Source: Clostridia bacterium (GTDB lineage: Bacteria; Bacillota; Clostridia; Oscillospirales; Acutalibacteraceae). From it: a stretch of 41,747 nt of DNA. The first letter of the stretch is position 1; every line of letters begins with the position of its first letter. Position numbers and translations under genes: made by a program. The notes beneath the pieces were generated by a model. It was not told the DNA's origin and did not search any database. It saw only the letters and a list, made by a program, of their open reading frames with translations. The stretch is taken from NCBI GenBank assembly GCA_017613735.1, contig JAGADF010000015.1, positions 1-41,747 of the forward strand. Direction: 5' to 3'. Shown piece by piece: positions 1 to 41,747 of this stretch.

Positions 1-16
1 AGAAGGAGGCAATACT

Positions 17-385
17 GTGATACAGCAACAGACTTTGCTTAAAGTTGCCGACAACACAGGGGCTAAGGAGCTTATGTGCATCCGAGTTCTCGGTGGTTCA
101 GGCAAAAGATATGCCAATATCGGCGATGTCATTGTAGCTTCGGTCAAGAAGGCGGCTCCCGGCGGAACAGCCAAGAAGGGCGAAGTTGTAAGGGCAGTAG
201 TTGTTAGAACAGTTTCAGGCGTTCGCAGAGAAGACGGTACTTACATCCGTTTCGACGAAAACGCAGCTGTTATAATCAGAGAAGACAAGAATCCCAGAGG
301 CACCCGTATTTTCGGGCCTGTCGCAAGAGAGCTCCGTGAGAAGGACTATATGAAGATATTGTCCCTTGCTCCGGAAGTGCTTTAA
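17..385 (+). CDS. rplN: 50S ribosomal protein L14 (uL14)
   Basis: Large-subunit protein that binds 23S rRNA at the subunit interface. The 122-residue product has the normal family length. It opens [18 protein letters not shown] and ends with the typical [15 protein letters not shown] and SLAPEVL segments. The start is GTG at 17, preceded by GAAGGAGG at 2-9. It is the first gene of the visible spc-type operon. The genes expected upstream (rpsQ, rpmC) lie outside the window. Spacing to rplX is only 15 bases. Confidence 0.97.
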
Positions 386-400
386 TGGGAGGTGCAGACT

Positions 401-721
401 ATGAATAATGTTCATGTTAAGACAGGTGACGAGGTAGTCGTCATCAACGGCAAAAACCGCGGCAAGAGGGGTAAGGTCATGCAGGTCAGCCCCAAAGAAG
501 GCAAGGTTATTGTCGAAGGCGTTAACGTAGTTACAAAGCACGTTAAGCCGCGTCAGATGGGTGAGCCCGGCGGTCTTATCAAGGCTGAAAGCGCTCTCTA
601 CGCTGACAAGGTTCAGCTTATTTGCCCCAAGTGCGGCAAGCCCACGAGAGTAGGCCATGATGTCGACAAGAACGGCAAAAAAGTAAGAGTTTGCAAAAAG
701 TGCAACGCTCAGTTTGAATAA
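401..721 (+). CDS. rplX: 50S ribosomal protein L24 (uL24)
   Basis: Assembly-initiator protein of the large subunit with an N-terminal KOW fold ([20 protein letters not shown]). The product is 106 residues. I start it at ATG 401, because GGGAGG at 388-393 is correctly spaced for it; an in-frame GTG at 392 lies inside that ribosome binding site. The C-terminal half carries two CxxC pairs ([11 protein letters not shown] and CKKCNAQFE), a zinc-ribbon-like extension seen in many Firmicutes L24 proteins. Confidence 0.96.
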
Positions 722-737
722 GGGAGGGACATAACAA

Positions 738-1280
738 ATGGCAGCAAGACTTAAAGAAATGTATCAGAAAGAAGTCGCCCCCGCGCTTTTCAAGAAGTTC
801 GGTTACAAGAGTGTTATGCAAATCCCGAAGCTTGATAAAATTGTTATCAACGTAGGCTGCGGCGAAGCCAAGGATAACCCCAAGGCTATCGAAGCAATCG
901 TCGGCGATATCGCAACAATCACGGGTCAGAAGCCCATCGTTTGTAAGGCGAAGAAATCAGTCGCTAACTTTAAGCTTCGTGAAGGCATGCCTGTCGGCGT
1001 TAAGGTAACGCTCAGAGGCGACAAGATGTATGAGTTCCTTGACAGGTTCTTCAACATCGCGCTTCCCAGAGTTCGTGACTTCAGAGGAATCAACCCCGAC
1101 TCATTTGACGGCAGAGGCAATTACTCAACCGGTATCAAGGAGCAGTTGATTTTCCCCGAAATCGAGTACGATAAAGTTGACAAGGTTCGCGGTATGGACA
1201 TTTGTTTCGTAACCACGGCCAAAACCGATGAAGAGGCCAGAGAGCTGCTTACTCTCATGGGCGCTCCGTTTGCGAAATAA
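738..1280 (+). CDS. rplE: 50S ribosomal protein L5 (uL5)
   Basis: Binds 5S rRNA and forms part of the central protuberance, contacting S13 and P-site tRNA. The 180-residue product matches the family length and shows the [15 protein letters not shown] and [20 protein letters not shown] signatures. AGGGAGGG ending ten bases before the ATG serves as ribosome binding site. It sits 16 bases after rplX and 13 bases before rpsZ, so it is certainly co-transcribed. Confidence 0.97.
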
Positions 1281-1293
1281 GGAGGGATAACAA

Positions 1294-1479
1294 GTGGCTA
1301 AAACAGCAATGAAAGTTAAGCAGGCTCGTCCCGCTAAGTATTCATCAAGACAGTATAACCGCTGCAAAATCTGCGGAAGACCACATGCTTATCTCCGCAA
1401 ATACGGAGTATGCCGCATCTGTTTCAGAGAGTTGGCGCATGCAGGTCAGATTCCCGGCGTAAAGAAGTCAAGTTGGTAA
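1294..1479 (+). CDS. rpsZ: 30S ribosomal protein S14, zinc-binding type (uS14)
   Basis: Small-subunit head protein needed for 30S assembly. This is the short 61-residue type Z form with four cysteines (CKICG and CRICF) that bind zinc, not the longer zinc-free paralogue. The start is GTG at 1294, with AAGGAGGG at 1279-1286 overlapping the rplE stop. Position between rplE and rpsH is canonical. A separate zinc-free S14, if present, is not in this window. Confidence 0.96.
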
Positions 1480-1509
1480 GAAAACGAGCAATCTAAGGAG
1501 GTAAACAGT

Positions 1510-1908
1510 ATGCAAATTACTGATTCTATCGCCGATATGCTTACGAGAATTCGCAACGCGAACTCAGCGAAGCATGACACGGTGAAGGTACCCGCATCAA
1601 ACATGAAGAAAGCGATTGCTCAGATTCTTGTTGATGAAGGTTACATTAAGGGATTCACGGTTGAAGAAGACGGCAAGCAGGGCATGATGGAGATTACTCT
1701 CAAGTACGGCCCCAACAAGTCTTCCGTAATCACCGGTTTACGCAGAGTTTCAAAGCCCGGTCTGCGTATTTATACAAGCTGTGAGGAAATGCCCAAGGTC
1801 ATGAAGGGCCTCGGTATCGCAATCCTCTCAACACCTAAGGGCGTAATGACAGATAAGGACGCACGCAAGGCTAATGTCGGCGGTGAAGTCCTCGCATTCA
1901 TCTGGTAA
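1510..1908 (+). CDS. rpsH: 30S ribosomal protein S8 (uS8)
   Basis: Primary 16S rRNA-binding protein of the platform; in E. coli it is the translational repressor of the spc operon. The product has 132 residues, the usual length. It opens [18 protein letters not shown] and closes with [19 protein letters not shown] and EVLAFIW. TAAGGAGG lies at 1494-1501 before ATG 1510. The 30-base gap from rpsZ is one of the larger ones in this operon, but I see no terminator or promoter in it. Confidence 0.97.
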
Positions 1909-1922
1909 GGAGGTACAGTACT

Positions 1923-2468
1923 ATGTCTCGTATCGGCAGAGAGCCCATCGTTATTCCGGCGGGCGTCGATGTTACTGTTGACGGCAGCACTGTTACCGTA
2001 AAAGGCCCCAAGGGCGAACTTTCCAGAACAGTGCACAGCAATATGACAGTTGAGAAAAAGGACGGTCAGATTATTGTTACCCGTCCTAACGACAATAAGG
2101 AAAACCGTTCACTTCACGGTTTGACAAGAACTCTTATTGCCAACATGGTAACAGGCGTTGAAAAGGGCTTCTCAAAGGAGCTTGAAATCAACGGTATCGG
2201 TTACCGTGCAGAGAAGAAGGGCAAGGACCTTGTAATGACCATCGGTTATTCACATCAGGTTGTTATGCCCGAGATTGACGGCATCACTATTGATGTTCCG
2301 GCACCTAACAAAATCATCATTTCCGGTCCCGACAAGCAGAAGGTTGGCCAGTTCGCAGCTGAGGTCAGAGAAAAAAGACCTCCCGAGCCGTATAAGGGCA
2401 AGGGCATTAAGTATGCTTCTGAGCACATCCGTCGCAAAGAGGGTAAAGCCGGTAAGGGCGGTAAATAA
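1923..2468 (+). CDS. rplF: 50S ribosomal protein L6 (uL6)
   Basis: Binds the sarcin-ricin loop region of 23S rRNA near the factor-binding site. The 181-residue product begins [17 protein letters not shown] and ends with the expected [26 protein letters not shown] tail, here split for brevity as [12 protein letters not shown] and [16 protein letters not shown] at 1907-1913 overlaps the rpsH stop, nine bases before the ATG. Two internal duplicated domains are typical of this family. Confidence 0.96.
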
Positions 2469-2483
2469 TAGGAGGGTTTCTAA

Positions 2484-2843
2484 ATGGTTAAAAAGCTTGA
2501 TACAAACAAGGCAAGACTTAATCGCCATAAGAGAGTCCGTGGAAAGGTTACAGGCACTGCCGAGTGCCCTCGCCTTAATGTATTCCGCTCACTTCAGCAC
2601 ATCTATGCTCAGCTTATAGATGATGTTGCCGGCGTTACATTGGTTTCAGCTTCATCGGTTGAAAAGGACTTTACGGAATATGGCGGTAATATGTCAGCTG
2701 CTCGCAGCGTTGGCAAATTATTGGCAGAAAGAGCCGCTGAAAAGAATATCAAGGATTGTGTATTCGACAGAGGCGGTTATATCTATCACGGCAGAGTTAA
2801 AGAACTCGCCGAGGGCGCTCGCGAGGGCGGCTTAAACTTCTAA
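2484..2843 (+). CDS. rplR: 50S ribosomal protein L18 (uL18)
   Basis: 5S rRNA-binding protein that, with L5 and L25, anchors 5S rRNA in the central protuberance. Product of 119 residues, with [18 protein letters not shown] and [20 protein letters not shown], both family hallmarks. TAGGAGGG at 2469-2476 precedes ATG 2484. Long overlapping open frames in other phases (2260-2619 and 2620-2835) are shadows of this gene and rplF. Confidence 0.97.
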
Positions 2844-2859
2844 GAGAGGAGAGAATATT

Positions 2860-3354
2860 ATGGCTAAAATGGATGCTTCAACAATGGAGCTTCAGGAACG
2901 TGTAGTTTCTATCAACAGAGTTTCAAAGACTGTAAAGGGCGGCCGTATTTTCAAGTTCTCTGCTCTTGTAGTCGTAGGTGACGGAAACGGCACCATCGGT
3001 TTCGGTCTTGGTAAGTCCGGCGAAGTTCCGGACGCAATCCGTAAGGGTATCGACGACGCTAAGAAGAATCTTATGAAGGTTTCTCTTAAGGGTACAACGA
3101 TTCCTCACGAGGTTATCGGTAAGTTCGGCGCAGGCGTAGTTCTCCTCAAGCCCGCAGCACCCGGTACCGGCGTTATCGCCGGCGGCCCCGTTCGTGCGGT
3201 TGTTGAGACAGTCGGCATCAAGGACATCCGTTCCAAGGCTCTTCGTTCAAACAATCCCTGCAACGTAGTAAGAGCTACCATCAACGGTCTTGCTCAGCTG
3301 CGTAACGCAGATGAAGTTGCCGCTATCCGCGGTAAAAACGTAAAAGACATTTAA
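2860..3354 (+). CDS. rpsE: 30S ribosomal protein S5 (uS5)
   Basis: Small-subunit protein near the mRNA entrance and decoding region. Its N-terminal double-stranded-RNA-binding-like domain ([31 protein letters not shown]) is followed by a C-terminal half with [19 protein letters not shown]. The product has 164 residues, normal for Firmicutes. AGAGGAGAG precedes ATG 2860. It follows rplR after 16 bases and precedes rpmD after 14. Confidence 0.97.
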
Positions 3355-3368
3355 GGAGGGCGTAAAGT

Positions 3369-3548
3369 ATGGCTAATTTGCAGATTAAGCTTGTAAAGAG
3401 CACTATCGGCAGCAAAAAGGACCAGATTGCTACAGTTCGCTCTCTCGGTCTTAAGAAAATCGGCGACACTGTAGTCCAGCCCGACAATCCTCAGACTAAG
3501 GGTAAGATTCACAAGGTCGCACATCTTATCGAGGTTACAGAAGCTTAA
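3369..3548 (+). CDS. rpmD: 50S ribosomal protein L30 (uL30)
   Basis: Short 59-residue large-subunit protein. Reading from ATG 3369 gives [19 protein letters not shown], then [18 protein letters not shown] and a final [15 protein letters not shown]. This matches bacterial L30 in length and motif (transition GSK..Q..T.RSLGL). AAGGAGGG at 3353-3360 overlaps the rpsE stop. Position between rpsE and rplO is canonical. Confidence 0.95.
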
Positions 3549-3565
3549 AGGAGGTGCCTAAGCAT

Positions 3566-4009
3566 ATGAAATTACATGAGCTTTCACCCTCTCAGGGCAG
3601 CAAGAAAGCTGTCAAGAGAATCGGACGCGGTCCCGCGTCAGGTCAGGGTAAAACAGCCGGTAAAGGTCATAAGGGCCAGAAGGCAAGAGCAGGCAGAGGC
3701 ATGCGCCCCGGTTTTGAAGGCGGCCAGATGCCTTTACAGAGAAGACTTCCCAAGAGAGGCTTCAATAACATCTTCGCTAAGGAGATTGCAATCGTCAACG
3801 TTGCGGCACTCGATAAGAAATTTGAGGACGGCGCAACAGTTGATATCGAGGCTCTCAAGGCTACAGGTCTTATAAAGAAGGAGCTTGACGGTGTCAAGGT
3901 TCTCGGCAACGGTGAAATCACCAAAAAGCTTACTGTCAAGGTCAACGCTTTTTCCGAGTCGGCAAAGGCTAAGATTGAAGCAGCAGGCGGAAAGGCCGAG
4001 GTGATTTAA
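3566..4009 (+). CDS. rplO: 50S ribosomal protein L15 (uL15)
   Basis: Late-assembly large-subunit protein with a long basic, glycine-rich N-terminal extension ([31 protein letters not shown]) that threads into 23S rRNA. I start it at ATG 3566, giving [11 protein letters not shown] and 147 residues. The in-frame GTG at 3554 lies inside the AAAGGAGGTG ribosome binding site and would add four untypical residues. The stop is two bases before secY. Confidence 0.96.
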
Positions 4010-4011
4010 CA

Positions 4012-5331
4012 ATGATACAGACCATTGTTAACGCTTGGAAAATCGCAGACCTTAGAAAAAAGTTAATTTTTACGGCATTAATGGTGCTCGTATTCAGAAT
4101 CGGTTGTTCTTTGCCCGTACCGTTTGTTAATATAGCAAGCGACGGCATTCTTCCGGATTCAACCGCGAACAACTTTATGACATACCTGAGCATGATGACA
4201 GGTAACGCCTTCAATTACGGAACGCTTTTCGCAATGTCGGTTACACCCTACATCAACGCTTCAATTATCATTCAGTTGCTCACAGTTGCCATCCCGCCTC
4301 TTCAGAAGCTCTCTCAGGAGGGTGAAGAAGGCAGAAGAAAGATAGGCAAAATCACCCGTTATTCAGCGGCGGCATTAGCGCTTATGCAGAGTACGGCTTA
4401 CTTCTTCTACATCCGTTCACAGGGCTACATTTCAACTGCAGCCGACGGTTCGAAGTACACAGGCTTTGCTGCAGTCTTCCAGGCGGCAGTTATCATTCTC
4501 TGCTATACAGCAGGCGCAGCGTTTATTATCTGGCTGGGCGACCTTATCAATGAAAAAGGTGTCGGCAACGGTATTTCAATTATCCTTTTTGCCGGTATCG
4601 TAGCAAGGATTCCCACGATAATTTATCAGCTGTATTCATATCTGAGCCACGGCGGCGTTTACTACGCGCTTTCACCTCTTGCGGCAATCTTCCTTATTCT
4701 TATGATTGCTTATATAGTATGGATGGATAACGCTGAAAGACGTATTCCCGTTCAGTATGCGAAAAGAGTTGTCGGCAGAAAGATGTACGGCGGACAGAGC
4801 TCACACATTCCGATTAAGGTTAATATGTGCGGCGTTCTTCCCATCATCTTCGCTTCGTCAATTCTTTCATTGCCCCCGACAGTAGGTATGTTTGTAACAC
4901 CTAAAGAGGGCAGCTTCTGGGAGACTTTCCTCAACTGGTTCAACTCAGACAGCGTTGTATACGGAGTAATTTACTTTATTCTTATAATTTTCTTCGCATA
5001 TTTCTATGCGGCGATTCAGTACAATCCGATTGAGATGTCCAACAACATCCGTAACCAGGGCGGCGTCATTCCCGGCATCCGCGCCGGCAGACCGACTTCG
5101 GAGTTTATTACAAAGGTCCTCAACAGACTTACACTGCTCGGAGCTTTACTCCTTTCGGTAGTTGCAATATTCCCGATTATCTTCACTCAGGTTACGACAG
5201 CGGTTAAGTACCCGATGAACATTTCTCTCGGCGGTACGTCAATCATCATTGTCGTCGGCGTTGCTCTTGAAACAGTCAAGCAGCTTGAAAGCCAGATGAT
5301 GATGCGTCACTACAAGGGCTTCCTTGATTAA
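4012..5331 (+). CDS. secY: Preprotein translocase subunit SecY
   Basis: Central channel of the Sec translocon in the cytoplasmic membrane; works with SecE, SecG and SecA. The product has 439 residues with about ten hydrophobic segments, including the typical TM2 stretch PYINASIIIQLLTVAIPP, the loop GVGNGISIILFAGIVARIP, and the cytosolic loop motif YAKRVVGRKMYGGQSSHIP with IKVNMCGVLPIIFASS. Start ATG 4012 is two bases after rplO and probably translationally coupled, with GAGGTG at about 3999-4004. The secY-adk-map order is standard. Confidence 0.98.
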   Translation: MIQTIVNAWKIADLRKKLIFTALMVLVFRIGCSLPVPFVNIASDGILPDSTANNFMTYLSMMTGNAFNYGTLFAMSVTPYINASIIIQLLTVAIPPLQKLSQEGEEGRRKIGKITRYSAAALALMQSTAYFFYIRSQGYISTAADGSKYTGFAAVFQAAVIILCYTAGAAFIIWLGDLINEKGVGNGISIILFAGIVARIPTIIYQLYSYLSHGGVYYALSPLAAIFLILMIAYIVWMDNAERRIPVQYAKRVVGRKMYGGQSSHIPIKVNMCGVLPIIFASSILSLPPTVGMFVTPKEGSFWETFLNWFNSDSVVYGVIYFILIIFFAYFYAAIQYNPIEMSNNIRNQGGVIPGIRAGRPTSEFITKVLNRLTLLGALLLSVVAIFPIIFTQVTTAVKYPMNISLGGTSIIIVVGVALETVKQLESQMMMRHYKGFLD

Positions 5332-5344
5332 TCGAGGTAACAAG

Positions 5345-5977
5345 ATGAATCTTATTTTATTGGGAGCTCCCGGCGCAGGTAAGGGCACACAGGCTGAAAA
5401 AATCTGTGAAAAACTGAGTATTCCTGCAATATCAACGGGTAACATTATCCGTGAAGCTCTGGCAAACGGTACCGAAATGGGACTTAAAGCCAAAGAGTAT
5501 ATAAATGCGGGCAAGCTCGTACCCGACGAGGTTGTCATAGGCATTATCAAGGAAAGACTTGCGAAGGATGACTGTAAAAACGGTTTCATCCTCGACGGTT
5601 TTCCGAGAACGATTCCTCAGGCTCAGGCGCTCGACGAGATGGGCGTTGTCATTGACAAGGTCATCGATATCGAGGTTGCCGACGAAACGGTAGTCAGAAG
5701 AATGTCCGGCAGAAGAGTATGCTCCAAGTGCGGCGCTTCTTATCATCTTGAATATAAGAAGCCGATTAACGACGGAGTATGCGACAGCTGCGGCGCTGAG
5801 CTTATTCAGCGTAAAGACGACCATCCCGACACCGTGCTCGACAGACTTAATGTATATCATGAGCAGACCGAGCCGCTCAAGGACTATTACGAAAAAACGG
5901 GTAAACTTAAAGTCGTCGAAGGTCAGGAAGAGGTTAAAGATACAACCGCTCTTGTCTTCGAGGCATTGGAGAATTAA
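5345..5977 (+). CDS. adk: Adenylate kinase, zinc-LID type
   Basis: Catalyses ATP + AMP to 2 ADP in the cytosol. The P-loop GAPGAGKGTQ spans residues 7-16, followed by the AMP-binding domain (STGNIIREA) and FILDGFPRTIPQA. The LID domain has four cysteines (CSKCGASYH and CDSCGAEL), so it is the zinc-binding long form common in Firmicutes. I choose ATG 5345 (210 residues); a possible TTG at 5324 lies within the end of secY. Spacing to secY is 13 bases and to map 2 bases. Confidence 0.98.
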   Translation: MNLILLGAPGAGKGTQAEKICEKLSIPAISTGNIIREALANGTEMGLKAKEYINAGKLVPDEVVIGIIKERLAKDDCKNGFILDGFPRTIPQAQALDEMGVVIDKVIDIEVADETVVRRMSGRRVCSKCGASYHLEYKKPINDGVCDSCGAELIQRKDDHPDTVLDRLNVYHEQTEPLKDYYEKTGKLKVVEGQEEVKDTTALVFEALEN

Positions 5978-5979
5978 GC

Positions 5980-6729
5980 ATGATAGTGCTCAAATCCGCA
6001 AGAGAAATTGACATAATGCGTAAAGCGTGTCAGATCTCGGCAGAAGCATTAAGGTTAGCAGGTGAGGCAGTCAAGGAGGGCGTTTCGACCTACGAGATTG
6101 ACAAGATAGCCTACGATTATATAAAGAAGCAGGGCGCTGAGCCCAACTTCCTTAATTACAACGGCTACCCTGCTACCGCATGCATTTCTATTAATGATGA
6201 GATTATTCATGGTATTCCGAGCAAGAACCGTATACTGCATCGCGGCGACATAGTCAGTATTGACCTTGGCGCCAGGATTGACGGCTATAACGGTGACAAT
6301 GCCGCTACCTTTGCCGTCGGCGAAATATCCGACGAGGCAAAACGTCTTTGCGAGACGACCGAAGAAAGCCTTTATAAAGGCATTGAAAAGGCGCTCGCGG
6401 GCGGCAGACTCGGTGATATTGGTTATGCAGTACAGAGTTATTGCGAGGACAGAGGGTTCTCTGTCGTGCGTGAATACACAGGTCACGGCGTGGGAACTCA
6501 TCTGCATGAAGATCCAAGCGTACCTAACTACGGAACTCCCGGAAGAGGAGTACGCCTGTTACCGGGTATGACAATAGCAATCGAGCCTATGATTACATTG
6601 GGTTCGGCGGCAATAAAGGTTATGCCCGACGGCTGGACGGTCAAGACCAGGGACGGTTCAATCGCCGCTCATTATGAGCATACGGTGGCCATTACCTCGT
6701 CAGGTCCCGTAATTCTTACAAAGCTATGA
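5980..6729 (+). CDS. map: Methionine aminopeptidase, type I
   Basis: Removes the initiator methionine from nascent proteins after deformylation. The product has 249 residues in the pita-bread fold. The five metal ligands are visible: two Asp in DLGARIDGYNGDNAA, His in TGHGVGTHLHEDP, Glu in IEPMIT, and Glu in YEHTVAIT. There is no N-terminal zinc-finger extension. GGAG at 5969-5972 serves ATG 5980. The stop overlaps the next gene by four bases (ATGA). Confidence 0.97.
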   Translation: MIVLKSAREIDIMRKACQISAEALRLAGEAVKEGVSTYEIDKIAYDYIKKQGAEPNFLNYNGYPATACISINDEIIHGIPSKNRILHRGDIVSIDLGARIDGYNGDNAATFAVGEISDEAKRLCETTEESLYKGIEKALAGGRLGDIGYAVQSYCEDRGFSVVREYTGHGVGTHLHEDPSVPNYGTPGRGVRLLPGMTIAIEPMITLGSAAIKVMPDGWTVKTRDGSIAAHYEHTVAITSSGPVILTKL

Positions 6730-6977
6730 TTACGGAATTTAAAAAGGGTATGGTTGTCGTATCCGCGGCAGGGCGCGATAAAACACGGCTAATGGTCGTG
6801 GTGAGCCTGAACGGCAACAGGGTGCAGGTTTGCGACGGTAAGGAGAGAACTCTTAATAACCCGAAGAGTAAAAATCCAAGACACCTTAAACAGACAAAAC
6901 GCACCGTTGATATGGTCTTGATTTGTTCGGACCGAGCATTAAGAAAAGCGTTAAGAGAAATCCGCGAGGATTTTTAA
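6726..6977 (+). CDS. KOW-domain RNA-binding protein (L14e-like)
   Basis: Small basic protein of 83 residues that starts in the ATGA overlap with map, implying translational coupling. The N-terminal part ([22 protein letters not shown]) is a KOW-type segment like that of archaeal/eukaryotic L14e. The middle is rich in Lys, Asn and Pro, the C-terminus in Arg. Such a gene is regularly found between map and infA in Clostridia. Its exact role is not known to me; association with the ribosome or RNA is inferred from the domain and the neighbours. Confidence 0.85.
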
Positions 6978-6991
6978 GGAGGCTAATTGAT

Positions 6992-7210
6992 ATGTCAAAA
7001 CAGGATATGATTGAAATAGAGGGTACGGTAACGGAGGCTTTGCCGAACGCAACGTTTTTGGTAGAGCTTGAAAACGGCCATCAGATTACGGCCCATATTT
7101 CGGGAAAGCTCAGGATGAACTACATCCGCATCCTTCCCGGCGACAAGGTTACGGTTGAAATGTCACCCTATGACCTTACACGCGGCCGAATCACATGGCG
7201 TTCGAAATAA
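6992..7210 (+). CDS. infA: Translation initiation factor IF-1
   Basis: S1-like OB-fold factor that occupies the ribosomal A site during initiation. From ATG 6992 it reads [19 protein letters not shown], with [19 protein letters not shown], and ends RGRITWRSK; 72 residues, exactly the family length. TAAGGAGG at 6975-6982 overlaps the stop of the KOW gene. An upstream in-frame start at 6923 lies inside that gene and has no ribosome binding site. Confidence 0.97.
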
Positions 7211-7229
7211 TTTTAGGAGGTAAATTTAT

Positions 7230-7343
7230 ATGAAAGTCAGACCTTCTGTCAGAAAAATGTGCGAAAAGTGCAAAATTATTAAGCGCAAGGGTAAAGTCAT
7301 GGTTATCTGTGAAAACCCGAAGCATAAGCAGCGTCAAGGTTAA
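7230..7343 (+). CDS. rpmJ: 50S ribosomal protein L36 (bL36)
   Basis: The smallest ribosomal protein, 37 residues. It reads [20 protein letters not shown], then [17 protein letters not shown]. It has the Cys-Cys-Cys-His zinc pattern of the zinc-binding L36 form (C11, C14, C27, H32). TTAGGAGG at 7213-7220 precedes ATG 7230. Position between infA and rpsM is canonical. Confidence 0.95.
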
Positions 7344-7375
7344 TTCCTTGCAATACTAAATGGAGGTAATTGTAT

Positions 7376-7744
7376 ATGGCGCGTATTTCCGGTGTTGATT
7401 TACCGAGAGATAAGAGAGTCGAAATCGGCTTGACCTATATTTTCGGAATCGGACGCAAAACAGCAAGCGACATTATTGCTGCAACAGGTATAAATCCCGA
7501 CACTCGAGTAAAGGATTTGACCGAAGAAGATGTATCAAAGATTCGTGAGTATATCGATCACAACGTTAAGGTCGAGGGTGACCTTCGCCGTGAGACTGCT
7601 TACGATATTAAGAGACTTGTCGAAATCGGTTGCTACAGAGGCATTCGTCACAGAAAGGGCTTGCCCGTAAGAGGTCAGACCTCAAAGAACAATGCCCGCA
7701 CACGCAAGGGCCCGAAGAAGACAGTCGCCAACAAGAAGAAGTAA
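7376..7744 (+). CDS. rpsM: 30S ribosomal protein S13 (uS13)
   Basis: Head protein of the small subunit contacting L5 and P-site tRNA. From ATG 7376 it reads [20 protein letters not shown], with [20 protein letters not shown] and the basic tail [15 protein letters not shown]; 122 residues, the usual length. TGGAGGT at 7361-7367 is the ribosome binding site. The in-frame TTG at 7370 is too close to it. It opens the alpha-operon block rpsM-rpsK-rpsD-rpoA-rplQ. Confidence 0.97.
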
Positions 7745-7760
7745 TTGAGGAGGGAAAGAA

Positions 7761-8156
7761 ATGGCCGCAACAAAAAAAGGCGCTACCAGAAAGCGTCGTG
7801 AAAAGAAAAATATTGAAAAGGGTGCCGCTCATATTCAATCCACCTTCAATAACACGATTGTAACCATTGCCGATGTACAGGGTAATGTAATTTCGTGGGC
7901 TACTTCAGGTGAAATGGGCTTCAGAGGCTCAAAGAAGTCAACTCCCTTCGCAGCTCAGACAGCAGCGGAAACAGCAGCTAAGGCTGCTATGGAGCACGGT
8001 CTCAAGACTGTTGAAGTCTTTGTCAAAGGCCCCGGCCAGGGCCGTGAGGCAGCTATCCGTGCGCTTCAGGCAGCAGGCTTGGAAATTACTCTTATCAAAG
8101 ACGTAACTCCCATTCCTCACAATGGCTGCCGTCCGCCTAAGAGAAGACGTGTATAA
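7761..8156 (+). CDS. rpsK: 30S ribosomal protein S11 (uS11)
   Basis: Platform protein of the small subunit that lines the mRNA exit region. The 131-residue product shows [40 protein letters not shown] and the C-terminal [18 protein letters not shown], all diagnostic. GAGGAGGG at 7747-7754 precedes ATG 7761. Overlapping frames in other phases are shadows. Confidence 0.97.
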
Positions 8157-8171
8157 AGGAGGAGAATAAGA

Positions 8172-8774
8172 ATGGCAAAGAATATGCAGCCCGTAGCTAA
8201 GCGCTGTAAGGCTCTCGGTCTTTCACCCGCTACCCTCGGTTACGCGAAGAAGAACACTAACCGTAACCCCAAGGGCCAGATGAGAAGAAAGCAGTCCGAA
8301 TACGGCATGCAGCTCAATGAAAAGCAAAAGGTTAAGTTTATTTACGGAATGCTTGAAAAGCAGTTCAGCTCATACTATGAGAAGGCAGCTAAAATGCCCG
8401 GTAAAACAGGTGAAAACCTGCTTGTACTTTGCGAAAGACGCCTTGACAACGTAGTATTCCATCTCGGCTTCGCGGCTACCCGCCGTCAGGCCCGTCAGCT
8501 CGTAAACCACGGTCACTTCACCGTTGACGGTAAGAAGGTTGACATTCCTTCATATCAGGTTAAGCCCGGTCAGGTTATAGCTGTCAGAGAAAAGAGCAAG
8601 GCTTCAAGCCTTTTCCAGCGTCTTACAGGTGAGGATGCTCCGTTCATTACCACACCTGCTTGGATGGAGAAGGACGCTAACGAGCTTAAGGGTACAATTT
8701 TAAGAATGCCCACTCGCGAGGATATCGACTATCCCGTTGAAGAGCACCTTATCGTCGAGCTCTATTCTAAGTAA
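8172..8774 (+). CDS. rpsD: 30S ribosomal protein S4 (uS4)
   Basis: Primary 16S rRNA-binding protein at the mRNA entrance. The product has 200 residues, with an S4 RNA-binding domain in the second half ([39 protein letters not shown]). AAGGAGGAG precedes ATG 8172. In some bacteria S4 represses the alpha operon. The 68-base gap before rpoA holds only a weak hairpin (TACGG, five-T loop, CCGTA). Confidence 0.97.
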
Positions 8775-8842
8775 TAGCAACAAACCCAAACATCATAAAC
8801 TTTTTCTACGGTTTTTCCGTAAATATAATAGGAGGGTTTTAA

Positions 8843-9793
8843 ATGATTGGTATTGAAAAGCCCAACATCGAAGCGTTGGATTTATCCGCTGACGGAACTT
8901 ACGGTAAGTTCGTTGTAGAGCCGCTTGAAAGAGGTTACGGCGTAACTCTGGGCAATTCGCTCAGAAGAGTGCTTCTCTCTTCAATTCCCGGCTATGCAAT
9001 TACATCAGTAAAAATAGACGGCGTCCTCCACGAGTTTTCAACTATTCCCGGTATCAAGGAAGACGTCACTGAGATAGTCCTTAATTTAAAGGGCGTTATT
9101 CTCAAGATTCACGGCGACGGTCCCAAGACCATCTATGTGGACGCAAAGGGCGAAGGCGTTGTCACTGCCGGTGACATCAAGACCGATTCAGAGGTTGAAA
9201 TTCTCAATCCCGATCACGTTATCGCCACTCTCGGCGACGGCGCGGAATTGGTTATGGAAATGACTGCGGATAAGGGCAGAGGCTACGTTTCTTCAGACAG
9301 AAACAAGCAGCTTCTCAATCCCGCAATCGGCGTAATCGCCATGGATTCCATTTATACGCCCGTTCTTAAAGTAAACTACACTATAGAGAACACCCGTGTA
9401 GGTCAGATTACCGACTACGACAAGCTTTCTCTTGAGGCTTGGACTAACGGTACAATCACCGCGCAGGAAGCAGTTTCTCTCGGTGCGAAGATTCTCACTG
9501 AGCATCTCAATCTCTTCGTTGAGCTTTCAGAGGAAGCAGGCAACGCCGAGATTATGGTAGTCAAGGATGACAACGGCAAGGAAAAGGCTCTTGAAATGAC
9601 TATTGAAGAGCTTGACCTTTCTGTTCGTTCCTTCAACTGCCTTAAGAGAGCAGGCATCAACACGGTTGAGGATCTTATCAGCAAATCTGAGGAAGATATG
9701 ATGAAGGTAAGAAATCTCGGCAGAAAATCTCTTGAAGAGGTTGTCGCTAAATTGGCAAGCCTTAACTTTACCCTCAGAAACGACGACGAATAA
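8843..9793 (+). CDS. rpoA: DNA-directed RNA polymerase subunit alpha
   Basis: Scaffold of RNA polymerase assembly. The N-terminal dimerisation domain (about residues 1-230) contains [20 protein letters not shown] and [19 protein letters not shown] linker leads to the C-terminal domain (about 250-316) with [16 protein letters not shown] and [12 protein letters not shown], which contacts UP elements and activators. The product has 316 residues, a normal length. TAGGAGGG at 8830-8837 precedes ATG 8843. Confidence 0.98.
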
Positions 9794-9827
9794 TTACCGT
9801 TATCCAGATATAAAGGAGTGATTTTTA

Positions 9828-10175
9828 ATGCCCGGTACAAGAAAGCTTGGCAGACCGACTGATCACAGAAAGTCGATGCTGAGAGGTATGGTAACATACC
9901 TTTTCGAGAACGGTCAGATAGAAACCACCGTTACAAGAGCTAAAGAGGTTCGCGCTATTGCGGAGAAGATGATTACTCTTGCAAAAGAGAATAATCTCAA
10001 CAATAAGAGAGCGGCTCTCTCATATATCACAAAGGAAGCAGTTGTTAAAAAGCTTTTTGACGAGATTGCTCCCAAGTATGCAGACGTAAACGGCGGTTAC
10101 ACAAGAATTACAAAGACCGGTCCCCGCAGGGGCGACGCGGCTGAGATGTGTATCATCGAGCTCATAGAGAAATAA
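9828..10175 (+). CDS. rplQ: 50S ribosomal protein L17 (bL17)
   Basis: Large-subunit protein near the tunnel exit, last gene of the ribosomal block. It reads [20 protein letters not shown], with [18 protein letters not shown] and [15 protein letters not shown]; 115 residues, the short bacterial form. TAAAGGAGTG precedes ATG 9828. A strong terminator begins seven bases after the stop. Confidence 0.97.
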
Positions 10176-10181
10176 TTTTAA

Positions 10182-10211
10182 AACCCGACTGATTTTCAGT
10201 CGGGTTTTTTT
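10182..10211 (+). terminator. Rho-independent terminator of the ribosomal operon
   Basis: Inverted repeat AACCCGACTGA / TCAGTCGGGTT with a three-base loop, followed directly by a run of T. It lies seven bases after the rplQ stop and ends the long ribosomal transcription unit. Confidence 0.93.
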
Positions 10212-10220
10212 CGCGCGTTT

Positions 10221-10249
10221 TTGACAAAAAATTCACTATTCGTCATTAT
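10221..10249 (+). promoter_or_regulatory. Candidate SigA promoter 1 upstream of the uracil permease
   Basis: TTGACA at 10221-10226, 17-base spacer, CATTAT at 10244-10249. It lies just after the ribosomal terminator. If used it gives a leader of about 155 bases before the permease. I looked for a purine-type riboswitch in that leader and did not recognise one. Confidence 0.5.
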
Positions 10250-10324
10250 ATCCCATATATTGAGGTTCATTTTATTATACAGTTGTCTAACTTGTAGAAA
10301 TTAGGGAAAACGTGTAATTTTTAA

Positions 10325-10353
10325 TTGACTATACAGACTCAATGTGTAATAAT
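10325..10353 (+). promoter_or_regulatory. Candidate SigA promoter 2 upstream of the uracil permease
   Basis: TTGACT at 10325-10330 and AATAAT at 10348-10353 with a 17-base spacer (TAATAA with 16). It lies about 60 bases before the permease start, so it may be the main promoter. The 237-base interval 10176-10412 otherwise holds only the terminator and this AT-rich leader. Confidence 0.55.
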
Positions 10354-10412
10354 TAAAGAGGTAAGAAAAACCAAATATAACTTTTCAAAGTACATTAAGG
10401 GAGGAAATGAAA

Positions 10413-11783
10413 ATGAATCTTACTTACGGCATTAAAGATAAGCCGAAGTTCGGTCAGCTTATCGTTTTTGCACTTCAGCAGTTGCTTGCTATTCTTGCGG
10501 CTACAATTGCGGTACCGACAATCATTAACGGAGCTACAGGTTCCGAAATGAGCCAGTCGGCAGCCCTTTTCGGCGCAGGCGTAGGCTCAATTGTTTATCT
10601 TTTATTCACAAAGTTCAGAAGTCCCGTATTCCTCGGCTCATCGTTCGCTTTCTTAGGCTCAATGATGGCGGCTTTTGCAGGCGCAGCTTCTGCAGCGGCA
10701 GGTTACGCAGGATTTATTCTCGGCGCGGTTTTTGCAGGTCTTGTTTATGTAGTTCTTGCTATTATCGTTAAGTTTGCAGGCGTTAAGTGGATTAACAAGC
10801 TTATGCCCGCAACAGTTATCGGACCGACAGTTTCCATTATCGGTCTTTGCCTTGCCGGAAATGCTATCGGTGATTTCAACGGCGCAAATCTTCTTGCGAA
10901 CGCAGGTATTGAGGTTAACACTTACGCAAGCGTTTGCATCGGTCTTGTAACACTCTTCGTTGTTGTTATCAGCTCGGTATTCGGCAAGAAGATGATGAAA
11001 CTCATCCCCTTCATCATCGGTATAATTGCAGGTTACATTGTTGCAACAATCATTACAATTGTCGGCCTTAAGACAGGCGACACAACGCTTCAGTTCATCG
11101 ATTTCAGCGTATTTAAGGATATGACAATCTTCGCAGTTCCGGACTTTACATTCCTCAAGGCTGCAAAAGGCTTGTCAGACATCAGCGGAAGCTATATAGC
11201 AACTGTTGCTGTTGCTTATGCTCCTGTTGCATTCGTTGTATTTGCTGAGCATATCGCGGACCACAAGAACCTTTCAACTGTTGTCGGTCAGGACCTTCTT
11301 GAAGACCCCGGTCTCCACAGAACTCTTCTCGGTGACGGCGTTGGCTCAATGGCCGGCGCATTCTTCGGCGGCTGCCCGAACACAACTTACGGCGAGTCAA
11401 TCGGCTGCGTAGCTATTACAGGCAACGCTTCAATAGTTACTATCCTTACAACAGCAATTTTAGCTATTGTTATATCGTTCTTCGGACCGTTCGTAACCTT
11501 CCTCGCTTCAATTCCCAGCGCGGTAATGGGCGGCGTTTGCATTACGCTTTACGGCTTCATCGCTGTATCGGGTCTTAAGATGATTCAGAAGGTTGACCTC
11601 GGCGAGAACAAGAATCTGTTTGTTGTCGCAGTTATTCTTATCTGCGGTATCGGCGGACTCAGCTTAACCTTTGGCAAGATTACTATTACAAATATTGCCT
11701 GCGCTTTGATTCTCGGTATCATCACAAATCTTATCGTTTCAAAGAAAAAGGACGAAACTCCCGCAGAGGAAAAGGCTGAATAA
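10413..11783 (+). CDS. uraA: Uracil permease-like NCS2 transporter
   Basis: Proton-coupled nucleobase symporter of the cytoplasmic membrane. The product has 456 residues with about 14 hydrophobic segments. Glu279 in FAEHIADH and Glu328 in PNTTYGESIG are 49 residues apart, as are the two substrate-binding glutamates Glu241 and Glu290 of E. coli UraA. This favours uracil over xanthine, but specificity is not proven. I choose ATG 10413, eight bases after AAGGGAGG; the ATG at 10407 is too close to that site. It is a single-gene unit with a terminator on each side. Confidence 0.88.
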   Translation: MNLTYGIKDKPKFGQLIVFALQQLLAILAATIAVPTIINGATGSEMSQSAALFGAGVGSIVYLLFTKFRSPVFLGSSFAFLGSMMAAFAGAASAAAGYAGFILGAVFAGLVYVVLAIIVKFAGVKWINKLMPATVIGPTVSIIGLCLAGNAIGDFNGANLLANAGIEVNTYASVCIGLVTLFVVVISSVFGKKMMKLIPFIIGIIAGYIVATIITIVGLKTGDTTLQFIDFSVFKDMTIFAVPDFTFLKAAKGLSDISGSYIATVAVAYAPVAFVVFAEHIADHKNLSTVVGQDLLEDPGLHRTLLGDGVGSMAGAFFGGCPNTTYGESIGCVAITGNASIVTILTTAILAIVISFFGPFVTFLASIPSAVMGGVCITLYGFIAVSGLKMIQKVDLGENKNLFVVAVILICGIGGLSLTFGKITITNIACALILGIITNLIVSKKKDETPAEEKAE

Positions 11784-11803
11784 TTTCAGACTGAACAAAA
11801 ATA

Positions 11804-11836
11804 AAACGGTTCAATCTTCGGATTGAGCCGTTTTTT
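11804..11836 (+). terminator. Rho-independent terminator after the uracil permease
   Basis: Stem AAACGGTTCAATC / GATTGAGCCGTTT closed by a TTCG tetraloop and followed by a T run. It lies 20 bases after the permease stop. Confidence 0.93.
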
Positions 11837-11837
11837 C

Positions 11838-11866
11838 TTGACTAAAAGCGTCTGCGGTGGTAGATT
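11838..11866 (+). promoter_or_regulatory. Candidate SigA promoter of the lipoprotein gene
   Basis: TTGACT at 11838-11843, 17-base spacer, TAGATT at 11861-11866, immediately after the permease terminator and about 20 bases before the lipoprotein start. The close spacing leaves a very short leader. Confidence 0.5.
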
Positions 11867-11885
11867 TAAACCAAGAGGTGATAAA

Positions 11886-12938
11886 ATGAAATACTTAAGA
11901 ATAATCACGGCGGTTTTACTTTCGCTTGTAATTACGTTTTCGCTTTGTTCATGCTCAATTGAGATGATAGACAAAAGCCCCGCAACAACTACGGAGCCAA
12001 TACCTACCGACGACCACGACGGCTGGGACGGCGTACCGGAATATGAGGTTAAAAAATACGAGATTGAGGACAGAACCGCGTTTGAGGTTCAGGGCGACCT
12101 TAATGTTTATAAATACGATACCATTGACGATGCGGAAAAGGTTATAGACGTTCTCAACGACTATTATAAGGTCGATTTGAAGGTCGACGAGGACACGCAC
12201 TATGAGGACGGCTACGGCAACTGGTTCTGGGACAACGGTGAAACGGCGGACGTAATAAGCGCGGCGGTTTCGCTTTCGTCAAAAACCGGTAAGTTCTCTT
12301 TCTATTACGCGCCGGGTCAGAATGCTGTTCTTTCGGCTTCAAAGGTCGGCTCGATTGACGAGGACAAGTGGGACGAAAAGGTTACCGAATTTGTAAGCAA
12401 GTTCGAATTTGTTACGGGCAAGCTTGAAATGGACGGCTCCATAGTCTATAACGATTTGTACTACCCCTGCATTACCGAGGACGGAGGGGACAGCGAGGAC
12501 GTTCAGGTTAAGGGCAGAAGATATTTCTTCGTTTCGGATGAATACAGCAAGCAGAGGGTTGACGCTCAGGACGGCTTAAGCTGTTATGTCGAATGCGGAA
12601 ACAGCGAAATAACGGCGCGCGACGTCCAGTACTTTGTCGTAACTATATTTAACGACGGCACAATCGTTTCCGTAGACAACAATATTACAAAGGCTCCGAT
12701 TATTCCCGACGGAACACAGAAGATGATTGACGAAAACGATATGGAAAAGCTTGTTTCATTTTTCACGTCAACTGTCGAGGACGATACGTTCATTCTTAAA
12801 AGAGCGTATGTATGTTCGTACGATAACTATTTCGGCAGACCGGGCATTTCTCCCGTAATCAAGATTGAGTACGCGTTCAAGAGTAATCCTTCGGATGTTC
12901 AGGCAACGGAAATCGCGCTTGAAGGCTTCTACGATTAA
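11886..12938 (+). CDS. Putative lipoprotein of unknown function
   Basis: Not recognised as a named family. From ATG 11886 (GAGGTG at 11874-11879) the product has 350 residues. It begins with a hydrophobic signal peptide, MKYLRIITAVLLSLVITFS, followed by a lipobox LCSC, so the mature protein should be lipid-anchored on the outer face of the membrane. After the cysteine comes a low-complexity linker rich in Thr, Pro and Asp. The rest is acidic and rich in Asp, Tyr and Val, with no evident catalytic motif. Terminators on both sides make it monocistronic. A substrate-binding or surface role would be guesswork. Confidence 0.75.
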   Translation: MKYLRIITAVLLSLVITFSLCSCSIEMIDKSPATTTEPIPTDDHDGWDGVPEYEVKKYEIEDRTAFEVQGDLNVYKYDTIDDAEKVIDVLNDYYKVDLKVDEDTHYEDGYGNWFWDNGETADVISAAVSLSSKTGKFSFYYAPGQNAVLSASKVGSIDEDKWDEKVTEFVSKFEFVTGKLEMDGSIVYNDLYYPCITEDGGDSEDVQVKGRRYFFVSDEYSKQRVDAQDGLSCYVECGNSEITARDVQYFVVTIFNDGTIVSVDNNITKAPIIPDGTQKMIDENDMEKLVSFFTSTVEDDTFILKRAYVCSYDNYFGRPGISPVIKIEYAFKSNPSDVQATEIALEGFYD

Positions 12939-12954
12939 AGAAATATAAAAAATA

Positions 12955-12992
12955 CCCGTTGGTACATTCGTACCAACGGGCTTTTCTTTTTT
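12955..12992. terminator. Terminator between convergent genes
   Basis: Stem CCCGTTGGTAC / GTACCAACGGG at 12955-12980 with an ATTC loop and a T-rich tail on the plus strand. A-rich bases upstream allow it to work also for the minus-strand gene ending at 12995. Confidence 0.88.
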
Positions 12993-12994
12993 AA

Positions 12995-13396
12995 TTATTC
13001 GTCTTTTGCTTCGTCGTCGTCATCAAGCTCAAAATCGAATTCAAGCTTTTCGCCGCAGGCGGGGCAGACAACATAATCGTCGTCAAGTGCGGAATCTTCA
13101 AAGTAAACTGTCTCGCCGCAGGCGGGGCAAACTACCTCGAACATTTCCTCGCCGTAGTCCTCGTCTTCCCAGTCCTCGTAGAAATCGTCTTCAAGAGAAG
13201 CAAGGTCGTCGTCAACCTCGTCAAGCTGAGCGCCGATGAGTTCAACCTCGTCGTCAAGGTCGGCAACCGTCAGAGCCATATCATCGAGAACGTCAATAAT
13301 CGCGTTGATAACCTTTACGGTGTCGTCCTTTTCGTCAAGCTTAAGGCCTTCGACAAGACCTTTAAGGTAAGCAACTTTTTCGGTAATGTTCATCAT
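12995..13396 (-). CDS. CD1247-like acidic protein with C-terminal zinc ribbon
   Basis: Protein of 132-133 residues (either of two adjacent ATG codons could be used; AAGGAGG is upstream). The N-terminal part (EKVAYLKGLVEGLKLDEKDD) resembles the CD1247 N-terminal domain of Clostridia. A very acidic, probably coiled-coil middle follows, then a zinc ribbon with two CPACGE motifs about 26 residues apart. The function of the family is not known to me. It follows efp by 18 bases and is probably co-transcribed with it, which hints at a link to translation. Confidence 0.75.
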   Translation of the reverse strand: MMNITEKVAYLKGLVEGLKLDEKDDTVKVINAIIDVLDDMALTVADLDDEVELIGAQLDEVDDDLASLEDDFYEDWEDEDYGEEMFEVVCPACGETVYFEDSALDDDYVVCPACGEKLEFDFELDDDDEAKDE

Positions 13397-13414
13397 AACA
13401 ACCTCCTTGCCAAC

Positions 13415-13978
13415 TTAACCGTTAGCTCTGGACATATATTCACCTGTTCTTGTGTCGACATTAATCATCTCGCCCTCTTCAATGAAAAGGGGAACGCGGA
13501 TTTCAGCGCCTGTTTCAAGCGTAGCGGGCTTTGTAGCGTTTGTCGCGGTGTTGCCTGCGAAACCGGGTTCGGTCTTTGTAACCTGAAGAACTACGAAGTT
13601 CGGAGGCTCAACGCCGAATACCTTACCCTTATAGGAGAGTACCTTACAGGTCATATTCTCTTTGACAAACTTGAAGTTGTCGCCAAGCTCGCTTGCATTG
13701 ATAGGAACAAGTTCATATGTTTCGGGATCCATGAAATAATAGAGGTCGCCGTCAGCGTATGAGAAATCCATGTCCTTTCTCTCGATAAATGCCGTCGGGA
13801 ATTTATCGGTGGGGCTGAAGGTCTTTTCAACAACGCTGCCCGCAATTACGTTACGGATTTTTGTACGTACGAACGCGGCGCCCTTACCGGGTTTAACGTG
13901 CTGAAACTCAATAATCTGATAGACCTGACCGTCCATTTCGAAAGTAATGCCGTTTTTAAAATCGCCAGCTGATACCAT
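13415..13978 (-). CDS. efp: Elongation factor P
   Basis: Relieves ribosome stalling at polyproline stretches by binding between the P and E sites. The 187-residue product has the three beta-barrel domains of the family. Lys32 sits at the tip of the loop in [10 protein letters not shown], the position that carries a post-translational modification in other EF-P proteins; no modification gene is seen in the window. It is minus strand, with GGAGG nine bases before ATG, its own promoter at 14020-14048, and the CD1247-like gene downstream. Confidence 0.96.
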
Positions 13979-14019
13979 AAATTTTTTCCTCCAATGAGTT
14001 TTTTTACTTTAACAAGAAT

Positions 14020-14048
14020 ATTTTACACTATAAAAGCATATTTTTCAA
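14020..14048 (-). promoter_or_regulatory. SigA promoter of efp
   Basis: Read on the minus strand: TTGAAA (14043-14048), 17-base spacer, TAAAAT (14020-14025), about 40 bases before the efp start. The same AT-rich stretch forms a hairpin (CATATTTTT / AAAAATATG) that may weakly terminate the upstream peptidase transcript. Confidence 0.65.
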
Positions 14049-14064
14049 GAAAAAATATGTGTTT

Positions 14065-15135
14065 TTAAAGGATTATAAGCTCTTTCGGAGCAAGAGTAAG
14101 ATTCGTATTGCCGTTTTCGGTGACAAGAAGCATATCTTCAATTCTTACGCCGAAGTTATCGGGAATATAAATGCCGGGCTCGTCGGTGACAATATTGCCT
14201 GAGTGAAGGGTGCTTTCGCTTCTCGGAGACAGTGACGGATGCTCGTGAATTTCAACGCCTACGCCGTGACCGAGACCGTGACCGAAATATTCGCCGTAAC
14301 CCGCATTTTTAATTACATCACGCGCCGCCCTGTCTGCGTCAGAGCATTTGACGCCCTCTTTAATAACGTCCATAGCCGCATTCTGCGCATTAAGAACTGT
14401 TTGGTAAACTTTTCTTTGTTCGTCCGAAACAGAGCCCAGGGCGACAGTTCTTGTCATATCGCTGTGGTACCCGTTAACTACCGCGCCGAAATCCATTGTT
14501 ATAAAATCACCGTTTTTAACAATGTTGTCGGACGGTACGCCGTGGGGCATACTTGTTTTTTTGCCTGCAACCGCTATTGTTTCAAATGAAAGGGCTTCGG
14601 CGCCGTTTCTTAACATAAAGAAATCAAGTTCAAGCTGAATGTCCTTTTCGGTTACGCCCTCTTTAATAAAACCGAGGGTGTGTTCAAGCGCTTTTTCCGC
14701 AATCCTCTGCGCCGCCTTTATGCACTCAACCTCAGCGTAGCTTTTAACCGAGCGAAGCGAAGAAATATATGTGTCGAGTTTATCGTCAGCTACAAATTCA
14801 AGCGAGGTAAGCTTGCTTTTAAGCATATCAAGAGTTGAAACTGTTGTTCTTGACGCCTCAATGCCGACTTTTTTAACATTCATTTCTTCAAACAGGTTTT
14901 GTATTTGAAGAATATCCGCCGACTGTAAAAGCACCTCGCTGTCGGTTATTTTTTTACCTGCCGCCTCAACATAACGGCTGTCCGTTATAAAAACCGCTCT
15001 TTCCCTTGAAACAAGAAGATAGCCGTCCGAGGACTCAAAGGATGTGAAATAACGTCTGTTTTCGGGTGAGATAATAAGACAGCCGTCAAACGGACAATCG
15101 GGCAAATTTAAAAGTGACTGTAACTGTTTAATCAT
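14065..15135 (-). CDS. Xaa-Pro aminopeptidase family protein (M24B)
   Basis: Predicted cytosolic metallopeptidase cleaving the bond between a first residue and proline. The product has 356 residues: an N-terminal creatinase-like domain (about 1-130), then the pita-bread catalytic domain. Metal ligands are visible: Asp pair in TMDFGAVVNGYHSDMTRT, His in FGHGLGHGVG, Glu in TDEPGIY and Glu in VRIEDML. It overlaps the end of yqeG by eight bases, so it is coupled to it. The pairing with efp (proline-related translation) is common in Firmicutes. Exact specificity is inferred. Confidence 0.9.
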   Translation of the reverse strand: MIKQLQSLLNLPDCPFDGCLIISPENRRYFTSFESSDGYLLVSRERAVFITDSRYVEAAGKKITDSEVLLQSADILQIQNLFEEMNVKKVGIEASRTTVSTLDMLKSKLTSLEFVADDKLDTYISSLRSVKSYAEVECIKAAQRIAEKALEHTLGFIKEGVTEKDIQLELDFFMLRNGAEALSFETIAVAGKKTSMPHGVPSDNIVKNGDFITMDFGAVVNGYHSDMTRTVALGSVSDEQRKVYQTVLNAQNAAMDVIKEGVKCSDADRAARDVIKNAGYGEYFGHGLGHGVGVEIHEHPSLSPRSESTLHSGNIVTDEPGIYIPDNFGVRIEDMLLVTENGNTNLTLAPKELIIL

Positions 15136-15652
15136 TGAAACCGTACCTCTTTGTTTTTAAAACTTCATCCATAATTTTCTTTTCTTTTTTTCTGCGTCTT
15201 TTATAAAGCAGGGCAAAGCGGATTTCGTCGGCAACCTTGTCGGTTTTAATTGAAACCGCTCCGCTTCTGTTCGCGGCGACAATGTCCGAGGAAATCTGGT
15301 CGCCTATCATAGCAATTTCGCTCGGCTTTACGTTAAAATCCTTTGCCGCCCTGAGAATACCGCGCGGACTCGGCTTAAAGCAGGCGCCGTAGGTTTTTAT
15401 GCCAAGATGTCCGCTGATTTTTTTTGCCCTGTTGGGAGACGCGTTGGAAACAACCGTGATTTTAAGTCCGCTTTTCCGGATTTTTTCAACCCAGTCCTTC
15501 GCGCCGTCTATAAAATCTATCGTGTTATCGTAGACGAGCGTGTTGTCCGCGTCGACCGCAACGAGCTTTATGCCGCGGCTTATCAAGTCCTCGGGTGAAA
15601 TGTCGAGAACCGAATGAAAAAGATAATCGGGGATGTAAATACTGTCAATCAT
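15128..15652 (-). CDS. yqeG: YqeG-family HAD IIIA phosphatase
   Basis: HAD-superfamily phosphatase of 174 residues. Motif I is VDADNTLVYDN, motif II VVSNAS, motif III the Lys in CFKPSPRG, and motif IV MIGDQISSDIVAA. The basic C-terminus (YKRRRKKEKK) is unusual in charge. The substrate is probably a phosphorylated metabolite; it is not known from sequence. The ribosome binding site is weak (TTAGG). The only space between this start and rpsU is filled by a terminator, so expression may depend on read-through. Confidence 0.88.
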   Translation of the reverse strand: MIDSIYIPDYLFHSVLDISPEDLISRGIKLVAVDADNTLVYDNTIDFIDGAKDWVEKIRKSGLKITVVSNASPNRAKKISGHLGIKTYGACFKPSPRGILRAAKDFNVKPSEIAMIGDQISSDIVAANRSGAVSIKTDKVADEIRFALLYKRRRKKEKKIMDEVLKTKRYGFND

Positions 15653-15665
15653 AACCTAACCGATA

Positions 15666-15694
15666 AAACAAAAACGGGCAGGAAACCCCACCCG
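15666..15694 (-). terminator. Terminator after rpsU
   Basis: On the minus strand CGGGTGG pairs with CCTGCCCG (two G-U wobbles in RNA), followed by a T run (15666-15674). It lies between the rpsU stop at 15708 and the yqeG start at 15652. Confidence 0.7.
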
Positions 15695-15707
15695 CCTTTA
15701 TTCTTAA

Positions 15708-15884
15708 TTACTTAAACTTACGTTTACGAGCAGCCTCGCTCTTCTTTTTTCTTTTAACAGAAGGCTTCTCGTAATGCTCTCTCTTACGGACTTCCTGGAT
15801 AACTCCGTCACGTGAGGTCTGTCTCTTAAAGCGACGAAGAGCGCTGTCGAGAGATTCGTTTTCTTTAACTTTTACCTGGCTCAC
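15708..15884 (-). CDS. rpsU: 30S ribosomal protein S21 (bS21)
   Basis: Small basic ribosomal protein of 58 residues, read on the minus strand from GTG 15884. It opens [20 protein letters not shown], continues [20 protein letters not shown] and ends [15 protein letters not shown], a clear S21. GGGAGGG precedes the GTG; the nearer ATG is followed at once by a stop and cannot be the start. S21 is needed for efficient initiation on mRNAs with extended leader contacts. Confidence 0.95.
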
Positions 15885-15924
15885 TTACATTCCCTCCCTT
15901 TTTATTTGGGATTTATACTGAGTT

Positions 15925-15953
15925 ATTTTAACAGAAAGAGACCGTGTTGTCAA
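15925..15953 (-). promoter_or_regulatory. SigA promoter of rpsU
   Basis: Minus strand: TTGACA (15948-15953), 17-base spacer, TAAAAT (15925-15930). The -35 box overlaps the last codons of thiT, so rpsU has its own strong promoter. Confidence 0.8.
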
Positions 15954-16537
15954 GCGTTTTCTTTTCTTTTGCGAATCAAATCGGGTTTGGAAAAATCAAG
16001 CACAAGGCTGATAAGAATTGCGCCGATAACTGTGATAATCAATTCGGGCAGCATATAGGTCGCGTTGTACGATAAAGAGTAAAGCCAGACGGGCGTTCCC
16101 TCGGGTGCGTAACCGCCCCAGATTGTCGCGCCGCTGACAAAATGACAAAGGCAACGGATTACGGAAACGACCGCTCCGCCCAGAGCCAATGCCGCGCCCT
16201 GATTTTTAATCTTGTTTCTGAACATACCGCCGAGTCCGAGGCAGGTGTACGCTACAAGATAATCGGCAAGAATGAGAATAAGAACTCCCGAAATGCCCGT
16301 GACGTAAGAAAGGTTTTTAAGCCCGAAAATGAACTGGAAAACGCTCATTGTAAAGCCCGAGAAAAGACCCCACTTAACGCCGTAGCGGTACGAGAGAATG
16401 ATGATGGGAAGCTGGCTGAAAAACGTAACGCTTCCGCCGAAGGGCAGATGAATTACCGCGAATTCATTTAAAGCGACCGCGAGCGCAATCATAAGCGCGC
16501 TTTCGACCATCCGTCTTGTTGTTTTTACTTGTTCCAT
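15950..16537 (-). CDS. thiT: Thiamine ECF transporter S component ThiT
   Basis: Membrane-embedded thiamine-binding subunit of an energy-coupling factor transporter; the shared EcfA/EcfT module is not in the window. The product has 195 residues and about six hydrophobic segments. His in CLCHFVSGATIWGGY and the YSLSYNATYMLPE segment correspond to the thiamine pocket (His125, Tyr146, Asn151 in the lactococcal protein, from memory). I start at ATG 16537, eight bases after GGAGG; an in-frame TTG further upstream lies inside that site. A TPP riboswitch in the leader confirms the substrate. Confidence 0.94.
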   Translation of the reverse strand: MEQVKTTRRMVESALMIALAVALNEFAVIHLPFGGSVTFFSQLPIIILSYRYGVKWGLFSGFTMSVFQFIFGLKNLSYVTGISGVLILILADYLVAYTCLGLGGMFRNKIKNQGAALALGGAVVSVIRCLCHFVSGATIWGGYAPEGTPVWLYSLSYNATYMLPELIITVIGAILISLVLDFSKPDLIRKRKENA

Positions 16538-16550
16538 TTTTATTTCCTCC

Positions 16551-16580
16551 AATAAAAAATCCCTGCGGAAAACCGCAGGG
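16551..16580 (-). terminator. Riboswitch-controlled terminator in the thiT leader
   Basis: Minus strand: CCCTGCGG, TTTT loop, CCGCAGGG, then a T run (16551-16560). It lies between the TPP aptamer and thiT. Arrangement and sequence fit a transcriptional OFF switch that terminates when TPP is bound. Confidence 0.9.
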
Positions 16581-16598
16581 AGACTGTTTTTTAATAAC

Positions 16599-16686
16599 TT
16601 CCTACGGCGGCATTATCCGCATCAGGTCGAGGGTTCAAGGTCGCATCTGACCTTATCTCAGCCGACATACCGTCAGCACCCCTGTC
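16599..16686 (-). promoter_or_regulatory. TPP riboswitch (THI element)
   Basis: On the minus strand the conserved blocks are in order: GGGGTGC, GGCTGAGAT, GACC TTGAACCC, CGACCTGATGCGGATAATGCC (as CCTGATGCGGATAATGCC) and GTAGGAAGT. These are the pyrimidine-sensing and pyrophosphate-sensing helices of the TPP aptamer. It is followed by a strong terminator and thiT, so thiamine import falls when cellular TPP is high. Confidence 0.95.
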
Positions 16687-16699
16687 TATTTGCAATTTG

Positions 16700-16728
16700 A
16701 TTTTAGCACTGCAAAGTGCATTTGTCAA
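16700..16728 (-). promoter_or_regulatory. SigA promoter of the thiT riboswitch transcript
   Basis: Minus strand: TTGACA (16723-16728), 17-base spacer, TAAAAT (16700-16705). The spacer contains the inverted repeat GCACT-TTGC-AGTGC. It lies just after the uppP stop codon. Confidence 0.82.
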
Positions 16729-16732
16729 CGGT

Positions 16733-17590
16733 TTAATGAATACTTCCCGTTGAAATGAGCTTGACAATAAAATAAAGAAAAACTATCGCGCCGAGAATAA
16801 TTCTGTAATAGCCGAAGGCTTTGAAATCGTGTCGTCTGATATATTTTAAAAGGAATTTGATGGCGACGACCGAAACGATGAACGAAACAATGCAACCGAA
16901 GAAAAGAACTGCGATTTCGGTACCCGTAACGGGCGTGCCCGAGGCGGCGAACTTAATTATCTTAATAAGCGATGCGCCCGCCATGGCGGGAACGGCGAGG
17001 AAAAAGGTGAACTGAGCCGCGACCGGACGTGAAATGCCGAGCGCGAGCGAGCCTATAATCGTAGCTCCCGACCTTGAAGTGCCGGGGAAAATCGCCGCGA
17101 TAAGCTGAAAACAGCCGATTATAAGCGCGTCGAGAAATGAAATCTGATTAATCGATTTGATTTTCGGGACGGCGTTTTTGTTTCTGTTTTCAACGTAGAT
17201 AAACGCTACGCCGAAAAGGATAAGCATTATAGCCACCGAAAGCCCGTTGTAAAAATACTTCTGGCTGAAGTTGTCGAGCGGGAGACCTATAATGACGGTC
17301 GGAATGCACGCGACAATTATTTTCATCCACATAACGACGGTAGTTCTTTTGTAATAGCCTTCTTCCTTTGAGGTAAAGGGCCACAGCTTTTTCCAGAACA
17401 TAAGAACGACCGCCATAATTGCGCCGAGCTGAATGACGACGTTGAACATTTCAAGAAACTCGTCGGAGCATTTGAGGGAAACAAAGTCGTTGAGAAGAAT
17501 AAGGTGTCCCGTGCTGCTTATGGGCAGCCATTCGGTGATACCCTCAATTATTCCGAAAAGAATAGATTTTAATATTTCAACAAAAACCAT
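16733..17590 (-). CDS. uppP: Undecaprenyl-diphosphatase UppP (BacA)
   Basis: Integral membrane phosphatase that recycles undecaprenyl diphosphate to the lipid carrier for peptidoglycan synthesis. The 285-residue product has the first catalytic motif EGITEWLPISSTGH near residues 15-29 and the second, FPGTSRSGATI, in the middle, among about eight hydrophobic segments. GGAG precedes ATG 17590. It is divergent from ddl, also a cell-wall gene, with back-to-back promoters in between. Raised dosage of this family gives bacitracin tolerance in other species. Confidence 0.96.
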   Translation of the reverse strand: MVFVEILKSILFGIIEGITEWLPISSTGHLILLNDFVSLKCSDEFLEMFNVVIQLGAIMAVVLMFWKKLWPFTSKEEGYYKRTTVVMWMKIIVACIPTVIIGLPLDNFSQKYFYNGLSVAIMLILFGVAFIYVENRNKNAVPKIKSINQISFLDALIIGCFQLIAAIFPGTSRSGATIIGSLALGISRPVAAQFTFFLAVPAMAGASLIKIIKFAASGTPVTGTEIAVLFFGCIVSFIVSVVAIKFLLKYIRRHDFKAFGYYRIILGAIVFLYFIVKLISTGSIH

Positions 17591-17632
17591 ATATAAACTC
17601 CAAAAAACGACAAATTTTTTAATAACATAATA

Positions 17633-17661
17633 ATTATAACTTTAAAACCGCATTTTTTCAA
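17633..17661 (-). promoter_or_regulatory. SigA promoter of uppP
   Basis: Minus strand: TTGAAA (17656-17661), 17-base spacer, TATAAT (17633-17638), about 45 bases before the uppP start. Confidence 0.75.
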
Positions 17662-17676
17662 CCCGAAATTGCTTAA

Positions 17677-17705
17677 TTGAGTTGTAAAAAACAATAAAAT
17701 ATGAT
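17677..17705 (+). promoter_or_regulatory. SigA promoter of ddl operon
   Basis: TTGAGT at 17677-17682, 17-base spacer, TATGAT at 17700-17705, about 35 bases before ddl. It is separated from the divergent uppP promoter by only 15 bases. Confidence 0.65.
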
Positions 17706-17740
17706 ATATTATATTGATTAATTATTCGGAGGCTATTTTA

Positions 17741-18799
17741 ATGAAAACCGCTTTAGTCATATTCGGTTCCGATTCAAGCGAGCACGACGTTTCGTGCGTT
17801 TCCGCCTGCTCGGTAATTAAGAATATTCCCGCTGATAAATACGATACGGTAATGCTCGGCATTACAAAGGACGGCAAATGGTATCTTTACGAGGGCGACG
17901 TCGACCTGCTGCCCGAGGACAAATGGGTTTATTCAGGTAAAATCACGCCTGCCGTTCTTTCTCCCGATTCCAATGACAGAGGACTTATTGTCTTCGGCGA
18001 AAACGGGGTAAGGAAGATTCATATTGACGTTGTGTTCCCCGTGCTTCACGGCAAAAACGGCGAGGACGGAACGATTCAGGGACTTTTTGAGCTTGCTAAA
18101 ATCCCCTATGTCGGCTGCGGAGTGCTTTCTTCGGCTGTTTGTATGGATAAGGCGTTCGCGAACGCCATGGCTGATTTCGCGGGCATAAAGCAGGCAAAAT
18201 GGCTTTCGGTCAAGAAGAGCGAATACCCGAAAATTAAGAACGATTTTATTGAAAAATGCGCTTCATATCTCGGCTTCCCGATTTTTGTCAAGCCCGCAAA
18301 CGCCGGTTCGTCAGTCGGCATTTCAAAGGCGAAGAACGCTTCGGAGCTTGAAAAGGCTATTGATTTTGCGTTCGGTTTTGACTCGAAGCTCGTGCTTGAG
18401 GAAGCGATTGTCGGCAAAGAGGTTGAATGCGCCGTGCTCGGTAACGGCGAGCCTGCGGCGTCCTGCGTAGGTGAAATTGCGCCGTGCAACGAGTTTTACG
18501 ATTATGAGGCTAAATATCAGGCTGACAGCGGACTGTTCATACCCGCAAGAATAAGCGACGAGGAAGCCGAAAAGGTACGGGCGGCTGCGATTAACGTCTA
18601 TAAGGCGCTTGACTGCAGAGGACTTTCGCGCTGTGATTTCTTTTTACGCGAAAGCGACGGCGAGGTTTATTTCAACGAAGTAAACACTATTCCCGGCTTT
18701 ACGTCAATAAGTATGTACCCGAAGCTTTTCGGAGCAGTCGGAATTGAATACGGGGAGCTGCTTGACAGACTCTTCACGCTTGCAGAGGAAAAGGAATGA
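17741..18799 (+). CDS. ddl: D-alanine--D-alanine ligase
   Basis: ATP-grasp ligase making the D-Ala-D-Ala end of peptidoglycan precursors. The product has 352 residues from ATG 17741 (CGGAGG at 17728-17733); an upstream in-frame ATG at 17714 has no ribosome binding site. It shows HGKNGEDGTIQGLFELAKIP, the Ser loop KPANAGSSVGISKA, and FYDYEAKYQ, whose Tyr loop is typical of D-Ala-D-Ala rather than D-Ala-D-Lac ligases. NEVNTIPGFTSISMYP holds the metal ligands. It overlaps the DUF1934 gene by four bases. Confidence 0.95.
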   Translation: MKTALVIFGSDSSEHDVSCVSACSVIKNIPADKYDTVMLGITKDGKWYLYEGDVDLLPEDKWVYSGKITPAVLSPDSNDRGLIVFGENGVRKIHIDVVFPVLHGKNGEDGTIQGLFELAKIPYVGCGVLSSAVCMDKAFANAMADFAGIKQAKWLSVKKSEYPKIKNDFIEKCASYLGFPIFVKPANAGSSVGISKAKNASELEKAIDFAFGFDSKLVLEEAIVGKEVECAVLGNGEPAASCVGEIAPCNEFYDYEAKYQADSGLFIPARISDEEAEKVRAAAINVYKALDCRGLSRCDFFLRESDGEVYFNEVNTIPGFTSISMYPKLFGAVGIEYGELLDRLFTLAEEKE

Positions 18800-19233
18800 C
18801 GGTTCTTATTCAGATAGTCAATACCCAGACAGCGGACGGCGAAATGCAGGAAATAACCGAAACGGTTCTCGGGGAATATGTCCGTTCCGGCGACGAGTTT
18901 ACGCTGACGTATAACTCGAAAGAGCCCATAGGCGGGAAAACCGTTGTCGCTTTCTCGGGCGGTGATTTTATTTCGGTTATAAGAACCGAATCGGGTTTTG
19001 ATACCGAAATGTATTTTGAAAAGGGCAAAACGCGCCCCGCCGTATACAACACGCCTTACGGCGAGATTTTAATTGAAACGAAAACCGGTTCGGTTTCTTC
19101 CCTCGTTGAAGAAAACGGCGGCTTTATCGAATTTGAATACGAGCTTCTGTCGGGCGGTGAACTGCAGTCGCAGAACAGAATGAAGATAAGTTTTTCGGAG
19201 GAAAAGGATGTCAAAATTAGTCAGGACTGCTGA
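18796..19233 (+). CDS. DUF1934 (YwiB-like) beta-barrel protein
   Basis: Small 145-residue protein with the DUF1934 pattern: an N-terminal strand region (VLIQIVNTQTADGEMQEITE), MYFEKGKTRPAVYNTPYG, and a C-terminal EFEYELLSGGELQSQNRMKI. The fold is lipocalin-like in known members; the function is unknown. It starts in the ATGA overlap with ddl and its 3' end overlaps argS by 26 bases. This gene is a regular companion of argS in Firmicutes. Confidence 0.85.
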   Translation: MTVLIQIVNTQTADGEMQEITETVLGEYVRSGDEFTLTYNSKEPIGGKTVVAFSGGDFISVIRTESGFDTEMYFEKGKTRPAVYNTPYGEILIETKTGSVSSLVEENGGFIEFEYELLSGGELQSQNRMKISFSEEKDVKISQDC

Positions 19234-20950
19234 ACAACAGATTAAAAAAGCAATTGAAACCGCGCTTGAAAAGGCGATGGAGAGCGGCGCTCTGCCGCAG
19301 GCGGAACTGCCCGAAATCAACGTCGAGGTTCCTGCCGACAGGGCGAACGGCGACTATTCGTCAAACGCGGCTCTTGCGTCCGCGCGTATTTTCAGGACTT
19401 CGCCGAGAGCTATTGCCGACGCGGTTAAAAACAATATCTCCCTTGACGGCACCTATTTCGAAAGGTGCGAGGTCGCGGGAGCGGGCTTTATTAACTTCTT
19501 TTTTAAGCAGGACTTCTATTCGGATATAGTTCTCGATATTCTTCAGTCGGGCGAAAGCTACGGCTCGTCGGATATGGGAGCTGGCAAGAGAATAAACGTC
19601 GAATTTGTTTCGGCTAATCCTACGGGACCTATGCATATGGGCAACGCAAGGGGCGGCGCGCTGGGCGATTGCCTTGCTGCAGTGCTTGAAAAGGCGGGTT
19701 ATGAGGTCGAAAGGGAGTTCTATGTAAACGACGCGGGCAATCAGATTGACAAGTTCGCCCTGTCGCTTGACATCCGCTATAAACAGCTGTTTCTTGGCGA
19801 GGACGCAGTCGAACTGCCCGAGGATAGCTATCACGGCAACGATATTACTGAGCGCGCAAAGCAGTTTGCCGAAATTTACGGCGACGAATATATGAACAAA
19901 AGCGAGGAAGAAAGAAGAAAAGCTCTTGTCGATTTCGCGCTGCCCAAAAACATTGCTCTTATGAAAGAGAATATGTCAAAGTACCGCATTGTTTACGATA
20001 CGTGGTTTATGGAAAGCACTCTTCATAAGGGCGAAATTGAGGACTGTATAAACATTCTTAAAAAGAACGGCTGTACTTACGAAAAGGACGGCGCGCTCTG
20101 GTATAAGAATGCCGAGCTTATGACGAAAATGCTTCTTTCTCAGGGCAAAACACCCGAGGAAATTGAAAAGCTCGAATTAAAGGACGACGTCTTAATCCGC
20201 CAGAACGGTAATCCGACTTATTTCGCGGCGGATATTGCCTATCACAGAAACAAGCTTGAAAAAAGGAATTTCGACACCGCTATCGATATATGGGGAGCTG
20301 ACCACCACGGTCACGTCGCAAGAATGAAATGCGCGCTTGAGGCAATCGGCATTGATTCCTCAAGGCTTGAAATAGTTCTTATGCAGCTTGTTAATCTTGT
20401 GAAGGACGGAAAACCCGTTAAAATGTCGAAACGTACCGGCGACGCGATTACGCTTTCGGATTTGCTTGACGAAATTCCCGTTGACGCGGCGAGATTTTTC
20501 TTCAATATGCGCGAGGCGGGCTCGACAATCGATTTCGACCTCGGGCTTGCCGCCGAGCAGACCTCGCAGAATCCCGTTTACTACTGCCAGTACGCTCATG
20601 CGAGAATTTGCAGTATAATTAAAAAAGCGGCGGCGGAGGGCGTTGAAATAAAAAAGGTCACAGGGGACGAGCTGGCGCTTCTGACCTCGCCCGAGGAAAC
20701 CGAGATAATCCGTTTTCTCTCGACTCTTACGGCAGTCATTGAGGGCGCGGCGAAATTCCGCGACGTAGCGAGAATTACCCATTATGTCTATGACCTTGCG
20801 ACTCTTTTCCATAAATTCTATAACGCTCATAAGGTTATGGTTGACGATGAAAGGCAAATGCAGGCGCGTCTTTCGCTTTGCATCTGCGTCCGCGATACGT
20901 TGAGGAACCTGCTTTCGCTTCTTAAAATCACGGCTCCCGAATCAATGTAG
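19208..20950 (+). CDS. argS: Arginyl-tRNA synthetase
   Basis: Class I synthetase charging tRNA-Arg. The product has 580 residues: N-terminal Add-1 domain, catalytic Rossmann domain with the HIGH-type motif HMGN at residues 143-146 (in NPTGPMHMGNARGGALGD), the KMSK motif at 405-408 (VKMSKRTGDAITLSDLL), and a C-terminal anticodon-binding helical domain (HKFYNAHKV). GGAGG at 19198-19202 lies in the DUF1934 frame, so translation is probably coupled. The next promoter overlaps its stop codon. Confidence 0.97.
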   Translation: MSKLVRTAEQQIKKAIETALEKAMESGALPQAELPEINVEVPADRANGDYSSNAALASARIFRTSPRAIADAVKNNISLDGTYFERCEVAGAGFINFFFKQDFYSDIVLDILQSGESYGSSDMGAGKRINVEFVSANPTGPMHMGNARGGALGDCLAAVLEKAGYEVEREFYVNDAGNQIDKFALSLDIRYKQLFLGEDAVELPEDSYHGNDITERAKQFAEIYGDEYMNKSEEERRKALVDFALPKNIALMKENMSKYRIVYDTWFMESTLHKGEIEDCINILKKNGCTYEKDGALWYKNAELMTKMLLSQGKTPEEIEKLELKDDVLIRQNGNPTYFAADIAYHRNKLEKRNFDTAIDIWGADHHGHVARMKCALEAIGIDSSRLEIVLMQLVNLVKDGKPVKMSKRTGDAITLSDLLDEIPVDAARFFFNMREAGSTIDFDLGLAAEQTSQNPVYYCQYAHARICSIIKKAAAEGVEIKKVTGDELALLTSPEETEIIRFLSTLTAVIEGAAKFRDVARITHYVYDLATLFHKFYNAHKVMVDDERQMQARLSLCICVRDTLRNLLSLLKITAPESM

Positions 20951-20976
20951 ACAAAACGGAATTTATATAGTATAAT
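20948..20976 (+). promoter_or_regulatory. SigA promoter of the 301-residue protein gene
   Basis: TAGACA at 20948-20953 (its first bases are the argS stop codon), 17-base spacer, perfect TATAAT at 20971-20976. Confidence 0.7.
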
Positions 20977-21008
20977 ACACTTCACACCTTCAGGGGGAGG
21001 AATAATAA

Positions 21009-21914
21009 ATGGAATTTGAAAATGCATTACAGCAGTTTTTAAAGGGTATGGAACCCGCGCTTTCTATGCAGGGTTTCTCCGTTGTCGTTCCCGACGGCGC
21101 TTCGAAGGAATTGCCCCTGACCGACGACGGCAACAGAAAATATGTCGAATACGCGGGCGACAAGGGCAAGGTAAGGTTTGTTTATGCGAATAATCTTGTT
21201 ACTCTTCTCTATACCGATATAAAGGCTGACGAAGCCGACGGACTTGATTTTAAAATCGGTTCCCAGACTCTTTTCGAAGCCGATAACCTTGACGATAAGG
21301 AGATTAAATCGCTCTGTAATATTTTTACGGAGGATATTGAAGAGTACTACGGAACGAAAACTCAGGCAAGAAGCGCGAAAAAGAATATTCCCGTTTCAAA
21401 GGCTGCGGTTAAAAGCGGCGCAATGCAGTATGACGCGAACACTCTCGCTTCAAGGCTGACGGCGGCTTATCCCGACCTCAAGGAGCCGTATAAGGCTAAT
21501 CTTGAAAAGTACGGCGAATTCTACGGCGAGGAGTTCTTTGTCGAATACGCTCCCGTTATTATCAATACGATTAAGCAGAAGGACAAAATGCTTCTCAAAA
21601 AGGTTTTCAATATTCTTAACGATATCTACGAAAACGGCTCGTCAGACGTTCAGGGACTTATCGCAGTTACAATTCTCGGCGAGATGAATAATGACGAAGC
21701 CCTTCTCGCAACCGCAAAGGAATATATGTGCGACGAGTTAAGAGACCCCGTTATCTATATAAACGAGTATTTCCAGACCGCCGCAGGCAAACGCAAGAGG
21801 GAAAAGCTTAATAACCCGCCTCCCTATAAGCCGAAAAAGCAGAAAAAGCCCGGCTTCTTCTCACAGATGATGGCGGCGTCCGCAAGTCAGGGCCAGCCCC
21901 CGATGCCGATGTAA
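21009..21914 (+). CDS. Unrecognised cytosolic protein
   Basis: Product of 301 residues, not assigned to a family. Residues 1 to about 110 look like a small alpha-beta domain (MEFENALQQFLKGMEPALSM, then VRFVYANNLVTLLYTDI). A second, mainly helical part follows (LEKYGEFYGEEFFVEYAPVI, KVFNILNDIYENG, ATILGEMNNDEALL), which could be a helical-repeat domain. The C-terminus is a basic, Pro- and Lys-rich tail (NPPPYKPKKQKKPGFF) ending PPMPM. No signal peptide or membrane segment. GGGGGAGG precedes ATG 21009. Own promoter and terminator. Confidence 0.75.
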   Translation: MEFENALQQFLKGMEPALSMQGFSVVVPDGASKELPLTDDGNRKYVEYAGDKGKVRFVYANNLVTLLYTDIKADEADGLDFKIGSQTLFEADNLDDKEIKSLCNIFTEDIEEYYGTKTQARSAKKNIPVSKAAVKSGAMQYDANTLASRLTAAYPDLKEPYKANLEKYGEFYGEEFFVEYAPVIINTIKQKDKMLLKKVFNILNDIYENGSSDVQGLIAVTILGEMNNDEALLATAKEYMCDELRDPVIYINEYFQTAAGKRKREKLNNPPPYKPKKQKKPGFFSQMMAASASQGQPPMPM

Positions 21915-21920
21915 AAAAAT

Positions 21921-21948
21921 AAAGGCGTATCGATTGATACGCCTTTTT
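21921..21948. terminator. Bidirectional terminator
   Basis: Stem AAAGGCGTATC, GATT loop, GATACGCCTTT, with T-rich tails on both strands. It separates the convergent genes ending at 21914 and 21950. Confidence 0.92.
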
Positions 21949-21949
21949 C

Positions 21950-22723
21950 TTATGTCATTTTTATACTTATTTCCCCGCTTTGCAGGGTTGATATTTCGCC
22001 GTCCGTATTCTTTATAATCAGCCCGCCGTTTTCATCTATGTCAACGGCGGTTGCGAAAAACCTTTCGCCGTTTCTTTCGTAGGATATTTCTTTTCCGATT
22101 ACGAAGCAACGTTTTCGGTATTCTTCAATAAAACCGTCAGAAAAAAGGTCGGCGGCATAGCCGAAAACTCCTTTGCAGATTTCGGCAATAAGACTGTTTT
22201 TGTCAAGGCCGTTTTCGTTGAGCGAGCCTGCGATATCCTTGATTTCATCGGGAAAATCCGAGGTGTAAACATTAATCCCTATTCCGATTATAAGAGCGTC
22301 GGCTGTGCGGCTGCCGGCAGTTGAAACCGCTTCTGTAAGTATTCCGCAAACCTTTTTATTATTTATAAAAATATCGTTCACCCATTTGATTTCAGGCTTT
22401 TTATCGGTCAGTTTTTCTATCGCTTTGCAGACTGCGACCGCGGCGGCGGTTGTTGCTCTTGCCGCGTGATTTAACGGTAAATCGGCGTGAACGACAAGCG
22501 ACATATATATTCCCGTTTCTTCGGGCGAATAAAAGCTTTTTCCGTGTCTGCCTCTGCCTGCGGTCTGTTTCCCGGCAACAATAAGCATGTCTTTGCCGTC
22601 TTTTACGAAAACACGCTTCGCTTCGCTGTTTGTAGAATCAATGACGTTAAAAACAATTATTTCAGTCCCTGTGTATTCTTCGGGCAGAAGGGATTTTATT
22701 TTTTCGCTGTCGAGAGAAAGCAT
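21950..22723 (-). CDS. birA: Biotin--[acetyl-CoA-carboxylase] ligase, catalytic-only form
   Basis: Attaches biotin to the lysine of biotin-dependent carboxylase subunits. The product has 257 residues. It shows VIDSTNSEAKR, the biotinyl-AMP loop GKQTAGRGRHGKSF, KWVNDIFINNKKVCGILTE and GIGINV. The C-terminal SH3-like domain is present. There is no N-terminal helix-turn-helix, so it should lack the repressor role of the bifunctional BirA. GAGGTGAG precedes ATG 22723. Its promoter overlaps the divergent one of the next gene. Confidence 0.94.
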   Translation of the reverse strand: MLSLDSEKIKSLLPEEYTGTEIIVFNVIDSTNSEAKRVFVKDGKDMLIVAGKQTAGRGRHGKSFYSPEETGIYMSLVVHADLPLNHAARATTAAAVAVCKAIEKLTDKKPEIKWVNDIFINNKKVCGILTEAVSTAGSRTADALIIGIGINVYTSDFPDEIKDIAGSLNENGLDKNSLIAEICKGVFGYAADLFSDGFIEEYRKRCFVIGKEISYERNGERFFATAVDIDENGGLIIKNTDGEISTLQSGEISIKMT

Positions 22724-22740
22724 ATTCTCACCTCAAAGAT

Positions 22741-22769
22741 ATTCTATCATTTATTGTCGGACTTGTAAA
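22741..22769 (-). promoter_or_regulatory. SigA promoter of birA
   Basis: Minus strand: TTTACA (22764-22769), 17-base spacer, TAGAAT (22741-22746). Its -35 box overlaps that of the plus-strand promoter at 22763-22791. Confidence 0.6.
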
Positions 22770-22791
22770 TCGGTGAAATAAGCATTATAAT
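22763..22791 (+). promoter_or_regulatory. SigA promoter of the metallo-beta-lactamase-fold gene
   Basis: TTGTAA at 22763-22768, 17-base spacer, perfect TATAAT at 22786-22791, about 27 bases before the start codon. It shares its -35 bases with the birA promoter on the other strand. Confidence 0.68.
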
Positions 22792-22818
22792 TAATAGTTG
22801 AAAACGGAGGACTGAAAG

Positions 22819-23607
22819 ATGAGAAAGCTTCCCGTAAACAAAATATGCGACGGCGTTTTTCTTCTTGACGAATTCGGCGGTACGAACTGCTATCTTGTCG
22901 TCGGGAGCGAAAGGGCTTTGCTTATCGACTGCGGAACGGGCTTCGCCGACCTTAAGGGAACGGTTGAAAGCATAATCGACTTGCCGCTTACGGTTATTGC
23001 GACTCACGGCCATTGCGACCATATAGGCGGAGCGGGCGCATTCCCCGAAATATATATTCATAAGGACGATACGGCTTTCATAAACAGAATTCAGTTCACC
23101 GTTCCCGTGAGAAAAATTTTCTCAATGGGCGTGGGCGACGCAAGAAGGCAGGGCGTAAAGGTTTCGGACGTTAAAAAAGGCGAATACAAAACAAAATTCA
23201 TTCCCATTGACGAAAGCTTTTCGCTTGACCTTGGCGGGAAACAAATAAAAATAAAGCACACTCCCGGCCATTCAAAGGGAAGCATTGCCGTAATAGACGA
23301 AACGGACAAAATTATTTTCAGCGGCGACAATGTCTGCGATGCGCTCTGGCTGTTTTTACCCGGCGGACTGAGCGTTGAAGAGTGGCTGCCTTCGGCTCAG
23401 TGGCTCTACGAAATGAGTAAAAGCTACCGCGTTTTCTGGGGACACAGAAACGCCGAGCTTAAAAGCGAATACATTCTTCAGGTTATCACCTGGGGAAAGG
23501 AAATTATGGCGAAAACAAAGAAAAACGCTTTTCCGTCACGAAAGAAACAGTATCCCGAAAGAGAAGACGGGATTATTTATATGACCGGCAGGGTCTTTAA
23601 AAAATGA
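22819..23607 (+). CDS. Metallo-beta-lactamase-fold hydrolase
   Basis: Cytosolic hydrolase of 262 residues, glyoxalase II-like. The metal ligands are THGHCDHIGG near residues 57-66, His in KHTPGHSKGS, Asp in FSGDNVCDA and His in FWGHRNAEL. There is no secretion signal. GGAGG precedes ATG 22819. The next gene, a GPH sugar transporter, begins nine bases after its stop, so the two form an operon and the hydrolase may act on an imported compound. The substrate cannot be told from sequence. Confidence 0.88.
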   Translation: MRKLPVNKICDGVFLLDEFGGTNCYLVVGSERALLIDCGTGFADLKGTVESIIDLPLTVIATHGHCDHIGGAGAFPEIYIHKDDTAFINRIQFTVPVRKIFSMGVGDARRQGVKVSDVKKGEYKTKFIPIDESFSLDLGGKQIKIKHTPGHSKGSIAVIDETDKIIFSGDNVCDALWLFLPGGLSVEEWLPSAQWLYEMSKSYRVFWGHRNAELKSEYILQVITWGKEIMAKTKKNAFPSRKKQYPEREDGIIYMTGRVFKK

Positions 23608-23616
23608 GGTGTTCAA

Positions 23617-24993
23617 ATGGAAGAAAAAACAACTGAAATTGTTCAGACCGAAGAAAAGGTTTCGGCACTGAGTAAATTCTGGCTTTGTCTTGCGGACTGC
23701 CTTTGCGGTACGGCAAACGGTCTGCTTACCGGCGGCGGAATGTCGTATTTCTTCGTCAGCTATCTCGGAATGGACGAAAAGCTCGCAAGCATTGTCTGGA
23801 TTATATTCGGTATCTGGAATGCGTTCAACGACCCGCTTTTCGGCTACATTTCGGACAGGACGAAATCAAAGCTCGGCAGAAGAATCCCGTATATACGCTA
23901 CGGCGCGATTTTCTATGCGGTGTTCTTTATCGCGACCTGGGTAAAATGGCCCATAGGTCAGTCGCAGACGGCTCTGTTCGTTCAGATGCTTGTTACCTTA
24001 TTCCTTTTCGACACGCTTTACACGGCTATTGCGACGTCCCTTTACGTTATGCCCTATACAATGGCGGTTTCGAACAAGGCGAGGAGCAATATCTTTCTTT
24101 GGAAAATCTTTTTCACGCTCATTTCTCTGGGCGTACCGCTTGTGCTTTTCCCGATGATTAAGCCGAATCCGGGCGAGAGCGCAAGGCAGTTCCAGATTAT
24201 TATGACAGTTCTCGGCATTGTCATTTTCGCCGTTATTTTCGCGTCGACATTCTTCTATAAAGAAAAGGTACAGAGCGAAAACGAGGAAACCGAAAACATT
24301 TTCAGGGCGGTCATTTCCTGCTTTAAAAACCGTTCGTTCGTCATTTTTGAAATACTGTCCTTTACGGTAATTTTCATCCAGACAATTCTTATGCAGGGCG
24401 TTATCTATTATTTCGACGCGTATAAGAATGTTCCCATGGCTTTCGCTTACGGCGCATTGGGACTCGGCGCGGTATTCGGCGTTGTTCTCTTTGCGAGTAA
24501 AACAAGCTCGTGGGGCGTTAAAAAATGCACCGTGCTTATGTGTATTGTTTTCGCAATAGGCGCAACAGTTATGGTGTTCTTCGGAAAATTCCTTCCCGTC
24601 GCTCTTGCCTGCTTCTTCACTGCGGGAATGGGCTTTGCGGGCGGTATGTACCTGATTCCGCTTATGAACGGCGACGTTATCGACTATGACGAAAGCGTTA
24701 CGGGCGTTAGAAGAGAGGGTATGTACGCGGGCGTTAACAGCCTTATAACAAAGCCCGCGATTTCTCTTGCGAACGCGGCGTTTCTTATGATTATAGCCTG
24801 GTTCGGATTTGACAAGACAATTAAAACCGAGCTTCAGACGCCTCTTGCCAAGCAGGGAATCCTTGTTGCGTGGATGGCTATTCCCGCGATTCTTCTTGTA
24901 ATCTGCGCGTTCAGTCTTAAGTTCTATCCGCTCGCGGGCGAAAAGTGGCAAAAGACAAAGAAAGAGCTTGAGGAAAGACATAAAAACGACTGA
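23617..24993 (+). CDS. GPH-family sugar:cation symporter (MFS)
   Basis: Membrane transporter of 458 residues with about 12 hydrophobic segments. GPH signatures are WNAFNDPLFGYISDRTKSK with LGRRIPYI after TM2, and MNGDVIDYDESVTGVRREG in the second half. The family imports glycosides, pentosides and hexuronides with cations. GAGGTG at 23606-23611 overlaps the stop of the hydrolase. The actual substrate is unknown. A long open frame on the other strand (23998-24981) is a shadow. Confidence 0.88.
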   Translation: MEEKTTEIVQTEEKVSALSKFWLCLADCLCGTANGLLTGGGMSYFFVSYLGMDEKLASIVWIIFGIWNAFNDPLFGYISDRTKSKLGRRIPYIRYGAIFYAVFFIATWVKWPIGQSQTALFVQMLVTLFLFDTLYTAIATSLYVMPYTMAVSNKARSNIFLWKIFFTLISLGVPLVLFPMIKPNPGESARQFQIIMTVLGIVIFAVIFASTFFYKEKVQSENEETENIFRAVISCFKNRSFVIFEILSFTVIFIQTILMQGVIYYFDAYKNVPMAFAYGALGLGAVFGVVLFASKTSSWGVKKCTVLMCIVFAIGATVMVFFGKFLPVALACFFTAGMGFAGGMYLIPLMNGDVIDYDESVTGVRREGMYAGVNSLITKPAISLANAAFLMIIAWFGFDKTIKTELQTPLAKQGILVAWMAIPAILLVICAFSLKFYPLAGEKWQKTKKELEERHKND

Positions 24994-25002
24994 AATTAAC
25001 TA

Positions 25003-25031
25003 TTGACAGTAGCGGTGAGGGTTGGTATAAT
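25003..25031 (+). promoter_or_regulatory. Consensus SigA promoter of tRNA-Thr
   Basis: TTGACA at 25003-25008, 17-base spacer, TATAAT at 25026-25031: both boxes perfect. The transcript would start about seven bases before the tRNA. Confidence 0.92.
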
Positions 25032-25044
25032 ATCACTTGCCCTT

Positions 25045-25117
25045 GCTGCTATGGCTCAGGAGGCAGAGCACATCCTTGGTAAGGATGAGGTCACCAGTTC
25101 GAATCTGGTTAGCAGCT
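25045..25117 (+). tRNA. tRNA-Thr (GGT anticodon)
   Basis: Full cloverleaf: acceptor GCTGCTA / TAGCAGC, D arm GCTC / GAGC, anticodon arm CATCC-TTGGTAA-GGATG with anticodon GGT, T arm ACCAG-TTCGAAT-CTGGT. The 73 nucleotides have discriminator T and no encoded CCA. It reads ACC and ACU codons. It is single, with its own promoter and terminator. Confidence 0.97.
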
Positions 25118-25122
25118 TAATA

Positions 25123-25158
25123 AAAAACCGTCTGTTCCGAAGAACAGGCGGTTTTTGT
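25123..25158 (+). terminator. Terminator of tRNA-Thr
   Basis: Stem AAACCGTCTGTTC / GAACAGGCGGTTT with a short CGAA-like loop and a T run, starting six bases after the tRNA. Confidence 0.9.
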
Positions 25159-25200
25159 TATGCCTTTATGAACTTAAGAAAATAATCCGTTATATTACAT

Positions 25201-26910
25201 TCAATACCGGGTTTCTTCCTGCTGACTGTCCTCGGCGTCCCATTCCTCGTTCCAGTCTTTGTAGTTCAGGTTGCCCCAGACCCAGTGCTCGGTTTCCTCT
25301 GTGCTGAAACCAATACGCCTTTCGTCAAGGATTTTTTCGGCTTCCGAAAGACCGAGGTTGAAATTGATTCCGCACTGCCTGCCGTAGAAGTTTTCAAGCT
25401 TGTATTTCATTACGGCTTCGGCGCGCGTTGCGAGAGTGTTGTATCTTGTGCCTTCAAGACGGACTATCTGGGGAAGAGCCTCGGGAGAGAGCTGCTTGAG
25501 ATAGTTGACGTCAACCGTAACTTCCTTTTCGGGCGCGGCATTAAGGAAAAGGTCGACGTTGTATTTTGAAACCAGCGTGTCGAGCCTCATTCCTCCGAGA
25601 ACAATTGTGAAAAGCGTTACCGCGATTACCGTATACCCGAAAAGCGGGAACTTTTTCGGCAGCCAGATTTTTATAACGATACCTATAAGCAACGCAAGAA
25701 GCAGGGTGATAAGCCAGCATATTGCAACGCGCTTTACGGTAAGTCCGAGCGCCGTCATATACATATACATTCTGAAATATGCCGACGCGAAAAGTATTGT
25801 AGCCGTCGCGCTGAATACGGTCAGCATAATCTTGACCGGAATTTTAATCTTTCCGCAGATGAAATATACGCCCGCGATTATCGCTACCGTAAGCGCCGTA
25901 GCGCCTGCGATATGGAAAAATCCGCTTCTTGCATACTCGGCGTAGTTGATGTTTTCAGGGAGCCTTCCTGCAAAAAGACCGCGGACCTGAACAAAGCCGA
26001 ACAGACCTTCAAGCAGGGTGAGAATGACGAGAAAGGCGCATACCGCAACTGAATTTAATCTTGAAGGCTTTTCCTTCTCGGTTATTGTGTCTTCCTCGGA
26101 GGTTACAACCGAAAAAAGCATCGGCGCAACGAATAATGTGACTAATGACGAAGCGATAACGGCGCCGATAATTCTGAAAACGTCGCTCAAACCGAAGTTT
26201 TTGAAGAAATTATCCACGGTGTTTTTAAAAAGCGCGTCAGCCGAGGTGAAAAGCGCCGTCAGTATTATTACAAACGGAACGGTGCAGGCGACGCCTATGA
26301 GCGCGTTCAGAATAATTTTGCTTTTTCCCTCTTTGTTGCGAAGCATAAAACCGACCGACTTTACGGGAGCAGGCAGAATCGCGAACGCCTGCGAAAGATA
26401 TACCCTTGAAGCCTCGACGGGAGTTGCGAGCGTGAACGCGTCAATGCTTAAGTCCGACTGCTGCATAAAAAGCAGAGCGGTCAGCACAACCGCAACGGGA
26501 GCCGTTACAAGATTTGTAAGCGTGTTCGAGTTAAAAGCATAGGTCGAGTACAGGAACACGCACGAAATAAGAAGCAGTATCGACACCGCGTCAAAGTGAA
26601 GCCTGTTTTTAGGTATAAGAATAAGAAATGCGGCGTAAAGAATCACAAAGCCGACGGGAATCAGCACGCCGCCGTAAATGCCGTAATTGAGTAAAAGGAA
26701 ACCGCCGAAAAACAGAGCGAAAAGAAGAAGAACGCAAACTCCCGCTTTTTTCTGTTTTATAAATTCGTCGATTATCTTTTTAAAACGGTTTAGTTTTGCA
26801 ACCGACGGCGAAACGGGAACCATGGGATTTACGTATACGCCGGCGGGCGTCCCGTTGCCGTAAGGCGGAATAACGGGAGGCTGAGTGTTATTGTTAGGTA
26901 TGTTATCCAT
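25201..26910 (-). CDS. DUF4153/DUF4173-type multi-spanning membrane protein
   Basis: Integral membrane protein of 569 residues (ATG 26910, six bases after GAGGG; the ATG at 26916 directly abuts that site). A Pro- and Asn-rich cytosolic N-terminus (NIPNNNTQPPVIPPYGNG) precedes about 12 hydrophobic segments. A soluble C-terminal region follows, with YNVDLFLNAAPEKEVTVDV and YLKQLSPEALPQIVRLEG, typical of the DUF4153/DUF4173 families. Function is not known. The last about 20 residues are very acidic. It has its own promoter at 27001-27029. Confidence 0.8.
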   Translation of the reverse strand: MDNIPNNNTQPPVIPPYGNGTPAGVYVNPMVPVSPSVAKLNRFKKIIDEFIKQKKAGVCVLLLFALFFGGFLLLNYGIYGGVLIPVGFVILYAAFLILIPKNRLHFDAVSILLLISCVFLYSTYAFNSNTLTNLVTAPVAVVLTALLFMQQSDLSIDAFTLATPVEASRVYLSQAFAILPAPVKSVGFMLRNKEGKSKIILNALIGVACTVPFVIILTALFTSADALFKNTVDNFFKNFGLSDVFRIIGAVIASSLVTLFVAPMLFSVVTSEEDTITEKEKPSRLNSVAVCAFLVILTLLEGLFGFVQVRGLFAGRLPENINYAEYARSGFFHIAGATALTVAIIAGVYFICGKIKIPVKIMLTVFSATATILFASAYFRMYMYMTALGLTVKRVAICWLITLLLALLIGIVIKIWLPKKFPLFGYTVIAVTLFTIVLGGMRLDTLVSKYNVDLFLNAAPEKEVTVDVNYLKQLSPEALPQIVRLEGTRYNTLATRAEAVMKYKLENFYGRQCGINFNLGLSEAEKILDERRIGFSTEETEHWVWGNLNYKDWNEEWDAEDSQQEETRY

Positions 26911-27000
26911 AATCATCCCTCTTTATCAAGCGCATCCGCAACCTTTTATTCAGGTGTTCTGCGGATTGAATTTGACATTTTTTTGTGGTGGAACACGTAC

Positions 27001-27029
27001 AATATAGCACCGAATTTATCGTTTGTCAA
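27001..27029 (-). promoter_or_regulatory. SigA promoter of the DUF4153-type gene
   Basis: Minus strand: TTGACA (27024-27029), 17-base spacer, TATATT (27001-27006), about 90 bases before the start codon. Confidence 0.75.
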
Positions 27030-27086
27030 TAAAAAATTATCGAAAAATAATATAAAACGCCAAATACAGATAAAAATTCTTCTAAA

Positions 27087-27297
27087 AGGGAGAGACTCGA
27101 AATGCCCCTCAGAAATATGGTCGCATTGCTCGCTTGGAGCGCGTCGCACTGCTCCCTATTTCTTCATCTCAGCGCCTCGCTTCATCGTCCGCCGGACGCG
27201 CTTCGGCGCTTCGCCCCGCGCCGTCCCGTCGCTCGGGTTCGAGCTTATACAACCAAAACAAAACACCGTATACCCGAATGGGTATACGGTGTTTTAC
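27087..27297 (-). repeat. Diverged tRNA-tail repeat unit with terminator hairpin
   Basis: On the plus strand it begins GGGAGAGACTCGA, which matches the T arm of the tRNA-Ser at 27665-27755 read backwards. A GC-rich, hairpin-dense body follows, then GGGTTCGAGC. The unit ends with a perfect 15-bp hairpin (27261-27275 with 27280-27294, GAAT loop) that would terminate minus-strand transcription. The body contains a stretch also found after guaA at the window edge. Small open frames here have no ribosome binding site, and I do not regard them as genes. Confidence 0.7.
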
Positions 27298-27665
27298 GCG
27301 GAAGGAGAGACTCGATAGTGCTTCGCACTGTAGAATTTGCTTCGCAAAATAATCCTATTGTATGTCCGTCTCGCTCTGCCTGACGGCAAACCGCTCGACA
27401 TGGACGATATCGTTCGAGTCTCTTTTACCGTTACAGCAAACAAAAATACGGAACACCCAGTTGGGTATTCCGTATTTCTACGCGGAAGGAGAGACTCGAC
27501 AGTGCTTCGCACTGTAGAATTTGCTTCGCAAAATAATCCTATTGTATGTCCGTCTCGCTCCGCCTGACGGCAAACCGCTCGACATGGACGATATCGTTCG
27601 AGTCTCTTTTACCGTTACAGCAAACAAAAATACGGAACACCCAGTTGGATATTCCGTATTTCTAC
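27298..27665 (-). repeat. Tandem pair of 184-bp tRNA-tail repeat units
   Basis: Units 27298-27481 and 27482-27665 differ at only three positions. Each starts with GCGGAAGGAGAGACTCGA, the reverse complement of the 3' acceptor strand and T arm of tRNA-Ser(GCT). It continues with small hairpins (CAGTGCTTCGCACTG, TTTGCTTCGCAAA), the palindrome ACGATATCGT and the inverted T-arm copy GTTCGAGTCTCT. It ends with a terminator-like hairpin (27444-27477 and 27628-27661). The second unit abuts the intact tRNA gene, so its hairpin is also that tRNA's terminator. Confidence 0.9.
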
Positions 27666-27755
27666 GCGGAAGGAGAGACTCGAACTCTCGCGCCGGGGTT
27701 TAGCCGACCTACGCCCTTAGCAGGGGCGCCTCGTCACCAACTTGAGTACTTCCGC
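27665..27755 (-). tRNA. tRNA-Ser (GCT anticodon)
   Basis: Minus-strand class II tRNA of 91 nucleotides. Acceptor GCGGAAG / CTTCCGC with discriminator G; anticodon arm CGCCC-CTGCTAA-GGGCG with anticodon GCT; long variable arm; T arm GAGAG-TTCGAGT-CTCTC. No CCA is encoded. It reads AGC and AGU. No clear promoter of its own is visible; it may be transcribed from the tRNA-Ser(TGA) promoter upstream. The terminator follows at 27628-27661. Confidence 0.95.
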
Positions 27756-27828
27756 ACATTGATAACGTCTTTAAGAGTATTAAATTGAAAATATATAAAC
27801 AGAACATTAAAGCTCTGCGAAATTCATC

Positions 27829-28035
27829 TGGCGGAGAGAGTGGGATTCGACAGCCCGCTCGCTGCGCTCTCGTGCTGACAGCTCGGCGACTATGCTTCGC
27901 ACAGTAACCGCTCTCGCTGATTTCGTCTAAAAACAGTTCACAGAACTGTTTTCTTAACGCCGAAATCCTTCGGTTCGAATCGCTTTTGTAAGCAATTAGG
28001 TATATATTAACGGGATATTCCCAATTAATGACTTT
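27829..28035 (-). repeat. tRNA-Ser(TGA) 3'-end copy bounding a 207-bp segment
   Basis: Bases 27829-27850 repeat 28036-28057 exactly: 22 bases covering the encoded CCA, discriminator, acceptor 3' strand and T arm down to TTCGA. Between the two copies lies a body with hairpins: AAAACAGTTC-ACA-GAACTGTTTT at 27930-27952, and CCGAA-ATCC-TTCGG. The inverted T-arm-like GGTTCGAATCG lies near 27975. The arrangement matches that of the 184-bp units next to tRNA-Ser(GCT). Confidence 0.85.
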
Positions 28036-28126
28036 TGGCGGAGAGAGTGGGATTCGAACCCACGGTGCCCGTAAAGACACGACGGTTTTCAAGACCGTTC
28101 CGTTATGACCACTTCGGTATCTCTCC
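28036..28126 (-). tRNA. tRNA-Ser (TGA anticodon), CCA encoded
   Basis: Minus-strand class II tRNA. Acceptor GGAGAGA / TCTCTCC, discriminator G and an encoded CCA (28036-28038); anticodon arm ACGGT-CTTGAAA-ACCGT with anticodon TGA; long variable arm; T arm GTGGG-TTCGAAT-CCCAC. It reads UCA and other UCN codons. In contrast to the neighbouring tRNA-Ser(GCT), CCA is in the gene. Confidence 0.95.
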
Positions 28127-28139
28127 ATAGGCGAAGATT

Positions 28140-28168
28140 ATAATACCACAACGAGTGTTTATTGTCAA
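28140..28168 (-). promoter_or_regulatory. SigA promoter of the tRNA-Ser genes
   Basis: Minus strand: TTGACA (28163-28168), 17-base spacer, TATTAT (28140-28145), 14 bases before tRNA-Ser(TGA). Confidence 0.85.
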
Positions 28169-28246
28169 CAATAATTTGCTTTTTGCGTTTTAAAAAAATA
28201 CCCCCGTTTTTTGTCGAATTTAACCCGTTCCAAATGCCGTTTTTGT

Positions 28247-28275
28247 TTGACATTTATAATGTATTTTGATACAAT
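28247..28275 (+). promoter_or_regulatory. Promoter and possible operator of the sulfosugar operon
   Basis: TTGACA at 28247-28252, 17-base spacer, TACAAT at 28270-28275, about 31 bases before the glycosidase start. The inverted repeat TGTAT-TTTG-ATACA (28260-28273) covers the spacer end and most of the -10 box and could be a repressor site. No regulator gene lies in the operon. The rest of 28169-28246 is AT-rich without recognisable features. Confidence 0.72.
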
Positions 28276-28306
28276 TTAATGTAAGTAATTTTCGGAGGAA
28301 AAAACA

Positions 28307-30334
28307 ATGCTTTCTCTTAATTCCGACAAGAAAAATCTTAATATTATTTTTAATTCCGACGCGGTTCTCACCTTTTCAAAAAAAGAGCCTGTAATGTGGC
28401 TCGGCTACGGCGAGGACGGCTTTTCTATGTCGCGCGGTTCCTTTAAATTCAGGGAGAGCGTGAAGAGTAAAACCGCGCTGTACTACGATACTCACGAGGT
28501 GCTTAACGGCTCGGTTATTCTCAGACTGAAGTCCAAAAAGGATGAGCTCAGGGCGAACGTCACCGTTTCGACGCAGGGCGACATTGTTAAACTCACTCCC
28601 GAAATTTCAACACAGGGCGAATTTAACCGTATGTGGATTCGCATTCCCGCAACGGAGACCGAGCACGTCTACGGCTGCGGCGAGATTTTTACAAAATTCG
28701 ATTTACGCGGCGAAAAGGTCCGCATCTGGGTCGCCGAGCATCAGAACGCGACAAGGATTGCGAAAAAGACGGTCCGTGACATAATCCGCAAGCATCCGCA
28801 CCATATAGGCAGGTTTTCAAAGTATGAAAGCTATTACGCCCAGCCGACGTTTATGTCGTCAAGAAAATACTTTGTTCACGTTGACAGCAACGCCTATATG
28901 GATTTCAATTTTAACCAGACCGCTTTTCACGAGCTTGTCGTCCGCGATATCGCGCCGGTTTATTTCGGCTTTGCCGATACGTTTGAGGCGTTAAGCGGAG
29001 TTCTTTCGTCGCTTCTCGGAAGGCAGCCCGCTCTTCCCGAATGGGTTTATGACGGAACAATTCTCGGCATTCAGGGCGGTACTGAAACAATGCTCAGAAA
29101 GATTGAAACCGCCGAAAACGCGGGAGTAAAGGTCTGCGGCGTATGGTGTCAGGACTGGGAGGGCGAAAGAATAACCGCCTTCGGCAAGCAGCTTATGTGG
29201 AACTGGGTTTGGGACAGGGAACTGTATCCCGACCTTGATAAGGCTATTGCCGACCTGCACGAAAGAGGAATAAAATTCCTCGGCTATATCAATCCGTTCC
29301 TTGCGATTGAAAAGGAATTATACAAGGAAGCGACGGAAAAAGGCTACTGCGTAAAGGACGCGAACGGCGAGGATTACCTTGTTAAAATCACAACCTTCCC
29401 AGCGGCTATGATTGACCTTACGAATCCCGACGCTTACGAGTGGATTAAGAATATTATAAAGGAAAATATGATAGGTCTGGGCCTCGACGGCTGGATGGCG
29501 GATTTTTCCGAGTATCTGCCGACCGACTGTGTTCTTTCAAACGGTATGAATGCAAAGGACATTCACAACACCTGGCCCGCTCTCTGGGCGAAGGTCAACC
29601 GCGAAGCGCTTGAGGAGACGGGAAAGCTCGGCGAAATCGTTTTCTTCACCCGCGCGGGACATACAAATACAATTAAGTATTCGACTCTTATGTGGAACGG
29701 CGACCAGCACGTTGACTTTTCCTATGATGACGGTCTGCCGTCGGTTATTCCCGCTACGCTTTCGCTTGCGGTCAGCGGTTTCGGACTCTGTCACAGCGAT
29801 ATAGGCGGTTACACGACCTTCGGCAAAATGAAAAGAAACGAAGAGCTGTTTATGCGCTGGTCTGAGATGAACGTCTTTACGCCTATGTTCAGAGGTCACG
29901 AGGGCAATCAGCCGAACAACAACACCCAGTTCGATAAAAACGAAGCCGTTCTTGCGCATTACGCGAAAATGTCAAGACTTCATTACGGTCTTAAGGATTA
30001 CATAAAGGCTCTTGTTGCCGAAAACAGTCAGTACGGCGTGCCCGTAAACAGACCGCTTTTCTATTACTATGAAAAGGAAAAGGATTTTTCCGAAACATAC
30101 GAATTTATGCTCGGCAGGGATTTGCTTGTCGCGCCGGTGCTTGAAGAGGGCGAAAGCTCAAGAAGCGTTTACCTTCCCGATGACGAATGGGTAAATCTCT
30201 GGAACGGTTACGAGCTTGTAGGCGGAACCTACAATATCGACGCTCCCTTAGGCGAGCCGCCCGTATTCTGCAGAAAATCGAGCTCGTATCTTGAGCAGTT
30301 CAAAGCCCTGTTCAATTCGGAAAAGAATAACTGA
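28307..30334 (+). CDS. Sulfoquinovosidase-like GH31 glycosidase
   Basis: Family 31 retaining alpha-glycosidase of 675 residues, closest to E. coli YihQ, which frees sulfoquinovose from sulfoquinovosyl glycerol. The nucleophile is Asp399 (WMADFSEYLPTD) and the acid/base Asp466 (GDQHVDFS), equal to Asp405 and Asp472 of YihQ. Of the signature residues Gln262, Gln288, Arg301, Trp304 and Tyr508, the window has Gln256, Gln282, Gln295, Trp298 and Tyr502: the sulfonate-binding Arg is Gln. There is no signal peptide, so it acts in the cytosol on imported substrate. CGGAGG precedes ATG 28307. First gene of a seven-gene operon. Substrate is inferred. Confidence 0.88.
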   Translation: MLSLNSDKKNLNIIFNSDAVLTFSKKEPVMWLGYGEDGFSMSRGSFKFRESVKSKTALYYDTHEVLNGSVILRLKSKKDELRANVTVSTQGDIVKLTPEISTQGEFNRMWIRIPATETEHVYGCGEIFTKFDLRGEKVRIWVAEHQNATRIAKKTVRDIIRKHPHHIGRFSKYESYYAQPTFMSSRKYFVHVDSNAYMDFNFNQTAFHELVVRDIAPVYFGFADTFEALSGVLSSLLGRQPALPEWVYDGTILGIQGGTETMLRKIETAENAGVKVCGVWCQDWEGERITAFGKQLMWNWVWDRELYPDLDKAIADLHERGIKFLGYINPFLAIEKELYKEATEKGYCVKDANGEDYLVKITTFPAAMIDLTNPDAYEWIKNIIKENMIGLGLDGWMADFSEYLPTDCVLSNGMNAKDIHNTWPALWAKVNREALEETGKLGEIVFFTRAGHTNTIKYSTLMWNGDQHVDFSYDDGLPSVIPATLSLAVSGFGLCHSDIGGYTTFGKMKRNEELFMRWSEMNVFTPMFRGHEGNQPNNNTQFDKNEAVLAHYAKMSRLHYGLKDYIKALVAENSQYGVPVNRPLFYYYEKEKDFSETYEFMLGRDLLVAPVLEEGESSRSVYLPDDEWVNLWNGYELVGGTYNIDAPLGEPPVFCRKSSSYLEQFKALFNSEKNN

Positions 30335-30363
30335 TAAATTATTCCAAGGAGGAACTTTTATAA

Positions 30364-31674
30364 ATGAAAAAGGTTAAAATCGGCGTAGTTTGTCTTGCGA
30401 GAAAGACCTACGATTTTGAAGCGGCGGCTGAAATATACGCCGACTTACAGAAAAGATTAAAGGCGAGAGACGACGTTGAATTTGTATTTGTCGACGGCCT
30501 TGTAATTGAGGTTGACGAGGCGCAGAAGGCTGCGGCTTATCTCGCGGGGCAGGAGCTTGACGGCGTCGCGATTATCAGCGGCACGTTCCATCTCGGCCAC
30601 CTTGCGCCGACTATAAAAAAGTCGCTTAAATGCCCCGTACTTCTCTGGGCGTTCAACGAGCTTCCCTATAACGGCGGCAAAATCAGACTTAATTCGGTCT
30701 GCGGACTTAATCTCAACGCGTCCGTTTTCTATAAATCGGGTATTGACGATTATTCCTGCCACGTAGGCGACGATATTGACGAGGTATGGCTTAACGTTAT
30801 TAAGATGAAAGCGGCGATTTCCCACGCTCATATCGGTCTTGCGGGTTACAGGGCGGACGGTTTCTTCAATCTTTCGGTTGAGGACACCTATCTCTTTAAC
30901 CGCACGGGCGTTCTTGTTGACCACTATGAATTAAGCGAGCTTATGAATGAGTATAAAATGGCTGAAACGGGCTTTACCGTTGACCAGGTCAGGGACATTT
31001 ACGATTGCTCCGACATAAACGAAACACAGCTTGACAAGGTTGCCGTTCTTTCACGCTCGATGGAGAATTTTATAAACAAAAACAAGCTTGACGCGCTTGC
31101 AATCCGTTGCTGGCCCGAATTTGCGAATACGTTCGGAACCTCTCCCTGCGCGGCGATGAGCCTTCTTCAGGGCAAGGGCTATACGCTCGGCTGCGAGGGC
31201 GATATCGAAGGCACTCTTTCGCTTCTTGCGTGCAACGCCATTGCGAAGGACCCGGCTTTTCTTGCAGACCTTTCACAGGTTAATTTTGAAGAAAACTACG
31301 CTCTTCTCTGGCACTGCGGCGTTGCGGCTTACCCGCTCTGGGACGGAAAATCGCTCCGCTCGCTCGACACCTATTTCGCGGGCGGCAGGGGAGTTACGGC
31401 AGGCTTTGTTATGAAGAGCGGAACGATTACGGTTATGAGAATCGACACTGCGCGCGGCAAAACAAGACTCTTTATAGGCAGGGGCGAGGCGGTTCCCATG
31501 GAGCGCGAGCTTTCGGGAACATACGCAAAGGTCATCTTTGACCAGCCTATTTCCGAGCTTATTGATACCGTTACCGAAACGGGCGTCGCTCACCATATTT
31601 CAATGATTTACGGCGATTACGTTAAGGAAATGAAATTGTTCGCCCGTCTTATGGGCTTTGAGGTGATTGAATAA
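30364..31674 (+). CDS. L-fucose-isomerase-fold sugar isomerase (candidate sulfoquinovose isomerase)
   Basis: Protein of 436 residues in the fucose/arabinose isomerase fold. Likely metal or catalytic residues are Glu252 (CWPEF), Asp280 (CEGDIEG) and His317 (LWHCG). In Firmicutes sulfoglycolysis clusters an isomerase of this type converts sulfoquinovose to 6-deoxy-6-sulfofructose (SftI/SqvD in published names, from memory). Here it sits between the glycosidase and a DUF4867 protein, which supports that role; an aldose-ketose step on another deoxysugar cannot be excluded. AAGGAGG precedes ATG 30364. Its stop overlaps the next start by one base. Confidence 0.8.
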   Translation: MKKVKIGVVCLARKTYDFEAAAEIYADLQKRLKARDDVEFVFVDGLVIEVDEAQKAAAYLAGQELDGVAIISGTFHLGHLAPTIKKSLKCPVLLWAFNELPYNGGKIRLNSVCGLNLNASVFYKSGIDDYSCHVGDDIDEVWLNVIKMKAAISHAHIGLAGYRADGFFNLSVEDTYLFNRTGVLVDHYELSELMNEYKMAETGFTVDQVRDIYDCSDINETQLDKVAVLSRSMENFINKNKLDALAIRCWPEFANTFGTSPCAAMSLLQGKGYTLGCEGDIEGTLSLLACNAIAKDPAFLADLSQVNFEENYALLWHCGVAAYPLWDGKSLRSLDTYFAGGRGVTAGFVMKSGTITVMRIDTARGKTRLFIGRGEAVPMERELSGTYAKVIFDQPISELIDTVTETGVAHHISMIYGDYVKEMKLFARLMGFEVIE

Positions 31675-32345
31675 TGCTCAAGGCATTACAGGCGAAAAAC
31701 CCTCATTTAAAAATACTTGATATTTCTTCTGAGGAATTCGGAAAGTACGGCGAAATTCTGTCGCCGGAGCCGTTTGAGGAGCTTTCCGAAAAAATGAAGA
31801 GCACTCCGCTCCCCGCGGAAGGCAATATTTACGTCGCTTCGGACGAGGAACTCGAAAAGCTTGATATCTTTCAGAAGCTTGAGAGCAATTACTACGGCGG
31901 AATGCCCGTTGAAATAGGCTACTGCAACGGTCAGAATACAAAAATCAACGCTCTTGAATACCATAAGGGCGAGGAAATCAATCTTGCCGTAACGGACCTT
32001 GCGCTGTTTCTCGGTCAGGTTCAGCAGCTTAAAGACAACACCATTTCGACAGACGAGCTTGAATGCTTTTTTGTGCCGAAGGGCACGGCGTATTCGATGT
32101 ACCCGACCACTCTTCACTTTTCGCCGTGTAAGGTTCACGAAAGCGGCTTCCTTTGCGCGGTAATTCTGCCGAGAGGCACGAATTCGCCGTTAAAGGAAAA
32201 AACGGAAGAAATATTTAAAAACGATAAAACCCTCTGGATGACAAACAAATGGCTCATAGGCCATAAGGAGAGCCGCCCAGTTTCAAACGGAGCGTTCTGC
32301 GGTCTCGGGGGAGAAAACTACGAACTTAAGCCACTGGAGGATTAA
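31674..32345 (+). CDS. DUF4867 family protein (cupin-like)
   Basis: Product of 223 residues, start and preceding stop overlapping in TAATG. It resembles the DUF4867 family, with a putative metal site in LEYHKGEEINLAVTDLALFL and further residues in FFVPKGTAYSMYP and TTLHFSPCKVHESG. The fold looks cupin-like. Members are found in sulfoquinovose clusters of Firmicutes (SftX, as I recall) without a firmly assigned reaction. A mutarotase or isomerase-helper role is possible but is only inference. The next gene starts after one base. Confidence 0.75.
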   Translation: MLKALQAKNPHLKILDISSEEFGKYGEILSPEPFEELSEKMKSTPLPAEGNIYVASDEELEKLDIFQKLESNYYGGMPVEIGYCNGQNTKINALEYHKGEEINLAVTDLALFLGQVQQLKDNTISTDELECFFVPKGTAYSMYPTTLHFSPCKVHESGFLCAVILPRGTNSPLKEKTEEIFKNDKTLWMTNKWLIGHKESRPVSNGAFCGLGGENYELKPLED

Positions 32346-32346
32346 A

Positions 32347-33471
32347 ATGAACTGGGATTTCCTTTTGCCCGTTAAGCTTTATTTCGGCTCGGGCAGAATA
32401 AACGAGCTTTCCGACATTATTGACGCGAAGGGCTATAAAAGAGGCGTTCTTGTCTGCGACGGGATTTTTAAAGATAACGGACTTGCGGATGAGATTGTTA
32501 AAAAAAGCGGCGGAAAGCTGACTGCCGTATTTTCCGATATTACGCCTAATCCCACGACCGATAACGTCAACAACTGCGTTTCGCTTTTAAGGAGCGAAAA
32601 CGCCGAATTTGTAGTGGCTCTCGGCGGCGGAAGTTCAATGGACTGCGCAAAGGCTGCCTGCGCGATTAAGAATTCGGACGACTTGATTGACGATTACCAC
32701 GCGGGGCTTAAAAAGCTTAATCCCGCCGATAAAATCCCGCTTATTGCCGTTCCGACTACCGCGGGCACGGGCAGCGAGGTCACCTTTGTATCGGTGCTTA
32801 CCAATGAAAAAAAGTCGCTTAAGGCTCCGCTCGGCAATCCTCTTCTTTATGCCGAGGCGGCGATAATCGACCCCGAATTAACTCTTTCGGTACCCGCAAG
32901 GGTAACCGCTTCAACGGGACTTGACGTGCTTTCTCACGCGCTTGAGGGTTACTGGAGCATTTACCATCAGCCAATCTGCGACGCGGTTTCGCTTTCGGCG
33001 GCGAGAACTGTTTTCGAGTATCTTCCCGAGGTTTTTGAAAACCCGTCCGATTTAAAGGCGAGAGAAAAAATGTGCGAGGCGTCGCTTCTTGCGGGCATAG
33101 GCTTTTCCTACCCGAAAACAACCGGCTCGCACGCCTGCTCGTTCCCGCTGACGAATATATATCACGTTCCTCACGGCGAGGCGTGCGCGTTCACGCTTGA
33201 CTATTTCCTTCGCCTTAACGCGAGGGAGGAAACCGACGGCAGAATCGACCGCTTCGTAAAGGACTGCGGTTTCGAAAATGCCGAAAAGGCGGCTGACAGA
33301 ATTTCAGAAATGAAAAAGGCTTTCGGTATGCGCTGCACTCTCGGTGAAATCGGCGTCAGGGATGAAGATATAAGGGAACTGAGCGAAAAGAGTATGCATC
33401 CGAATATGCTTAACAATCCCGTTAAAATGACGGTTGAATCTGTTGAAGAAATGTACAGGGCGCTTAAATGA
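32347..33471 (+). CDS. Iron-containing alcohol dehydrogenase (candidate sulfolactaldehyde reductase)
   Basis: Group III metal-dependent dehydrogenase of 374 residues. The nucleotide-binding motif is ALGGGSSMDCAKA. The four metal ligands are intact: Asp193 and His197 (GLDVLSHALEG), His262 (GSHACSF) and His276 (VPHGEAC), with the usual spacing. In this context it most likely reduces 3-sulfolactaldehyde to 2,3-dihydroxypropanesulfonate with NADH, regenerating NAD in fermentation. GGAGG precedes ATG 32347. The stop overlaps the exporter start (ATGA). Substrate not proven. Confidence 0.82.
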   Translation: MNWDFLLPVKLYFGSGRINELSDIIDAKGYKRGVLVCDGIFKDNGLADEIVKKSGGKLTAVFSDITPNPTTDNVNNCVSLLRSENAEFVVALGGGSSMDCAKAACAIKNSDDLIDDYHAGLKKLNPADKIPLIAVPTTAGTGSEVTFVSVLTNEKKSLKAPLGNPLLYAEAAIIDPELTLSVPARVTASTGLDVLSHALEGYWSIYHQPICDAVSLSAARTVFEYLPEVFENPSDLKAREKMCEASLLAGIGFSYPKTTGSHACSFPLTNIYHVPHGEACAFTLDYFLRLNAREETDGRIDRFVKDCGFENAEKAADRISEMKKAFGMRCTLGEIGVRDEDIRELSEKSMHPNMLNNPVKMTVESVEEMYRALK

Positions 33472-34220
33472 GTGGTTTTATCAGGTATGCGTTAATAGGA
33501 ATAATTGTCCTTCTCGCCAATATTCTTGAATCCATAACGGGCTTCGGCGCAACGGTTGCGGAGCTGCCGTTTGTTTCGGCTCTTGTCGGCATTAAAACGG
33601 CTGTCGTCGCCCTTTGTATGGTAAGCCTGACTCTTGCTGTTTTTGTAGTAATAAGGTTTCATAAGGATATTGACAAAAAGGCGTATCTTAATATTGTCGG
33701 CTTTGCGCTTCTCGGTATGCCCGTAGGTATGCTCGCGTTTTCATACCTGCCCGAAAGGGCTTTGAAAATCGCTCTCGGAATATTCATTATTCTTGCGGCG
33801 GCGCGCGGATTTTTCGTTTTGTTTTCAAAAAAAGAGAACAGAAAACCGGTTAACGGCATAGTTCTTCGGATTCTTCTCTTCATAGGCGGAGTCGTTCACG
33901 GCGCGTTCGCGTCGGGCGGGCCGTTCCTTGTAATATATGCGGGCGAAAAAATCAGGGAAAAAGGCTCTTTCAGGGCGACAATGTGCTCGGTCTGGGCGAC
34001 GCTCAATTCCGTATTGCTTATTAAATACATAATTACGGGGGATTTTACCGTCAAAACCGTAATGCCCGTTTATCTTCTTGCGATTCCGTTTCTGGCTGTG
34101 GGAGTTGCAATCGGAATGTTCTTACATAAAAAGGTCAGCCAGAAGGTTTTTTCAATCATTGTTTACTGTATACTGCTTGCGGCAGGCTGCACCATGCTCG
34201 GTCTGGCAATAGCGGGGTAA
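33468..34220 (+). CDS. TauE/SafE-family sulfonate or sulfite exporter
   Basis: Membrane protein of 250 residues with about eight hydrophobic segments and two half-repeat motifs, ESITGFGATVAELPFVS and GGVVHGAFASGGPFLVI, typical of the TSUP/TauE family. Such proteins export sulfur-containing anions. Next to a putative sulfolactaldehyde reductase it is the natural exit for dihydroxypropanesulfonate or sulfolactate, the C3 waste of sulfoglycolysis. It overlaps the dehydrogenase by four bases. Confidence 0.85.
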   Translation: MSGFIRYALIGIIVLLANILESITGFGATVAELPFVSALVGIKTAVVALCMVSLTLAVFVVIRFHKDIDKKAYLNIVGFALLGMPVGMLAFSYLPERALKIALGIFIILAAARGFFVLFSKKENRKPVNGIVLRILLFIGGVVHGAFASGGPFLVIYAGEKIREKGSFRATMCSVWATLNSVLLIKYIITGDFTVKTVMPVYLLAIPFLAVGVAIGMFLHKKVSQKVFSIIVYCILLAAGCTMLGLAIAG

Positions 34221-34250
34221 AAATATGTTTCTGCAAAATGAGGTGTTTTT

Positions 34251-35687
34251 ATGGCAGAAAGTTCTTTGACTCACGGTATTAAGTTTAAGGACAAAGTCGG
34301 CTATGCTCTCGGTGACGCGGGCGGTCTTCTGACCTTTTCGCTTATAGGAGCATTCCAGAATAAGTTTTATACCGACGCTCTGGGGATAAAGCCCGAAAGC
34401 ATTATACTGCTTATTCTCATAGCGAGAATCTGGGACGCAATCAACGACCCGCTCTGGGGCGCGTTTGTTCAGTCGAGAAAACCGAAAAAGAGCGGTCAGT
34501 TCAGGCCGTGGATTATCGGATTTTCCATCCCGCTTGCCATATCGGCGGTGCTTATGTTCTTTAAGATTCCCGGCCTTAACGGCACTCAGTATCTTATCTA
34601 CGCTTATATTACCTATATCGCGTACGGTATGATGTATACCGCCGTAAACATTCCCTACGGCTCTCTCGCTTCGGTTGTAACCGACGACGAGCTTGAGCGC
34701 TCTTCGCTTTCAATGTGGCGTTCAATAGGCGCGGGCGTAGGCGGACTTCCCGGAACAATAGTTCTTCCGATGATTGTTTTCACCGTTACGGGAAAATATG
34801 CAAACGGCACGGACATCAAGGCGCTTGACGACAAAAAGCTTTTCTATTGTGTGCTTGTACTCGCGGCGGTTTCCGTTCTTGTATATTTCCTGCACTACAA
34901 GATGACAAAAGAGCGTATCGCTCCGCAGGAAAAGAAAAAGGATGAGCACTATAACGCGGTTGCGACGGTCAAGGCGTTGTTTAGGAACAGAGCTTTCGTT
35001 ACCCTGTCGCTTGCCTCGATGCTTCTTATCGCTTTCCAGTTTTATTATCAGTCGACCTATACGTATCTTTTCACCGACTATTACGGAAAGCCAGGTTTTT
35101 ACGCGTTTGTAACTATCTGCACATACGGACCTATGGCGATATTCATTCCGATAATGAACAGACTTATAAGAAAGTTCGGCAAGAAAGAGCTTTGCGCCGT
35201 AGGCATGGCTTTCGCTGCGGTTGCGAACATAGGACTTTTTGTCCTCCGCTGGACTGCGCTTGCTCACAACCCGTTTGTATTCCTCGGCTTTACCTTCCTT
35301 TCGGGACTCGGTCAGACCTTCCTTGTTCTTGAGGTCTGGGCGCTCGTTATGGACGTTATCGACTATCACGAGGTCAGAACGGGCAAGCGTGAAGAGGGTA
35401 TGGCATACGCCGTATTCTCATTCACAAGAAAACTCGGTCAGACTCTTGCGGGCGTAGGTCTTAACGCGCTTCTTGCGTTCATAAAGTATGACGGCGAGCT
35501 TTCAAAGCAGGGCAAACCGCTCGGCGAGGACGTTCTTTCGAAACTTTATGACATTTCAACCATAGTTCCCGCAGTAATGCTCGCGCTTATGGCGATAATC
35601 CTTTTCTGCGGCTATAACCTTTCAAAGTCAAAGCTTGTTGAGGTTCACGAGCAGCTGGCGGAAGTAAGAAAACAGGAGGAAGCATAA
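34251..35687 (+). CDS. GPH-family importer, probably for sulfoquinovose or its glycoside
   Basis: Transporter of 478 residues with about 12 hydrophobic segments. GPH signatures are WDAINDPLWGAFVQSRKPKK and VMDVIDYHEVRTGKREEG. It lies inside the operon, so the imported compound should be the glycosidase substrate; E. coli uses a related GPH-type YihO/YihP pair for sulfoquinovose compounds. GAGGTG precedes ATG 34251. It shares only family features with the GPH protein at 23617-24993. Confidence 0.85.
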   Translation: MAESSLTHGIKFKDKVGYALGDAGGLLTFSLIGAFQNKFYTDALGIKPESIILLILIARIWDAINDPLWGAFVQSRKPKKSGQFRPWIIGFSIPLAISAVLMFFKIPGLNGTQYLIYAYITYIAYGMMYTAVNIPYGSLASVVTDDELERSSLSMWRSIGAGVGGLPGTIVLPMIVFTVTGKYANGTDIKALDDKKLFYCVLVLAAVSVLVYFLHYKMTKERIAPQEKKKDEHYNAVATVKALFRNRAFVTLSLASMLLIAFQFYYQSTYTYLFTDYYGKPGFYAFVTICTYGPMAIFIPIMNRLIRKFGKKELCAVGMAFAAVANIGLFVLRWTALAHNPFVFLGFTFLSGLGQTFLVLEVWALVMDVIDYHEVRTGKREEGMAYAVFSFTRKLGQTLAGVGLNALLAFIKYDGELSKQGKPLGEDVLSKLYDISTIVPAVMLALMAIILFCGYNLSKSKLVEVHEQLAEVRKQEEA

Positions 35688-36160
35688 TGAAAATCTCAAT
35701 CGGTTCGGACAAATCGGGTTATCCTTTGAGAAAAGAGCTTGAGGCTCATCTTAAGGAAAAAGGTATTGAGCTTACGGTTTACGGCCCCGCGAATGAAGAA
35801 GAGGCGGTTCCGTTCTATAAGGTTGCTCCGTGCGTTGCGAAGGACATTCAGGCGGGCAGCGCCGACCTCGGAATCCTTATCTGCGGAACGGGTATGGGTA
35901 TGTCTCAGGTCGCGAATAAGTTCAAAGGCGTCCGCGCGGCGTGCGTTGAAACGGTTTACGGCGCGAAGATGTGCAGGGTTATTAACGACTCGAACATTCT
36001 TTGTATGGGCGGCTGGATGATAGCTCCCGTTCTCGGCGTTTCAATGGTTGACGCTTTTCTTGACGCGCAGTTCGTAACGGGCGTTGAGGAATGGCGTAAG
36101 GAATGGCTTCAGAACGCCAAAAAGGAATTTGCCGCTCTTGAAGAGGAAATATATAAATAA
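35687..36160 (+). CDS. RpiB/LacAB-family isomerase with altered active site (candidate sulfoerythrose isomerase)
   Basis: Product of 157 residues, aligning almost without gaps to E. coli RpiB. The catalytic Cys66 (ICGTGMGMS) and Asn100 are kept. The ring-opening His99 is Ile99 (RVINDSN), phosphate-site Arg133 is Val133, and the DHxG motif is DKSG. Such changes argue against ribose 5-phosphate. Transketolase-type sulfoglycolysis has an RpiB-like isomerase acting on 4-deoxy-4-sulfoerythrose (SqwI, from memory), an open-chain, non-phosphorylated sugar. AGGAGG precedes the start, which overlaps the transporter stop by one base. Last gene of the operon. Confidence 0.8.
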   Translation: MKISIGSDKSGYPLRKELEAHLKEKGIELTVYGPANEEEAVPFYKVAPCVAKDIQAGSADLGILICGTGMGMSQVANKFKGVRAACVETVYGAKMCRVINDSNILCMGGWMIAPVLGVSMVDAFLDAQFVTGVEEWRKEWLQNAKKEFAALEEEIYK

Positions 36161-36176
36161 GTATTGATTTCTCATT

Positions 36177-36210
36177 TTGCCGCAGAGCAGACAAACCTGC
36201 CCTGCGGCAA
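36177..36210 (+). terminator. Hairpin at the end of the sulfosugar operon
   Basis: Perfect arms TTGCCGCAG (36177-36185) and CTGCGGCAA (36202-36210), with an inner GCAG/CTGC extension. A T run appears only about ten bases later (36221-36226), so it is an imperfect terminator or an RNA-stabilising 3' structure. The rest of 36211-36270 shows nothing clear. Confidence 0.6.
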
Positions 36211-36281
36211 GGGTGATTTCCTTTTTTGAGCAGACAGAAATATCTGTTGAAAAAATAAAATCACATCCCACGGAGGATTCT

Positions 36282-37592
36282 ATGTTTAATAAAAGAATAG
36301 TAAAGTTAATATCGCTGCTTCTTATTGTTTTATTCGCTTTTTCGCTTTCCCTTAGCGTTTTCGCCGAGGGCGAAACGGAAAAGACGACCGAAGAAACTAC
36401 TCAGCAGCAGTCTCAGGGCACAAAGAAGGAAAAGGAAATCGTCAGTCAGACGGTTATGGACGAATACAATAATCCCTCGGGCAGAATACTCTGCGTTTCC
36501 AAGCAGGGCGACGTTTCTTCCTACCCCGAAAACAGCTGGCAGGGAATAAAATCCGCTATCAAAAAGGGCGCGGACATAGTTGAAATCGACGTCAGCAAGA
36601 CCTCGGACGGTTTTCTTGTTCTTATGAAGGACGAGGATTTTACAAGAATGTGCGTTGACCCTGCGGGCAACACAATTACCTCAAAGGTCAGCGAAACCGA
36701 GTCCTGGGAAGTAATCGCCATGTGCCTTCGTCAGGGAAGAGGCGGCGAGGCTTCGGAGATTACCGAATATCATCCCCAGACTCTTGAAGCCGTTATCAAA
36801 GCAGTCGGCGACAAGGCGGTGCTTTTAATTAACTTTGATTCGGAAATAAGAGAAGAAGTCTTTGAGGAGGTTGCCTCTCTCGGCGCGGTCGACAGAGTTA
36901 TTTTTAAATTCGACTCTCAGGCGGGCGCGGTCAAAAAGTTTATTTCCGCTCACGAGGACAGCAAGGTCGCCGTAATGGGCTCTTATACGGGCAACGTAGT
37001 TTTTTCGGCGAGAAAATATATAAAGAAGATGCAGAAGAACAGCGTATCGTCCGTAATGCTCGGCGTTAAAAACCCCAATTCGGTAATCTTTGACAAGTCG
37101 GTTCTCGGTCTGTTTAACGATAGTTCGAGAGCGGCGGTTGATATGACTAACCCGAAAAAATGCGGTGAACGAGAGGACAACGAAAACGGCTGGAACGACC
37201 TTCTCGGCAGGGGATACAGCGTTATTGAAACTGACTACCCCGATAAGCTCGCAAGCTATATCAAGGGCTATGAAAAAGAGAAGGCGGCTCTTGAAAAGCT
37301 CTGCGAAAAGGCAAGGGCTCTGGATATGACAAAGTACGGCTATAAAACCTCCGAGACGCTTAAAAAAGAGCTCGAAAACAGCGAAAAGCTTTTAGCCGTT
37401 CATACCTCAAAGTTAAAAATTAACGAGCAGTATTCAAGACTTAACGGCGCGATAATGTCGCTTGACGCGGCGGACGGCTCGACAAACGGAAGAACAATCA
37501 CCGCGGGCAGGGTTATAGCGGCTTTACTGATAACGGCTCTGTTTGCTTTTGTTCAGGTTGTTGTTTACAGGCATTCCCGAAAAGATAAATAA
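36282..37592 (+). CDS. Membrane-anchored glycerophosphodiester phosphodiesterase homologue lacking catalytic His
   Basis: Product of 436 residues from ATG 36282 (CGGAGG at 36271-36276). Signal peptide or N-terminal anchor MFNKRIVKLISLLLIVLFAF, a Thr/Gln/Lys-rich linker, then a TIM-barrel GDPD domain and a C-terminal membrane segment (AALLITALFAFVQVVVY) followed by basic residues. YPENSW and GADIVEIDVSKTSDG match GDPD, with Glu101 and Asp103. The usual HRG motif reads SKQGD (73-77) and the second HD motif MKDED (115-119). With both acid/base histidines gone it is probably not an active diesterase. Confidence 0.82.
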   Translation: MFNKRIVKLISLLLIVLFAFSLSLSVFAEGETEKTTEETTQQQSQGTKKEKEIVSQTVMDEYNNPSGRILCVSKQGDVSSYPENSWQGIKSAIKKGADIVEIDVSKTSDGFLVLMKDEDFTRMCVDPAGNTITSKVSETESWEVIAMCLRQGRGGEASEITEYHPQTLEAVIKAVGDKAVLLINFDSEIREEVFEEVASLGAVDRVIFKFDSQAGAVKKFISAHEDSKVAVMGSYTGNVVFSARKYIKKMQKNSVSSVMLGVKNPNSVIFDKSVLGLFNDSSRAAVDMTNPKKCGEREDNENGWNDLLGRGYSVIETDYPDKLASYIKGYEKEKAALEKLCEKARALDMTKYGYKTSETLKKELENSEKLLAVHTSKLKINEQYSRLNGAIMSLDAADGSTNGRTITAGRVIAALLITALFAFVQVVVYRHSRKDK

Positions 37593-37604
37593 AGGAGCAA
37601 AATT

Positions 37605-38456
37605 ATGGTAGGTGTTATTGATGTGGGCGGCGGGCTTCGCGATATTTACGGCGCGGGCGTTTTTGACTGGTGTATTGATAACGGCGTTACCTTTGACTAC
37701 GGCATAGGCGTTTCCGCGGGAAGCGGAAATATGATGAATTTCCTGACGGGGCAGAGGGGAAGAACCTTCGGCTTTTACCATTTCTTTGCCTTCCGCAAGG
37801 AATATATGAGCGCGGGCAATTTTATAAAGAATCACTCGTATATAGACCTCGATTACATATACGGAAAGATGACCAATTCCGACGGCGAATACCCGTTTGA
37901 CTACGAAAAATTCGCCGAAAACCCGATGAAATATACGATTGTCGCGACTGACGCCGAAACCTGCGAGCCGCATTATTTCGACAAAAGCGAAATCAAAAAG
38001 GACTGCTATGACATCATAAAGGCGTCGTGTGCGATTCCCTTTGTCTGCAAGCCCATTAATATTGACGGCAGGGATTACTATGACGGCGGAGTAGCCGACC
38101 CGGTTCCGCTGAAAAAGGCCTATGAGGACGGCTGCGACTTCGTTGTGGTTATTCTCACGCTGCCGCGCGATTACAGAATGGAAGGCGGCGGAAAGGACGC
38201 TTTCGCGGCGAGAATGCTCAATGACAAATACCCGAATATGTCGCACGGACTTTACGCGAGATTCGATATATATAATCAGCAGATAAACTATCTTGAAAAG
38301 ATGGAACGCGAGGGCAGGGCGCTTATTATCGCTCCCGACGACCTTTGCGGAATGACGACTCTTTCAAAGGACCGCGAGAAAATGAGAAAAATGTACGAAA
38401 AGGGCTATGAGGACGCGAAAATTCTTAAGGATTGCGTTTTTCTGAATATGAAATAA
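37605..38456 (+). CDS. Patatin-like phospholipase/acyl hydrolase
   Basis: Cytosolic protein of 283 residues with the patatin Ser-Asp dyad. Oxyanion loop GGGLRDIYGAG (8-18), nucleophile Ser37 in GVSAGSGN, and Asp in YYDGGVADPVPL near residue 165. It resembles the bacterial YjjU-like group. The substrate is presumably a lipid acyl ester. AAAGGAGC precedes ATG 37605. It follows the GDPD homologue by 12 bases, so both are probably co-transcribed and concern membrane lipids or surface. Confidence 0.88.
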   Translation: MVGVIDVGGGLRDIYGAGVFDWCIDNGVTFDYGIGVSAGSGNMMNFLTGQRGRTFGFYHFFAFRKEYMSAGNFIKNHSYIDLDYIYGKMTNSDGEYPFDYEKFAENPMKYTIVATDAETCEPHYFDKSEIKKDCYDIIKASCAIPFVCKPINIDGRDYYDGGVADPVPLKKAYEDGCDFVVVILTLPRDYRMEGGGKDAFAARMLNDKYPNMSHGLYARFDIYNQQINYLEKMEREGRALIIAPDDLCGMTTLSKDREKMRKMYEKGYEDAKILKDCVFLNMK

Positions 38457-38462
38457 TGCAGG

Positions 38463-38491
38463 TTGACAATGCAAAAGGCATTTGATATAAT
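38463..38491 (+). promoter_or_regulatory. Consensus SigA promoter with palindromic spacer
   Basis: TTGACA at 38463-38468, 17-base spacer, TATAAT at 38486-38491, both perfect. The inverted repeat AATGC-AAAAG-GCATT (38467-38481) fills most of the spacer and might be an operator. Confidence 0.85.
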
Positions 38492-38532
38492 TTAAGTTGA
38501 GTTATTACCTTATTATAAAGAGGAGTATTATT

Positions 38533-39204
38533 ATGAAAAAGACAGTTAAATATGTTGTTTCTGTTCTTGCGGTAGTTTCGCTTCTTATGACAAGCCTCGT
38601 TCTTGTTTCATTTGCGGCTTCTCCCAAAATCACAATGAGCACGGGTACGACCTCGAATAATCAGACCGAGGTTATTATCACCGTTTCAAAGGGCAGCGAC
38701 CTGGCTACTTTCCAGGCGGCTGTTAAATATGAGACCGATAAGGTTAAGCTTATGAGCGTAGAATACCTTTCGGGCGACAAGAACGTTTCCAATACCGATA
38801 CCGAGGGCGTCGCTCTTGTTAATGACGTCTGGCTTGAAAGCATTAACGACAAGACCGACATTATAAGACTTGTTTTCTCGGGCACGAGCGATGCGGAAAC
38901 CACCTTTACTCTTGAAGATATTGTCGCTACCGACAGTAACGACAAGACCATCAGTTTCAAACAGCCCGTCACCGTAAAGACCAAGGTTAAGGCTAATACG
39001 CCCGACCAGGCTACGGACCCTGCGAACACGACTCCCGCTGCGGACGGTTCTTCTTCGGGTAACAGCAATATCCCCGGCGGCAGCACAAACGGCACTTCGC
39101 CGAACACAGGTCGTATAATAGCTTCGGCTGCAGGTATCTGCGGCGCGGCGGCGGCAGCGGCGGCAGTTGTTGTTGTTCTTAAGAAAAAGGGCAAGGAAGA
39201 CTGA
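38533..39204 (+). CDS. Surface protein with cohesin-like domain and SPNTG/TM tail
   Basis: Product of 223 residues from ATG 38533 (AGAGGAG upstream). A signal peptide (VVSVLAVVSLLMTSLVLVSF) is followed by a beta-rich domain of about 120 residues with ATFQAAVKYETDKVKLMSV, which resembles cohesin or CBM2-like carrier domains. Then comes a Pro/Thr/Ser/Gly linker, SPNTG, an Ala-rich hydrophobic stretch and the basic tail KKKGKED. This order is that of a sortase-type wall anchor, with SPNTG in place of LPXTG. Cohesin assignment is tentative. Own promoter and terminator. Confidence 0.75.
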   Translation: MKKTVKYVVSVLAVVSLLMTSLVLVSFAASPKITMSTGTTSNNQTEVIITVSKGSDLATFQAAVKYETDKVKLMSVEYLSGDKNVSNTDTEGVALVNDVWLESINDKTDIIRLVFSGTSDAETTFTLEDIVATDSNDKTISFKQPVTVKTKVKANTPDQATDPANTTPAADGSSSGNSNIPGGSTNGTSPNTGRIIASAAGICGAAAAAAAVVVVLKKKGKED

Positions 39205-39219
39205 ATAAAAAATAATTGA

Positions 39220-39247
39220 ACGGGAGGTAATTTGCCTCCCGTTTTTT
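39220..39247 (+). terminator. Terminator after the surface protein gene
   Basis: Stem ACGGGAGG / CCTCCCGT with a short AT-rich loop and a T run, 15 bases after the stop. Confidence 0.93.
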
Positions 39248-39248
39248 A

Positions 39249-39277
39249 TTGACCTTGAGCTGTATTTATTGTATAAT
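39249..39277 (+). promoter_or_regulatory. SigA promoter of purA
   Basis: TTGACC at 39249-39254, 17-base spacer, perfect TATAAT at 39272-39277, about 54 bases before the TTG start of purA. Confidence 0.78.
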
Positions 39278-39330
39278 TAATTGTTATCTGATTTATAATT
39301 AGTTATTAATATATTCGGAGGTGCTTTACA

Positions 39331-40605
39331 TTGGTTAAAGCTATTGTCGGCGCAAACTGGGGCGACGAGGGAAAAGGTAAGATTACCGATATGTTTTCGG
39401 CTAAGGCGGACATTGTAATCCGTTTTCAGGGCGGAGCAAACGCCGGGCACACAATTATCAACGAGCACGGCAGATTCGCTTTTCACCTTATGCCGTCGGG
39501 CGTGTGCTATGACCACACGACCTGCATTATAGGCAACGGCGTCGCGCTTGACATAAACAAGTTTATCAACGAGCTTAACGACATTAAGGCGGCGGGGCTT
39601 AACCCGAAGCTTCTTGTGTCCGACAGGGCTCAGATTCTTATGCCCTATCACATTCTTCTTGACACCTATGAGGAAGAAAGACTCGGCAAAAACGCCTTCG
39701 GCTCGACAAAGAGCGGTATCGCCCCGTTCTTCAGCGACAAGTACGCGAAAATCGGCATTCAGGTCAATGAGCTCTTTGACGACGAGACCTTAAAGGCGAA
39801 GCTTAAGAATATCTGCACGCTCAAGAACCTTACGCTTAAATACGTCTACAATAAACCTCTTCTCGACGAGGATGAATTATACAGAACTTGTCTTGATTAC
39901 AGGGAGAAAATAAGGCCCTATGTCTGCGATACCCACGAGTTTATTTCAAAGGCCCTCAAAGAGGGAAAGGAAATTCTTCTCGAAGGTCAGTTAGGCACCT
40001 TGAAGGACCCCGATTTCGGCATTTACCCGATGGTTACGTCGTCGTCCACTCTTGCGGGCTACGGCGCGGTCGGCGCGGGCATTCCCCCTCACGAAATCAA
40101 AGAGGTTATAGCCGTCACGAAGGCTTATTCCTCGGCTGTCGGCGCGGGCGAATTTGTTTCGGAGATTCTTGACGAGGACGAGGCTCATCAGCTTCGCATT
40201 CACGGCGGCGACAAGGGCGAATTCGGCGCAACTACCGGAAGGCCGAGAAGAGTCGGCTGGTTTGACTGCGTCGCGTCGCGTTACGGCGTTGAAATGCAGG
40301 GAGCGACTCAGGTTGTTTTAACCGCTCTTGACTGTCTTTCATATCTTGAGGAAATCAAAATCTGCGTCGGCTATGAGGTTGACGGCGAGGTTATAAAGAA
40401 TTTCCCGACAACTCCCACGCTTAAAAAATGCAGACCCGTTCTTAAGACAATGAAGGGCTGGCACTGCGATATTAAGGGCATTAGAAATTATGAGGAGCTT
40501 CCGAAAGAAGCGAGAGATTACGTCGAGTTTATTGAAAGCGAGCTCGGCTACCCGATTAAGATGGTTTCAAACGGCCCCGAAAGAGAAGCAATAATTTACA
40601 GATAA
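39331..40605 (+). CDS. purA: Adenylosuccinate synthetase
   Basis: GTP-dependent condensation of IMP and aspartate, first step from IMP to AMP. The product has 424 residues, starting at TTG 39331 behind CGGAGGTG. The P-loop-like GANWGDEGKGKITDM is at 7-21, GGANAGHTI and NGVALD follow, and the GTP site TTGRPRRVGWFD is further down. It is followed by guaA (IMP to GMP branch) after 31 bases, so both branches of purine synthesis are together. Confidence 0.96.
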   Translation: MVKAIVGANWGDEGKGKITDMFSAKADIVIRFQGGANAGHTIINEHGRFAFHLMPSGVCYDHTTCIIGNGVALDINKFINELNDIKAAGLNPKLLVSDRAQILMPYHILLDTYEEERLGKNAFGSTKSGIAPFFSDKYAKIGIQVNELFDDETLKAKLKNICTLKNLTLKYVYNKPLLDEDELYRTCLDYREKIRPYVCDTHEFISKALKEGKEILLEGQLGTLKDPDFGIYPMVTSSSTLAGYGAVGAGIPPHEIKEVIAVTKAYSSAVGAGEFVSEILDEDEAHQLRIHGGDKGEFGATTGRPRRVGWFDCVASRYGVEMQGATQVVLTALDCLSYLEEIKICVGYEVDGEVIKNFPTTPTLKKCRPVLKTMKGWHCDIKGIRNYEELPKEARDYVEFIESELGYPIKMVSNGPEREAIIYR

Positions 40606-40636
40606 TAAATCATATATAAATTACGGAGGGAACAAT

Positions 40637-41614
40637 ATGTCAAATGTAAGACCCGAGTCTATGGCTCGAATCACCACAAAAGAACTTGCGGACGCATTTA
40701 TCGCCGAGCAGATTGACGCTCTTAAAAAGTAAATCGGCGATAACAAGGTTCTCCTTGCGCTTTCGGGCGGCGTTGATTCGTCGGTTGTCGCCGCGCTTTT
40801 AATAAAGGCTGTCGGCAAACAGCTTGTATGCGTTCACGTTAATCACGGACTTTTAAGAAAGGGCGAACCCGAACAGGTTATCGAGGTATTCAGAAATCAG
40901 ATGGACGCCAACCTCATTTATGTTGACGCGGTTGACCGTTTCCTTGATAAGCTCGAGGGCATTGAAGAACCCGAAAATAAGAGAAAGATTATCGGTGCGG
41001 AGTTTATTCGCGTATTTGAGGAAGAGGCGAGAAAGCTCGACGGAATCAAATTCCTCGCTCAGGGCACAATTTATCCCGACATCCTTGAAAGCGGTCCCGT
41101 AAAGGCTCATCACAACGTCGGCGGACTTCCCGACGACCTTCAGTTTGAGCTTGTTGAGCCGCTGAAGTTCCTGTTTAAGGATGAGGTAAGAGTAGTCGGC
41201 AAGGCGTTGGGTCTTCCCGACAATATGGTTTTCCGTCAGCCGTTCCCCGGCCCCGGACTCGGCGTAAGATGTCTCGGCGCGATTACCCGTGACAGGCTTG
41301 AAGCAGTCCGCGAAAGCGACGCGATTCTTCGCGAAGAGTTTGCCAAAGCGGGACTTGCGGGCAAGGTATGGCAGTATTTCACGGTTGTTCCCGATTTTAA
41401 ATCCGTCGGTATTAAGAATAATGCCCGCACATTCGCTTACCCCGTAATCATCCGCGCAGTCAATACGGTAGACGCCATGACCGCGTCGGTTGAGGACGTT
41501 CCCTTTGACCTTTTACAGCGCATTACGGACAGAATTACAAACGAGGTTCCCAATGTAAACCGCGTGCTCTTTGACCTGACTCCCAAGCCCGGTGCGACGA
41601 TAGAGTGGGAATAA
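40637..41614 (+). pseudogene. guaA: GMP synthase ATP-pyrophosphatase subunit, interrupted by in-frame stop
   Basis: Converts XMP to GMP. The reading frame opens at ATG 40637 after CGGAGGG (MSNVRPESMARITTKELADA) and hits TAA at codon 32 (40730-40732). It then runs on without defect for 293 codons through the PP-loop [54 protein letters not shown] and the C-terminal [12 protein letters not shown]. No glutamine amidotransferase domain precedes it, so even without the stop it is a stand-alone synthetase subunit of 325 codons. No in-frame start lies between the stop and the PP-loop. It may be a true null, a sequence error or read-through. Confidence 0.85.
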
Positions 41615-41747
41615 TCGCCGAGCGCTGCCTGCGGCAGATGAAGCGAAGGCGGTTATTTGTGTAAAACAAGGAGTATCGCGACGCGCTCCAAGCGAGCGAG
41701 ACGACTATGTTTTTCGTGGGCGAAATCGCCGAGCGCTGCCTGCGGCA
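41614..41747 (+). repeat. GC-rich repeat after guaA, direct repeat at the window edge
   Basis: Bases 41614-41636 recur exactly at 41725-41747, 111 bases later and up to the last base of the window; the shared core is CGCCGAGCGCTGCCTGCGGC. In between, ACGCGCTCCAAGCGAGC (41675-41691) matches the complement of part of the repeat at 27087-27297. The stretch has many small hairpins and no credible open frame. Confidence 0.8.

Follow-up and report, generated by a model that had tools for sequence, protein, structure and literature searches.

Which enzyme cuts sulfofructose (SF) in an organism whose sulfosugar operon carries no recognizable gene for this step? The question is raised by a 41,747-nucleotide stretch of DNA, here called the window (contig JAGADF010000015.1 of an uncultured anaerobic Clostridia bacterium, genome G000), in which seven tightly spaced open reading frames (ORFs) on the forward strand span positions 28307–36160. 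An earlier interpretation made from the letters alone (the sequence-only reading) had described them as a tight operon for a YihQ-like GH31 glycosidase, a fucose-isomerase-fold isomerase, a DUF4867 protein, an iron-type dehydrogenase, a TauE/SafE exporter, a GPH importer and an RpiB-like protein, and the ORF coordinates, the Pfam and NCBIfam matches and the conservation of the operon in a sister species (G098) agree with this description. Three of the ORF junctions overlap (by 1–4 nt), and the remaining three are gaps of 1, 29, and 30 nt. The window contains 72 ORFs of at least 100 amino acids, many of them overlapping; a Pfam scan of 20 window proteins brought up no aldolase, transaldolase, transketolase, or sugar kinase. 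The host had also been called a gut Clostridium; this label is so far unestablished, and among named records 'Oscillospiraceae bacterium isolate SIG554' comes closest.

The operon is preceded by a sigma-70-type promoter on the same strand (28247..28275; TTGACA-17-TACAAT) that matches the consensus at 11 of 12 positions, and position 28247, from which the sequence-only reading had counted the operon, belongs to its -35 box. Both boxes are identical in the sister species (L040), and the spacer differs at two bases. An operator common to this promoter and the transketolase loci described below was sought with a promoter 22-mer (from 28261) and rejected: there was no match with fewer than five mismatches in L007 (the TKA locus) and none with up to six mismatches in L008 (the TKB locus). 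The lack of a copy of the promoter motif at TKA counts against the proposal made below for this enzyme. Two tRNA-Ser genes lie directly upstream of the operon, and a DUF4153 gene and otherwise mostly housekeeping genes are also found on this side. As to signs of a transfer of the operon, GC content has no marked shift over positions 1–40000 of the window. Downstream of the operon, GDPD-like and patatin-like genes (36177–38456) are present in both species; a part of their products in freeing the plant sulfosugar sulfoquinovose (SQ) from sulfolipid is possible.

The gene that is decisive for the type of pathway is the last of the seven (35687..36160, forward strand), which encodes an RpiB-like protein (PF02502, LacAB_rpiB). 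In the sulfo-transketolase (sulfo-TK) pathway of Clostridium sp. MSTE9, as presented in the available excerpts of two papers, SqvD, SqwGH, SqwI, SqwF, and SqwE take part, and SqwGH carries out two steps, the first with SF and the second with sulfoerythrulose as substrate, between which SqwI acts (PMC9594981, PMC12890257). An SqwI model (A1), built from five operon copies of which the window protein is itself one row, scores the window protein with 306 bits vs. 134 bits for the genome's own RpiB (on C6). A tree built from 22 RpiB proteins and 20 proteins of the operon type separates the former with a bootstrap value of 100; the window and G098 proteins pair (100) and then join the homolog from G167, a genome of a second genus (99), and many other nodes within the operon-type part are weak. 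Scores and tree alike point to an SqwI ancestry, which favors the transketolase-type route, as the sequence-only reading had proposed from the presence of an RpiB-like gene. Given the pathway in PMC9594981, a retained SqwI would be of use only where some transketolase supplies sulfoerythrose.

Within the genus, SqwI-type proteins were found in two of 39 genomes (G000 and G098; the best score elsewhere in the genus is 137 bits), and, with the window's genome included each time, in nine of 398 genomes of the family sample and eight of 391 of the class sample at E 1e-43, and in six of 394 of the order sample at 170 bits or more. The neighborhoods of 20 SqwI loci were compared, taken from 19 genomes of the family, class, and order samples plus L041; G564 (151.6 bits, 2e-44) was left out of this set and of the tree. 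At 13 of the 20 loci the fetched stretch includes an intact split transketolase, and the one near SqwI in G955 falls outside the SqwGH clade. At the other seven (G000, G098, G167, G279, G340, G155, and G577) the fetched stretch holds no intact transketolase, and for the first three of these the search was extended to the whole genome.

This search agrees with the earlier claim that a dedicated cutting enzyme is absent. Transaldolase (PF00923) had no match in G000, G098, or G167, and PF00456 retrieved from each of them two split transketolases, here called TKA and TKB, and one weak match, which in G000 is DXS. In a tree of 32 split-transketolase pairs, which does not contain the cut-off TKA of G371, the SqwGH clade (12 pairs) has a bootstrap value of 100 and all six split enzymes of the three genomes fall outside it; no SqwGH-clade transketolase was thus found in these genomes. 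Likewise, the SqwGH signatures DPG..NGGTH and LPSHCD occur in none of the TKA and TKB loci examined. Phosphoketolase was rejected as the cutter, as it had no match in G000 or G167 and its sole match in G098 is TKA itself. In our assessment the balance tilts slightly toward a pathway with no dedicated enzyme for carbon–carbon cleavage, in which SF and sulfoerythrulose would be cleaved by an enzyme unlinked so far to sulfosugars (an unmodified housekeeping transketolase or TKB); SqwI alone would then mark the pathway, and surveys keyed to sqwGH or sftT would miss it.

The best, if unproven, explanation is a sulfo-transketolase route without sqwGH in which the housekeeping transketolase TKA cuts SF, a proposal to which we give roughly even chances; sqwGH was probably lost from the operon. 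SQ glycosides would be imported, for which the operon offers a GPH-family cation symporter (34251..35687, forward strand; TIGR00792 292 bits, cut-off 231) as candidate SQ/SQ-glycerol-glycoside importer, the GH31 enzyme would cut them, and the isomerase would turn SQ into SF. TKA would then move C1–C2 of SF onto glyceraldehyde-3-phosphate, the operon SqwI would convert sulfoerythrose to sulfoerythrulose, and the same transketolase would remove a second C2 unit from the latter. The remaining sulfoacetaldehyde would be reduced to isethionate by the operon dehydrogenase and exported by the TauE/SafE protein (33468..34220, forward strand; PF01925), a candidate isethionate exporter in the role of SqwE with homologs also in L207, L041, L203, and L204. 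Since isethionate is the product of the sulfo-TK route with an iron-type alcohol dehydrogenase (Fe-ADH) in the excerpts of PMC9594981, it is the product to be expected here, instead of the dihydroxypropanesulfonate (DHPS) or sulfolactate that the sequence-only reading had suggested looking for. What is observed is the gene content, the SqwI ancestry, the failure to find a transaldolase or SqwGH, and purifying selection; every catalytic step, above all the acceptance of SF and sulfoerythrulose by TKA, is what we infer.

TKA (G000:C8; L007:10056–11846) is part of a gene block, DivIVA-lspA-rluD-HAD-tktN-tktC, that is complete in G000, G098, G327, G271, and G102, lacks HAD in G200, G371, and G174 and both DivIVA and HAD in G167, and was not found at the copy read in G387 (L124). 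Its C-subunit matches the solved split transketolase 6yaj with 393 bits, transketolase motifs are present, and sugar phosphates are presumably already handled by this enzyme. In transketolases a single pocket serves both donor and acceptor, which means that SqwGH itself must accept phosphate and sulfonate ends. A comparison of 10 SqwGH pairs with nine TKA revealed 20 fixed replacements; left out were the SqwGH-like pairs of G925 and G903, the third pair of G387, G955, the second pair of G903, and the TKA of G371, which is cut off. Two of the replacements, His to Asp and Asp to Asn in SqwH, align with chain positions 416 and 424, respectively, of 4kxu/6ha3; we take 4kxu to be human TKT and these positions to be phosphate- and donor-binding residues there. 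The TKA of G000, G098, and G167 have the ordinary residues at both positions, and no TKA has the SqwGH replacements. The sequence-only reading had implied that a transketolase encoded elsewhere, perhaps the housekeeping one, does the cutting. As the TKA pocket keeps the ordinary residues that SqwGH replaced, interchangeability of the two enzymes cannot be assumed.

For the lineages that have the operon, we also considered whether TKA or TKB has converged on SqwGH; the signal is suggestive at most (P 0.09 and 0.15, respectively). The TKA of G000 and G098 have the SqwGH-majority residue at six of 43 unique sites, the top share of eight lineages, vs. 2/68 to 13/113 in the other seven (pooled 32/462; Fisher P 0.09, with sites that are not independent). 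One of the six residues lies in an active-site loop, which reads AGVSAGED vs. AGISVGED in most relatives. We regard these residues as a hint and not as evidence of adaptation.

Instead of TKA, the second split transketolase might cut SF. TKB (L008:9535–11429) is encoded in a block (L008:7466–12268; G000:C9) with an SCP2-like protein, a class III aminotransferase, and a 268-aa protein (X268) that has no Pfam match. It was found in eight of 10 genomes searched (not in G174 and G387), always with these three partners, and the block of G167 has a 2.8-kb gap. TKB is a full split transketolase in G000, G098, and G167, and in all eight copies the ATRDAYG motif is without its Arg and the GED motif without its Asp, so that TKB is not an ordinary sugar-phosphate transketolase. 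Moreover, the TKB of G000, G098, and G271 form their own subclade (bootstrap 100), all three of these genomes have sulfosugar clusters, and of the unique residues five of 57 are common to SqwGH vs. one of 48 in the group of G200, G327, and G371. These last three genomes, however, possess both TKA and TKB and have no isomerase match at 1e-30, the cluster of G271 is of the transaldolase type, and the block has a mixed history within the genus. In a comparison with two SqwG/SqwH pairs, TKB furthermore reaches just 39–43% and 33–35% identity, respectively. We consider it unlikely to be the cutting enzyme and retain TKA as the preferred candidate.

The loss of sqwGH on which the TKA proposal relies has a parallel in other genomes, which also invites the reading that the pathway is broken, with SF left uncut and the operon on its way out. 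In G155, a frame-broken C-terminal SqwH remnant (L184 9564–9985) directly precedes SqwI and Fe-ADH genes, which shows that clusters of this kind can lose sqwGH; the SqwI locus of G577, too, has a fragment of the C-terminal part of SqwH. G155 had no isomerase match at 1e-30, and its entire pathway may be dying. The operon of the window, in contrast, is kept whole in G098 (L040/L046; protein identity 85–95%), with all seven genes intact in two species separated by dS values of 0.73–1.22 and with the promoter boxes conserved. The dN/dS ratios between G000 and G098 range from 0.044 to 0.091 across the seven genes, which argues that the conservation of the operon is not due to chance. Such purifying selection on all seven genes suggests that the sulfosugar pathway is probably in use, and we regard decay as distinctly unlikely.

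We attach a similarly low probability to the possibility that the substrate is another sulfosugar or sulfoglycoside and not SQ. The first gene (28307..30334, forward strand) encodes a GH31 enzyme of the sulfoquinovosidase (YihQ) type (NF007746 838 bits, cut-off 553; phmmer 711 bits against 5aed). The counterparts of YihQ D405 and D472 are present, as are those of Q262, Q288, W304, and Y508, and Gln stands at the R301 position, which speaks for another substrate; presumably the two Asp are catalytic, R301 is a sulfonate ligand, and the other four residues are sulfonate-binding. YihQ (5aed, 5aee), 8r56, and SftG (6pnr) all have Arg at the R301 position. Among 13 GH31 from the fetched sulfosugar loci, five have Arg and eight have Gln (the window, L040, L044, L047, L049, L050, L120, and L186). 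L120 is the transaldolase-type cluster of G271, and Gln is therefore no argument against a sulfosugar substrate. The second gene (30364..31674, forward strand; Fucose_iso_C) encodes a candidate sulfoquinovose isomerase that lies far under the cut-off of the SftI model (NF048012, 201 bits vs. 700), which points the same way as the Gln, and appears to belong to a clade divergent from SftI/SqvD. In L207 and L041, isomerases of the same clade nevertheless occur alongside sqwGH and a GH31 with Arg, and several further genomes have isomerases 52–62% identical to that of the window next to sqwGH or to a transaldolase gene.

A sulfo-EMP2-like route, in which SF would be handled by the housekeeping phosphofructokinase and aldolase and SqwI would be left over as a relic, seems very unlikely. 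Both housekeeping enzymes are to be expected in the genome, and sulfo-EMP2 clusters also contain DUF4867 genes according to the excerpts of PMC11968277. Such a gene is the third of the operon (31674..32345, forward strand), which encodes a DUF4867 cupin (SqvB/SftX; PF16161 259 bits; 210 bits to the solved 9gyy). The excerpts of two papers propose the cupin as a helper for ring opening or mutarotation (PMC11968277, PMC9594981), and those of the former report that no mutarotase activity was detected (PMC11968277). An SF kinase and an SF-1-phosphate aldolase, however, are absent among the seven operon genes, and a dN/dS of 0.047 for SqwI indicates a constraint like that on the other operon genes, which speaks against a relic. 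The fourth gene (32347..33471, forward strand; PF00465/PF25137) encodes an iron-type alcohol dehydrogenase, the family given for SqwF in the excerpts of PMC9594981, whereas the sulfo-TAL cluster of G271 has a PF03446 reductase. As candidate sulfoacetaldehyde reductase in the role of SqwF, this enzyme is 56% identical to the Fe-ADH of the complete sulfo-TK cluster L207 and reaches 189 bits with the SarD model (cut-off 700). Finally, that an sqwGH pair exists and is missing from the assemblies is most improbable, for although G000 is 90.9% complete in 16 contigs and the GH31 match of G167 stops 423 bp short of a contig end (this contig carries just four of the seven operon genes, GH31, isomerase, SqwI, and GPH, a point against the TKA proposal), G098 is 99% complete in three contigs with the operon about 90 kb from the edge of one of 1.4 Mb, and an identical pair would need to be absent from three genomes.

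Compared with known systems, the operon is apparently not a sulfo-TK operon in the strict sense and resembles one in gene content and SqwI ancestry. It encodes a candidate isomerase and candidate SqwI, SqwF, and SqwE proteins together with GH31 and DUF4867, but the defining SqwGH was found neither in the operon nor in the genome, and the isomerase and GH31 come from divergent clades. What the operon encodes is a variant form of an already known pathway, a possibility that the sequence-only reading had raised. In L207 (G974, a member of another family), sqwGH is accompanied by homologs of every operon protein of the window except the GPH importer, six in all. The bifurcated transketolase/transaldolase (TK/TAL) pathway, described for Faecalicatena and Caproiciproducens in the excerpts of PMC13219744 and PMC11659671, also includes SqwI; gene sets of this type occur in G387, G976, G1015, and G889, and the first three have the isomerase clade of the window. 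This pathway, however, has both SqwGH and transaldolases, neither of which was found in the window's genome.

In the openly licensed literature searched, as far as its excerpts extend, no sulfo-TK cluster without its transketolase is described, which does not prove that none has been published (PMC11968277, PMC9594981, PMC13219744, PMC11659671, PMC12890257, PMC12330013); nor did this literature yield a proposal that a housekeeping transketolase acts on SF. A recent rumen study, in its excerpted text, takes the core of the route to consist of sqwG, sqwH, and sqwI (PMC13219744), and organisms like that of the window would score as incomplete under such a criterion. If a housekeeping transketolase suffices, the sulfo-TK route is possible as a smaller gene set, and TKA vs. 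SqwGH, with their 20 fixed differences, offers a direct test of phosphate-to-sulfonate adaptation. If it does not, the SF-cutting enzyme is still to be found.

The operon also shares features with the sulfo-TAL (sulfo-SFT) pathway, which comprises SftG, SftI, SftT, SftR, and SftX in Eubacterium rectale according to the excerpts of PMC11968277. G271, of the same genus as the window's organism, has a sulfo-TAL-type cluster instead (L120 4094–13177), with a PF03446 reductase and an ROK regulator. GH31, the isomerase family, and DUF4867 are common to this pathway and the operon, and TauE and GPH genes occur as in L120; in the window's genome, however, there is no transaldolase, the Fe-ADH replaces the PF03446 reductase, and SqwI is present. 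Where other genomes have a close isomerase (at least 55% identity), a transaldolase lies within 7 kb of it in G162, G393, G043, and G174, two flank it in G387, and in G102 one shares its contig at a distance of about 37 kb. Within the genus, five of the six members searched (G000, G098, G200, G327, and G371) have no transaldolase-family match, so that these bacteria seem to do without this enzyme in the pentose phosphate pathway. A contig labeled Candidatus Lokiarchaeota (L044 9228–13302) carries adjacent genes for a transaldolase, an SftI-like isomerase (53% identical to that of the window), and a GH31 enzyme, possibly a sulfo-TAL cluster in an Asgard archaeon or else a binning error.
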